Source of the DNA: Rhizoclosmatium globosum
Lineage: Eukaryota; Chytridiomycota; Chytridiomycetes; Chytridiales; Chytriomycetaceae
Direction: 5' to 3'
Length of the DNA stretch: 64,000 nt
Assembly: GCA_002104985.1 (NCBI GenBank)
Contig: MCGO01000094.1
Location: 1 to 64,000, forward strand
In this document: piece by piece, positions 1 to 64,000 of the stretch
Numbering within the stretch: position 1 is the first letter of the stretch
Layout of the letters: each line of letters begins with the position of its first letter
Position numbers and translations under genes: made by a program
The notes under the pieces: model-generated
Database searches by the model: none
Told to the model about the DNA's origin: nothing
The model's input: the letters and a program-made list of their open reading frames with translations, nothing else

Positions 1-502
1 CCTTCGATGTATACTGTCAGCAACCTTCGGGAACCAAGTCACGCCAACTCACCCTCGTCTTTCCGCTTTCTGTGCACTTGTTGTGGACACCAACGGGCCG
101 TGTGTATCGAGGAAACTTTTGCAGTTCAAGCTGGGCCTTCAGACGGACCATCAGAGGAAGGGATTGGTCTCTGCACACAAGTTTCAGCGCTTCTCTTTGG
201 GGCTCGTTTTGGGCAATGAGGAAACGGGCCTACCCAAAATCATGTTAGTTGAATATGAATACAATCTATCAAGTTGCTGGATTGTTACCATTCGGTCCCG
301 TAGTCGGTTGGCGATCATTGGCATTTTGTGTTTGTTTGCTTTTTTTTTTTCCGATTCACTGAAAATAAAGGAATAATTTGTATATATGTATAAGGATATG
401 TAACCTTTCATGGCTTCTTCTGATTCGATTTTTTCGCGGATTTGCGCTATTACTAGCGCCGATCTCAGAACCTCCTTGCCATACGAGTCGTTCAGCCCAA
501 CT
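1..502. other. Upstream region, no supported gene
   Basis: Short open frames exist but none shows a recognisable domain, splice structure or codon pattern. There is a T-rich tract near 344-355 and an AT-rich stretch just before the first gene, which would fit a promoter and 5' leader. The first 250 bases might belong to a gene that continues outside the window, but I cannot support one. Confidence 0.4.
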
Positions 503-2135
503 ATGAGTACAGCAAATAACAGCACGCCACACACGGATTTGGAAACTGTCGTTGGTGTTACTCTCGCTGTTATGTCGGGGTTGTTCTTGGGATCATCAGT
601 TGTGCTGAGAAAGAGGGGGCTTATCGAAATTGCCGCAGACGGACATAACGTCGCAGAGGGATCGACTGCTTATCTGAAGAATAGATTCTGGTGGGCTGGA
701 ATGGGACTACGTGAGTTTTTCGTGATTTTTGATTCATTAAGCCGAAAATACGCGACAACAGAAGCCATAGGGGAAATAAGCAATTTTGGAGCTTACGCAC
801 TATGTCCAACAGTCATTGTGACGCCGATGGGGACTTTGGCGGTTGTATTCAATTCGCTACTCTCCAATTATTTATTGAAAGAGAAACTGTCATTTATTGG
901 GAAACTGGGTTGTGGAATATGTATACTTGGTGTTTTGGAAATAGTTACGCATGTCTTGACTGACCGAGAAATCTTTACAATTCCTCAATTTATGGTGTAC
1001 GCCACCAGTACATGTAGGATTAAGTCATTTTTTGTCGAGTGATTGCTAAACAAGGCAATTATAGCTTTTTTGGTTTATTCGGCGTTTATTGTCGTCCTTG
1101 TACTATTTCTCAAGTTTTATGCCGAGCCCCGTTATGCGAAGAAAACACCGTTTGTGTATATTGCAATGAGCTCTTGTGGAGGATCTTATTTAGTCTTGAG
1201 TGCACAAGGAGTAGGTTCGGCTATTGCTTACTCAATTAAAAATTGGACAACCGACAACCAATTCGTGCAATGGCCACTCTATCCTCTCATTCTATTCATG
1301 GTTATGGCCGTTATATATCAGATTACGTATCTCAATAAGGTTTGATGACTTCAAAATACTACTATAGCTTAAGCTCATTTAGGCCCTCTCAGTCAATTCA
1401 AGTGCAGTCATATACCCTATCAGTTTTGTATGCTTTAATATCATGACTATGATTTCGACGGCGTTTCTTTATTTTAAACTGCCAGTTGATAACGTTGAGG
1501 ATGGAATAAGCGTCATCGTTGGTTTGCTTACAATTATCTGCGGTGTCGTACTATTGTCAATCAGCAAGCATGAGTCAAAGATGATAATTGAGCATGATCG
1601 TGTAGACAATATTTCAACCGAGAAGCTACTGCGGCGTTCAACGAAAAACAGCCTGGAGAGCAATCCACTTTCATTTCGAATGATATCAATTACTGCAGCA
1701 TCAACAGAAGTTTTGACTCTGTCTCGTGATAGACTTCGTATTGGAATCGAGTCATCACTTGATGCCCTTGATTCTAAATTTTGCCAAAAACAGCCCAGCG
1801 TGTTTGAAGGAACCCTCACCCCTGTTATGGAGCAGAACAATGTTTTCGAAGGAAGTTCTTCAAAAAAGGTCTCTGACTCTGATGAAATCAGGAATCAATC
1901 ATCTGATACCCCTCAATATGAAAATGAAGCGCTTAACATTCGCGTGCAACCAAAGCCGCCGTCGTCTCGCCGAAACTCATTACCGCAGATAAGAACGTTT
2001 ATGAATTCGAACAATTATTTGGATCGGAAACGAGTATTCTCAGAAATACAAGCCCAAGATAATATTCCACAGAGGAGCCTAGTTGCGCATGCATACGACA
2101 CTCGATTTGTCTCTGTATCTTCTTTATTAATGTAA
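503..2135 (+). CDS. NIPA-type magnesium transporter-like membrane protein (copy 1)
   Basis: Predicted multi-pass membrane protein of the NIPA/DUF803 family, which moves Mg2+ or other divalent cations across membranes. Four exons: 503-710, 762-1013, 1065-1339, 1383-2135; the three introns are 51, 51 and 43 nt and all phases agree, giving 495 aa. Family hallmarks are GLFLGSSVVLRKRGL in the first membrane segment, EISNFGAYALCPTVIVTPMG after the first intron, and an in-frame ALSVNSSAVIYPISFV segment after the last. Membrane segments occupy about residues 1-310; the last ~185 residues are a polar Ser-rich tail, longer than in animal NIPA proteins, ending in AHAYDTRFVS. The start at 503 was chosen because the neighbouring paralogue begins at the same residue; an in-frame ATG lies 93 nt upstream. 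It forms a tandem pair with the next gene. Substrate is inferred from the family only. Confidence 0.88.
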
Positions 2136-2253
2136 TTAATTTAGGTATTCCCAAAGAATACAATTTGTTCTATGTTCTATGTTGAAGATTTACATAACAA
2201 ATCAACAATTCTTTCACCAATCGACCTTCACCCTCGGCGCTTTCAATCTAATA

Positions 2254-3783
2254 ATGAGTACTGTGACAAATAATACCACACATACTCCTTTGGAAACCGC
2301 AGTTGGTGTTGCTCTCGCTGTCATATCGGGGTTATTCTTGGGATCATCGGTCGTGCTGAGAAAAAGGGGGCTTATCGAAATTGCCGCAGACGGACATAAC
2401 GTCGCAGAGGGATCGACTGCTTATCTGAAGAATAGATTCTGGTGGGCGGGAATGGGACTACGTGAGTTTCATTTTGATTCCACGACTTGCGGAAGTTAAA
2501 ACATTTGACAAAAGAAGCTATAGGAGAAATAAGTAATTTTGGGGCTTATGCCTTATGCCCAACAGTAATTGTAACGCCAATGGGGACATTAGCAATTGTC
2601 TTCAATTCTCTCCTCTCCAACTATTTACTTAAAGAGAAATTGTCCTTTATTGGTAAAATGGGCTGTGGAATATGTATATTTGGAGTATTGGAAATAGTTG
2701 TACATGTCTTGACAGATCAACAAGTCTTGACGGTGCCTATATTCATGGCATACGTCACCAGCACATGTATACTATACTTATTGTTGTAAAAAACTTGCTT
2801 ATTTGCACAAATAGCATTCTTGGTTTATTCGGCGTTTATTACCGTCCTTGTCTTATTTCTCAAGTTTTATGCTGAGCCCCGATATACGAAGAAGACACCA
2901 TTCGTATATATTGCAATGAGCTCCTGCGGAGGCTCTTATTTGGTTTTGAGCGCCCAGGGAGTTGGCTCAGCGATTGCCTATTCAACGAAAAATTGGACAA
3001 CTGATAACCAGTTCTTGCAATGGCCACTCTATCCTCTTATTCTGTTCATGGTTTTGGCGGTTATATACCAGATTACTTATCTTAATAAGGTTAGCTGGTT
3101 TTGTAAGACAGCTATCAATGACGGAAATTTAGGCTCTCGCTGTAAATTCAAGCGCAGTTATATACCCAATCAGTTTTGTATGCTTCAATGTCATGACTTT
3201 GATTTCAACGGCTTTTCTCTATTTTAAGCTTCCAGTTGATAACGTTGAGGATGGAATCAGTGTTGTGGTTGGGTTGTTGACGATTATTGGCGGCGTTGTT
3301 TTGTTATCTATCAGCAAGAATGAATCGAAGATGATAATAGAGCAGGATAGTTTAGACGATATTTCAACTGAGAAGTTGCTTCGAGGTTCAACCAAAAATA
3401 TTGCAGAAGGCGATCTTCCAGTATCGTATGGCATGATATCAATCAACGAAGCGTCAACTGAAGTTTTAAGGTTGGATCGCAACAGGCTTCGTATTGGAGT
3501 TGAGGCATCACTTGATGCATTTGATCCGAAACTTGGTCTCAGTCCGCTGGCGGGGCAGTCTAGTGTGTTTGAAGCGAATTCTATGAGAACTGTCTCGATT
3601 GATACGGGATCTGATCAAAGTAGGAATCAGTCACTGAAGATGGAAGCATCAGATGTCCCAACTGCTACGCGTGAACAAACGAAGCCCCCAATCGCACATT
3701 TGAATTCACTCAAGTATACTAGCGTTAACCGTTATATGATATTATTTATTATTTACTATATATATTGTGTTGGTGTATTATGA
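2254..3783 (+). CDS. NIPA-type transporter-like protein (copy 2), 3' end interrupted by retrotransposon
   Basis: Paralogue of the upstream gene with identical exon lengths: 2254-2461, 2515-2766, 2815-3089, then 3133 onward; introns of 53, 48 and 43 nt. The membrane core is intact and very similar to copy 1. A copia-like element sits in the last exon after base 3722. As the DNA stands, translation runs 20 codons into the left LTR and stops at 3783, giving about 461 aa and losing the conserved end of the cytosolic tail. The severed tail lies beyond the element at 8557-8698, and the frame is continuous across the empty site, so the gene was intact before insertion. Membrane function could survive because only the tail end is lost. 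Confidence 0.85.
3718..3722. repeat. Target site duplication, left copy (ACTAG)
   Basis: The five bases ACTAG precede the left LTR and recur at 8552-8556 after the right LTR. A 5-bp duplication is typical for Ty1/copia integrases and fixes the element's ends. Confidence 0.85.
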
Positions 3784-3813
3784 ATAGATTTAATTCTTTC
3801 CCTCAATCTCTTG
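3723..3813 (+). repeat. Left LTR (91 bp)
   Basis: Identical to the right LTR over all 91 bases. It begins CGTTAACC and ends CTCTTG, so the canonical TG...CA termini are absent. It is very AT-rich, with TATA-like stretches that could serve as the promoter. It also supplies the final codons and stop of the interrupted host gene. Confidence 0.9.
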
Positions 3814-3814
3814 C

Positions 3815-3831
3815 GTTATCAGCACCAAGCA
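3815..3831 (+). other. Candidate primer-binding site
   Basis: Within 1-2 bases after the left LTR lies GTTATCAGCACC, which shares TATCAG with the initiator-Met-tRNA primer sites of many copia elements. The match is short and could be chance. Confidence 0.3.
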
Positions 3832-3855
3832 ACCCAAACCCCTCAAACACCAACG

Positions 3856-6800
3856 ATGCTAGCCACGTACGGCCAACCAAAGGAGTCTCAGAAACTCAGC
3901 CAATCAAACTACGCGACCTACTTCCTGAAGTGGCTCGAAGAAATCAAAAAGACTCTCGGCAACCTCGGCCTCCCCTCCGGCTCAGCCCTCTACCAAGTCA
4001 CCCCCCTCGCACCTGACTCAGTACCAATCAACTCCCTCGTCATGTTTCTCAATGTCGACATCATCCCTGTCTCGAAAGCGCGCGTGTATGGAACTGAGTT
4101 GGTTGCAGGTGCCACCCTCAAAACTGTCAAAGACCCCACCTTCGAACAGGAAATGAAGTACAACGGCATTGTCGCGCACTACGAAACAGCAAAAAGCCGT
4201 GTCTGGGGAACCATCAAAGATTTCACAGACGACACGCTCTTCACCATCTTCAAAAACTCAGCCGGACCAAAACAAAACATCGTCGATGGAATTGTCGCCC
4301 TTCAAAAACATTGTCAAATCTCTCACCAATCAAACATCAATGCAGCTAAAAATACTCTTCAATCTCTACGCCTCGCTCCAAACAAACATCCCCTCACTCT
4401 CCTCCAAAATATTCAAACCCAAATCCTCATTCTTGCAGACCTCGGGTACCCTGACTCAACAAACCTATCGCTATGCACTGAATTCAATCTGTCAAACATC
4501 AACAATTTCTTCACTGGACTTACCGACGATGACCTTGCACGCTCAATGACTGCGCTCATCTACTCAAAGGCTAAGAAGGACCCTCTTGATTTTGCCGAAG
4601 TATTGAGCATTGTTGCAGAAGACGAACTTGGGTCACGTGGTCGAACAGCGCACAAGGATCTCTTTGGAACTGGAAATGGTCGTTCGTTTGTTGCCAAGGA
4701 TGTCGCATCTCTCGAGGAACAAATTGCGGCTCTGACTAGAGCGTTTGCTGCCACCCGCCATGTCAGCCACAATCCAGTGAGCACTGTTGACTCTCTCAAG
4801 CTCTTTGTTGTTGGTTTCCCAGAAGGCACTACCTCTGAATTGCTTCGCGCCCATTTCAAAGGATGTGTCCGAGTTGACGTTGTGAAGTCGAAGAACACGG
4901 GAAAATCAATTGCCTTCATCAACTACGACAACGCCTCAGCCGCAACTGCTGCCTTGAATACACCCTTAACTTTTGAACAATCTCAAATTGTTATTCGTCG
5001 TGCATTCAATAAAGCTTCTACCGCTTACCCGTTGACAGTCCCTATTGCAGCAAAACAAGTATTGTACAAACCAAAGCCTATTATTGCATACCTTGATTCC
5101 GGTTCAGAAAAACATTTAACCCGCTTTGATGACCTTCTACTTAACAAATCAAAATGCAAGCCATCAAGAATACAGGGCATTGCACCTGATGCTGTCATAG
5201 TGGGAAGTGGGATTCAGGGTGATTTGAAAATTGAAGACTCCAGTTTGACTCTCAAAGATGTGGAACATGTGCCATTTTCTACAGAAACACTTGTGTCAAT
5301 ATGGAAGCTCCTGTGCGAAAAATTGGACGTATTCTTTGATCACCAAACAATGACTGCATATGTTGGTAAAATGAAGGATGGTGTGTTCAATGTTACTGCT
5401 CGTGCAAAAGGCGTGGACGGCCTCTTTCACCTTACTCTTGACTCTCCAACCACTCAACACCAGCTTGACCATGATCCAAGTATCAAAGCCTTGCTTGGTA
5501 CAACATTTCCCCGTGTCACACTACGGACATGGCATGAAAGGTTTATGCACGCGGGCATTGATCAAATTTTGAAAACAGTTCCTGCTGTCCATGGTCTCTC
5601 ATTTGCTGGGTCAGACAAAGAGTTCTTCTGTGAGACGTGTGTTATGGCCAAAATGCCCAGACTCCCCTACAACAAATCTGGATGGACTGCCAGCAACCTT
5701 CTTGACACTCTCATTATTGATGTATTCTTTCCAGAAAAGGGAAACCCCTCTCGAGATGGTCATACTTGTATGCTGGGTGTCATGGTTCCATCTATTCACT
5801 TCAAAATTTGTTATGGACTGTTCAACCACACTGCGAAAGAAGTTGTTAAATTCTTGAAACTGGCTATTGCGTATCTTGAATCATTCTCCACTGAAAAAGT
5901 CCAAAATATCAGAATGGATCCATCAGGAGAAGCAGAAAGCAAATTGATGCATGAAGCATGTGCTGAACTGTCGAAGACTCTCCAAATTACATGTACAGAT
6001 GCACACAACCAGGATGGGCACTTAAACGGGTACTTTAAAGTCATGATGGAAAGAGTCCGCGCAAACATTATTCAAACAGGAAAGCCAATGGATTTCTGGC
6101 TGAATGGCGCACTCTATCATACCTTTGTTGACAACCGTACTATGCACGGAAACAAAACAAAAACCCCAGTTGAACTGCTCACTGGAAAGAAGCCACAAGT
6201 AAAACATTGGAGAACCCTCAACTGTGTTGCCTATCCACGTATCCTCCCAAAACATATCAAAATCACTGATGAGAATATTGATAAACCAGGAATCTACTGG
6301 AAAACTGGACCTCGCGCTGTGCGAAGTACATTTATTGGTTATGGTAATTATGATGGTCACCCAGTTCAACGTATGGGATGGATGTTCCTCACAGAAGACG
6401 GAAGAACCATCTACTCACGCGATGGGTATTTCTATGAAACATGTTTCCAATTTGAGGACATTCAAGGAAAGCAACACGAATTGATTCCGGCTGTTCGGTG
6501 GGCCGATCATCATGATGATTCTGCAGACGAAGACTATATTACTATGCCATTGGAATGCTCAATTGAAACACTTGAAGAAGCTGCGACAAATAGTGACATC
6601 TTGATTCCTACCCCTGTACCTTTAAAAACCCCATCAACCCCTCCCCCCACTGAATCCCTCTGTGAAGAATTCTTCACTCCATCGTCCACCCCCACACAGT
6701 ATGAATCTGATGGAGAATATATCCCCACAACACCAACCCCTACCTCAGAGTTACCAACAAGGAGATCAACCCGAAATACAATACAAGCTCAGCATTATGA

Positions 6801-8466
6801 CTCTGCCACTGGAAAATATTACTCTCTTGTATCGCGTAAGGCTGAAATTACAGTGACGGAAGCTCTCAAAAGTGCTGAATGGATTGCTGCCTTTGGAAAA
6901 CACCACAAGAAACTCGACAATGCGAATGCCTATCAGTTTAAACTCAAGTCAGAGGCTACTAGTCCTATTGTGAACTTGTTCTATGCCCTTACTGAAAAGC
7001 AAGAAGAAGACTCTGGTGTCTTTGAACCATATGTGCGAGCCATTGCAGACGGAAGTTCGCAAAAGCTGTGTGATGTTGGCCAAGTGTATGTTACAACCCC
7101 AGACGTGGAAACCAACAAGATCTTTTCCATCCATGTCACCCAGAGAGGTATGAATACACGAAAGGTTGATGTCAATGGCGCTTTCCTCCAAACACCAAAC
7201 AACCCAGACCGACCAGTCTTTACGTATATTCCAGAAGGATTCCCACTTTCAGAAGGAGTCTCTCGTCATACTCACTGTATTCAATGGTTGAAAGTCATCA
7301 ATGGACAACGCGACGGATCCTTCCTATTTGCAAACCATCGAGATGGACTATTCCGTGAATATGGTTTTGTCCAATGCCCCTCAAGCCCAGCACTGTGGAT
7401 CAAACAACTGACAGATACTGAACATGAGAAGATTCTCTTCATGGAGTGGTTTGCAGACGACGGCGAATTAGCACATGACCCCGATTGTCTTGCAGAAGCA
7501 GACAAATTCCTTGCCTGGTTGAATGAACGACTTCCGATAACCATCAAAGATATTGTGGGCACTATTATTGGATGCCGAAAGACTTACACTGAAGGATGCT
7601 TTGATATGGATCAAGAAGCCTATATTCTGGACTCCTGCCTTCCCTACCAGACAAACAAGCTCATTAAAAACAAAACTCCATGGAACAACGGGCTAGATAT
7701 GAAGGAATTTGACAACGTAGAAACTGAGTCTGACGTGTCAATGAACGGAATACCATACCAAGAAGCTTTTGGCACCCTCCTAACTCTACACAAAACCCGT
7801 GCCGATATTCTATACACTCTCAGTAAACTTGGACAACATGTTAAAAACCCGCAGCAAATTCACTGGAAAGCCCTTCAACATTTGTTAGGATACTTGAATC
7901 GAACCAGTGGAAAAGTTCAACGATTTAGAAAGTCTCAAGATGGCATTGTCAAGTTGATTGGATACACGGATGCTGACTTCGCTGCTGACAACAACACTCG
8001 AAAATCGCGAACTGGAATTGTTGCCTCAATAGCTCAGGGAACAGTATCTGCCTCATCAAAACTCCAAAAAACAGTAGCAGACTCAACTGTTGCAGCTGAA
8101 ACAACTGCAGCTGTCTCTGGATCAAATGTCTTCATCTACCTCAACAACATTCTGAAATGGCTTGGGTACAATGACCCTAACCCAACTGACCACTACTGTG
8201 ACAACCTACAATCAGTCACAAACGTTATCGAAGGATCTGGGCGACACAGAACACGACACCTGGATCTACAGTACATGGTTCTGAAGGACAGGCACCAAAA
8301 CAAAATCATCAGCTTCAAATGGTGTGGAACAGACAGCAACAAATCAGATATTATGACAAAACCCCTACGCTTTGTGAAACATGAACGTGCCATTATGGAA
8401 TTGGGAATTGTGGACCGGGACTCAAAACAAAATACCACTTCAGCCCTCTTTGCCAAAGTCCGTTAA
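3856..8466 (+). CDS. Copia-like Gag-Pol polyprotein with RRM-like domain
   Basis: A single frame of 1,536 aa from the first ATG; non-ATG codons extend it back to the LTR edge. Order: UBN2-like Gag region (about 1-300); RRM-like fold at about 314-385 with an RNP2-like LFVVGF and RNP1-like GKSIAFINY; aspartic protease DSG at Asp414; integrase HHCC zinc motif from Trp559 (WHERFMH ... CETC); integrase core with first Asp in LIIDVF, second at Asp688 (RMDPSGE) and Asn724 where the catalytic Glu is expected; reverse transcriptase with FADD at 1199-1202 in place of YVDD; RNase H with TDADFAAD, the ETTAA segment and CDN; C-terminal DIMTKPL like other copia ends. No CCHC knuckle is present in Gag, so the RRM may take over RNA binding (inference). 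No internal stop. Confidence 0.93.
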   Translation: MLATYGQPKESQKLSQSNYATYFLKWLEEIKKTLGNLGLPSGSALYQVTPLAPDSVPINSLVMFLNVDIIPVSKARVYGTELVAGATLKTVKDPTFEQEMKYNGIVAHYETAKSRVWGTIKDFTDDTLFTIFKNSAGPKQNIVDGIVALQKHCQISHQSNINAAKNTLQSLRLAPNKHPLTLLQNIQTQILILADLGYPDSTNLSLCTEFNLSNINNFFTGLTDDDLARSMTALIYSKAKKDPLDFAEVLSIVAEDELGSRGRTAHKDLFGTGNGRSFVAKDVASLEEQIAALTRAFAATRHVSHNPVSTVDSLKLFVVGFPEGTTSELLRAHFKGCVRVDVVKSKNTGKSIAFINYDNASAATAALNTPLTFEQSQIVIRRAFNKASTAYPLTVPIAAKQVLYKPKPIIAYLDSGSEKHLTRFDDLLLNKSKCKPSRIQGIAPDAVIVGSGIQGDLKIEDSSLTLKDVEHVPFSTETLVSIWKLLCEKLDVFFDHQTMTAYVGKMKDGVFNVTARAKGVDGLFHLTLDSPTTQHQLDHDPSIKALLGTTFPRVTLRTWHERFMHAGIDQILKTVPAVHGLSFAGSDKEFFCETCVMAKMPRLPYNKSGWTASNLLDTLIIDVFFPEKGNPSRDGHTCMLGVMVPSIHFKICYGLFNHTAKEVVKFLKLAIAYLESFSTEKVQNIRMDPSGEAESKLMHEACAELSKTLQITCTDAHNQDGHLNGYFKVMMERVRANIIQTGKPMDFWLNGALYHTFVDNRTMHGNKTKTPVELLTGKKPQVKHWRTLNCVAYPRILPKHIKITDENIDKPGIYWKTGPRAVRSTFIGYGNYDGHPVQRMGWMFLTEDGRTIYSRDGYFYETCFQFEDIQGKQHELIPAVRWADHHDDSADEDYITMPLECSIETLEEAATNSDILIPTPVPLKTPSTPPPTESLCEEFFTPSSTPTQYESDGEYIPTTPTPTSELPTRRSTRNTIQAQHYDSATGKYYSLVSRKAEITVTEALKSAEWIAAFGKHHKKLDNANAYQFKLKSEATSPIVNLFYALTEKQEEDSGVFEPYVRAIADGSSQKLCDVGQVYVTTPDVETNKIFSIHVTQRGMNTRKVDVNGAFLQTPNNPDRPVFTYIPEGFPLSEGVSRHTHCIQWLKVINGQRDGSFLFANHRDGLFREYGFVQCPSSPALWIKQLTDTEHEKILFMEWFADDGELAHDPDCLAEADKFLAWLNERLPITIKDIVGTIIGCRKTYTEGCFDMDQEAYILDSCLPYQTNKLIKNKTPWNNGLDMKEFDNVETESDVSMNGIPYQEAFGTLLTLHKTRADILYTLSKLGQHVKNPQQIHWKALQHLLGYLNRTSGKVQRFRKSQDGIVKLIGYTDADFAADNNTRKSRTGIVASIAQGTVSASSKLQKTVADSTVAAETTAAVSGSNVFIYLNNILKWLGYNDPNPTDHYCDNLQSVTNVIEGSGRHRTRHLDLQYMVLKDRHQNKIISFKWCGTDSNKSDIMTKPLRFVKHERAIMELGIVDRDSKQNTTSALFAKVR

Positions 8467-8551
8467 CCGTTATATGATATTATTTATTATTTACTATATA
8501 TATTGTGTTGGTGTATTATGAATAGATTTAATTCTTTCCCTCAATCTCTTG
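8461..8551 (+). repeat. Right LTR (91 bp)
   Basis: Identical to the left LTR and flanked by ACTAG. Its bases 4-6 (TAA) serve as the stop codon of the gag-pol frame. The bases directly upstream are not purine-rich, so the plus-strand primer site is unclear. Confidence 0.9.
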
Positions 8552-8556
8552 ACTAG
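8552..8556. repeat. Target site duplication, right copy (ACTAG)
   Basis: Perfect copy of the five bases preceding the left LTR, followed directly by the host reading frame. Confidence 0.85.
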
Positions 8557-8698
8557 AACACTTATGAATTCGAATAATTTTTTGGATCGTAGGCGGGTAT
8601 TTACGGAAATGCAAACTCAGGAAAACTTTCCGCCAACCAGTTTAGTTGCTCATGCATATGACACACGTTTCGTGTCTGCGACTTCCTTATTAATGTAA
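8557..8698 (+). pseudogene. Severed 3' end of NIPA-like copy 2
   Basis: These 142 bases encode the C-terminal tail missing from the interrupted copy 2. The predicted protein matches the end of copy 1 (for example MNSNN.LDR and SLVAHAYDTRFVS) and ends at a TAA at the equivalent place. With the element and one target duplication removed, the host frame reads through without change. No ATG or splice site suggests separate expression. Confidence 0.85.
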
Positions 8699-8807
8699 TA
8701 AAGTCGAGATTTTCACAAAGAATACAACTTGTTCTGTTTCGATAAATGCACATACAATAACAGCCACAGCAATGAATATAACAGCACTTCACTTCACATA
8801 TCATCCA

Positions 8808-9863
8808 TTAACTTTGCGTTTTTCCAGTGCCGGCGAATATGGTGATAATCCTCTTCCCAAAAAACTTGCGACTGGTTCCATTTCCGATAGTTACAGCTGG
8901 ACGCTTTGCATCCGATCTGCCTGTATCAGTTAAGCTTAAACTTCTGTAAACACCAGTTGATGTCGATGCATTCGGTGAAGGCGACGGTTGGTTTGCGATT
9001 TGCTCAGGAGGTGACTTGGGTTGTGCGTCACGACCAACCTTTTTGATTCCACGTCCCAACGGATTCCACCATGGCCTGTTGTCGAGGTGATCGACTTTAC
9101 CGTCATCAGGCGCGAAAATTTGTTCTGTTTGAAGGCTTGGGTCTTTTCTTGGAGTGAGTGGGTTTGGTATACTGAGGCGCGATGAGGAGCGTGGAGGAGT
9201 TGGTATCGATTGTTGCTGTAAGATTGTATTCAGCTGGATATAATTGCAACAACAAAAACTTACTGCGTATGACGAGGATGCTTTCTTCGGTTTTACGCGA
9301 TTCCTGCTCCCTGTCCTGAACATGGCAATACCGCCCTTTGTTGGTACGGTGGAAGTAGAATTCACCAAAGCCACATCGAAATCGTTGTCATCTGAATCAT
9401 TAAGTTCCGCTTCCTGTTCTGGTTCCATGAACAGTTGTAATTTGTTTTTCTGAGATGCATTCGGGTCAAGGTCTTTGAAGAAGGTGCTTCCAGCATTAGG
9501 TCGTGGAAGGGATTGGGTGGCACTGGCTCGGACTTGGCTGTTTTGAGGTGGTATATCCCAAGGGTTGTGCATATTGTTTCCCCCATTAAATGAATAAGAA
9601 TCTGTGCTGAGTGTCCGACGCGGTAAAGTGGCAGTGTATACAATTCCAGAGTCTGAAGAGATGCTTGGATTTCGAGGACTTGAGGATGAAGGAGAGCGTG
9701 TTTGATTTCGCCAGGCATCTCTATCGCGTTTGGCATTGATGATTTCTCGGTTGGGGGATGATGAGAGCGCTTGAAGTGGGAGAAGGGTGGCTGGATTCAT
9801 CAGATACTTTCGTTTGGAGATATCACAGAACCCAAGTGGCTTACGATGTCCACATTGGCACAT
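8808..9863 (-). CDS. Ser/Pro-rich protein of unknown function
   Basis: I do not recognise the family. Reading the minus strand, a 48-nt stretch at 9216-9263 has a GTAAGT donor and TTACAG acceptor and is in frame, so it may be an intron; spliced length is about 335 aa, unspliced 351. The N-terminus MCQCGHRKPLGFCDISKR is Cys/His-containing and could bind a metal; the rest is disordered, rich in Ser, Pro and Asn, with an acidic patch (ELNDSDDNDFD) and a basic C-terminus. No membrane segment or signal peptide. It is divergent from the EI24-like gene, with 102 bp between start codons. Confidence 0.65.
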   Translation of the reverse strand: MCQCGHRKPLGFCDISKRKYLMNPATLLPLQALSSSPNREIINAKRDRDAWRNQTRSPSSSSPRNPSISSDSGIVYTATLPRRTLSTDSYSFNGGNNMHNPWDIPPQNSQVRASATQSLPRPNAGSTFFKDLDPNASQKNKLQLFMEPEQEAELNDSDDNDFDVALVNSTSTVPTKGGIAMFRTGSRNRVKPKKASSSYAVSFCCCNYIQLNTILQQQSIPTPPRSSSRLSIPNPLTPRKDPSLQTEQIFAPDDGKVDHLDNRPWWNPLGRGIKKVGRDAQPKSPPEQIANQPSPSPNASTSTGVYRSLSLTDTGRSDAKRPAVTIGNGTSRKFFGKRIITIFAGTGKTQS

Positions 9864-9965
9864 ACCGTATTCATAATTAATTCATTATTGAGTTTCATAC
9901 CATCTCCCTCTTTCCCTTCTGTCTGCAACCATTTATTCATATTTATTTGTTGGAAATCGCAAAGA

Positions 9966-11158
9966 ATGCAGAAGGAGCCAGTTAACTCGGCACGGGTTCC
10001 AACAACAGCTCTATCAGCCTTTCAGAGAGGAATCTATGACGCCTGTGCAATTCCGTCAGTCCTCATCACAATCTACGGGTAAACTACTCAGCCCTGAAGC
10101 CTCGAAGCAAGCTGACCTCTTCAACCACAGCTCCAAAACAATCCAAATAGCATTAGTAAAGTGCTTTCTCCTCACTGGATGCATATTTCTGGGCTCCATC
10201 CTTCTCATGGACTTTTTTATCGTTCCACTTGTGTCAAGTCTCTCAGCCTCCCTACTCCCTTCAACAGCTGTGTCCGTCCCCGGCGAACCGACAAATACCC
10301 CACAAGATTGGGCTAAATGGATAGGAGTGGGTCTATGGAGGCTATATTATGTCCTTTGGGTGTATCCTATCTATGCTGTGTCCTTTGTGTTGAATTCAAT
10401 GTGGTACCAAACTATTGCGGACCGTGCGTATTCGATTGTGTATGGAAAGGCTGCACAAACGCCTGCGACATATGATTGGTAAATCGTTAAATTAAGGAAG
10501 TCATTCAGATTTATATAAATTCTGATGAATGGGAAACAGGTTCCTCAAACGCGTTTCAACAGATATTTATCGAGCCGTACTCCTCCTGAATTACGTTCTT
10601 GTTACGTCGCTTGTATATAGTTTTCTGCCGTATCCTTTGGGTCATATCGCATCGTTTCCTTTGTTTGCATGGCTTGTGGCATTCGTGTCGTTCGAGTATA
10701 AATGGGTGCAAAAGGGATGGACACTTGAGAAGCGGATCGATTACTTTGAAGCCCGGTGGAGCTATTTCTTGGGTTTTGGTGAGATTTGTGTGGAATTTTG
10801 CATGATTCTGACACTGGTTGCAAGGACTGCCTTGTACCATCTTAACGTTCTTCTTCCCCTCCTTCATTAGCTTTGGCGTTTATGCTATCCTGTTTCCCAT
10901 GGTGAGTGTGTGTAGTTTGGTTCCTGTGAAGCTAAAACATTTGACCAGTACATCATTATGGCGAATCAGTCACACCCTCTCCCAAGATCGGAAGAGTTGA
11001 AGCGAAGTAATCGTGACATTGGAAGCAACATTAGTGCTAATACGGAGCGACCTCTCAAAAGCATCCCAATCTTTGCTACAGCAATACGAATGAGCGACGT
11101 CATTCTTTATCTGATTTGTGGCAGCCAACGTCAACGTCGCTCGTCCAGGACTTCTTAA
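9966..11158 (+). CDS. EI24 (etoposide-induced 2.4) family membrane protein
   Basis: Homologue of the ER membrane protein EI24/PIG8, linked in animals to autophagy and apoptosis. Five exons: 9966-10078, 10131-10478, 10540-10778, 10825-10901, 10949-11158; introns 52, 61, 46 and 47 nt, all phases consistent, 328 aa. Recognisable family blocks are WVYPIYAVSFVLNSMWYQ IADRAY, a YSFLPYPLG membrane turn, SFEYKWVQKG, and RWSYFLGFG joined by splicing to LPCTIL and a FGVYAILFPM..IMAN end. Several hydrophobic segments span the protein. The C-terminal tail after the last intron is basic and not conserved. The start fits because the first exon (FQRGIYDAC) has the conserved N-terminal pattern of the family; function is by homology only. 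Confidence 0.85.
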
Positions 11159-11270
11159 TGTTATTTACTTTATCATAAACTCGAATTCAAGTTATTATTG
11201 AAAAGGCTTCTCTCTGTAGTTATCTTCAATCTGAATCAATCATAAACCTTGTAGGTTATTTAGTCTTAGC

Positions 11271-12445
11271 TCAGGTTTGGCCTTCCATCATTTGCAGCCC
11301 ATTAAAAGCCTCAGGCTCAAACGATTCCCCTACTTCCATCCCAACTTCACACTCCACCATCGACGAGAAGTTAGTCGGGAATTCTCCCATTTTAGTCTGC
11401 TTTCCTTTGAAAAAATGAATGGTAGCTTCAGAGAAGCGGAGGTATTCGCTGTCCACTTCGACATATGCTTTGGACTTCCACCAATTCTGCAACAAGTAAA
11501 ACGTCCGCCCCTCGACAGTGCGCGATCCAATCAAGACCATGGCGTGTCGACCAACATAATCAACGCTTCTGTAGTCACCATGATGCTGCCAATTGCTGGT
11601 ATTCTGGAAGTCTTGAGTGACACGGAATCCTGAAACGAGGCCTGGACCATATTCTTTCAGCAACTCTGTGATGTCAATGCCAATAAAGTTGGATTCATGA
11701 ATGATTTCAGACGGAGCTGGTGGGGTTGCTAAAATGGCCTTGAAGAAGTTCTATCACCGTTCATATTCAGTAAATATGAAATAATTCCGGTGAGTTTACT
11801 GACCAAGGAATCTCCTCCTTGGTTATTCCAAATCTGAGAGTACAATTGAGAAGCGTCCATTTTCTGTTTGACGAATTTGGAAACATCCAACATCGGAGTG
11901 TGCCAGTTGTTGTTCATAGCAACAAGGTAATGTTGGAGAACCACAGGCGCGTGCATATAACAGAGTCCATTTTCTTGGAATCGCTCAACAAGGGCGTGCT
12001 CTTTGCCTTCCAAATTACGGTGGTTCCTATGACAAACGAAAACCTCTGGTCCTTCTTGCCATACAGGATGTGCAACAACAAAAGAATCATACAGGAAAAC
12101 TGGCTTCACATTCGAGCGAGCTGTAGAAGGCTCTGTGCTTCCGATAATAGTATTGAGGCGTTTCGAGGCATGTTTGCAATGAGAGTCATCCGTTTCATCC
12201 AAAAGGTCATCGAATTCTGATTTGCGGAACAAAGATTTCTTGTGGGACAAGAATCGTTTAGCGTAGAGAAAGAGAAGAGCTTTGGAAGGCATTTGGGACG
12301 CATCTAGACCGTCTGTGGCTGCGAGTGCATTGGCCCTTTCAATTTGCTCCTCAGTGAGACCCCATTCTTCAACGAACTCAGAGAAGAGGTTGACAGTCAC
12401 TTGATCGACAGGCTGGACAACTGGAGCAATACTGGTAATCGCCAT
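11271..12445 (-). CDS. Papain-fold (C1-like) cysteine peptidase-like protein
   Basis: Two exons (12445-11804 and 11750-11271) separated by a 53-nt intron, 373 aa. A papain-type triad can be placed: Cys162 in NGLCYMHAPV, His283 in GRHAMVLIG and Asn303 in LLQNWWKS, with the order and local sequence of the papain clan (His followed by a hydrophobic strand, Asn followed by Trp). No signal peptide or propeptide is evident, so a cytosolic role is likelier than a lysosomal one. The usual Gln of the oxyanion hole is not obvious (a Gln lies five residues before the Cys). It begins 55 bp after the stop of the UBX-protein gene on the same strand. Substrate unknown; divergent from classical cathepsins. 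Confidence 0.75.
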
Positions 12446-12500
12446 TTCAACCAAATTTTGTTTCAAAAGGCCACGCCTCAAGTTTATTTGTATACCTGCA

Positions 12501-14245
12501 TTACTTCTTCCCAATCTTGAACCACTTTGGCACCTTCTTCTCCGGCATAGCCTCACTCTGCCGATACTCCCCCCTCGCTGGAATAGCAGCATCAACCCCA
12601 CCATCCATATCAACATCCTGCGAATCCGCAGAAGGCGAAATCTCAGGAACGTTTCCAACCTCCACCGGTGGTGGGACAGGAAACTCTTCCATCTTCGCCT
12701 GCCATTCCCCCTTCAAAACCCCAACAACATCACCCCCGTCATCCCACTTGAAATACACAAGCGTCGCAGGAGCTAGCCCAGCCTTCCAAAACGTCAACTC
12801 CTTCTTCCCCGCAAGGTTCAACAACGGTGGTGTCGTGTACAAAGTGAACGCTCGTTCCGGATTGTTCAGTACCTCTCGCATTAACGCGTACACAGCGGAA
12901 ACAGGCTCTGTCGACAAAAACGCGGCTTGAACGGTTGTTCTGTCTGGGAACCGGATTCGGATCATGGTCTTTGGCCACTTTTTCTGGCGGAGTTGGTCTT
13001 CGCGGTCGCGCATGGATTTCGTCATGAGGGGCGCGTCTGTGAGGGCTTTTGACTTTGATTTTGAGGAGAGGTAGGCGAGTTTTAGTTCTGTTGGGGAGAG
13101 TTGGAAGAATGTGTCTGGGAGTTGGACTGTTTTTTGGGGTGGGTTAGTGGGTTTATGGGAGGATGGGGGAAGACTTACTGTTCATTGGGCCATCAATGTC
13201 AGCTGGTGGTGCGGCAAAGATTTTAATGGTACGGTCGAATTCACCGCTGGCTAGTTCGACGGTTTCATCTTCAACCTTGACTGACTCTGCTTCTGTTTTC
13301 TGAGAGGCATCTACTTCCATTGCAGCAGCTACTGTCTCTTCCTTTTGAACAACAGTCGCGGGTGGAGGCCGCGCGGAGGGAGTTGGTGCAGCAACAACGG
13401 AAACAGGTTCCCAAACAGCTTCAACCTCAGATTTCACGTCTTCCCATCCAACAGATCCATCCACCTTCCACAACAACCGAACCAACGCGTTACCACCTCC
13501 ACGAAGTCCGACGGACTCGAGAGTTGTTTCCTTGAGCAACTGGAACGACCCATACTCCTTGTTACTGAGGATCAAGAGTGGGAATGCATACACGAGGGGT
13601 TGCTGTGACTGCATGAGCTTTTTAGAAGCGTCACTGATAGCTTGCAAAGGTTTCGGGAGGTTTGATGACGTTGGGGGTGTGGGTGGGGGCAGGAGGTGGC
13701 GGGTGAGAGGAGGGCAGGTAGGGTCTGTCGTTTCGGTATGTTTAAGGAGTTGCCAGAGAGTTGTTTGAGGAGGGAATTTCTGGATAATGCGGGGGCCCTC
13801 TTGGATTTGGAGGGCGATTGTTATGAAGGCGGCTTGGGTGGTTTGTGGAGTAGTTTGTTGTGGTTGGACTGTGGATGGGAAAAGCGTTTGTTTCGAGGTT
13901 GAAGGGGCTGTTGGAGGTTTTGACGATGAAGTTGGAGTGGAGGCGGATGTTGAGGAGGGACAGAGGGAGAGTTTGGCTCCAGCTGGGAGGTTCGCGAAAC
14001 GGACTGAGAGAGAAAGGTCCAAGACAGTCTTTCCATGTCTTTATTATTGAATTAGTATCGTTGATTTGTGAGTGAATACAGAAAGAGGGAGGTTACTTGA
14101 GAATGTATGTGGAGTTGGCATTGGCTCCAGCCTTCTCGACAGCTGTCTTGAGCACATCATTTAATGCCATAGCTGGCGTTGTCTTGATCACAAACTTCTT
14201 GAGGGGAAAGGTTCCCTCCACTTCGATGGTGAACTGTGAAGCCAT
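12501..14245 (-). CDS. TUG/ASPSCR1-type UBX-domain protein (Ubx4-like)
   Basis: Cdc48/p97 cofactor of the TUG/ASPL family. Three exons: 14245-14097, 14038-13179, 13126-12501; introns 58 and 52 nt, the first with a TACTAAT-type branch site; 544 aa. The first exon plus the start of the second encodes the N-terminal ubiquitin-like domain (start MASQFTIEVEG, then TVLDLSLSVRFANLPAG). The middle is low-complexity with a second ubiquitin-like segment. The C-terminal UBX domain starts near PLMTKSMRDRE and contains IRIRFPDRTTVQAAF and LYTTPPLLNL, the strands that contact the Cdc48 N-domain. The classic FPR loop is not obvious. Short same-strand spacing to the downstream peptidase gene. Confidence 0.87.
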
Positions 14246-14632
14246 TTTGGAAGGAAGTTTATTGAATATGGAAAGACAGTGTTACGTGTCCTTCTTTTCT
14301 CTTCCATTTCAAATACTGTCGTTAATCACAATAATTCAATTGACTGAATTTAATAACATCTGCGTAAGAGTTTTGGGCGTTCAGGACATTGTTCAATTAA
14401 TTCACTGATCACTATAGGACCCTTGACATATGGGGCGGCTGTAGTACATCAATCTAAGAATTGCATATGCTCTCATCAAATATATGGGTCATGAATATCC
14501 GATCGATATTCCCTCTTTCGTTTGTCTGGTTTGAAAAGAAAAAACAGAGGAGAGAAACATGACTGCCTCACTAGACGCCGCCCAAGATCATCCAATTCAA
14601 GGCATAACCTTCGAAACAAGGTACTGCAATAG

Positions 14633-14964
14633 TCTATTCCGAACTCAGGTTGCTCGATTGAAACCGGCGGAGCAATAGTAAAAAATAGTGGTCTCCACTT
14701 TGGACATATCAAGTCTGATACTGGTCTTCCCATGAGCCATCCAGACTGGAAACCTGAAGAATCGAAGAGAAACATGATATCGGTAAGTTGAGCTTTATTT
14801 GGTACTTTGATTCTGCAGGATATTGATTTTTGGTGCAGGGTAATGACTGCGATGGGAACATCTGCACGAAGGCTCGGCCAGACATGAATACGATCCTGAT
14901 GTATAACCAGTTATTCATCAAGTCTAATTGTTCCCTGGATTCCGTTCGGGAGCTTATTGGTTGA
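14633..14964 (+). CDS. Possible small two-exon gene, 5' end unresolved
   Basis: An open frame from 14633 reaches a GTAAGT donor at 14783; splicing to the GGTGCAG acceptor (intron 14783-14838) continues in phase through a Cys-containing exon to a TGA at 14964. The codons around the junction (MIS then GNDCDGNICTK) look plausible. I cannot join an upstream ATG: the one at 14559 is in another phase, and the in-frame ATG at 14732 would give a very short protein. No family recognised; it could be a relic or chance. Confidence 0.3.
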
Positions 14965-15905
14965 CTTTTTGTAGAGCAGACACCTCCATGATCATCAATA
15001 TTCGAATTATTGATGAAATCTGCCGGATCAGAGCATGTCAAGATTACATGCAGCATTATATGATTTATCGAGCCAAATGCAGGTGATTTTATTAGTTTTC
15101 AATGGTTTCTATACTCATTTTTCGCTTCAAGGGTGCCTCATGGAATGCAAAGCGTCCGTCAGCATTCCACTGGAACCCAGCGAACCTTACACTTTAATGT
15201 ATATTCACACCAGAAACCATCTGCACCTTCAAGTTCCAATGCGGCAAAAGGCCACTCATGCGTTGAATCAAAGTGAAAATTTTCATGGAGGATGGAAGGA
15301 GATTTTCGTTTTGCGCCAAACGCACAGCACACCACCAACTTTGTCGGCCCCACAACTCAACTGCCACACACGCAGCGCTTCACCGACGACACACCGGTGA
15401 GTCACCTTTGCCTCGAACGCGAAACAAGTTTAACTAAATTGGGCGCGTGGAACTTTGTCTTTGGCCAGACCTTCTTCGAACGTGACCTGGACTGACTTGA
15501 CTGACTTGGACCTTGGCGACGAGCGAGAGAGTCCCTGGACCCGTTGAACCACTTCTAAGTGAGTACTTGAAGAGATCAGGTGGATGGAGGGAGGGTGCGT
15601 GGGAGGGTGGACAGAGAGAGGACGAGTTGGTTGAAGGGGGCGTGCGCTGAGACGGGACAGTCGCACTGGACACCAAGATGAGTCAAGTAGGGCGCGTTCG
15701 GATCCGTGGAGTGTGGACGTGTCGTTGGATGGGGTGGTGGCGCGAGAGAGGGCGGTGACGGAGAGTTGGTTGGTGCGTGGTTGGTTGGTTCCTTGAGGTT
15801 CCAGACACCTCACCAAATTGTCACTCAAACCCTGTCCCTCCGAAACTAGAAAAAACTATTGAGCATCCTGCTTCCACAGTATATTAACAAAACTCTCTAG
15901 ATTGC
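14965..15905. other. Intergenic, no supported gene
   Basis: Open frames here lack domains, splice logic and conserved residues. The part from about 15400 is GT/GC-rich with short TGGTTGG-like repeats and probably holds the promoter and leader of the following large gene. Confidence 0.45.
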
Positions 15906-18900
15906 ATGCTTTCTTTCTTTAAGGCTGCCGCTACTGCTGCTGCCACCGCTGCCTCTGCCGCAATCGCAACTTCGTCTTCTCAAAGCGCATCTTCTGCGAA
16001 TAGTAGCACCACGAATCCTGCTACTCCCTCATCTGCACCACATTCTCCTTTGCAATCAAACCTCATTATGAACTCATCTGCTTCGTCGAACTCTGTAGCC
16101 CCAACATCACCTGTCCTGCATTCACCGCATTTCACTCTCAAACGTGCTCGGTCCTCATCGTCTCAATCACCTGCTCAGAATAATAATAATGATACCGAAC
16201 GGGACTTTTGCAAAGATCTGTATTGTTGTGGATACCATCTCAAGGACTTGCATCAGCTTCAGTTACACGGAGAAATGTTTCATGGTGGAGCGTCAATTGC
16301 GGCTTTGGCTTCATTGTTGGAATTACGACGATGTAAAGCCCCTTCAGTGCTTCCGGACTCTGTTGAATCAAATCCATCAAAGCTGTCAAATGAAATCACT
16401 TCGAGACGATCCTCTGTAGATGATAAAGATTCATCCAATGACTCTGCAGAGAATATCCGGGACGAAGAAAGTGATGTGGATGAGGACATGAAAGTTGGAT
16501 TCGATGATGACAACGATAAAGTGGATACGAACCCTGCAACAGAACCATCTCAAGTAGAATTAATTTCGGAACGAAGGTCATCATTGGACATGACAGATAT
16601 ATACCGAAATGCAGTGAAACCTGGATATTTGTCTCAGTCTACAAACAGCAATGTCTTTTCGTGTCTAAACACCATTGTGCCATCAACTGTACATGATCCT
16701 GCTTTATTAGCCGCCATTCAATATGTCGAAACGATGCAAATCAGTCATCATGAGCCAGTTCCCCGCGAAAATTATCTGTTGCGGTTGGAGCTATGCTATC
16801 GCCTGTTTTAACTTACCCGCAAAAGATGTCGACATTGATGGTTTATTATCACCAATCTTTGAGCTTCCGCCCACTGCAGAACCTGGAATATTACCTCCAA
16901 CATTATCATTACCCGCTTCAGCCGCTGATTCAGCACCCCCAGCTCCCATTCTTCCTCTAAGCAACGAGGCTGAGAACGTAGTTGTAGTTGTTGAAGAACC
17001 TGAGTCTCTGTTGGATGATCTAGAGTCTTTCAATCCTTCTGCTGAACTTGCTGCATTAATGAGTCTCGCTGGATCACCGAGCTCGTCATCAAACAATATG
17101 ATCTCTTTGAACGACATTTATATGGACTGTACTGCGGATTTTGGAACTGGATCGACATTTGCTCTCGAGGAATCAACACTGCCTTGTTTGGAAACTTGGA
17201 GGATGAAGAAATGATGCAAGCGGAACATGGCAGTGATGACAGTGATAGTGATTCTGAGTCTGGAGACTCCGACGAATATGAAGCGGAAGAGGCCTCAATG
17301 GTCATGTCTTCAGTTGAAGCTTCAAGGGCAAGTCATTCTGCGGCTTCGGCTTCAAATCATGTGGACGACATTGATATTTCAGCACCACGGCAGTTACGTC
17401 ACAGTCACTTACAGCCTCAATATTCTGGATATTTGTCTGACGGGACTGGAGATGGACAAAGGAAGCGTGGCCGACCGCGGGTGCATCGTCAATCAATGCC
17501 ACTCACAGATGTCAAACTTTTACCTCCTCTAGAACTGGAGACTGCAAAGCCACTTCCTGCAATTCGAATGAAGCTCAAAATACCCCCTCGAGTCGCATCA
17601 AGTCTTCAATCCAGTTCCACAGCAACACCCGATCACCCCCTTTCACCTCCCCACTCCATCGTTGAAGACCAACAACACGCTGCTCTCAGAGCTGCAGCCG
17701 CAGCCGCAACCGCAGCTGCAACAAACCCTCCACCACCTCCCGAACCAGTCGACGAATCTGTTCTCGCCGACCTAGGCCCCGCCGCCGCGGCTGCCATGCG
17801 TAGACGTCTTCGTGAAGGCACAACCACAACCCCACTAACCGCACACGAGCTATATCTCCAAGCGCTTGGGAAACCCGTCCGCGGCGGCCTTGTCATTGGT
17901 CCTGACGGGAACCCGATAAAGCGGGGTCGTGGACGGCCGAGGAAGAAGCTTCGGCCTGAAGAGATTGCGGTTGTGAAGGCTGCAGGGTTGTATCCGGAGT
18001 TGTTCTTGGCTAGTAAAGCTCAACAACAGCAGGGGTTGGGGTTGAGGAGGAAGAGTGGGGGTGGGGCTGTAGGTAGGGGTGCTTTGCCGACGGCTTCGGT
18101 TTCGACGAGGGCGACGAGGCAGAGGAGTGCTGCAAATGCGGCGGCTGCTACGTCTTCGGACAAGTGGGAGAGTGATGGTGGGGATGAGGTTTTGGAGGAT
18201 GTTGAGTTGGAAGAGTTTGAGTTTGGGGAGTCGGAGGAGGAAGAGGATCACGAGGCTCAAGAAAACGTCGATGAAAATCAGGTTGATGTGGTGAATGAAG
18301 TCACTGCTGCTGCTGAATGCGAGCCTATGGATGTTGTTGTTGAAACTTTGACTTCTGATTCCTTGGACAAAGAGGTTGCTCCGGAAAATGATCCTGTTAC
18401 AGACGCTGTTTGGAGGCGGTTGTGGAGGTTGTCCTTCCAGTTGACGAGAAGGAACCTGTGTCTGAGGAAACGGAGAACGATTCTGCTGTTGCAATGGAAG
18501 AAGTTGTCCCTGCTGAAGTCATTTCAATCGAGCCGTCTATCGCCCCTGCAGCCCTCTCTTCAGATGATATTGAAGTCATGGCTGTCGAAGATGAAACCAC
18601 TGAAGTCGCTAAGAGTGAAGTGGTTCTTGAGTCTACCCCGTTATCGCCACCTCTTCCTCCGGTTTCTACTGCTAAGCCGACCAAGAAATCGAGTTCTTCA
18701 AATGGTCGGCGAAAGTCTGCTAAAATCGCTGTCGCACCGGATGTCACAGAAGTGGCAGTGCCGGAACCTGTGGCGGAAAAGGAGAAGGAGAACAAAAAGA
18801 AGAAGGGTTCTAATGGAAAAGCTGTGTCAAAGAAAAAGTCTCAGATCGAAGAGTCAGAGAATGATGTTGACGGTGTTGAATCTGAGGTGTGTTGATTTAA

Positions 18901-20428
18901 GTCCTAATATGTGAACACTAAATCGTATTTAGGCTCCTGTTGCTGTTGCTTCATCAAAATCATCGAAATCTAAAGCGGTGAAGGGTGCTGCTCCGGCTGC
19001 AGAATCGACTTCACCTGAATCTGGCGTTGCTACTGAAAACAAAACTCTCCACCGCTTACTTCATGAAAAATTGTCTGTTCAACTCGAAAAACTGGCTGAA
19101 GAGGAACGAAAGAAGGATAAGAAGGGTGAATCTGGTCCTATCATTCACATTCCACCTCCTGTACTTGTTCCTCCTTCATCCGCACTCACTGTATCACCAC
19201 TGGTCCACCTTCTCGCCACTGAAGACGGTCCAATGAAACAAGCCAACACTATCGGTCAAACGACCGCCGAAATCCTGACTTCGATTTTGGCTGTCGCCGC
19301 TTGTAATGCCAAGAAACGAGCAACTGGCCGTTCCTCTTCAGCTATTCTTCCTTCACCAACTTCTGCCGAAAGTTCTGCAACTTCAGATGAATCTTCTGGC
19401 AAATCGCTTCTATCCCCTGCTCCATCAGATAACAAGCCACAATCATCAGATTCTACAGCGTCTGCACCAAGTGCTCCTTCATATCGTCGAAGACTGCGAC
19501 TAGGTCTACTTTCCGTTATACCCGAAGGCAGCACTGAAAAGCGGTATGTCTGTCCAGCTTGTGGAAAAGATTACAAAAACGCCAATGGCGTGAAGTATCA
19601 CTTGAACAAGTTCCATAGTGATGGTCAGGGAATTCCGCCTTTATTATATATTGGTGGATTTGGGGCTGGTGACGATGATGATGACGGGGATGATGGGGAA
19701 GATGCTAGTGGTGGTGAGAAGGCTGCTCCTCTACCCCCTCCCGTTCCTGTTGAAGAGCCTGCTGTTGTTGATTTGGAAAGGCCGTTTTTGTGTTTCTTGG
19801 AAGGATGTGACCGTGAGTTGAAGACTCTGAATGGGTTGAAGGTTTGTGTTCCTCTGTTTAGCTATTTGAAATGATTACTCAAAAGTTTTGATTTCAGTAT
19901 CACGTTAAAGCCGTTCATGCAATTCTTCTTGCTGAAGCGGAGCACAAGAACATTCTTGAAGGATACGAAATCCCCGAAGTCTCAGACACACTTCTCAAAG
20001 CAGGGTCTTCTGTCTCAGCTACTCCAGCATCTGATCGCCGAGCTACTTTGTCGAAAGCAAAGTCGTCATCATCGCGAAGCACCAAGAAGACGGCAAAGGA
20101 AGTTGTTCCTCCTCCTACATCAGTCAAGATTAATGCCAAGAAGCGAAAGTCTCCTTCGCCTGACACTGATGATGAGGAAGATCCAGTTTCTGCTCCTCCT
20201 GGCGAGATGAAGGTGGACGCTGACGATGGAGCGGTTGGAAGTGACAGTCTCATGGAGATTGAAGAAGTGCTTGAAGCGGAACCAGATGATAAAAAGGGCA
20301 ACAAACGGCGACGGACTAGTGTTAGTGTTGTTTCCTCTGAAGTTGTGTCTGAGGCTGGTGATCTTCTTGGAGACGAAGCGATACCTTCCTCAAGGAGGAG
20401 GAGTTCAAGGGCGGTGTCCACAAAGTGA
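15906..20428 (+). CDS. Sfp1-like C2H2 zinc-finger / AT-hook nuclear protein (several frame breaks)
   Basis: Large Ser- and acid-rich transcription-factor-like protein. An N-terminal divergent finger (CKDLYCC ... LHQLQLHGEMFH) matches the first finger of fungal Sfp1 proteins; the C-terminal pair is CPACGKDYKNANGVKYHLNKFH and CFLEGCDRELKTLNGLK joined by splicing to YHVKAVH, again Sfp1-like. Two AT-hooks (KRGRPRV near 17465, KRGRGRPRKK near 17923) lie between. Clear introns: 18887-18932 and 19842-19897. The first intron is uncertain: 16744-16825 keeps phase, the more typical 16778-16825 does not. Two further breaks (about 17187 and 18410) shift the frame by -1 with no removable intron; each is repaired by one extra base in a TTT run. 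By homology it would control growth and ribosome-biogenesis genes. Confidence 0.75.
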
Positions 20429-21048
20429 TGTGGAAAGTGTCGGAATATGTTGGTTGTGTGTTGTTGTACAGTAATTGTTCTTTATTTTTGGATAGTTGTT
20501 GATTTCATTTTCAAGTGGATTGCCTACGGTAAGGCAAGTGGGATGTAGGTATAAATTAGTGCTATCTTGATATCGCATACGTTTTTGGCGCTTGTCGAGG
20601 TCTATAATGTGTGAATAAATGCTTTGAAATTCATGTTTTTGTTTTTCCGAAGATACCGCCTTCCTTGACCCCAAAGTGGATCAAAGAAAGATAGGGAAAA
20701 GCGTACAAAAAGCTTCAATTTACGCGTGATGGGATTGCATTTGAGGCGCAGAGCTGGGAATGCAAAAAATGACGCAAAACGAGTGAGAAATCGTCTTTTC
20801 GTCCCTCTCAAAAATACAACATGTTTTTTGTAGATCACGTGACAATTTTTCATGATGCACATTTTGGGCATTTTTCCCTGTCTTTTTTCGTTCCTACAGC
20901 AAAGAGCCACTCTCGTTCCGAATCGAGTTCCGCAGAGTTACGCAGAGAAAGCCAGCGAACTTTGACAAAACTACCGGTTAAATTGGTTCACGGAACAGCA
21001 AATTGGATTCGGACTCACCCCAGCCATCCCTCACGCGCAATCGATTGA
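20429..21048. other. Intergenic region
   Basis: Between two same-strand genes. No convincing coding signal. The last ~200 bases should include the promoter of the following gene. Confidence 0.4.
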
Positions 21049-24000
21049 ATGAGTCAACCGCCCACCTTCCTGCCACCTCCGCAGACCCAGCTCCCACCTC
21101 CATCCACCTTTACCCAACCTAGTTCTCAGTCTGGATACCCACAACAGCCCCAGTATCCTTCCAGCCAGCCAGGATATGGTGACAGCTATGGTCCAAGATA
21201 TGCTCAACAGGTCTCTCAAAAATTTATCTCTAAACTTACCTTATGACTGACATCTTACGTAGCCATATCCTTCTGGCGGAAACAATGGCTTATCAAGTCA
21301 GCAGCCGGCGTCCTCACAGTTCCAATCAGCTGTCAATACCAACAACAGTTATTACCCACCACCACCACCCCAATCTAGTTCATACCAGAGCTCGTCAGCT
21401 CAGCAACTCCCTCCTGTGAATAACTCTCAATACGTCTCGTCTTATGGACAGCCACAGCAACCAAGAGATCGCTATTACTCTGGCCAAGGTTTTGAACTTC
21501 CAGCTCCGCCAAGAGGAACGTACTTGCCAAACCCACTCGACACAGTTCCTTCTTATAAAGGCGCAACGTACTCTCAACCATCGGGGCCATACAATAGTAA
21601 TACACAGGCTGGTCAATACCCAATCAGCAGTTCTCGTCCCCAACAACATTACGCTTCTATTCAGCCACGCAGTCCTCCTGTCTTATCATACAAAACGTTT
21701 AGCTCTGGTCCACCGCAGCCAGGTCCTCCAAATCAAACGTACAGCTCTCAACCACCGCCCCCTTCAAATTATCCCACCGCTTCATCGTCTTTGGGATACG
21801 CCCCACAATCAAACAATCAATACCAACCGGTCTCAAACTATCCAAAATCTTCAGCGTCTTATGCCCACTTTTCTGTGCCTAACCAATTGAGCCCACCACA
21901 AACTCAAAATACACTCCCACCTCCCGTCCCTTCTTCCTATGGTCAACCATCCTCAGGAGGATATTCATCGCAACAGCCGCAACATCAACAACAGAAACCA
22001 TACAACCCACACCCACAACAAGAGCCTGTCAGAGAATTTGTAATTCCTTCAAATAATATGCCCATGACTGTCCCACCACCAGCTCAACCCAAACCACAAC
22101 AGCCACAACCTCAATTCAACAGAGTCGATCCAGCCAGTGTAACAGACCCAACCCGTCTCTTTCCGAAAAAACGCGGTCGTCCTCCAAAGAGCAGTACCGC
22201 AGACCTTTCCCAGAGATTCAATGATATCCTTGAACGTGCGGCTTCGAACGAAGCTATTCCGGATATGCGCGCACCTGGAGAAAGTCTCAAGAAGAAGGCA
22301 CGCGTGGATAGTATTCGATCAGATGGAATTACGGAAGGGTATGATTCTCCGAATGGGAATGGACAGGATTTCAATGGAAGTATGGATAGCTTGGGTGGGT
22401 TTGGAAGTCCTCGGGTTGGGGTTCAACGGTTGGAAGGAGTTGAAAGTAATAGCGCAAATCAGGCGAGTATGCCTAAGCGAGTGAATATCGGCGAGGATTT
22501 GGATCCTTTGCTTTTGTCCGTTGCGCATCCATTGGCTGTATTGAAGGAGATTTCTGGGACGGCTTTGGAGGTCATTCCTGACTTTGCGAGTCAACCAATT
22601 GCACCTGCAGCTGATAAGGAAGCTGAAGCTCCTGACAGTGATACTAAAAAAGAAATTGACGAAGAAGAAAATGTGTCCTCTTCTAATAGTAATGCTGGTG
22701 GTGGTATCATTTTGGATAGAAAGATGGTTGAGCTTCAGAATCGTCGTTTGGCTTTGGTCGAATCATTAGACCTTCTCGCTGTCGTGGACTTCATTAGAGA
22801 GTTTGGTGAAGAATTTTTGGAACTACAGGATGTGAAGGATCTGTCTCTTGGTAGGGTTTAATTCTCACCTTCATGTTTGTTCTCATCAATTGAAACAGGA
22901 ACGCTTGAAAATATGCTCTATGACTGTTCAACGCACTATACGCGCCTTTTGTCCATCTATTTGGGATTCCTTTTGTATATATACCCAAGAGCTCGTTTCA
23001 GAGGCAACTGCGAGACTATTGATATCCCATCTCACCTATCCCATCACTTTGCCTGCTCCATCACAGCGTCCACTACTATCGGCTCATTCATTATTGATGC
23101 TCGTTACCTCTGTAAAATCTTCAGCCAAGTTGACTTCCTCGACATTCCCGCACCTTTTCATGCCGCGGCTTTGACCTCTCTTATAGCATCTTGCCAAGCA
23201 CAAAAGAGATTCCACGATATGCAGAATATTTGTCAGGATGAAGTTGAGGTGGTCAAGAAAGAGCGGTACGCGGCATCCCACAGAGGTCGTGACTTGAGAT
23301 TGGTTGCAAAGAACCTCGAAAGCGAAATTGCGGCGACAGAATCTGCGAAGAAGGAATTGGAAGCTGTTGTTAATGATACACAATATCTTTTAGATAACGG
23401 AAAGGGGAGAAAAGAGGTGAGCAGTGATCGTTTGTGGTTTATTTGGTGGCTGATTTGATGAAAACAGCCTGACGATGCTCCACCTCGAGTTCTAACTGCG
23501 GAAGAAAAGAGTCGCCATAATCAGACTATTCGGGAAACGAGGAATGGGATTCAAAACTATGACAGGGACCTTATTGCCAAACGAGCTCAATTGACTCGAG
23601 CAAATGAAGATGCTGAACGAGCTGAAGCTAGAGCTGCGGAATCAGTCGCGAGACTTGCTCAAATTAATATGCGTCTGCGATCATCGTCAGTGAGGTTGAT
23701 GGGTCATGATCGTTTTGGATCCTTGTATTTCTGGATTGACTTGGGATATTCTGACGAACAAACTTTCCCTATTCCCAATCAAGCAAATAACGAAGTATTA
23801 CCGAAGCAGGAAGGCAGCTCAAAGGATGTTAATATGGATGCGAAGGAAGACAAGGATGACGACGAGAGTAAATCTGAGAAAGCTGAAAGTGATGAAAAGG
23901 AAGTGAATCATGTTCCAAGTGATAGATATCGAATTGGTGGTATTTTGGTCGACTCTTTGTATACTACGTACCCTTCAGAAGGGGAACCTGGCTATGTTGC

Positions 24001-24862
24001 AGGTCAAGACAATGCCAACCGTTCTCGTTATACTTTCATCGACTCTGTCCCACTCTTGAAAACATTTGTGCACTCACTTAATGAACGCGGAAATCGTGAA
24101 CGGGAACTTCTCTCGGCTGTCAGAACCCAGTTTTTGGAGTTTGGCGTTGAATTTCCATCTTCAACTGTCAAAAGAGCTTGGGATACGTACCTCACGGCTC
24201 CATTAACGGAGAATGAAGAAAAATTGAGCTCTGGGTTCAAGGCTCTGGCTCATTGGATTCAAGCTCTCGGAAGACCTCTTGTTGTATCTCCAGAATCGCC
24301 GAGTCTACCTGATAAAGATATGAATGCATCATCGGACAGCCTTGCATCTGCATCAAGTGCATCAGCGCTACGAAAGGGCAGAGGAAGAACGAAGACAGTA
24401 ACCGATCCCAAGAAAGTGTTTGAGAAGATGGGATACAAAACAGTTGGAGCCCGTTTGAAGGAGCTTATGCCTTTGATGGGAACCAAACCAGATAGTAACG
24501 TGACAAACAAGAGAGAAAAGGATAAGGCTGATAGCTTGCACCGGTTTGAAGATGCGATTACGTTGGCCAAGGATGTCATTTCTCGAAAGTATGGCATGGG
24601 AACTGTGGCGGAATTGAAGGACCGATTGGATAAGTGTGAATCAATACCAATGCTCTGTGTACTGTTGAGTGACGTTATCCGTGAAACCAAAACCAAGAAG
24701 TTGAACGATTGGGTGGAGGAGACGAGGGATGGTGGATGGGTAGAGGAAGAGGAAGATACCACTGAGGCAGATGAAATCTCGAAAGGAAAAGCTGCTAACA
24801 AGGAAAAGCCGAAACTCACTAGACGGCCCAGGAAAGTGAAGAATGCTGCAGCATCTGATTAA
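21049..24862 (+). CDS. DDT- and WHIM-domain chromatin-remodelling subunit-like protein
   Basis: Four exons (21049-21210, 21263-22850, 22899-23416, 23468-24862), introns 52, 48 and 51 nt, all in phase, 1,220 aa. The first ~400 residues are a Pro/Gln/Ser/Tyr-rich disordered region, followed by a short AT-hook-like KKRGRPPKS. A DDT domain follows at roughly 555-640 (LDLLAVVDFIREFGEEFLEL and, across an intron, LENMLYDC). A coiled-coil stretch precedes a WHIM-like block (MRLRSSSVRLMGHDRFGSL YFW) near residue 780, and a basic/acidic C-terminus. DDT plus WHIM is the architecture of the large non-catalytic subunits of ISWI remodellers (Itc1, ACF1/BAZ, plant RLT). A role in nucleosome spacing is inferred. 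No PHD or bromodomain is seen. Confidence 0.82.
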
Positions 24863-24989
24863 TTCATTTCTATAGCTTACTTAAGTTGTATTTTTACGTT
24901 TGATTTTTTGGATAGAGGGCTCAATAATATTATGTGGATTTTCTTAAAGAAGGAACTTGGGTTGGTTATTGGGTTGAAAATTGCAAGAT

Positions 24990-25253
24990 CTGGATGACCC
25001 AAACCCCAAACTCTCTTTCGTAGATGCCTGTTTTGACTCTGTGAGTAATGCTTTAGTTATATTCATCGCATCAATTATTACTGCAGCTAATTTACAATTA
25101 CTCTCTTCAAGATCCCTTCAACAAAGCACCCACAAGCAGCCAAGTGAAGGCTACATGCAATTCCTTTCCAAATTTTGCGAATAATACGGAACTGCTTTAT
25201 GAAATCGATGTAGAAGCACTTGTGATTCCTGAAGAGGTGAATAATGTCGGTTA
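24990..25253 (+). CDS. Possible 3' gene fragment or small gene
   Basis: An open segment ending VDACFDS reaches a GTGAGT donor (about 25039); splicing to a CTGCAG acceptor at 25086 continues in phase through about 55 codons with three N-x-S/T sites and an acidic end to a TAA at 25253. No ATG can be joined upstream and no family is recognised. It may be the end of an unrecognised gene, or a relic. Confidence 0.25.
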
Positions 25254-25355
25254 AGGTATACTCAGACAAGGAATTGAGATATTATTACACACCAAAATGC
25301 CATTACCCTCGAACTGCAAGCAACTTTCTTTAATTCATTTACTGTAGAAGAATAT

Positions 25356-25562
25356 TTATTCCTGTCCCAATCCTTCTTCGAGTTGCAATTTTTGAACATC
25401 AACTCCTACTCCATCCTCGTAGTTTGGGAAACAGCAGCGTTTCACAAAGCTAAACAGAGCAGAAATGATAGTATCATACATTTAATGATGCGAAGATACC
25501 GTTTGAAGAGTTGTGGATACTGTTCAAAGCGTTAAAATTTCTTAAAACCTTACGACTCTCAT
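25356..25562 (-). CDS. Candidate 40-aa protein encoded by three small exons
   Basis: On the minus strand an ATG at 25562 opens a 9-nt exon, then a 20-nt exon (25519-25500) and a 94-nt exon (25449-25356); introns are 34 and 50 nt with GT..AG ends. All three phases agree, giving MRVYPQLFKRFVKRCCFPNY followed by an acidic end and a TAA. Conserved-looking short basic/aromatic start and acidic tail resemble small mitochondrial or membrane-complex subunits, but I do not recognise it. The tiny first exon and the 34-nt intron reduce confidence. It starts 9 bp from the tRNA-Thr gene on the other strand. Confidence 0.4.
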
Positions 25563-25571
25563 ATCACAGCC

Positions 25572-25659
25572 GCCTTCTTAGCTCAGTTGGTCAGATCGCC
25601 TGCCTAGTATCGTAAGAACAGCTAGCAGGAGGCCACCAGCTCAAATCTGGTAGAAGGCA
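25572..25659 (+). tRNA. tRNA-Thr (AGT) with 14-nt intron, atypical T-loop
   Basis: A perfect 7-bp acceptor stem (GCCTTCT with AGAAGGC) and discriminator A. Anticodon stem CCTGC/GCAGG encloses a 21-nt loop: CT, anticodon AGT (25606-25608), A37, a 14-nt insert (25610-25623) at the canonical nuclear intron site, then A38. T-stem ACCAG/CTGGT. Oddities: one mismatch in the D-stem and a T-loop CTCAAAT where position 54 is normally T, which also weakens the B box. Possibly a drifting or pseudo-tRNA; yeast tRNA-Thr(AGU) has the same anticodon-loop pattern. Confidence 0.65.
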
Positions 25660-25897
25660 GCTGTTTTGGGAGTTTTGGAGGTGTTGATGTGGTGGAGGAA
25701 TACTCAGGTAAATACTCTCTATTTCAAGAGCCACGCCCTACTTAGTGACCTCAGTGGCAGAGTAATATTGAAAGTACGCATATTATGTAAACAGCTGCTT
25801 TTGTGGTTGGATGGTTTCACTATCAACCATCAAATCCAACAAACACCTCAACCAACCAACATAACCTCACCATCAACATCCTCACCACCATAAAAGC

Positions 25898-25969
25898 GGG
25901 CCTCACGGGGAATTGAACCCCGGACCTCTCGCACCCAAAGCGAGAATCATACTACTAGACCATAAGGCC
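25898..25969 (-). tRNA. tRNA-Pro (TGG)
   Basis: Minus-strand cloverleaf of 72 nt: acceptor GGCCTTA with TGAGGCC (one G-T pair), discriminator C, D-arm GGTCTAGTAGTATGATTC, anticodon stem CTCGC/GCGAG with loop TTTGGGT (anticodon TGG), T-arm with canonical GGTTCAATTCC. Typical eukaryotic tRNA-Pro, no intron. The first bases after the 3' end on the minus strand are TTTTATGG, a Pol III terminator. Confidence 0.95.
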
Positions 25970-26526
25970 GCTGTGTTTTATTAGTCCTCATGACTTCACA
26001 AAATATTTTACTCACAGGATATTACCAGTTACTTATTCTATAGGCTATACACCCTGTGTATCTTGATTCCTTTGATTATTGTCGAATGCCCTTTAAAGCA
26101 AATGCAAATTGTCTTTTGTCAAGCATTAACTAATGTTTATGTCAATTTATTGGTTTGAGGTGTTATAACTGCTATATTGCATTTCATTCAAATTGTGAGT
26201 CCGAAAGGCAAAGCTTTCATTTCGACGCTACAATGGTTTTCCTGCCTCTAGTATTAAATTATACACTCTTGGTTCCTATTTATCTCTGCTTAAGCCAAAT
26301 ACGCGTCAAATGCTGGTATATCGCCCAGAAAAAGTTGTTTTTCTCACCTGAACCAGAACTTCTCAATGAAGTCGATTTATTGAATATCGCTCTAATCCAT
26401 CTCACCCACCTTCTACAAAGACCACCTTCTACAAAGAAGTTTAACCGAGAAAAAAATACTCAATGATGTATCAGTCAATTAACTGGTATAAGGAGGTAAA
26501 TCTGTTGTGAAAATCTAGAATATACT
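25970..26526. other. Intergenic, no supported gene
   Basis: AT-rich, with one short open frame that lacks domains. Likely promoter of the following secreted-protein gene. Confidence 0.4.
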
Positions 26527-27965
26527 ATGACCATCCTCCTACTTTCGATACTACTACACGCGGCAGTCGTGCTCTCCCAGACCGTCACAAGTATGTCCTC
26601 ACAAGCGAGTGTAACTTCGACTCCGTTTTGTTACACGACAACTTCAACGACACAGATATCAACTAAGCTTACAACAAGTCTCTGCACAACCTCCACAAGC
26701 ACATATACTACCATTACAGGAATAACGACAACTCCGACAGTTATTTCGTCTGTTTCTTCAAGTTCGACATCAAGTACAACTTCTTCAACATCAACTACAA
26801 CTTCCTCTACTTCCACAACAACGTCCACAACATCAGCAACATTTTCGACTTCAACAACGTCTACTACGTCTTCAACTACTTGCAGCTTCTCGATTACGAC
26901 ATCTGTTTCCTGCAATTATTGGACCGCGACAAGTACTTCGTTGGCGACATTCCCCACAGTTATTTGTATTACAACATCAACAACAAAAGCGCCAGGACTT
27001 CCAGCTCTCCCAACATCTTACCCTGGAGGAGCTGTTTTCGCAAAACCAGGTGAGGCGTTTCGAATACTCCATGTTTATTCACTCTTGCTGTTGTACTAGA
27101 CTCCACAATATCGACAACTGGACTATCAGACCTTGGATACCCAGTCGGAACACCTCAATCCGCAGGCTTCGTAAACGGTTGGTATAACGGAGTGTACTGG
27201 CGAGTCGTTGGATCCCCGCCATACGTCGCAGGATGTTATTCGAATCCGAATTCCCCCAAACGTGACGCTTTTCAATTTAATAACAAAAGGGCACTGGTGT
27301 CTCCTAACGCGACGTATATTCCGTACTTTTTCTCGACGCAGGGGTTGGATCAAGGTTATCCTGGGTCGAGGTGGATGCTTACTATTAATGGGCAGACGTT
27401 GTTTTGTCGCGCGTTGTTGCAAGGTGCTGTTGTGTTGGCAAATGTTACGGCTCCACCTTCGACGCCTGTTGCGTGTGTTCAGTTTGATCTTGGGACGGGG
27501 AATGTTCTGAGTGCGACGTATTTGCAAGGGACTTTGGGGGCGGTTTCTGCGTTTTCGGTTAGAGCTGCGACGATCAAGTTCCCAACTTGGAAGAGTGTTG
27601 TTGGGATTACGGATGTTGGTGCGCCTGATGGGAATACGGCTTTGAATATGGGGTTTAGGAGTGGGTGGTATAATGGGGTGTATTGGCGGGTTTCAGGGGC
27701 ATGGCCGAATCAGTTTGTTGCGGGTGGTGTTGTGGGGAATGAGTTTTTGTATTCGACTAGCGGGTTGGATCAAGGTGTTCCAGGAGCGCTTGTGATTGCG
27801 GATGTGCCTGGGATTGGGACCACATTTTGTAGAGGGGTTGGACAGAACGCGGATCCGTATATGGCTTGTGTGCTGTTTATTGGAGACCAGGTTGCTGATG
27901 AGTATAGTTTGTATCAACAGCTTGGGCAATGGAGTCAGTATGCGAATCAATTTCCGTCGAGTTGA
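26527..27965 (+). CDS. Secreted Ser/Thr-rich protein with two C-terminal repeat units
   Basis: Two exons (26527-27049, 27100-27965; 50-nt intron, in phase), 462 aa. Residues 1-18 form a signal peptide (MTILLLSILLHAAVVLSQ). About residues 20-155 are a mucin-like Ser/Thr tract, probably O-glycosylated. The rest contains two related units of about 110 aa: each has NGWYNGVYWRV or SGWYNGVYWRV, a GLDQG(Y/V)PG turn and a TLFCRA or TTFCRG Cys. No enzyme family recognised and no GPI or membrane anchor. A cell-wall or extracellular adhesin-like role is inferred from composition. The second exon uses noticeably G-ended codons, unlike the first. Confidence 0.8.
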
Positions 27966-28002
27966 TGGGTATTACGAATGAAATAAAGATTAATTTCTAG
28001 AT

Positions 28003-29367
28003 TTATTGCTCTTCCTTGATAATTTCAGCCAAACGGGCCAACGCAATATCAATCTCTTCTTCAGTGGCGGTAGAGAAACTTGCACGAACATAGGGCGTAG
28101 TTCTTGGATTGGGGAAGAACTCAAATCCAGGCACCATCAACACCTTCTTTTCAACAGCCTTAGTTTTGATGAGTGACGAAGAATCCATAACTCCATTCAA
28201 CAACTTGATCCAAACAAACATTCCAGCATTTGGCTGAACCCACTCGGCAAGGCCCTTCAAGTGCTTCTCAGCAGACTGCATGAACGCTTTTCCTTTGTTC
28301 TCATAGAAAGCAGACACTTGAGAAGTGTGAGCCAAAAAGCCTTCAATGCCCCAGTGTTCAAGAACCTTGTATACCATCATTTGAGACATTCCAGACGCGT
28401 GCAAGATGGACGCTTGGGAGTGCAAGACGATTCGGTCAACGAGTGGCTTTGGTCCAGTGACCCAACCGACTCGTACACCAGCAGAAAGGATTTTGGAGAA
28501 GGAATCAAATCGGAGGACACGTTGGTCCACGTCCATTGAAAAGTAACTGGCTGTGCGGGTGTTTCCGAATTGCAAGTAGTAGTATGGATCATCCTCCAGA
28601 ATAATAATATCATATTTGCGAGCGATTTCATAGATTTTCTTCTTGCGGTCGAGGGTTGTGGAGCAACCAGTAGGGTTTCCTCCGATGGGGACAGTGTAGA
28701 GGACTCTTGGACGAGTTGCAATGTCCTTCCAGTTTGCAAGAACGGATTCAAGGGCTTCTGGTTGGAGGCCTTCACCGTCAGATGGAACTTCGGCAAACTT
28801 GCAGCCCAGAGGTCTCAGGTAAGCAAGAGAACCAACATAGGCGGGGGATTCGCAGAGAAGGGTGTCGCCCTCAGACAGGAGCATATCAAATGCCTGTTTT
28901 ATGTTAGGTGGATGCTGATAACAGAGATAAGAACGCACCTTAGTCAACACGTCCTGCGAACCATTTCCAAGACAAATGTCAAAGTTGTCGCCCGTTGGTG
29001 GTTTGTGTTCGGTCAATTGGAGGTTCTTGAGCCACGAAACAAGTTGCGGAATTCCGTTCGTGGGCGAGTACTGAAGCGCCTGCTGCACCTCTTTCTCGGG
29101 CACGTCGATCACTTCGCCGCTTCGGAGCCGGAACGAAAGACCGACGTACGGGAACGAGTCCGGGTGCGGGTTGCCGCCCCTAGGTGCTTGTTTGTTAGGA
29201 CTAAATAAATACTAGAACTAGGCCACTAGGACAACTGGCAGTCGTGGGTGGTTCCGGTCTTACCCGAGCGAGATCATCCCTGGAAGAGAGAGAAGAGGTG
29301 CCAGCGATCGAATGGCCGATGGCTGTCTGCGCGCCGACTTGGGGCTGATGAAGCGTGAGTAGTCCAT
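28003..29367 (-). CDS. Class I PLP aminotransferase (Aro8 / kynurenine-2-aminoadipate aminotransferase type)
   Basis: Three exons on the minus strand (29367-29264, 29179-28939, 28893-28003), introns 84 and 45 nt, 411 aa. Start MDYSRFISPKSARRQPSAIR matches the N-terminus of the family, and the first junction restores the MISL.GG turn. Fold-type I landmarks: LGNGSQDVLTK, ESPAYVGSL, IGGNPTGC, LEDDPYYYL (Asp contacting the pyridine nitrogen) and the Schiff-base Lys in DSFSKILSAG, followed by the phosphate-binding GVRVGW. The family acts in aromatic amino acid, kynurenine or lysine (2-aminoadipate) metabolism; which one cannot be told. An in-frame ATG 114 nt upstream could give a longer N-terminus. 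Confidence 0.92.
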
Positions 29368-29797
29368 AAGGCTGCGTTTTTGGATGTTGGAAATTGGTGA
29401 ACCCTGGCGCAACATGGCAAGTCGGGCTGGGGGGATCATCGGATCAGCTGGAGGATCGCCGTTGGGGGTATTTCGGAGCAAGAAAATATTAAGCGTGGCG
29501 TTCTGAGGATACTTGTAGGCTCTCTGCCTGATTTATTGGTACCATTGTCTCCAATGCAGTGCTTGTGAACGGATATCAATCAAAAACCTACTTTAAAAAG
29601 GATGATAGAGCATAGCACATCAATACCAAAGGTTCCTTCAAAATCAAAGACACCTTTACTTTATTCGATTGCTTGGTTCCCACGCCCCTTGTTGCCTGTC
29701 ACAGTCAGGCGGGAAAATAGACCAACAAAATGTTCACTTTACCCCAAAAACCCATGTCAGTATTCTCGAAAAAACCTCGCTATTTGACAGATATACC

Positions 29798-31392
29798 ATG
29801 ACAACATACTGGACTCTACCGCTCTTACTCGCCTCCCTCGCATCAGCGGCTCGAACCCAATCAGCATCGTCTCACTTGGTACCTGCCTATGGAGTCGTTA
29901 TTCCCTCATGGCAAGGATTCGGTACATCCCTAGGTCCATGGGCCTGTGTTGCTGGTGGCTCATCGATGGAAACCAAATACGCCGACCTCTTTTTCACAAC
30001 CAAAACAGTTACCCTCAAAATCGGGGGAGTCGATATCCCGCTCCCTGGCCTTGGACTCAATATCGTGCGGTATAACGTTGGTGGCACAGGTCGTCAAGGA
30101 GATTTTCCAGGTGTCACGGAATATTTCAATGGTGGCGTCTCAAGTACAGCCACTGGACTTAATTGGTGGGATCTTGTGGAAGGATACTGGATAAATGGAC
30201 TCTCGAATTCAAGCAGTAACTGGGATTGGAGTCGTGACGTGAACCAACGAAGTATGTTGAAGGCTGCAATTGCACGGAACGTCCAGTATGTCGAGTTTTA
30301 TTCACAAGCCCCCATGTGAGCTTTCTTCTTTTTACATGCTTGAGTAATTCTTTAATTAATCCATGACTCGCTTACGGTTAGGTGGTGGATGACAGCGCAA
30401 AAAAGTAGTCTGGGAGGAAACCTTACAGACGATACCCTCACACTCTTTCCCGAATACGTATCGCAAGTCGTCAAACATGCCATCAACGACTGGAAAGTGA
30501 ATGTGACATCCGTTTCCATTCTCAATGAACCATCAAAGGGAAACTGGAACTACCCAAATATCACTGAAGAAGGATTGAATGTTGTTGGCAAGGCTGATAA
30601 AGTCGCTCTTTTGACTGGCCTCCGAACGCGACTTAACTCTTTCAACCTGACTTCCGTCAAAGTTTCTGGATCGGACGAATATGATTACGACACGGCTTAT
30701 GCGAACTTGGATGGTGTTGTTCCAGCCGTTCAACAGTTTAACGTACATGGGTATGAAATGAGTAACACTGCTCGTTCGAAACTGAGTACTGCGATTGGAG
30801 ACTTGCCGTTCTGGATGTCTGAATACGGAGGTATTATAGTCTTTCATCCTTTTATTTTTTCTGATTCGAATCTTTCACAACAGACGCCGACAACAGTGGA
30901 ATGAACATGGCGACCGCACTTCTGAACGACATTAATCACTTGAATCCCAATGCTTGGCTGTACAAACAACTTGTGGCAGATGAAACTTGGGGAATGATTT
31001 ACGCGTCCAACTTTGGTTCTTCGCCAACAGACCCTGCTCGAGCTGTCGCTACAGATATAGCTTCGAAATACTATGTCTTTGCTCAGTTTACACGGTTCAT
31101 TCGCCCTGGAGACCAAATCCTGAACAGTGGCAGTAACACTGTCATTCTTGCACACAACCCTGCGACAAACACGTATAAGTTTGTTGTTGTCGTGTACAAG
31201 AGTTCGTTGACTGTCACTCTAAATCTTTCGTCGATGGTTTTCACTGGGACCAAGACTTTACCGAAATCCGTTTCTTGGACTTACACTGCTACAGATGGGA
31301 GTGTGTTGTTTGGGAAATTTAATAGCGCTATTACTGGAAAGAAGATTGTGTTTCGGGCTCACAAGAATAGTGTGTATTCTGTGGAAATTTGA
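29798..31392 (+). CDS. Secreted glycoside hydrolase family 30 (endo-1,6-galactanase/glucanase type)
   Basis: Three exons (29798-30315, 30382-30830, 30884-31392), introns 66 and 53 nt, 491 aa. Signal peptide about residues 1-19. GH30 landmarks: GFGTSLGPWACVAG near the N-terminus, NIVRYNVGG, the acid/base Glu222 in SILNEPSKGNW and the nucleophile Glu320 in FWMSEYG (the last Gly joins across an intron to DADNSGM). A C-terminal beta-domain of about 100 residues follows, as usual in GH30. The extracellular enzyme would cut beta-1,6-linked galactan or glucan; subfamily is inferred from the GTSL..W and NEP contexts. Confidence 0.9.
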
Positions 31393-31470
31393 TGGGATGT
31401 TACGTTTCAGTTTTGCATTTATAGTATTTGCATTTTATTTACAAGCATCATAAACTCATTGGCATTGTAT

Positions 31471-32983
31471 TTACTTTGGTCTAATGCAAACCGGACTTTC
31501 AATGAGTCTCGTGCCGACGTGAACGTGTTTTGCTTTTCCCACTCCCTTCGTAGCTACAAATCCTCTAAACAGTTCCGCAATAACAATTTTGATCTGTTGA
31601 TAAATTCGGTGAATATTGGTTAAGGTTCGCTGAATTGTTTCAAACCTCGAGCATTGCAAGCTGGAATCCAAGACATTTTCTTTCACCAGTCCCAAATGGC
31701 ATGAACTCATCTTTATCAAATGACGGATCTCCCAAGTATCGCTTCAACTCGAAAGTTTCACCGCCTTCGATCAACGAGCCTCGTTCATGAAATGCCGCAA
31801 AGAGACTGTTTGCTGGTACATTTACCCCGTCCAAAGTAAAGTCTTCAGTTTCAATTCGAATCACAAAGGGCGCAACATTGAAAATCCTCAGCGATTCTTT
31901 GACAAACGCGTTTAGAATGGGTGATTGTGATAAGTTGCTCTCTGAGAGTTCTCCAAAGGAATCAACTTCTTGTTGGAGAGCTTCCAAGTCTGTATTTGAT
32001 ACCATATTCGTGATGAAATAGAAGATAGTTGTGAGTTGCATGGATGTGCTGAATAAAACGGGTTAGCACCAACTAAATCAGGCAATTAATCCTTACGTTT
32101 CAAAACCCGCTCCACAAAGCACCAGAAACATGAATCCAATGTCGCGATCTGAGAGAGAACTTCCATTTTCGTCTCTAGCCTCAATCAAAGACGATAACGC
32201 GTCTGAATAAATGTTTCCATCCTCCATCGCACAACGACGTTCATTAGTGATCTCAGAAACTTTGGTTAAGATGCGGGTTTGAGCCTCAAACGCTTTTGCT
32301 TTCAACCCTCCGTTGAAGTATTCCAAGAACGGGGGAAGGAACATTGCTTTGAATCCATGTGAAATATCAATAAAATCGTCATACAAGCCCACAAGTTGAT
32401 TCAACTGTGCTTCATCACCTCCCGCCATGAAGATACAGATCGCATTGAATGCCAATTTCTGAAAGTGTGGGAGACACGAAATCCCTTGCGTTTCAGCCTT
32501 TGGATCACTCGCCATATTCTCGAGAGTGTCACGCGCAAGGTCTTGAAGCAAAGGAAACTGCTGTTTCATTGCGTTCTTTGAAACGGCCTTCATTGAAAGA
32601 ACCCTGAGTCGCTTGTGTTCCTTGCCTGTCGCGCCAAAGATGGACTCGTACCCGCCAAACAACGTCGTCAGTTTCGGTTCTCCAAAAACAATGCGAGAGG
32701 ACACGGCTTTACTTGAGACGTACCGAGCTTGATCGGGGTCGTGCACTAACAAGATTGGACCCATGAATCCAGGGAGTGAGAACCAGACGGGTGTTGGATA
32801 CGAGTTGATTCTTTTGGTGAAGCTTGCATCGGCGTAATCAAGTATGTTGCCGAGGAGGGGCCACTTGGGAAGCGACGCGAAGGTTGGCTCTTTCGATTTG
32901 GATGTCCTTTGCACTGCCCAGAGTGCTAGGCCTCCGATAGCGCTAGCAATCGCGGTAACAGCGAAGATTGCACTCGAATCCAT
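31471..32983 (-). CDS. Cytochrome P450 (membrane-anchored monooxygenase)
   Basis: Three exons (32983-32097, 32048-31646, 31593-31471), introns 48 and 52 nt, 470 aa. An N-terminal hydrophobic anchor (about residues 5-23) precedes a Pro-containing hinge (LPKWPLLGNI). The I-helix AGFETTS spans the first intron, the K-helix ExxR is ESLR, and the heme motif is FGTGERKCLG with the thiolate Cys, followed in phase by the L-helix. The region resembles CYP51-like or CYP7/8-like fungal-animal P450s loosely, but the family and substrate cannot be assigned. No reductase gene nearby. Confidence 0.88.
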
Positions 32984-33136
32984 CGATCTACGCTGTTTTG
33001 ATGAAAGATCTTTGTGTTTTCCGATCTACTATTGAAGAACGCGAATGCCAAGGCCTTGCCTCATTTTCCGATCTCCATAAACAAATACAATTGGAAAGAT
33101 TATCCACCAGATTGTATTATAGACTTTTATGTTATA

Positions 33137-36100
33137 TCACGGCAACACAAGATACAAACAAGCTCCCATAAACCGCATCAAACTCAAAACCGCCACCGAA
33201 TACAAAATAACAATCACATACGTATTATCCGAACTCCCTTGATTCGGATTATCTTTATGATTTGGGTATATCCCGAGATACTGTGAAATCTCGGGCGTTG
33301 TCATGACAAGAATCAATGCTGCGTTGCTCGAAAGCCAAAACAACACCACACGCGTTCGAAATAGCTTGAAAAAGTCTTCGCGACTGGTTGCCGTCACCTC
33401 CCTCTTCCCAAACCAATTTCTCTTTGGGGGACGGGTTTTGTGGATAAGTCTGAGAGGAGCTTGTCATATAAGGCATCAATGTCGCTTTGGTTTGTGGGGA
33501 GATCTGTTGTACAGACTGCTTTGCCGTTGTTGGATTTGATGAGGACAGGGGCGATATCTGCCGGACCTGTTGCACCTTTTGTTCCCCAACTAACGTCATG
33601 GATGTTACAGAAGGCATAGACCATGAGAATATTTGTGAATGATGGCATGAGCAGCATATATTGGATCATGGATGTGATCTGTTATTGATGTGAGCAATTT
33701 TCCGTTAATAAAGCAGTACTCACCATATGCCATGGATCCATAAACAGAAGCGACGCCAATAAATAAACTCCGTAAGAGCAAGCCATTGAAATCAGCATGT
33801 TAATGATAACAGGTGCTTGCTGTGGCGAGCTCAGTGCAGTATTCCAATCATTCGAGTTTTTGGGAATCGAGTAATACATTCCATATCCAGTGATATAGAT
33901 CATAGTTGCCATAATGGCTGCAAATAGAAGAAAGCAGCCAGTATAGAGAGTTTTGGAGCCTTGAGGGCGGTTACCAAGACTGGAAAGAAAGACGAGAATG
34001 ATGGCGTAAATATAGAGGTCTTTGAACGCGATAAATATAGCCGCTCCATATCCTTGGAATGGATCCAAGGCCGGGTTTGTTTTAATATCGTCGTTATTGA
34101 CGATGCTGCTTCCAAGAAATACTACATTAAATCAGTATAGCACCCTACCATCAAACCAAACGCAAACTCACCAAACACCAAATACATATTCCCCAGCGCA
34201 AACCAATTAAACAACAAATTCACAAAATTATACAAAGACTGAACCATAAACATAGCCTTCTTCCCCACCGAATGATTCGACCTCCTTACAATCTGATGAC
34301 AATTCACAAGCGAATGTACACTCGCGAAAAAGGATCCATTCAACCACCTCCTCCTCTGTGAAATAAACTCCGGCACAGAGTCAGGCACATCCGTCTCCGC
34401 CCTCGCTTTCCGTACATACTTGAGTACCCACGCCTGCCCCTTTTTACTCACAAGCTCGAAACAGAGGATCCGGTCTTCGGCGAGGTACATATTGGCTTTC
34501 GAGATATCCCCACCGTCGTGCAGTTTCTCGCCGACGAAATACTTTTCGAGGGGACCAGTGTTCGTTGCGGGGTCGTTTTGGAGGGCTTTGTAGCGGTATG
34601 CAGAGAAGGCGCCGGGGAGGACGGATATGAAGCCGAAACAAGATTCAAACGGTTTATCCAATATGTTTGATATCCTATACATGGCATTGTTCAGTACCAC
34701 AAAGACGATAAGAACCAAAACCAAAGACTCAACTTGTACTCGAAATTCTGCGCCGCAACAAGAGGATTCCAAAGCTTCCCCCACCCAACCCCAAGTTCTG
34801 CATAAATTTCTCCACACGCCCGCCCACATTCGGGTTCTTATTAAACGCCTTCCACAAGTGATACATACTCTTTCCCGTCGGTTTCGTTCCTACATCCAAA
34901 AGCACACACACCTCCGGCTTCAACAGCCGTCCAAATGCGTTGAAGAACCATCGATGAGAGTTGATCTTTTTGGCGTTACGTTCCTTCAAACAGAATATGA
35001 GTTGCACGGGGACACCCGCTGCAACTCCGAACCGACCACCGTCTTTTGAGCCTCTAACAGTTTGATCCGTGTTTGTGTCGACGAACGCTTGGGTCGTGTA
35101 CTCAAATATGTGGGCGGTCGTGGGAGACCCGTTGACACTGGTTTTGATCAGCCGTCTTGATATGCACCCATGATTCCGAGGACTGTTAATGTACGAGGAT
35201 GGATTTTCTCGCGGCCGTCCGCGACAACGCAGACGACAACTTTTTTCCAGCCGTCTGGACCCCAGACTGTTGAGCGGCGTTTTGAGCAAGGTAAGTGATG
35301 TTTTTGAGGACGGATTTCCAGGTTTTGCAGAAGAGGTGTTCGTTTTCGCTGAATGAAGAATTAGTATGTTGATATTTTAAGGTCGGGCTAAAGTTTGGTG
35401 CAATAAAGGGATGGGATACTCAACTTGTACATTGTGATAACGATAAACAGTTCAGTCTTCCGATCCATCTCTTGAGCGCGAAGACTGAAAGAATCAAAAT
35501 TAGATTACTCATGACTCCATTAAGAAACATACCGATACCCCTTCCCAACAAACTCATCCGCATCACAAGTGGCTGCAGTGTACCGAAGATGCGTAAACTC
35601 TCTCGAATCATCCAGGATAGGAGAAGTCGCGAGATTCCTAACACTCCGTGAACTCTCCTTCACTGCATCTTCCACATTACCACCAGAAGGGACGCCAAAC
35701 AACGCAGCTGCAGCACCTTGAATCTGACTCCACATATCCGCACCTTCACCATTCGAATTCTCTGAATTCATTTTCGAATCATCCACATCCACAACAGTAT
35801 CATTACTCCCACGCGGCGTTCTTCGATCCGTCTCTCCTACTACTCCCATTGCTCCACTGCTATATCCATTCAACTGAAGAACTTTTTCAGGCACAGGAAT
35901 CTCAACGACAAAATTCCCGACTGCAGTCAATTCGACGTCTTGATAGTTTTGTGTCTGAACATATTGCTGCACGCGTTGGATGCAGCCGAGACAGCAATAA
36001 GAGGAGAGATGGATTCAAAGAAATTCGACATGAATGCAGGTGCTTGAGGTTTGTACTGTTGTTGATGTGGAGGGGGGATGGATTATGTGGAGGAGAGGGT

Positions 36101-36747
36101 AGAAAGGTTGTTGCGGTTGTGGAGTGTAGTTAGTAAGTTTGTGGGACAACTGGTGGTGGTAGAGGCTGAAAGTACGCGCTTTGTTGTGAAGGTTGAAGGT
36201 ACGAAGCGTATTGAAGTTGCTGTGGGTGAGAAGGAGAAGGCTGGTACAAGTATTGCTGTTGTTGCTGCTGCTGTTGCTGAAGATTCGATGACTGGGAGGC
36301 GGGCTGGATGACAGGTGTCACGTCACACGAATGCAGCGAAATAGCCTTTTGAGTTGGAGGAATGGCGAGCATTGTCGCACTAAAGTGGCTCTGGTCTGGC
36401 TTGGAAGGAGAGGGCACGCGCCGGGGACTGTTCTGCCTCGAACGCGACCTTCTCGATGGCGCATTTGACGTGTCCGGTGACTCATCGGTGTGGGGCCGGC
36501 CAAGCAGAAGCGGCGATGGCGGCGGCGGCAGAAACGACGCGTCAAAGTTGAATGCGAATGGTGAATTGGACGCGCTGCTTCCGCGGCTCTGGCTTTGGTT
36601 CTGGTTCTGGTTCTGGTTCTTGAACGTGTTTGGAGGTGGATTCGGAGGAAGCGGCCGCTTGGACGGACTTGGATTTGGCTTTGGCTTCGGCTTTTGTTTG
36701 GAGAGTGATTGGGTGTTGGCGGGTCGTTGGTGGTGGTGGTCACCCAT
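33137..36747 (-). CDS. Chitin synthase, division 1 type (five apparent single-base frame breaks)
   Basis: Plasma-membrane enzyme polymerising UDP-GlcNAc. Exons by splice and phase: 36747-36151, 36055-35533, 35484-35425, 35348-34734, 34674-34172, 34121-33724, 33678-33137. Long Pro/Gln-rich N-terminus, then the CS1 N-domain ([16 protein letters not shown]), [50 protein letters not shown], the [11 protein letters not shown] signature, and a C-terminal set of membrane segments. Conserved blocks change frame at about 35972, 35270, 35152, 34820 and 33401, each by -1, with no residues missing and nothing to splice. Most are repaired by one extra base in a short run. Either consensus errors or a very young pseudogene. 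The N-terminal gene order and domain set fit classes I-III. Confidence 0.85.
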
Positions 36748-36979
36748 TTCAACACTCTAACTCTTATCCAAAGAACGTGTGAATTTCACTGCATTTCATG
36801 TACGTAAATAAATAGGGGGGAAATGTGTGTTTCGGTCCAAGGATTTTGTCTGTATGAAGTTGTTGTCAAGTCCACTTTCGGTCATGGATCTTTCTACTAG
36901 ATGTACAACGTATTCATCCTTTGTACTGGCAAATTGTCGCTAATAGTACGGTCACTTGGGGTTGTTTTTTGGTCAAACA

Positions 36980-37895
36980 ATGAGGGTCAAGCAGCCAGCC
37001 CGAAGAACGTACCCAGGACCGCCTGTGGCAGTGACAGTGTCCTCTGAGTCAGCACTCGTTTCAACGGCAAACGCTCTTCGCCAAAACGAGGCTTTTGCGG
37101 ATGTTCTTTTGGTTGTCGGGCCGAACAAGGCCTTGATCTGGGCCCACGCAAACATTCTCGCACATTCCTGCGAATTCTATACCAGCGCATTGGCAGATCG
37201 ATGGTGCGACTCCGTGGTAATCCCAGAGGCGTCCAAGTCAGCCAGCAACGACAACGGGCAATCAGAGCAGTGATTAGTCACCCAGACGCGGACTCCACGA
37301 CAATGAATCTCGTCCTCGAATACATTTATTGCGGAACTGTGACTGTCCCTAATGCGTCGCTCCTTGAAGTCATTCTCTTGGCTGATCATTTGCTGTTGCA
37401 TACCCTTGTGAATCAGTGTATGAAGCATTTTTCAATATGGGAGCTGCGTCCCTCAAATGCATTCAAGTTCTTTTGTTTGTGTAATAAGCTAGGAGTCAGT
37501 GCCTTGAAAGCGGATTCATTAGTTTCTGTGATGGAGGAAGTAGAGGAAGCGATACAGGAAGGGCGTGATGCGTTATCAGAAATGTCTGTAATGATCTATC
37601 AGACATGATTTCTTATAGGCAGATGCAACCAGAGCAGAAATGGTCTATTGTTGTTGGTTGGGTGAAAGTTCAACACGGCGTGGACGATCTCTCAGTCCAA
37701 GCAGGCATTCCTGCTGAACTTGATACCGAGGCTGCTTGTAACAGTATCAAAGAATTGGTTCCCTCCCTCGGATTATTTATGCATTGCCAAATTTATTATA
37801 AGTCTCATATTGAGCCATACCTCAGTATCTTGGAAGAGAGTTGCCGTTACTTGCTCGAGTCACATTACAATTCTGAAACCAACGGATGGGAATAA
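36980..37895 (+). CDS. BTB/POZ-domain protein lacking TLDc region (two frame breaks)
   Basis: Related to the larger BTB gene downstream. The BTB fold includes FADVLLVVGPNKALIWAHANILAHSCEFY and MNLVLEYIYCGTVTVP, followed by a BACK-like helical region. The aligned frame changes at about 37257 (GGG run) and 37590 (AA run), both -1; after the second, the protein aligns with the paralogue without a gap. It ends at 37895 shortly after the BACK-like region, so it has no TLDc domain. Family members act as substrate adaptors for Cullin-3 ubiquitin ligases, which is inference here. Divergent from chitin synthase, 232 bp between starts. A start at 36980 is the first ATG in frame. Confidence 0.65.
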
Positions 37896-37983
37896 AAACC
37901 AGATTAAATACTTGCGACTCAGATACTTAACGTAAAAGAAAGGTTCAAATCACTCCCTAAAATAGTATCATCAATCAATCAAA

Positions 37984-38382
37984 ATGCGCCTCAACCTACT
38001 TACCATCATAGCCGCATCCATCATCCAACTAGCAATGGCCGCGCAAGGACCAGTAAACAATCAAGTCCCCATTGTGGCCCCTGCGAACGATATCGATGTT
38101 GACGCAGACACTGCCAACGAAAGTTTCCGTGGCGATCAAATCCGCCTGTACAGTAACCTTCTCGGCCAGTTGTTTTCTTCTATTCCCGAATCAGAGCTTC
38201 CAGAGCTCCGGAGAGTAATTGGTCCCAACACACCTATGACAATGGATTACCGTCCAGAACGAGTCAACATCTTCGTATCAAGCGAAGACTTGAGTATTGG
38301 TGAGTACATTTAATGTCAGTAAATAGAGCTTAACGCTGACTTCTTATGGACAGCCGTTGTGGAAGACATCAATTATGGCTGA
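37984..38382 (+). CDS. Secreted I78-type peptidase inhibitor-like protein
   Basis: Two exons (37984-38299, 38354-38382; 54-nt intron), 114 aa. A clear signal peptide (MRLNLLTIIAASIIQLAMA) precedes a region ending MDYRPERVNIFVSSEDL and, after splicing, SIAVVEDINYG. The YRP(E/D)RVN pattern with a following acidic turn and terminal G matches the C-terminal half of inhibitor family I78 (Aspergillus elastase inhibitor type), which uses an exposed loop against serine proteases. The usual Cys pair is absent. Small, lies between the two BTB genes, all on the plus strand. Confidence 0.65.
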
Positions 38383-38506
38383 AAGAGTTCTTCTCTTTCG
38401 TACAATGAATACAATACAAGTTATATGCATTTTTCAAAGTAACTGAAACGACAATCTATCGATTCGGCATGAAGATACCCCCTTGTCAAGAATCTGTCCA
38501 AGAATC

Positions 38507-39950
38507 ATGACTGAAACCGCGTTCACTGCAACTAGAGTTGGACTCTCTCGCAACAAGCTACAAATCTCTCTTGCTTGATAGAACGTTTGCGGACGTGATT
38601 CTTCTCGTTGGAGACGACGAACTGCCGGTTTGGGCTCATGCAGCCATTCTGTCCCACAACTGCGAGTATTACAATACAGCTCTCAGTCCGAAATGGAGTC
38701 CAACTAGTACCGAAATAGCTGAATCCGGGTGCAAGAGACGTGTTACAGTACTGCGCCATCCGGACACGGACATGGAAACAATGAACTTAGTTTTGGAATA
38801 CATCTACTCTGGCTCAACAACCATCCCCGACCATCTTTTATTCTCTGTTACGCTGTTTGCTTCACAGATCTTGCTTCCATCTTTAGTCTTGCAATGTGCG
38901 AACCATTTCGCCACCGCTGTTCTCAAACCACAGAATTCCCTCGCATTTTATGAAATCTGCCACAGGATTGATTTAACCGAACTCAAGGAACGTGCATTGT
39001 TATGCGCTTTGGAAGATTTGGAAATCGCGATTGAGGGAGGACGGAATGTGTTGAGTGGAATGAGCGACAATTCTGTGGAGAGCTTGCTTCTGTACGAGCC
39101 CATGACTTTCGAGGAGCGACAGTTGGTTTACTGTTGTTGGGTGAATTCACGGGAACACTATGTGGTAGATACAGACAATGGTAGCTGCCACACATTTAAA
39201 GACATAATATCCGACGAAAGTGAACCAATCTGGACCTCGGATTTAATCTCAACACCGAAATCCAGTGAATTATTATTTTTGGATCGAATCTTTCCGTCCT
39301 CCGTTGTTTGGGGACACAGAACTCTCCGTCCTAAAGACTCAAAATTATTTGACTCCGCTGCAGTATTTAATTCTTTTTGGGACTCTATTAAACAAGCGAC
39401 GCTCTCAGCCCGATCAAGCAACTTCTCCATAAAACCTCAGCTTCTGTTTCGGGCATCTGAACACGATTTCTCAAATGCTGCATTCCATAAATACTGCGAC
39501 TACGAGCCAAATACCCTTGTTATTCTCAAAACCATGGATGGGAATCTTGTTGGAGGATTCACTGACGCGCCATGGTCCTCGTCCCACACAGGCTGGGTTC
39601 CCGTACGATCCGCATTCCTGTTCACGTTTTTGATGAAATCTCCTGGAAAATGGATGTTGGATGTAATGCCTTGTGTGGATCTCGCGAAGGGGATTTATTG
39701 TAAACCTGAGTTTGGCCCTATTTTTGGTAGTGGGCATGATTTGAAGGTTTGCGGAAGGGAATGCTCTGTGGCTTTTGAATCTGGCTCGTATAAAACCGGA
39801 GGCGTTGGGGTGCCTCGACATTTCTGGGAGTTGGAAGGTTGGTCAGTCGTAATAAGGCGCAAGTATCGTGTAAGCTTGAGGAGTACGAGGTTTACCAATT
39901 ATAGTTCTTTGTTCAAAGTAAAAAAATGGAATTATTTGATCATCGTTTAA
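38507..39950 (+). CDS. BTB-BACK-TLDc domain protein
   Basis: The main frame runs from about 38511 to 39950 (about 479 codons) without intron. BTB: FADVILLVGDDELPVWAHAAILSHNCEYY and MNLVLEYIYSGSTTIP; a BACK-like helical middle; a C-terminal TLDc-like domain with KPQLLFRASEHDFSNAAFHKYCD, TLVILKTMDGNLVGGFTDAPW and FLFTF. This order resembles BTB-TLDc proteins of fungi and slime moulds. The start is unresolved: the nearest ATG (38507) is one frame off and no in-frame ATG precedes the BTB fold, so an indel or small upstream exon is likely. The last ~100 bases overlap the 3' end of the GPCR gene on the other strand. Confidence 0.75.
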
Positions 39951-40941
39951 CCTTGCTGTGCATATAATACCAAGAAGCAAAGAAATACCTGAATTCCAAA
40001 GTCCTGCAGCAGAAAATCCGAGTGCAATGAGTACATTTGCTAAAAATGTAGCCTTTCCGCCATATAACGCTATTATCCTTACGACGGTGGCTGGAGTCCA
40101 AGAAACGAGATATCCCAATGTCACAAGAGCAGTTCGAAATATGAGCTTATTGACTTTTAAATGCCCGCCTCCAGTATGCACAGTAGTTTCTGTCGTTCTT
40201 CTTGTGCGATCTTGACTCGGAAAAGATGACGAAATTGCTTGTGTATCTGCTTTTGGGCTTGAACAGCTTGATCTTCCACTCTCAACTTCGTCTGCCTGAA
40301 ACGAAGCCTCCTTTCCGTCATGATTGACTCGACGGACCTTTACAAAGATTCTTGCATACATGAGGAGAATCAGCCCAAAGTGAATCCACATTGGCAAGAA
40401 CATAAACCATATTCGATATTCCTGATAGGCTGGGGCTATCCAACATTCAAAAGTGGCTGCGGCTCGATGTCAGAAACCATATCCTCAATAAAAATAAATT
40501 CTCACCATCTCCAATAACGTTTCCACGATGCAATATTGGACCCAGAGCAATCAAAAGCGCGGTGAAAAGCGCTCCAAGCCCCCATCCGTAGCAGAAGTAG
40601 TATATCCAATATTTATCAGCAACTTTTTGCGAATAGTTCACAGTCAAGTAACAATACAGCGTGATGCAAAACGAGAAGCTCGTCATACCCATCGAAAAAA
40701 ACTGGTGCAAGATCCCAACAGCTGTACATAAAGGTATGTTTGAGATGATCTCGGTTCCAATGGTCCAAAACGTCGCCATAGCGATTTCGCAGAGAGCTAT
40801 ACATGCCTGCAATTTGTTCACTGGTTGCCGGAGCCTCTTGTTTAAAATGACACAGGTGATCAAACTTAGGCCGCTAGCAATAGAAAATGGACAGATTGAG
40901 CGGAATATGAGTCGTATGATTTGAAGCTCCTCTGGTGTCAT
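39843..40941 (-). CDS. cAMP-receptor-like GPCR, copy A (shifted C-terminus)
   Basis: Seven-helix receptor of the slime-mould cAMP receptor / class E-like group. Exons 40941-40506 and 40456 onward, 49-nt intron at a position shared by all three copies. Blocks shared with its neighbours: RLRQPVNKLQACIALCEIAMATFWTIG split over helix 2, ITLYCYLTVNYSQ, FCYGWGLGA and CWIAPAYQEYR after the intron, a Ser-rich third loop and LGYLVSWTPATVVRII. Compared with copy B, one base is missing near 39985, so helix 7 and the tail are read in a different frame and end at 39843 instead of about 39947. The whole protein is 349 aa as read. Ligand unknown. Confidence 0.8.
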
Positions 40942-41094
40942 TTGTAAATCTCAAATAATCGATGTGAAGAAATCTCTGTTACCTTTTGGCATTATTTAAA
41001 GCAATTAAATAGTTTTAGAACTAGCGCGTCTTTGATAACTTAAAACTGGGATTGGTGACAGACACTACTTCGTCGTAAAGTAAAATACTAACCG

Positions 41095-41240
41095 TGATTC
41101 GCTGTGGTTTTTGAATTTGACTCATATCAAACCGAAAACATTAGGCCACTCATTTCTCGAAGTTTGAAGGTTCGAGAGTCTCAATAAGGTACAAGTGGCG
41201 TGTAAATTGAGGATAATGAGTTTATCTATTATAGTTCTTT
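41095..41240 (+). pseudogene. Decayed copy of the 3' end of the BTB-TLDc gene
   Basis: This stretch resembles the end of the BTB-TLDc gene (about 39768-39906): it shares the TTTTGAAT..GACTC-like start, GTTTGAAGGTT, CAATAAGG and the shared terminal ATTATAGTTCTTTG, but carries many substitutions, indels and an in-frame stop. It sits in the same position relative to GPCR copy B as the real 3' end does to copy A, so it came with a block duplication. Confidence 0.7.
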
Positions 41241-42276
41241 GTTTTACATATAACAAATAAAAATGAATTATTTCGATCCTGTTTAACCTTGCTGTGCATA
41301 TAATACCAAGAAGCAAAGAAAGTACCTGAATTCCAAAGTCCTGCAGCAGAAAATCCAAGTGCAATAAGAACGTTTGCTAAAAACGAAGCTTTTCCACCAT
41401 ATAATGCTATTATCCTCACCACAGTGGCTGGAGTCCATGATACAAGATATCCCAATGTCACAATAGCAGTTCGAAATATGAGCTTATTGACTTTTAAATG
41501 CCCACCACCTGTATGTACAGTAGTTTCTGTCGCTCGTCTTGTGCGATCTTGACTCGGGAAAGATGAGGAAATTGCCGGGTCTGTCTTGGTGCTTGAACAA
41601 CTTGATCTTCCACTCTCAACTTCGTCTCCCTGAAACGAAGCCTCCTTTCCGTCATGATTGACTCGACGGACCTTTACAAAGATTCTTGCATACATGAGGA
41701 GAATCAGCCCAAAGTGAATCCACATTGGCAAGAACATAAACCATATTCGATATTCCTGATAGGCCGGGGCTATCCAACATTCAAACGTGGCTGTGGCTTG
41801 ATGTCAGAAACTATATCCTGAATGATAATAATTTACTCACCGTCCCCAATAACGTTTCCACGATGCAATATTGGACCCATAGCGAGTAAGAGTGCAGTGA
41901 AAAGCGCACCAAGCCCCCATCCGTAACAGAAGTAATATATCCAATATTTATCGGCAACTTTTTGCGAATAAGCGACGGTCAAGTAACAATACAGCGTGAT
42001 GCAAAACGAGAAGCTCGTCATACCCATCGAAAAAAATTGGTGCAAGATCCCAACAGCTGTACACAAAGGGATATTCGGGGTTATCTCGGTTCCAACGGTC
42101 CAAAACGTCGCCATAGCGATTTCGCAAATAGCTATACATGCCTGCAGCTTGTTAACTGGTCGTCGAAGTCTCTTGTATAAAATGACACAAGTGATCAAAC
42201 TCAGGCCGCTTGCGATAGAAAGTGGGCAAATTGCGCGGAATATAACGCGGATCGCTTGAAGCTCCTCTGGTGTCAT
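41222..42276 (-). CDS. cAMP-receptor-like GPCR, copy B
   Basis: Closest relative of copy A. Exons 42276-41841 and 41790-41222, 50-nt intron, 334 aa; first-exon length (436 nt) identical in all three copies. The start is the ATG at 42276, aligned with copy A. Seven hydrophobic segments; a Ser-rich third intracellular loop with SGRSSCSS and a TGGGH; helix 7 ends GLWNSGTFFASWYYM and continues to a short basic tail. This copy gives the intact version of the helix-7 region and was used to locate the missing base in copy A. Confidence 0.88.
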
Positions 42277-42312
42277 TTGCAAATCTCAGACAATCGCGAA
42301 AAGAAATATCTA

Positions 42313-43450
42313 TTAATTTTTGGCATCATTGCGCATATTATACCACGTTATGAAAAAAATAAACGCGTTCCATATCCCAGCTGTTGATGAACAGATAGCA
42401 CTTGCAATGTATAACCCAAATGGTGGCAACAACCCAAACAGTCCCATAATTCTGATGATCGTGGAAGGCGTCCACGTGAATATAAAGCCAAAGGCAATTA
42501 AACTAGTTTTTACAACTAGCTTGCGTGTCTTGGGCCACTTTAAACTGGAATTGGCGACACTGCTTCCTCTTGAAGTCACCTGCGATTCGCGATTATCTAC
42601 GCCTTTTTTACCAGATTCACTTTCTATTTGATCAGATAATGATAATGAGAGAGTTCGGATCTCACGTTTCACGCCAAACTTAAATGCAACCATCGGCGGT
42701 TTAATTTTAAGACTTTGACTTTCGGTCTTTTGGCTTGAAATTGACTCTTCCGCTTGCCTTTCTTGATCTTGCGAAATCGTGATGGAAGCTCTTTTGACAT
42801 CAACAATTGGAGTCCCAATTTTTTCGAGTTCTCCAAACGCGTGACTGACTCTGTAAAATATGTGGACGTACATTGATATTATCACTATAAAGTGAGCCCA
42901 CAACGGAACGTATTCCAGCCAAACCCGAAATTCTTGGTATGCAGGAGCAATCCAACACTCGAAAGTAGCTAAGTTACGTTGTTTAGAGACATCTGCTTAA
43001 AACAGAACTTATACCATCGCCAAGAACATTTCCCCGTCCAAGAATTGGTCCTAACGCGAGCAAAATGATTGTCATAGCAGCGCCAAGGCCCCAACCATAG
43101 AAGTGAAATCCGCGCCAGTAATAATCAGCAATTTTTTTGGAATATATTACGGTCAAGTAGCAGTACAGTGCTACGCAAAACGACCAACTTGTCATCGAAA
43201 CCGTAAAAAAGTGATATAATATTCCAATACCAGTACACAAAGGTATATTTGACGAAATTTCGGATCCTATTATCCAGCAGACAGCGAGAATTGTATCGCA
43301 AAGAGCTAGACAAGCTTGCAGCTTATTTAAGGGGTTCCGGAGTTGTTTCACACCAACGACGCAAAAGATTAAACCCATGCTTGCAATGATGGAGAAAGGA
43401 GATATGATTCGAAAGATGATACGCAGTTTCTGAATTTCGTCTGGAGTCAT
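42313..43450 (-). CDS. cAMP-receptor-like GPCR, copy C
   Basis: Third, more divergent receptor. Exons 43450-43015 and 42968-42313, 46-nt intron, 363 aa. Shares NKLQACLALCDT, SFCVALYCYLTVIYSKK, FYGWGLGAA and CWIAPAYQEFR with its neighbours. The third cytoplasmic loop is longer and basic/Ser-rich. Helix 7 reads AGIWNAFIFFITWYN. Codon 1 is set at 43450 because it aligns with copies A and B; the longer upstream frame has no ATG. It ends 36 bp upstream of copy B's start, so the three are densely packed in one orientation. Confidence 0.87.
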
Positions 43451-43670
43451 TTTTGAGTAAATCTTGTACAATGGATCCCTGTGATCCAACTATATTCCTT
43501 TCGGAAAGTATAGTTTCATTCCTGTCTGTACTTGGTAACCAGTAATATTCTTTGTCAAATATGTAAATAGTATCGCCATTGAGAAAGAAGTGGATGGCTA
43601 AACTTCACTCATAATCATAGAACTTAATAATTTATTCTCTTAAACAATTATGCGCACAGTATGAGGCCTT

Positions 43671-46600
43671 CTATATACAGTTATTACGTTTTTTTGCCAA
43701 ATCTTTCAACACAGATTTAAGTGTCTCATTAACGGCAGCTTCATCAAATGCCTTCAGTCCTTCCAAAATCACCAGAGCCAACCCGTTGTCAAGCAATGAT
43801 GAATTCGCAGAAAATACATAGTCCAGTGAATCAATTTCAATTCGTTCGACTAATGACTCGATTATTTGCTGAGCGTCGTTACACACCTTCGAACCAACAC
43901 AAATGATAGCAATGTCATTCAGTATTGGTATATGAGTCATAAATTCTTCGACAGAAGCTATGATAGACAAAGTCGCTGTCGGAGCTATACTGCTTATCGA
44001 TTGAAGCAACGCGGGCATAACAGCGTCAGCAAAAGTAACAAATACATCTGACCAAATCATGACGTGCCCCTTTCCGTTCTCACCAAACATAATCTGCTCA
44101 AGCGACGTAATAATATTCGCGTCTTGTAGATTGTGAAGACCATCCAAAGGAATTAAACCATGCGGAAGGGGTGACGATTGTGAAAGAGAGTTCTTGTGAA
44201 TTGCAGTCATGTTTGAATGCATTTGCTCTACGGCGTTCTTGCAAACCACAGAACCAAGACAAACGATGACAGTCTCATTCAATGAAAGAGTGTTCCGCGT
44301 TAACTCATCAACAGAAGCTACGACAGAGACGTTGGCGTTTGGAATAAGGTCAGTAACCAATTGAACAATCCGTGGTTGAATCGCTTGTGCGGTCGTGAGA
44401 TAGTTATCAGACCAAACCACAATTCGACTTGAGTTTGAACACGCTGTTCTGGCCACGACTAAATCCGTGTCTCTGAGAGCGAAAAACTGATACAACAATG
44501 CAGCAAAGCCAGCCCACGCAAACTGAAACAATAACCTCCAAAGAGTTTGATTCGAGAACATTGTGGTGCATTTTTCGTCGACCCCAGAATGAACAATCGC
44601 ATTGATTTCTTCAACCTCTTTGGTATGCAATTCAGCTCCAGCCGCGTCAATAGACTCAATCAAAGCAGTCGCTTCATACAATGCAGCATTCGCAGCTTCT
44701 CTCGCGCGTGTAATAGCTTCCAAATTCTCCAATACTTGTGAAACCTCGCCCGCCATTCGCTCAAACCGCACTACATCTGTTTCCTCCACAAACTCATAGT
44801 CATCATTGATAGAGTTGTTTGGCACAAGTTGAGAATCTTTGTCGTCGGATTCGGAAGTGCTACTACGCAAATCGGCGGTGCGTTCTTCAATGATGGTGTC
44901 TAGGGGCAGGCCAAAGAGAGGTGGCAGTGGAATTGAGTCCACTCGAGATTCAACAATATCTGAAGTTACTTGAATGATCGGTCCCGAATAGGTACGGTCA
45001 ATTTCGAACGCGTTTGCTTCATCTTCTATGTCACTGTCCTCCAAATCAGATTCATCGGGGTCGTTGTCGATATCAAGAGCGCGATGTGAAGTTGGAATTC
45101 TAATTGGCTGGGAACGCTTTGTATTACTTGGTACTTCTTTAATAACCTTGTTTGTTTCAAAGGTTATTTCGTTGATAGCCTTATTTGAAGTCACTTCCTC
45201 GATGGATTCAGTGAATTCATCAAGCTCTTTGATGTCCTACGCTCAATTAATGCAATATCTTAATCGACAAAAAATCGAAACTTACAGCACTCAAAGTTTC
45301 ATTTGGTTGACTTTGAAGTCGTCGACCGTTTTCCAATTCCAGACTGTGAGTTTCTTTTATGCGCTCCATCTCTTCAGATATGGTTTGTTTTTCAGTATTT
45401 GCTTGCAACAGCTGTGGATGTGAAGGTCAAACGTGTACAGGTTTTCAAGTACAAACCTCAAAGTCACGATGCTGTTGATCGTTTCTCAGAATTTTAACAA
45501 AATTGCCAAGCTCCTCGATCCTATTTACGTATCCAGCGATCTCTGTTGCATGAACCTACGTGCAGTATATTATAACTAAAAATTGAAGAGCGATATCAAA
45601 CCTCTGTCTCAGTCTGGTGTTTTGATTTCAAGCTTTGAATAAGGCTATATGCTGCTCGTAAGCGTCGGTTGGATTCGGCTAACTCGGAAGCATGTTTCTA
45701 AGCTTTTTTAACGTCCATATCGAGCAAATGTATGAGTTTTTACTTTCGCATCATGCTCCTGGGCGGCATCCATTCGATTTACTTGTCGAGTGTAATCTTG
45801 GGCTTGTTGTTCCGCATCAGCTTTGGTTGCATCATGTGCCTGCAAATAAATCAGTTTGTATTACAAACTACAAGTTGGTACCTGTCGCTCTTGTTCGTAC
45901 AATGCCTTGTATTTTTCCAGCTCGGATTTGATTTCGAGGTCATGAAGGGTGGTATCTATTGGATATTTCAGAATTATTAAATTGAGCGACAAAGTAAAGA
46001 AACCTTTGCTTCGTTACTGTCAATTTCACGCTGAGTCGCTTGATTTGAGCCTGGATTAAGTAACAAAAGAAGTAAATTCTCTCCAACTTGTAATGAGAAT
46101 TACGAAACCTCCAATTCTGCCCTTGTATTTTCATGATCTTCCTGCTCTTGCGAAAGTTGAGCATGTAATTCCAGGAGACAGGCACTCTGATGAGAGGTCG
46201 TCAACATTGATCGTAGGAATAGGTACCAAAATCTTTACCAGATATTCGTGGCTCTGTTGGATCCCGTCATGTTGTTCTCGACTTTGAATAACGTCCTTCT
46301 CAGCCTCTTGCAATCTTTCGAGCAGCCTAGATGAATCAGTGAGTTTTCTGTTGAAGGCTGCACATCGACAATACCTTGCTTCCGCTGTTTCCCACTGTTT
46401 TCTCGATACTTCATGCTGCTCAATCAAAGCCAACATTCTCAGATCCGTGCTTTGTGAGTCACCAATTAAAGCCAAATATTGTGCATTTGAAACTTCCAAT
46501 CGAGATTTGAGAGCTTCAATCTCTCTTTGCGTTGCCACTAAGAAATGGATTAGAACAAACACATGGTGTTATTGGGGTAATCACGTTGTTGGCTCTTGGC

Positions 46601-47777
46601 GTCAATCTCAATCTGATTCATCTGCAACAAAAGAGCGATAATTTCCTTCTGCAGCGCTGTTTCAATGCAATCCGACCTTGATTTGTATTCAACATAGTCG
46701 GAATGTATTTGTTTTCTTGCCGCTACTCCAGCTCATACTGCTCAAAATAGCGTTTGGAACGTTGAGTGAGATCCGTTATCTCAGCACGCAGATGTTCAAT
46801 TTGAGACTTCATTCTCACAGATTCACAAGAAGACTCCGATAATTTTTGTTCGAGCATTTCAATTTCGCGGGATTGGTGAGCTATTCATTTGGGGCTATTA
46901 AGCAGTAGTCGTTAATCATAACGATGGTATTACCGCGAGCAAGTTGATCAGTATCATTTATACGTTCAAGCTGCGACTTTGTTGCGTTAATTTCGGCGAG
47001 AAGATTTTCCATGGCTCTGACGACATCATTTGAGGAATTAGAAGGACGTAATGAAGCCGAAAGTTCGTCAGCAAGGGAAACCTCCAGCGTTTCTTTTGGA
47101 ACTTGAGGAATCGCCACGTCGATTTCGTCAAGAAGTAAAGCCTCCGATTCATTTCGTGAGTCGTTTCGCGAGTTATGAACGTTCAATCGCTTATTCGCAG
47201 CATTTCTGAGAGTGCACTAAATACTGTTTGAGTGTGGCAGTCACGGAATTCATATTCGAGTTGAATGAGGCTAGAGTCTATAAGCAAAGGCGGTAAATTA
47301 TGTAAAAACTGATACCTTTGATTCTTAGTATGGCTTCGACAAATACGTCTTGTATGTCATGAGGTATGGAATTTGCAACACCATCGTTTCCAGAATGAGG
47401 ACTTCCAGAGTAGAATTCACAGTTAAAGCACGAGCTAAAGCCAACAATCCCAGCGAATCGACATTGTTTCCGGTCAAGTTGAGTGCTTTGAGGCCCGTGT
47501 TGGATTGGAGGCCTATTCGATTGAGCAAATCAGATGAATCCAACAAACAGACACGACAAACCTCGGCCAAACGAACAACATTTTCTGAATCCAAATCCGA
47601 ATTACTCAAATCGAGTTCTTTAATCGACGCGTTTCTGCGCAACTCGTCGACCAAAAGAGCAACTTCGAAGGTCCCTTCTTCAATTACAAAGTCGCTTTCT
47701 TCAAAAGACGATTCGTTTTGATCGATTGAATTTGTGTCGGAGTTGGTTTTGGAGTTGTGTTTTGGATTGAGGAACAT
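43671..47777 (-). CDS. LRR / coiled-coil membrane protein with twin C-terminal domains
   Basis: Thirteen exons: 47777-47316, 47277-46934, 46880-46585, 46537-46375, 46326-46239, 46186-46109, 46050-46004, 45955-45882, 45839-45744, 45697-45602, 45555-45457, 45411-45286, 45236-43671. Order: ribonuclease-inhibitor-type LRRs (IKELDLSNSDLDSENVVRL, LKALNLTGNNVDSLGL), a long coiled coil made of small exons, an acidic linker, one membrane helix (LWRLLFQFAWAGFAALLYQF) and two related ~95-aa units (VVWSDNYLTTAQAIQ..VIVCLGSVVC and VMIWSDVFVTFADAV..AIICVGSKVC). Frame breaks by -1 near 47388, 47191, 46726 and in the 46186-46004 exons. No known family for the whole; N-glycosylation sites in the C-terminal part suggest it is lumenal or extracellular. 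Confidence 0.7.
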
Positions 47778-48101
47778 CGAATGAAGGAGACGTGGTTGGC
47801 ACTTGCGGGTGGTTGGTTCTGGTTGGATGGCATTGAACGATGGTTCTTGTTTAGTTTCAGGTTGGTTTGGCTGGTTTGGCTGGTTGCGATGGCCGTGGAT
47901 TCAGGCGCTGATGTGCCAAGCATCAGCGGAATCGACTTGTTTGGATAAAGATGCTGTGTTGGAAGAATATTCTTCTCTATTGCTTATTTATCTCGCATTA
48001 CTTTCTATGCCACCACCGGAGGCTATACAGTATGGAATATGCTTATAACATCAAAATCTTTTATTTGTTCATAGCCAACATTCCTATGTCAAACCTTGTA
48101 C

Positions 48102-48484
48102 TTAGAACTCCTTAGAAACTTCCACACGAACAGCCGTTCCGTAACAAAGTACTTCACTCAAACTGGTACCTCCAGTTCCCAGCTGCTCCTCATTATATTG
48201 TACACCAATAACGCAATTGGCGCCAAGAGAAGCAGCCTCCTCAACCATGAAATTGTACGCCTCCATTCGAGTATCCTCGCTTTGCTTCTTGTATGTGAGG
48301 TTCACCCCTCCCACAAGGGACTTGAGGTCGGCACCAAACGCGGTCACCAAGTTGCGCGAGCGAACAGTCAAACCGCGGACCATGCCAAGTTGCTGAGTAA
48401 TCTTGTATCCTGCAGGAGCGAAAGGAATTGTGGAACAAACGCGAATGGAATGGCGTCGCTACGTTCAATCTTCTTGAAGTCCAT
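48102..48484 (-). CDS. YbjQ/UPF0145 (heavy-metal-binding-like) domain protein
   Basis: Two exons (48484-48463, 48409-48102), 53-nt intron, 109 aa, the usual size. Family blocks: YKITQQLGMVRGLTVRSRN, SLVGGVNLTYKKQ, AYNFMVEEAASLGANCVIG and EVLCYGTAVRVE. YbjQ proteins are mainly bacterial homopentamers of unclear function; eukaryotic copies are fewer. An alternative reading without the intron keeps one extra conserved Gly before YKI but needs a frameshift. Lies downstream of the MYND genes on the same strand. Confidence 0.8.
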
Positions 48485-48681
48485 TATCAATTGCAAAGGA
48501 TCGCAGGATCTTTTCTTGGTGATTGATATGATGCCACTGCTCTCGCTTTTTAATGTTTGAGGGCAGTTGAACCATGCACTCAAATTTGAGGCACTTATTT
48601 TCTAACGGAATTAAATTTGAGACTCTCTCACTTTTCAGCAGCCTGACAAGAATGGATGAGAAAAACAGAGGTGATTTTATT

Positions 48682-50276
48682 TCACACCTCCTTCTTGCTT
48701 CTGAAGTACAAACAATCAGCTTTGTGTTTTGGCCAGTCCTGTTTCTGGCACAACGGGCTACAATAGCGAACCATTCCACAAGCACCACATGATTTGAATT
48801 TGGTATCATCTTGTTGCGTTTCATTGCATCCAAAACAGCGAATCTCGTCTTCTTCGTAAACGTAATCCTTTGGTGTACTCTTTGGGTTGCACATGGCCCC
48901 CATTCCTTGCATGAGCGTCATCATTAGCGGAACATATTTTACAGAACCGCTTCCAGCGGCGACGACACCAGGCGGGTTACGAACAAGTCGCATAAACAGC
49001 TTCAATCGTGCATCATAATTCGCCAACTTTCCTTCCTGCAATTGCTGGTCAAACTCATGAATCCACTTCCAGCCCTTAAGCGCAGCCTGGATTTCCGAGA
49101 ACGTAATCTTGCCAAGACCCAAACTTGAGATATATTCTTCGGGATTTTTTCGCATTTTCAATGAACGAGACAAATCGTGCAATCTCAGAAGGCTCGAATG
49201 TAAGAGCGGCAGTCAGTTTCTCTGACCAAATAGTCAACTCCGGTGTCCACTTTGATTCAAACTCCGTCCTCAACTTTTGAGTCGTACGTCGCATCAAGAT
49301 GGACTGCTCAGGTTTAGCTTCAGGGTCATCTGCAGTAGACAGTAGAGCCAATTCAGTAATATTGAATGGTATAAGTGCATTCATCAGGAAATGAATGAAC
49401 TGCGTCCAGGGATCGCGATCCGAATCTCGCCATGACAAGGGAAATACTGTTTGAAGACTCAAAGCGCGAATAGTCTGAACGCAGAGTCTTCTAGTCTCAA
49501 AAAGGTGTTCTGCATCGTCTGTAAGTTCCCTCGATAAATCAGCAGCCGGATGAGGCACAGTCGTCTTTGAAAACGTTTTCGAAGCACGTACAGCTCGATG
49601 CGAGAGAAAGCGCTCAGCGGCGTACGTTAGTCGCGATTGGTGCTCCGTGATTGCCGTTGCTGAGAATTTGGACGAATAGAAGGTGTTGGCAATTGAGATG
49701 CCAATGTTGATTCAAGATCCGCATCTGAAACGTCTTTCATAGCCCTTCTTGCAGCTTCACGGCTTTTCTGGCTGTTACTTCAAGTTCCAGACCCTTTCTC
49801 TGAGTCTCCAATGTCAACGCCTCCAACTCTGGCAAATTGACATCATCCATAAATCCAGCAGCTTCTTTCCACTTGATTTAGATGATTTGCCATCCACAAA
49901 GATGCCTTCATTGCTTCATCCCACTCATCTTCATCACACTCGATATCGAGGGCAACACTCAATGCATTTATGATACCAAGAACAGCGTTTTTGTTTCCAA
50001 TCGTGTCTTCAGGAAGCGGCGTTGATTGACAGAGCAAAGCCTTCGTCACTTGAGCTACATCATACATTCGCTGTTGAGGAGAGAGACGGCAAAACACCGG
50101 AAACTCGTATGGATCGTCGTTGCAAGCTTCTTTGAGGTTTTCGTAGTAAAGCTGATGACAAGGATTTAAGTTAATACGCACTGGGATTGCGAAAACAAGC
50201 AAACCTGGACACAGTGCGCAAACAATGGCTGCAATTGCACAGGCACTTTCATGTATGGAACGGATGATAAATTCAT
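48682..50276 (-). CDS. MYND-type zinc-finger protein, copy 1 (several frame breaks)
   Basis: Exons 50276-50205 and 50151 onward (53-nt intron shared with copy 2). N-terminal MNLSSVPYMKVPVQLQPLF, then RLSPQQRMYDVA. A helical middle (LFETRRLCVQTIRALSLQTVFPLSW) is shared with copy 2. The C-terminal MYND finger is complete: CFGC, CGACGMVRYCSPLCQ, HKADC. Conserved protein changes frame at least four times (about 49870, 49755, 49680 and a run of six T near 49147), the last by one extra base. Could be a decaying paralogue or consensus error. MYND fingers bind short Pro-rich ligands; role unknown. Confidence 0.6.
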
Positions 50277-50386
50277 GGCTTCCTCCGGAGATGTGCATTC
50301 ACCATAGCAAGATAGCCACGGTCAGCTGAGCTTGACATTCTTTTTTGGAAAGTAAACAATTTATATATAAAAACGAAGGAAACGTT

Positions 50387-52112
50387 TCAGACCTTCTTGC
50401 TTCTGAAATATAGACAGTCTGGTTTATGGTTTTCCAGTCAAGCTTTTGACACGCAGGCGAACAATACCGAACAATACCACACGCAGCGCAAGCCTTAAAC
50501 TTGACATTTTCAGGTTGAAGATTATAACACTGCTTACATCGAAGTTCATCGTCTTCGTACTGATATTCCTGCGGGTGTCGTTTGAACTCAGCCAACATTC
50601 CGTTACCGTTCATGAAAGTGAACATGAGTGGGACAGGCGTGCCATAGTATTCGGCGAAGGCTCTGGAACCAGTTTCTCAAAGAGCTTCAAACGAGAATCC
50701 CAAGTTGGCAATAACCCTTTCTCCATCTGAGCATGGAATTCTCTGATCCAATTCCATCCTCTCCAGGCTTCCGTCAACTCACTGAAATTTACAATTCCTT
50801 TCAGTCGAAATGGCGGGAACTCTAGCGCATCAGCCGTCAAAATATCAAGATAATTCATATAACTGCTTGCTGCTCAATCCGATCGGTGAAAATGACATAG
50901 CTATCATAAGTTTCTCTGCCCACACAGTCTGAGATTGCGTCCAACTCGACTCATATTCGACCCTCAATTTTTTGGCAGTACGTCGAATAAGTGCTGAACG
51001 TTCAGGGTGGTCGTCAGGGAAGTCAGGACCACAAAGGAGATGAAGAGCAGGTGGATTGAAACTGAAAGCCCACTAATCAGGAAGTCAAGAACTTGTTCCA
51101 CTTTCGTGTATCACATTCACGCCAGGACAGTGGAAAGATGGACTCTAATTGAGAATCACGAATGGCGCGAAAACAGATACGTCGGTACTGGAATTGGGAT
51201 ACACTTTCGTCTTCCAGTTCACGAGAGAAATCAGCCGCAGGGTGAGGTGGGGATTCCATTGGTGTAAATGTGTCAGATGGTTTTTGAAAATACTTGGCGA
51301 ATCCAGGTATACCAGCAAGTAGAGCTGGAATGGAATCAGGTTCAAACTTTTGAGCATTGACGTGTGGACTTGGTCGAGGCGGCTTTTGTTTCGCGAAAGC
51401 TTGTTCCTGCAATCTCGCTTCCAGCTCTGTATCAGTGAGGTTTGTTGTTGCTTTAAGGGCTCGCTTTGTAGCTTTTAGATCCTGCGCTTCGCGTTCCGCA
51501 ACGTCTCTCATTGTTTGGTTCAGCCAAGAATCAGACGACGTCAGTGTAGCTTTGAATGTAGGCTCTATTCCGGGTTGACTGCCAATGTCTTGACCCTTCG
51601 TAACAGCAGGCTTCTTAGCTCCAGATACTACTTTCTTCTTCACCGGTTTCTGCCAATCCACAAAAATGCTTTCATCTTCCTCATCCAGGTCATCGAAATC
51701 AATTTCGCACTCAAGGGCAGTTCTCATAGCATACAAGATCCCAATCAGAGTATTTCGATTTCGAATAGAATCAGTTGGCAGTGGAGTATGGCTGCAGAGC
51801 AGAGCACGAGCCATTGTGGCAACGTCGTACATTCGCTGGTGTGGCGAGAGACGGCTGAAGACTGGCAGTTCGAATGTAGTGTCGTTGCAGTCGGCTCTGA
51901 GGCTGTCGTAGTAGAACTAGACCGGGAGGGTGAGCTAGTTGTTCTGGGATGATTGCTTGGCTCACCTCAACAGCTGCTGAAAACAATGGCTGTAAAGGAG
52001 GCGGAATCTTCATAAAGGGACTCGCGATAGCTTCATTGGATGGTCTGTGGGGCCATGGAGAAAGGAACGTGGCAAGGAACAGCCGAGGAGGAGTGGCCAA
52101 TGGTTCGGACAT
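50387..52112 (-). CDS. MYND-type zinc-finger protein, copy 2 (several frame breaks)
   Basis: Exons 52112-51966 and 51916 onward (49-nt intron, same place as copy 1). Shares RLSPHQRMYDVATMARALLC and RRICFRAIRDSQLESIFPLSWREC with copy 1. The MYND finger reads CKQC..ACAACGIVRYCSPACQKLDWK; its final HKPDC is only found one frame over, after a CC run near 50425, and that frame ends at 50387. Further shifts occur near 51090, 50870 and 50645. Between copies there is about 110 bp. Middle contains a basic linker (KPVKKKVVSGAKKP). Confidence 0.6.
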
Positions 52113-52279
52113 TGTTCGGGCCTTTGGAAATGTTTCTTGTTAATGCCAAAGAGTAAATTAAGTTTCCTAGATTTCCTTTATAAAAACAAAGGAGATAATG
52201 TATTCAAGTGGTCTTTCTTATACAAACCATAACACACCATCCACCACAAATTGCAAAAGACGTCAAAACACTAATTAAT

Positions 52280-53056
52280 TTAGTATCCGAAAGCAGCCAA
52301 CTTGGCGTTGACGGCATCAACCTCTCCAGCAACCTTGGCAGCAGCCTGAACCTTGAGCTTGTTGAGAGCCTTCTTTCTGGCAAAGTAGACCTGGTTCTTG
52401 GCCTTTCTCTTCTCCTCCAAACGCTCAACAACACCCTGGTATTTCCATCCCATCTCAGAAGAGATACGCTTGACGGTACAGAACTTGCGTCCTGGCTTCA
52501 AGCGGAGGACACGGAGAGCAGCTGGGACAACGACACGCTTAACCTTGTCGTATGGTGGTGGGACACCCTCGAAGACCTTGAGGCGCTCAAGGGCAGCAGC
52601 TCCACGGGCGGTCTTGTGTGGGATCATACCTCTGATGACTCTGTAGAAGATTCTGGATGGGGCACGGAAGTGGAAGGCACCACGCTGTGGGTTGACGATC
52701 ATTCTCTTACGGAGGTAAGCCAAGTACTTGACTATTTCGGATGAATTTGATCAGTTATGTCGAATATTTTGGAAGTCTCATGGTTTGATACTCACGCTTG
52801 TTTCTGTAGAAGGATCCAGAGACGTTGAGCTCCTCGCAACGAACAACGGTAACCTTCTGACCGTTGAGGAGGTGCTTGGCGACAATGGAGGTAAGACGAC
52901 CGATCAAGTGGCCCTTTCCGTCAATAACGATTTCCTAATTGAGGGGGGAGGAGTTGTCAGACTCTCATTCGACCCAAAAAACAGACAGGCTCCCAGAATC
53001 TGACGAAGGAGGAGGAGGATAGTTGAATTTGAAGTATGTACCTTCTGGTAAGTCAT
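52280..53056 (-). CDS. RPL16: 60S ribosomal protein uL13 (L16/L13a)
   Basis: Three exons: 53056-53042 (only MTYQK), 52934-52796, 52734-52280; introns 107 and 61 nt, 202 aa. Contains [49 protein letters not shown] and [14 protein letters not shown], all hallmarks of eukaryotic uL13. The tiny first exon and the longest intron after it are a common fungal ribosomal-protein gene layout. The codons are strongly biased to C- and G-ended forms, fitting high expression. Confidence 0.96.
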
Positions 53057-53752
53057 TTCTGTTGGAAAGAGAGAGAAAGAGTTAGTTATACGATCGTTCG
53101 TGGTTTGGGGGTGCAAGTGGAGCGAGTGTTTGATGTCAGCCCAAGTCCCCTTCAATGATCTAAATCGACAGTCTCGCACACCATTCAAATCCACCAATTC
53201 ACGCGCAGTTCATAGCATTGTGTTTGTGGGTGTTTGAAGCGGCATGTTTTGACGGGGTCCCTCCTTCCTCCAATCGTCCATCACAAATGGGCCAGCCATC
53301 CAACAGTCCCTCCAACTCCTTAATGTAACTGTAAGAAGTCCAATAGTTGCTGCTGATGATGCGTGGCGACAGTCTGATGATGCGTTCGGGTTGGGATGGT
53401 GAGGGGCGGCACACATGTGGTCACGTACGAATTTGGATACGAAAAATCGAGGGCAACAGGGCCACCTCTCCTGATACTATTCCAATAAACTCACACCTTC
53501 TACTGCACTGCTTCCCTTCTTCCATAGAAGTCGTCAAATTATATTTTTAGCTCTCAATGAGGTACGATTACAATCTCCTTTATCGTCATCAAAAACACAT
53601 GAACAAACAAGTACTAATAAGAGATGATGTATTGGTACCTATCTATAAGTAAAAGGCCAAACGTACGTGATATCAAGAAATAACGTCTATAAAATCCACA
53701 AACGAGGAACCTCCCTTCCTCCTCCAACCACCCCCTCAACAACCTTTCCCAT
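53057..53752. other. Intergenic region upstream of RPL16
   Basis: Holds the presumed promoter of the ribosomal gene and the 3' region of the next gene. No supported coding sequence. A CT/GA-rich tract lies near the RPL16 start. Confidence 0.45.
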
Positions 53753-55748
53753 TTACTTGCTTGTTCTCTCCCACTTGTTTCTCAAATCCTGAACTCCAAG
53801 CTTCTCCTCCTTCTTGACGTACGTAGCCTCCTCCTGCACAATCACAACAGATTCCCGACGATCTGGGATTTGGTGTGGGTACAATTGCTCAGTGGAAGCA
53901 ACACTGGATCCATCCGAAGAACGCTTCTTCTTGTAGAAGAAGGTGCTTTCACCGGTTTCAGTGTGGGCGACAGACTGAGAAGCGCCGAGCTTTTGACGAG
54001 TCAACACTGTCACTGGGAAGATTCCACGCTTGTGACGCTTGGAGACTAATTAAACGCACAAGGGTCAATAAAACGTTAATAACTAGACACCAATTCACAT
54101 ACCAATTTGTCCTCTGGCCCATCCGTCCTCGAAAGTACGCTCGATACCAACAATATCACCAACCTCCAAAGTCAACTCATCCGCTCTGGTTCCGTGGAAT
54201 CCTCTGACGACGACGTGGGTGTTGGAAGGTGGAGGAACGAATGCAGTCAAGTTGGGAACATCGACGTTGACAAAGTATGGGTTTGCATCTTTCTTTCCAG
54301 ACTGCTTTGTTGCGGCGTGTTCACTGGCAGCAAGGACAGCAATGGCCGCAGCGACTTCACCAGAGATTTCCCTTTTTCTCTCTTCTTCAACAACAAGATC
54401 TTCTGCAAGGTATTCCTGGTCCTCTTCAATCACTTGAACAGATGAGGTCTGTTGGGCGTATTGTGTGGTGGTTTCTGTGATTTTCTCCTCCTCGATTTCT
54501 TCTTGAGCAACGATGCGCTCCATTTTGAAGTGCTTCTTTTTCTTGTGCTCCTCCTCGGCGGCAACAGCAGCAACGACGGCGACGGCAGCGACGGCAGCGG
54601 TTTCTTCCTGAACCACACGCTCCATCTTAAAGTGCTTCTTTTGAGTCTGCTCAGGAGCAACAACAGCAGCGGCACCGTAACTGTATCCAGATACGTCTTG
54701 CTCGTACACAGTGGTGGTGTTCTGTGTCACAACAACAGTTTCGGTATCAGTCTTCTTCTCCTCACGTCGTTTTCTGTGGTGCCAGAAACAACCCAAGCAG
54801 CAACAGAGAAGGAACGCGATGATTCCGATGACAATCAAGATGATGGCGAGGGTTGAGATTTGATTGTCTCCGCCTCCAGGAACGACCGGGAGAGCAGTTC
54901 CAGTAACGGTACCGGTTGCTGAAGCGCCACCTTGTCTGCTGTTAGTAACAATCGAGCCGCTGATGGTGGCAGTCTGTTTGCGATTTGTTTAGATTTTTAA
55001 GGAGGTGATGGAAGGGGTGACGTACAATAGATCCAGATGCACCCGGCACACCGTTTGAATTCGATCCAGAAGCAGTTGGGTTAGTTCCAGGGTTGTTGGT
55101 GTTATCAGTGCCTGAAGGGTTGGTGCCAGGGACGTTGGTTCCGTTTCCATTCCCACCATTGCCTCCGTTACCACCGTTGCTGCCATTTCCACCGTTACCA
55201 CCAGAGCCATTGTTTCCGTTACCACCGTTGCCTGACCCTCCGTTACCCCCACTTCCAGAGCCTCCATTGCCACTTCCACTGCCGCTGCCACCACTGCCGG
55301 AACCAGAGCCGCCAGAGCCTGAGCCTGAGCCGCCGCTACCTCCACTGCCGTTTGAGCCGTTGCCAGAACCATTTCCTCCAGCACCAGAGCCTCCACTGCC
55401 ACTGCCAGAGCCAGAGCCTCCACTACCTCCACTACCTCCACTTCCTCCACTTCCTCCATTGCCTCCATTGCCACCATTAGACCCTCCAGAGCCACTTCCA
55501 CTTCCGCTACCACCGTTTCCTCCAGAAGATCCGCCGTTGCCACCGTTACCGCCGTTACCACCGCTTCCACTTCCACTGCCACTGCCGCTTCCACTACCGC
55601 TGCCACTACCTCCGCTACCAGAGCCGCCACTGCCAGGTCCATAGTATCCACCAGCTCCGTATGCTTGAGCTGTAGTTGTAGGCGCCGGAGGCGGTGCTAC
55701 ATAGTTGTACACCTGGCGAGCCTCAAGAGCTGCGTTGGTGTTGTCCAT
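53753..55748 (-). CDS. Single-pass membrane protein: Gly/Ser/Asn-repeat ectodomain, cytosolic KKHFK motifs and SH3 domain
   Basis: Exons 55748-55026, 54973-54103, 54045-53753; introns 52 and 57 nt; 628 aa. Residues about 35-205 are a Gly/Ser/Asn tract; a Ser/Thr/Pro/Val linker follows; one membrane helix (LAIILIVIGIIAFLLCCCLG) at about 290-310; a cytosolic Ala/Glu-rich region with two copies of KKHFKMER(V/I)V; then an SH3 domain (VVRGFHGTRADELTLEVGDI, WARGQI, spliced to GIFPVTVL). No classical signal peptide, so the topology (repeat outside, SH3 inside) is inferred from the basic stop-transfer HHRKRREEKK. It resembles in plan Sho1/Msb2-type surface sensors without being homologous. A second gene 4 kb away shares the KKHFK motif. 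Confidence 0.82.
55093..55644 (-). repeat. Gly/Ser/Asn-coding low-complexity repeat
   Basis: Degenerate tandem array of GGTAGC/GGAAGT-like hexamers encoding GSGGSG and GNGG units inside the membrane-protein gene. The opposite strand is open as a Leu/Pro-rich frame, which is only the mirror of the repeat. Confidence 0.85.
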
Positions 55749-55926
55749 TCAGAGTCGAAATTGGTTCTTGAAAATTTTCCCCAAAGGCGTGATGAGATGT
55801 GCTTTGGATGAGACACCAATCATGATACTGTTTGCGATATGGCAGCTTTACGATGGATTTTAATTTCTCCAAGAGATTTGGTTGTGTCGTTGTGGTTGCG
55901 TGGGTGGAATTTAAAAAACAAGCTGT

Positions 55927-56579
55927 TTATTTCAAAACTTCGATTTTGGGACGTTTCTTCTTGTCTTTCTTTGGATGCAGAATGTCAATAGTATCATCTG
56001 AATCAGCCTTCAGTTTCAAGGTCACAAGCTCCTCCTCCTTATCACTCTCAGAATCATCGTCATCTTTCTTCAACAGAATCACGTCCTTTTTCGGAATCTT
56101 GTGAATGTCTTCAGGTGCATAGTCAAATACTCCTAATCCCAAGTCCTATGTAGCTTGATGAGATTTGAAAGAACCACCTTTTGATCATACCATCTCAATA
56201 TGTTGTTCGCTTTCATCCACGTGCTCGATATCTACAGATTGACCAGCTTCGATCGTTTGCTGCAGGGATTCATTGGCTTGTTTCAGTTGAGGAAGGAAGG
56301 AGGCAACCTTTGACAGCACTGCAATCGACACCAAGTATCTTAGCACGAAGGAGTCAGTTCGGAGTACGACAGCTTACAATCGTTCTTTGTATCCACGCGA
56401 AACGTAGCTCCCTTTGTCGGTACTGCTGAAATGGAGAGGAGGGATTGCAGAACCGAAGTCTCTTTTGCGGGTTTAGTCTTTTTAACAGATGACAGGAATG
56501 GCTCAATGTTTGAAGTGGAAGCTGAAGCTGAAGAGGCTGAAGAAGCTGAAGATGGTGTGGATTTCTTCTTGTTCTTCAT
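55927..56579 (-). CDS. NOPCHAP1-like (C12orf45/DUF4598) small acidic protein
   Basis: Three exons (56579-56378, 56318-56191, 56145-55927), introns 59 and 45 nt, 182 aa. A Ser-rich start is followed by LQSLLSISAVP, a helix KVASFLPQLKQANESLQQ and HVDESEQHIEM, spliced to DLGLGVFDY, then an acidic tract and a basic KKDKKKRPKIEV end. The helix plus the I..(D/E)..LGV.DY pattern matches the NOPCHAP1 family, a chaperone factor for NOP58 in box C/D snoRNP assembly. Assigned on short motifs only. Head-to-head with the ELMO gene, 38 bp between start codons. Confidence 0.65.
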
Positions 56580-56617
56580 TCGACTTTGTTTTTTAGAAGT
56601 TAAAACAAAACAAACAA

Positions 56618-57829
56618 ATGCGATACTTTCTGAGGACGGTGTTTACTTCGACGTTTGGGCCGTCGTGGCTGCTCACAATGTTATATTCAAGTGTGAGTTG
56701 ATAGCCTTGGTTACTCAACAGTTGTCTTTGAAGGTGCTAATGCATACACGCATCAATAGACACTCGTCCGCTTTGTGTACGCCAAGGCCAAGTTTGTCCA
56801 CCGTCTTCTTTCAGGCACATCAGAATTGCTGCGGATTTGCTCGTCCTATCTTGATACTTCAAAGGCACTTATTGGGGAAGTGAATGAGTCTGATTCAACA
56901 GACAGGAAAGTGTGGCCAAATGCTCGATTTGTGGCTAGAATCGATGCTTGCTTGCTGCATTCAAAAGAACTTATTGTGCGTTGTTTGTTTCATGGTGTTA
57001 GTTGTAACGACGACGACAGCTCGAACGAAGGAACATTGAAGCCGCCACGACCACTCCGGAATACTTTGATGGCTACGTTGACCGCATCCTGCAGAAGAAG
57101 TTATTTACTCCAAACAGGTGACTGAGAGTAACTTTATTGTGGCTACCTTGACCAACTAACAATTCAAACAGCCCTCAAGCTCGTCTCCTGAAGTCGTCCC
57201 TTTCAATTATGGCTGCTTCCTTCAAACTCATGCATACACTCAACAAACGCGCTGCAACCCCTTATGACAGAGACTCTCCCGCCCACGAAAAGAAACTCCA
57301 GGAACTCTGGGACACTGCTATGCCTTCTGAACGACTCACCTCACGTGTTTCAAAGCAATGGGAAAAGATTGGGTTTCAAGGGACAGATCCGGCGACTGAT
57401 TTCCGTGGAATGGGCCTCCTCGGTCTCGATGACCTCGTATATTATGCGAAAATGCACCCGTCTTCATTTCAACGGGTTCTGAAGAGTTCTCATCATGACA
57501 CGGCCTGGTTCTCTATGGCTGTGGTTGGTATCAATATTACTGGATTCACTCTCGCGCTGGTCAGGAAACGCTCTGTTCAGCATTTGTTTTACAAGTACGG
57601 GGTCTCAAAAGAAGTGTACCATGAATTCTATTGCTACGTGTTTGATGCCTTTGAGAAGAGGTGGACTGCAAACAATTCTTTCTTGACAGTCATGGACTTT
57701 GGACGTTTCTTTGAGGAGTTTCAGGTTGTGATTGAGGCTGAGATGGAAAGAACTTTAGAAAACAGTGTTGTTTTGGTGCTGGATGAGGGTCGTCCTGTCT
57801 TTGACTTCGACAACAAGAAGATGGCATGA
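56618..57829 (+). CDS. ELMO-domain protein (ELMOD-like)
   Basis: Four exons (56618-56692, 56760-56975, 57020-57117, 57172-57829), introns 67, 44 and 54 nt, 348 aa. The ELMO domain is plain: HEKKLQELWDTAMP, SKQWEKIGFQGTDPATDF and RGMGLLGLDDLVYYA, followed by a helical C-terminus. The RGMG..L turn includes the Arg that ELMOD proteins use for GAP activity on Arl-type GTPases. An N-terminal hydrophobic stretch (about residues 5-25) might be a membrane anchor. Shorter than ELMO1-3, so an ELMOD-type GAP is favoured over a Rac-GEF scaffold. Confidence 0.9.
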
Positions 57830-57921
57830 ACTTTCAAAGTAAAGTTTTGTTCCTCGGCAAATTATTCACTGTATAAAAGGGTAACTCTGAAATTGTTTAT
57901 AACGAGACGAATCTTCTGGCT

Positions 57922-59027
57922 TTATACCTGTTGATTCATGAAAGTTGGGTTCAACTCAGGATACAACAGGCCCACAGCTCTTCCAACATCTTTCTTTGTC
58001 AAGAAATTATCAACAAATCTCACACCCATATTAGAAGCTGGTTCGACTTCCAATTGAGAATAGTTTGAGATAATAGCGAGACATCTACGGTCATACTTAA
58101 AGGCTCCTGCCACATCTTCAGACTCAGATTCCAATACGCCACAAGAATCAAAGAGAGCCTTTATAACATTTGAGCGAATGGAAGCAACCTGATCAGACGC
58201 CTGGATCAGCGCAGCAGCTTTTTCATCAAGTTCTTGACGGACTTGTTCAACTTCCAGAATCATGAACTAAAAAACACGCTTGTAAGAAAGTTGAAGTCGA
58301 GAAAATCACCCAACTTGCCTGATAAAGATTTTGAAGGACGTGCGTCGTAATTTCTGGTGGATTCCACGTCCCACTCAACGGAAAATCAACACGGGCACGA
58401 ACAAGACGCGGATACAATGACGTAGCATTTGCAATAAGCACTGGATGAATAACGGTTCCAAAATCTTCTCCGTGAGTGGACTCGAGGAACACAGCATGGC
58501 CAACCTGGCGTAATGCATTCGCCGCATTATGGGCGGTACAAAATGCATCGAAGTATTCCAAAGTGGCTTGATGTAAGACTTCGGTGTAAAGCCTTTCGTC
58601 GAGATCATTAGCAATGAGCATGAATTTCGATACAGTGTGAGTCCAGTCTACTTGATTCTTATTGTACAGCATTAGTTGAGGTTTGAGTGTTGCTAATTGG
58701 TCTTCCTCTTTGGTGATGCGGGCTTCCAATTTAGCCAGTCTTGATGCAACTGCAGTGGACTGGAGTGAAGTCAACTTCATCTCATTGACTGTGACTTTCT
58801 TTGATTCTATAGATTGTTCAAGGTCTTGAATATTCGCAAGCTATTAGATATCAGCAAGTAGCTGCTAAGTTTCAATCATATATGCACCTCAGGGCTTGCT
58901 TCCGCTTCCATCACCTTCTCAGTGAGATCCACTGCAATTCCGTATAAATTAAAGTGCTCGCAGAAGATAGATGCTCACCATAACGACGGCAGAGCTGTTC
59001 GAGAGCGTCCTGTCCTATCATTTGCAT
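57922..59027 (-). CDS. Coiled-coil protein of unknown function
   Basis: Four exons: 59027-58979, 58931-58888, 58840-58310, 58266-57922; introns of 47, 47 and 43 nt, about 322 aa. The last intron could instead use a GC donor (GCAAGT at 58318) with the same acceptor; both keep the frame. The protein is helical with heptad-like stretches (RLAKLEARITKEEDQLATLK, VEQVRQELDEKAAAL), no membrane segment or known domain. HAUS/augmin- or vesicle-tether-like folds are possible but unproven. Neighbours do not suggest a role. Confidence 0.6.
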
Positions 59028-59141
59028 CAACTACAAAGTAGTTTTTGGCGGACTCGGACTCCAACAATCAGCCAAACAAACGAATGAAAACTTATCACTT
59101 TATTAATCTTACTCTCTATTCGCTCTGGCAATCTACAAAAT

Positions 59142-60216
59142 CTATTTAGACTCGCCATCGACAACTCTCTCCAGCTTGAAGTGCTTCTTTGGCGCAGCCG
59201 CACCAGAGGCAGCACCGTAACCACTGACAGCAGCAGCTCCAGCACCATAAGCAGAGTTCTCAGTGGCGTTTGATTCGTAAACGTTCACGTGGTTAACCTC
59301 GGCTGGTTTTGGCTCCTCCTTCTTCTTACGGTTGAACAAGAATCCGAAGCACAAGCAGCAGACAAACAAGAGAACACACAAGACGATAATGATGGTGACT
59401 CCAGTGGATCCAAGAGAGTTGTCGTTCACTGATGGAAGGGCGGCGACGGAAGTGGTCTTGACAGCGTTGGCACCGGCAGTTCCAGTGGCGGTGACAGTTC
59501 CACTAATAGCAACAGATGCAGTGACGCTGGCAGTACCAACCTGAACAAAAAAAATAATTTCAGCAAATTGCAGGAAGTCAAACTTAGAAGTAGTGACTTA
59601 CGGCAGATGGGTTCACGCCGTTAGAACCAGAAGATCCAGTACCAGTAGCTCCTGGAACGTTGTTTCCGTTTCCACCGTTGTTGTTGTTACCAGAACCCCC
59701 GTTAGATCCTGAACCTCCGTTACTTCCAGAGCCCCCGTTGTTACCAGATCCTCCGTTAGAGCCAGAGTCAGATCCTCCGTTGTTACCGCCGTTACTACCG
59801 CCGTTGCTACCACCGTTGTTACCGGAGCCTCCATTGTTACCAGAACCGCTTCCACTGTTGGAACCATTAGATCCATTAGAGCCGTTGGAACCACTGGAAC
59901 CATTGTTGGAACCGTTGGAGCCATTAGAGCCATTAGAGCCGCCGTTGGAGCCATTGGAGCCATTGGAGCCGTTGGAGCCGTTGGAGCCGTTGGAGCCGTT
60001 GGAACCGTTGGAACCGTTAGAGCCATTAGAACCGTTAGAGTTGTTGGAGCCGTTAGAACCGCTGGAGCCAGAACCTCCGTTTGATCCAGAACCTCCGTTG
60101 TTGCCAGAACCAGACCCTGAGCCAGATCCTGAGCCAGAGTTTGAACCCGAGCCGGAATCACCGTAGTAGTAGGCAGCAGTAGTCACTGGAATTACGTAGT
60201 CAGGAAGTGGAGCCAT
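59142..60216 (-). CDS. Single-pass membrane protein with Gly/Ser/Asn-repeat ectodomain and KKHFK motif
   Basis: Two exons (60216-59602, 59540-59142), 61-nt intron, 337 aa. Residues about 20-195 are a Gly/Ser/Asn tract built of NGS-type triplets; a Val/Ala/Thr-rich stem follows; one membrane helix (VTIIIVLCVLLFVCCLCFGF) and a short cytosolic tail with RKKKEE, Ala/Gly-rich part and PKKHFKLERVVDGESK at the end. Same intron position (after the repeat) and plan as the SH3 gene 4 kb away, so they are probably paralogues; this one ends before an SH3. No signal peptide visible. Function unknown. Confidence 0.82.
59660..60166 (-). repeat. Asn/Gly/Ser-coding low-complexity repeat
   Basis: Tandem array of 9-bp units (about TCCAACGGT) that encode SNG triplets, longest uninterrupted run around 59890-60060. 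Expected to be unstable in length. The other strand is open only as a Leu/Glu/Pro mirror. Confidence 0.85.
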
Positions 60217-60522
60217 TTGGAGAGTGGTTGTAGTGACGAAATTTTTTCGAGATGGTGTCTTTGCACGCGATGACGGTCAGCCACGACCAATAGGGGGCAC
60301 TGAACCCCTTTACCCGACAGCGAGTGCTCTTTGCAACGAAATTTAGTATGCCAATAATATATGCAAACGTGTCAAATTACTTGCCTGAAAAGTCAGCCAC
60401 ACTTCCTTTGGTTGCCCAAATTGGCAAAATTTTCAGGGATCTCCATCAATAAGGAACAGCAAGTTCGATTCGGACACTTCTCTCATAATCTCATTTAAGT
60501 CTTTATTTATTGTAATCAGAAT

Positions 60523-61526
60523 TCATGCCATGATTAGTTCTTCCTTTCTATTTGGCAAGAATTCGTCCTTTCGAGAATCATAGAGGGTTTGCAATTCTTG
60601 TAAGTACAGAGCATGATACTTTTGAATATCTTCATGTGTTGGATTCTCAATCTTGGGTACAATCATCGGCTTGCCAATGACAACGTTAATGTCACGGCGG
60701 TATGGTAAGATACCAAATCGGCCATAAACCAAGACAGGTGAAAATCCAAATATCTTCTTGACCAACTCTTGAAACGAACGTACATAAGTGCCCATTCCAT
60801 TATCCACTTGGTCCCAAATGTCATTTTCACCAAACGCGAATACAGGAACCAGAGGTGCACCAGTTTGTAAAGCGATTTTGACGAAACCAAACCGCTTTTG
60901 TAAAGATAAAACGTTGGTTCCTGGTCGTGCATCCATTGCTTCCCGGGCACCTCCCACGACAATCACTACAGACTCTCCGCGGCGAAGGACATACTGCAAC
61001 GCCTCTTTATCAACCGAAATCATTCCAACAGCCATGAAATAGTCTTTCACAATCGGGACAGAAAAGTTGGAGGCAAGTGTCGTTGTGTGCACCATTCCAA
61101 GGTCTGGGTACAGTTTCGATAGCCCTAATGCCTCAGTCCCGAAAGTCATGAAGTGAGAAATCGCCAAAATACCGTGCGGATGGAATCCAAAGATATACGG
61201 CGTGCCAGATGGGAGATCAGAGGTCTTGTGAAGACGAATGGGAAAGTAAGAGGCCGTTGTATGCCAGATGGAAAGACTGCGGAAGAAGTGAGAGGACCTT
61301 CCGCCTTTCAAATGAGATCTATTCATGATAGAGTAAAGGATCATGGGGATTATGATTGCTCGAGTCTAGTTTGTGTGAGTATGGTGAAGGTGAAACCAAT
61401 TGAACGCACGATATTGGAGTGCCAAAGCATCCACAAAGCCAAGAATGGGCACAAGAATGGAAAGAAGAGCCAAATCGCTATTGCGCACAGCTGGGCGACC
61501 GTCTGGTTGGGCTGTCCCACTGACAT
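60523..61526 (-). CDS. DGAT2-type diacylglycerol/monoacylglycerol acyltransferase
   Basis: ER membrane enzyme making triacylglycerol. The main part (61344 to 60523) holds IFGFHPHGILAISHF (the HPHG catalytic block), the PVFAFGENDIW and VYGRFGILPYRRDI segments and a C-terminal LYDSRKDEF. The upstream segment from the ATG at 61526 encodes a membrane helix pair start (LCAIAIWLFFPFLCPFLALW), in the right place for DGAT2. The two are joined only if a -1 shift near 61352 is accepted; a short intron does not fit well. Total about 334 aa, normal for the family. Confidence 0.85.
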
Positions 61527-61615
61527 TTTGTGTTCAACTTTTGCTTGGAGATCGGGTGATTCAGAAATGAAGAGAAGAGAGGTTTATGCATATTAATAAA
61601 TTCAAATTGGAAGAG

Positions 61616-63054
61616 CTATACTGCTTGAAAATACTCAGATTCAGGACAAAGCACGGCTTTTGCAGGCTGAATGCTTTCAGAGGTGTCCTTCACAAAGAGC
61701 TTAATGTAAAAACCCATGAAAAAGATAGAAACAATGCAGGGAATAACCATAATCCAGAATTGTGTAGTGGAACTCAAAGCGTTTCCTTTTTCTCTCGTGA
61801 AAGCGAATCCATTCAATGCCCACGAGATTCCTTCGGCAGCCGACTGTGTTCCCTTGAAGAATCCCGCGTAACGAGACAAAGTCTCAGCATCGTTCGATAT
61901 GGCGCCAATCAAGTAACTGATATAAGTTTCGAAGAACGCATCATGGAGACCGTAACAAGTATATAAGATGAAAGGACCGAAGAAACGTCCAAAATTCTGC
62001 TCTGCGTCAATCTTGGTGAAGTTCAAGTCATCACTTGCGACATATTGAAAAGCGGCGCCTCCTCCAAAGAAAAGTATTGTTGAAACGGCCATGATAAGGC
62101 ATCCTGCCCAAGCTCTTGTTGTACGTGGATATTTGGTGTTATCCAAACACATCTTTCCAAGAACCCATGATCCTACTGCTTGAGCAAACCAATAGAAAAT
62201 CGCTTTCAAGCCAGCAGTGCGCCCTGTGAAAAAGTCTCCAAAGGGTCCACATTCGTAGGTGTAATACCAGCCACAAGACATGCAAGGAATCAACTATAAC
62301 CAACGTAAGAATATGAATGCCACCTTAAGTCTTACTTACAATCGTAAGCATATCAGGATTTGTGAAAAGCTTGAGAATCTCTATCAATTCGCGAAGCGCA
62401 TTTGTTGGAGGAGTTTCTACTCGAGATTTGTCTTCACGAATGATGGTGCCCGGTGGTTGAATAAGCAACGCAACAATCGATCCAGACGCCATTAGAATAA
62501 TAAATATTAAGTAAGTTGTATCGTTCATGGCATATCCATCTGGACCCGAACTCCAAACCAACGCAGTCCCGACGGTATTTCCGAGAACAGCGCCTAAGTT
62601 GAATATAGCCCAAAATATTGCAAAGAAAGTGCCTTTCTGCGATTCGGTGGGGTAGGTCATGCAAATCTGCCCTTGAGAAGCCCAAAGTAATCCAGAACAA
62701 AGACCAAGATAAGCTCCAGAAAAGATTGACAAAGAATGAGCGAAGCTTCTTAATTTCGGATTGCTGCCGCTCAGTTCTGTCTTGTAAATATTGTACTGAG
62801 CGGCAGTGCTAAAGGCAAAACCAGTTGCCCCTATTGCCGACAGTATTCGAGGGCCAAGTATGTTATTAAAACCACCAGCTAATAGTCCCATAATTGCGAA
62901 GCTGAGGTACATTGCGGTGTTCTGCTGATCCTTTGCGTTTTGCGAAGCTGGGCCGGTCGTTGGCAATGAATTGAGCGCATTGAACATCCCTGGGCATAAG
63001 GAGCAAACAACGGCTATAATATAAACTTGTGTTCGAGCGTGATGTAGGGTGCAG
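61616..63054 (-). CDS. UNC93-like (DUF895) MFS transporter, copy 1
   Basis: Major-facilitator-like membrane protein. Exons (from 62987 or upstream)-62340 and 62293-61616, 46-nt intron. Conserved blocks: MFNALNSLP, GPRILSAIG, LGLCSGLLWASQGQICMTYP, FAIFWAIFNLGAVLGN, IPCMSCGWYYTYECG, FCYGLHDAFF-like segment and QSAAEGISWALNGF. Residues VYIIAVVCSLCPG just upstream of the MFNAL Met clearly belong to the first membrane helix, so the true start is beyond 62987; the frame is open to about 63077 without an ATG, so a further exon or indel lies there. Substrate unknown; the UNC93 group is mostly uncharacterised in fungi. Confidence 0.85.
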
Positions 63055-63187
63055 GGGGCTGAGGGGGTGTCAATATCGGAGGGTTAGAATTCTTGAACCG
63101 TTCAACTTTGGTCTCGCTCTTTTACATACATAACAAAAATGCAGATTATGGCAATTTATTGCCACAAACAATACATTGTGCCCTTCT

Positions 63188-64000
63188 TTAAACAGCTTGT
63201 AAATATTCGGATTCAGACTCAAGATCGGTTTTCCCTGCCTCCTTTTCTGTTGTATCTTTCACGAAAAGCTTTGTGTAAAGAGCCATGAAAAAGAGAGAAA
63301 CTATGCAGGGAATAACCATAACCCAGAACTGTGTGGTGGAACTTAAAGCATTTCCTTTTTCCTTGGTGAATGCAAAACCATTTAACGCCCAAGAGATACC
63401 CCCGGCAGCAGATTGGGTTCCTTTGTAGAATCCTGCGTAACGCGACAAGGTCTCTGAATCGTTTGAAATGGCACCAATCAGATAGTTTACATACGTCTGG
63501 AAAAATGCATCATAGAGACCATAACAAATATACAAAAGCCACGGACCAACGAAACGTCCGAAATTCTCCCCAGCATCAATCTTGGTGAAACTTGAGTCAT
63601 TGCTGGAAACGTATTGGAATGCGGCACCACCTCCAAAGAAAGCGAACGTAGAAATTACCATAACAAGGCATCCAGTCCAAGCTCTTGTCGTACGTGGGTA
63701 CTTGGTGTTGTCCAGAAACATCTTTCCAAGAACCCAAGCTCCAGCGGCTTGAGCCAACCAGTAGAAAATCGCCTTAAGGCCAGCAGAACGTCCAGTAAAG
63801 AAGTCCCCAAACGGTCCAAACTCATAGGTGTAGTACCAACCGGATGACATGCAAGGAATCAACTGGTTGGAGTTAACAGTTAGATCATAAGTGTGTTCAA
63901 AGCAACGTGTCCTACAATAGTAAGCATGGCAGGATTGGAGAAGAGCTTGAGAATCTCAACAAACTCGCGAAGAACGTTTGTTGGTGGTGTTTCAACTTGA
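63188..64000 (-). CDS. UNC93-like (DUF895) MFS transporter, copy 2 (partial, cut by window end)
   Basis: Paralogue of the previous gene in tandem. The window holds the end of one exon (64000-63916, reading VETPPTNVLREFVEILKL) and the last exon (63862-63188), with a 53-nt intron at the same position as in copy 1. Shares IPCMSSGWYYTYEFGPFGDFF and QSAAGGISWALNGF; ends SESEYLQAV versus SEYFQAV in copy 1. The N-terminal half lies beyond the window. Confidence 0.88.

What the first reader, a model, noticed from the sequence alone, without database searches (positions are those of the whole stretch)
4795..5020. Copia-like Gag with an RRM-like domain and no CCHC zinc knuckle
The region after the UBN2-like Gag core encodes LFVVGF (RNP2-like) and, about 33 residues later, GKSIAFINY (RNP1-like), with spacing and hydrophobic pattern of an RNA-recognition motif. 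Copia Gags normally bind RNA through a CCHC knuckle just before the protease; I find none. A captured or convergent RRM replacing the knuckle would be a distinct genome-packaging design. Domain swaps are known for some non-LTR elements, but I know of no standard copia clade built this way.
Basis: partly seen in the sequence, partly recalled or inferred. Interest (0 to 1): 0.8.

Follow-up and report, generated by a model that had tools for sequence, protein, structure and literature searches.

The report
Copia jumping gene with RRM Gag
A recently inserted Copia-type retrotransposon, and a group of relatives around it, carries a real RNA-recognition-motif domain where such elements usually have a zinc knuckle, which suggests a different way of grasping and packaging their RNA.

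The parts
3718..3722 (.). target-site duplication ACTAG, left copy
   Evidence: same five bases at 8552-8556; host flanks joined with one copy read like the C-terminus of the neighbouring paralogue
3723..3813 (+). 5' LTR, 91 bp, does not begin TG or end CA
   Evidence: two copies, 100% identical
3814..3826 (+). likely primer binding site (CGTTATCAGCACC)
   Evidence: position directly after the LTR; the same 13 bases occur 17 times in the genome, three of them beside Retrotran_gag_2 matches; the tRNA was not found
3856..8466 (+). single gag-pol reading frame, 1536 aa, stop codon inside the 3' LTR
3856..4665 (+). capsid (CA) region, residues about 1-270
4783..5010 (+). RRM domain, in the place of the nucleocapsid knuckle
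4801..4818 (+). RNP2-like strand LFVVGF
   Evidence: aligned in relatives
4900..4926 (+). RNP1-like strand GKSIAFINY
   Evidence: aligned in relatives
5089..5310 (+). protease region (Pfam Pol_BBD, weak), motif LDSGS
   Evidence: 19.9 bits, cut-off 27; in the relatives L007, L009, L010, L011 and L012 the same family passes its cut-off
5515..5655 (+). integrase N-terminal region (GAG-pre-integrase, weak)
   Evidence: 24.6 bits, cut-off 28.4
6025..6027 (+). integrase position of the third catalytic residue, Asn (AAC) instead of Glu
   Evidence: alignment; codon
7450..7461 (+). reverse transcriptase catalytic motif FADD
8461..8551 (+). 3' LTR, 91 bp
8552..8556 (.). target-site duplication ACTAG, right copy

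Best explanation
The window holds an intact, recently inserted Ty1/copia-type LTR retrotransposon of a distinct group in which Gag is built as capsid followed by an RRM, with no zinc knuckle. Shown: the RRM profile and predicted fold, its fixed slot between capsid and protease, its presence in five divergent families here and in one metagenome relative, grouping of the carriers on a pol tree, selection on its codons, and recent independent insertions. Inferred: the RRM is the nucleocapsid. It hangs inside the shell from the capsid by a linker, binds the element's full-length RNA on its beta-sheet face, and by that binding starts capsid assembly and packages the genome, the job of the zinc-finger NC in Drosophila Copia. 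The domain was most simply acquired once, in the ancestor of the group.
For: RRM identity and fold. Slot: after the capsid region and before the DSG/DSA protease motif in families A, B, C, D, E and in P0004. Capsid. Group: unrooted PR-IN-RT tree, 23 rows, 7 rows on one side of a branch 100/100 (quick tree of 30 rows SH-aLRT 99). RRM kinship follows the pol tree: A-B 54 bits, C-P0004 33, D-E 21. RRM_1 at E<=0.1 in 0 of 16 Copia proteins outside the group that I scanned (4, 12). Selection: RRM dN/dS 0.095 (B pair, 128 codons), 0.227 and 0.302 (window against L009, L010), 0.315 (L009 against L010, few changes), 0.276 (window against L007). Mutual exclusion: of 98 RVT_2 places, 22 have an upstream element RRM, 10 an upstream CCHC, 0 both, 66 neither. 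Mechanism: in Drosophila Copia the NC zinc finger lies inside the shell with the RNA, and Gag without NC does not assemble unless RNA-carrying subunits are added (PMC11835246, passages). Linker plus RRM has a net charge of +4 to +9 in 6 of 6 sequences. An aromatic is kept in RNP2 in 5 of 6 and at one of two RNP1 places in 6 of 6.
Against: No RNA binding is shown. In the window family the first RNP1 aromatic is Ile (KSIAF), and in family D the RNP2 aromatic is Val; some RRMs bind protein. P0004's RRM scores below Pfam's cut-off (14.6 bits), and family C's is just below it in the whole protein (20.3) though above it alone (24.5). 66 of 98 RT places had neither module detected and zf-CCHC was named in only 3 of 12 canonical proteins (one of the 12, P0039, starts after Gag), so elements can evidently manage without either. 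One of the 7 tree rows, P0035, begins inside the protease, so its RRM region cannot be seen, and the family E row, L016, begins downstream of the RRM, which is seen in its sister copies L017, L020, L022. Host RRM genes were not excluded as the source of separate captures.
Confidence: 0.72

Rival explanations
1. The RRM is a protein-binding or RNA-export module: it docks the element on a host RNA-processing or transport factor, while RNA is packaged by basic tails or linkers as in elements without any knuckle.
For: Partly changed RNP1/RNP2 aromatics; Copia proteins without a detectable knuckle are common; an arginine-rich linker precedes the RRM in family E.
Against: An aromatic is kept in RNP2 in 5 of 6 sequences and at one RNP1 place in 6 of 6; the domain sits where NC sits, and RRM and knuckle were not found together at any of 98 RT places (22 RRM, 10 CCHC, 66 neither).
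Confidence: 0.2
2. The RRM was acquired more than once, from host RRM genes, in the D/E and the A/B/C branches.
For: Across the two branches most RRM pairs score no better than shuffled sequences, for example D against A 7.7 and D against C 6.3 bits where the best shuffle has 8.2.
Against: The carriers group together, 100/100; the slot is the same; B against E (13.5 and 13.9 bits) and B against C (15.7 and 14.6) exceed every shuffle in those searches, best 11.2; the window's RRM found no host RRM at E<=0.01 in its own genome, though only 12 candidates were looked at.
Confidence: 0.15
3. The similarity is a chance match or a decayed remnant without function.
For: Weak scores in P0004 and family C; the RRM diverges faster than the capsid (window against C371: 49% in the RRM; 75% in residues 1-255).
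Against: 44.3 bits in family D, 390 Foldseek matches at E<=0.001, purifying selection, intact frame in recently inserted copies.
Confidence: 0.02

Closest known systems
Ty1/copia elements (Pseudoviridae) with CCHC nucleocapsid, such as Drosophila Copia
   Different: No NC zinc knuckle; RRM in its place; Asn (A, B) or Asp (C) at the integrase's third catalytic position
Vertebrate metaviruses (Ty3/gypsy, e.g. Gypsy-30_Ami) and domesticated PNMA genes with an RRM-like RNA-binding domain (PMC11011659; passages, section 10 read)
   Same: An RRM-like domain in the Gag of an LTR retrotransposon
   Different: There the domain is N-terminal of the capsid and an NC follows (RBD-CA-NC), the family is Metaviridae and the hosts vertebrates; here it follows the capsid and stands in NC's place, in Copia-type elements. 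That paper too says that RNA binding remains to be demonstrated
LINE ORF1 proteins with RRM, with or without CCHC (PMC4120745, abstract and section 12 read)
   Same: A retroelement's RNA-binding protein that uses an RRM
   Different: Non-LTR elements; no capsid, protease or DDE integrase (recalled)
CCHC Copia elements in the same genome (C39, C80, C323, C360, C277, C279, C334, C389, C380, C204)
   Same: Same host, same superfamily (RVT_2)
   Different: Knuckle 2.3-3.1 kb upstream of RT, no element RRM found upstream

Membership tests
Ty1/copia superfamily (Pseudoviridae) | gene order capsid, protease, integrase, RT, RNase H in one LTR element | tested here: met
   Pol_BBD, gag_pre-integrs and SH3_retrovirus in order; RT and RNase H by alignment; RVT_2 is not detected in the window protein at E<=1 but is found in C, D and E
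Ty1/copia superfamily (Pseudoviridae) | Copia-type capsid fold | tested here: met
Ty1/copia superfamily (Pseudoviridae) | 5-bp target-site duplication | tested here: met
   four insertions in different flanks, ACTAG, CAGTA, GAAAC, CAAAC
Ty1/copia superfamily (Pseudoviridae) | CCHC nucleocapsid knuckle (usual, not universal; Ty1 lacks one, recalled) | tested here: not met
DDE integrase | third acidic catalytic residue Glu | tested here: not met
   Asn in A and B; Asp in C, P0004, P0035; Glu in D and E; Glu in 39 of 39 other rows with a letter there (14 further rows and two own fragments had a gap)
RRM superfamily (PF00076) | sequence profile above the curated cut-off | tested here: met
   sub-regions of families A 30.8, B 30.6, C 24.5, D 44.3, E 36.3 bits against 20.7; P0004 14.6, not met
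RRM superfamily (PF00076) | beta-alpha-beta-beta-alpha-beta fold | tested here: met
   predicted model of the window's domain only:
RRM superfamily (PF00076) | RNA binding through RNP1 and RNP2 aromatics | tested here: inconclusive
   some aromatics kept, some replaced; no assay possible
PNMA/metaviral RBD-CA-NC Gag | RRM-like domain N-terminal of the capsid, NC after it | tested here: not met
   RRM after the capsid region, no NC knuckle

The most novel reading that the evidence does not exclude
A deep Copia clade replaced its zinc-knuckle nucleocapsid once by an RRM that recognises its own RNA by sequence, so that packaging and capsid assembly run on an hnRNP-like logic; in the same clade the integrase's catalytic Glu drifted to Asp and then to Asn while integration with clean 5-bp duplications went on.
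Probability: 0.3. Interest if true: 0.88.

Novelty: new variant of a known kind. Interest (0 to 1): 0.72.

Why it matters
A zinc-finger nucleocapsid is the usual RNA-binding end of Copia Gag, and assembly of the Drosophila Copia capsid depends on it (PMC11835246, passages). A clade that does the job with an RRM would show that the module is exchangeable, would give a natural experiment on what packaging requires (sequence recognition or mere RNA glue), and, beside the N-terminal RRM-like domain of metaviral/PNMA Gag, would make repeated RRM use in LTR elements a testable pattern. The Asn-bearing integrase raises a separate, sharp biochemical question.

Tried and rejected
Chance similarity: rejected. 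Single decayed copy: rejected. Hidden knuckle in another frame: rejected for the loci held. The first protein search, with residues 1-480, gave no relatives among the 7990 candidates scored; searches with pol of family C and with a pol profile gave P0004 and P0035. The tRNA primer was not found: three of the places of the 13-base motif outside the families were read and hold no tRNA; two others (C45:9406, C236:305) were not read. Literature: six searches aimed at an RRM in LTR or Copia Gag listed 0, 0, 34 (25 shown), 11, 2 and 3 papers; I judged by listings and opened passages of PMC3605345 and PMC11011659 from them, so absence from print is not shown. Four other searches concerned PNMA, chytrid Copia, the capsid and the integrase. 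RRM matches in giant viruses were left as generic RRMs. The Gag model's Foldseek search alone was not significant (best E 1.9, PNMA2 capsid); the Copia capsid appears in the VIA second look.

Full report
What was checked. The frame 3856-8463 (+) encodes one 1536-aa polyprotein. Its flanks are two 91-bp LTRs, 100% identical, bounded by ACTAG on both sides. When the host flanks are joined with one ACTAG, the reading frame matches the C-terminus of the neighbouring paralogue in the window (NIPA-like is a recalled name), so the boundaries are right. Three other copies in the same genome sit in different flanks with duplications CAGTA (C29), GAAAC (C223) and CAAAC (C377); their LTRs are 97.8-100% identical to the window's. 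Three copies, the window's included, keep the full 1536-aa frame. The element therefore inserted repeatedly and recently.

No knuckle. The strict CCHC pattern is absent in all six frames of the element and of 16 related loci and found in 3 of 3 control loci; the window's Gag has three cysteines in 410 residues. This absence alone is weak news. Of 98 RVT_2 places examined (11 of 109 rows dropped as second pieces), 22 have an element RRM up to 8 kb upstream, 10 a CCHC match up to 5 kb upstream, none both, and 66 neither. The knuckle scan is weakly sensitive. Of 12 Copia proteins outside the group scanned gave zf-CCHC at E<=0.1. RRM_1 at E<=0.1 was seen in none of these 12, nor in 4 others.

A group, not an oddity. 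Besides the window family (A, with L009, L010, L019), the genome holds families B (L007, L011), C (L012, L013), D (L015, L067, L068) and E (L016, L017, L020, L022). Members of all five carry the RRM between capsid and the DSG/DSA protease motif (L016 itself starts downstream of it). RRM places counted: 11 for A and B, 19 for E, 4 for D, 2 for C, 36 together, fragments included. The metagenome protein P0004, 47% identical to C over 42% of the pol query, has an RRM in the same place: 14.6 bits by Pfam, below the cut-off, but 33.0 bits from C's RRM where the best shuffle has 9.7. P0035 is a second pol relative but starts inside the protease.

Tree. Of 62 rows aligned, 30 went into a quick tree, where the seven group rows are one side of a branch with SH-aLRT 99. 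After I dropped four long-branched rows and three others, a careful tree of 23 rows gave 100/100, with a bootstrap that had not fully settled. No outgroup was used, and the CCHC Copia elements of the same genome could not be included. Inside, D joins E, A joins B, C joins P0004 and P0035. RRM-to-RRM scores follow the same pairs. A single acquisition is simplest, but two are not excluded.

Selection. Between the B copies (dS 0.148) the RRM has dN/dS 0.095 over 128 codons. Window against L009 and L010 gives 0.227 and 0.302 with dS 1.5-1.9, L009 against L010 0.315 with few changes, window against L007 0.276 with dS 2.3. The capsid part is more constrained (0.106 and 0.071); for PR-IN dS was saturated and no ratio is given. 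The B copies have damage elsewhere in pol.

How it probably works. In Drosophila Copia the NC zinc finger sits inside the shell with the RNA, and Gag without NC does not assemble unless mixed with Gag that carries RNA (PMC11835246, passages). Here the RRM holds the same position after a linker, so the likeliest reading is that it binds the element RNA and starts assembly. That step is inferred. Against it stands partial loss of RNP aromatics: the window family has Ile at the first RNP1 aromatic and keeps Phe at the second; D lacks the RNP2 aromatic.

The integrase. In A and B the residue aligned with the catalytic Glu is Asn, in C, P0004 and P0035 Asp, in D and E Glu; 39 of 39 other rows with a letter there have Glu (14 other rows and two own fragments had a gap). 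All seven group rows have Gly after it, against 1 of 39 others (P0025). Every held A and B locus in which the motif was found has Asn. Since A shows recent insertions with clean duplications, either this integrase works with Asn, another residue stands in, or another element's integrase acts in trans. I could not tell these apart.

Comparison with the known. The closest case that I found is the N-terminal RRM-like domain in vertebrate metaviral Gag and PNMA genes (PMC11011659, section 10): other family, other position, NC kept. LINE ORF1 proteins use RRMs (PMC4120745, abstract and section 12). A survey of fungal LTR elements (PMC3248453, passages), a choanoflagellate survey (PMC6875170, passages) and the Troyka paper (PMC12440569, passages) have no 'RRM' in the main text. 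Six literature searches, seen as listings with passages of two papers, showed no Copia Gag with an RRM; the library is open-access only. That Ty1 itself lacks a CCHC knuckle is recalled.

Limits. Counts of copies are lower bounds, as the tool says. No experiment on RNA binding of these domains is known to me.

Noticed in passing
window 6025-6027; L007, L009-L013, L019; P0004, P0035: Integrase third catalytic residue is Asn in families A and B and Asp in C and its metagenome relatives, though family A shows recent insertions with clean 5-bp duplications.
   Followed up: partly
window 3723-3813 and 8461-8551: LTRs of only 91 bp that start CGTTAACC and end CTCTTG, without the usual TG...CA ends.
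   Followed up: partly
L016 3307-5041; also frames of 1902 aa (L021) and 3313 aa (C101): Family E polyproteins contain a 60-bp tandem repeat read in frame (28.9 copies in L016, 100% matches) between integrase and RT, which lengthens the frame greatly.
   Followed up: partly
window 3814-3826: The 13 bases after the 5' LTR recur beside Retrotran_gag_2 matches on C235, C169 and C416, so two unlike Copia groups seem to share a primer site; no matching tRNA was found in the three places read.
   Followed up: partly
C6, C75, C98, C191, C288, C384: RRM-bearing frames of about 170 and 320 aa recur at near-equal scores, perhaps ORF1 of a non-LTR element or a gene family.
   Followed up: no
window 1383-2135 and 3133-3783: Tandem duplicated transporter-like genes (NIPA-like, recalled); the element interrupts the second one near its end.
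   Followed up: partly
G000 contigs C68/C79, C85/C388, C25/C208/C378: Equal scores of RRM exons on two or three contigs suggest that the assembly keeps several haplotypes or duplicates.
   Followed up: no
P0015, P0007, P0022: Copia-type polyproteins from metagenomes with a SET domain (P0015) or a chromodomain (P0007; weak in P0022).
   Followed up: no
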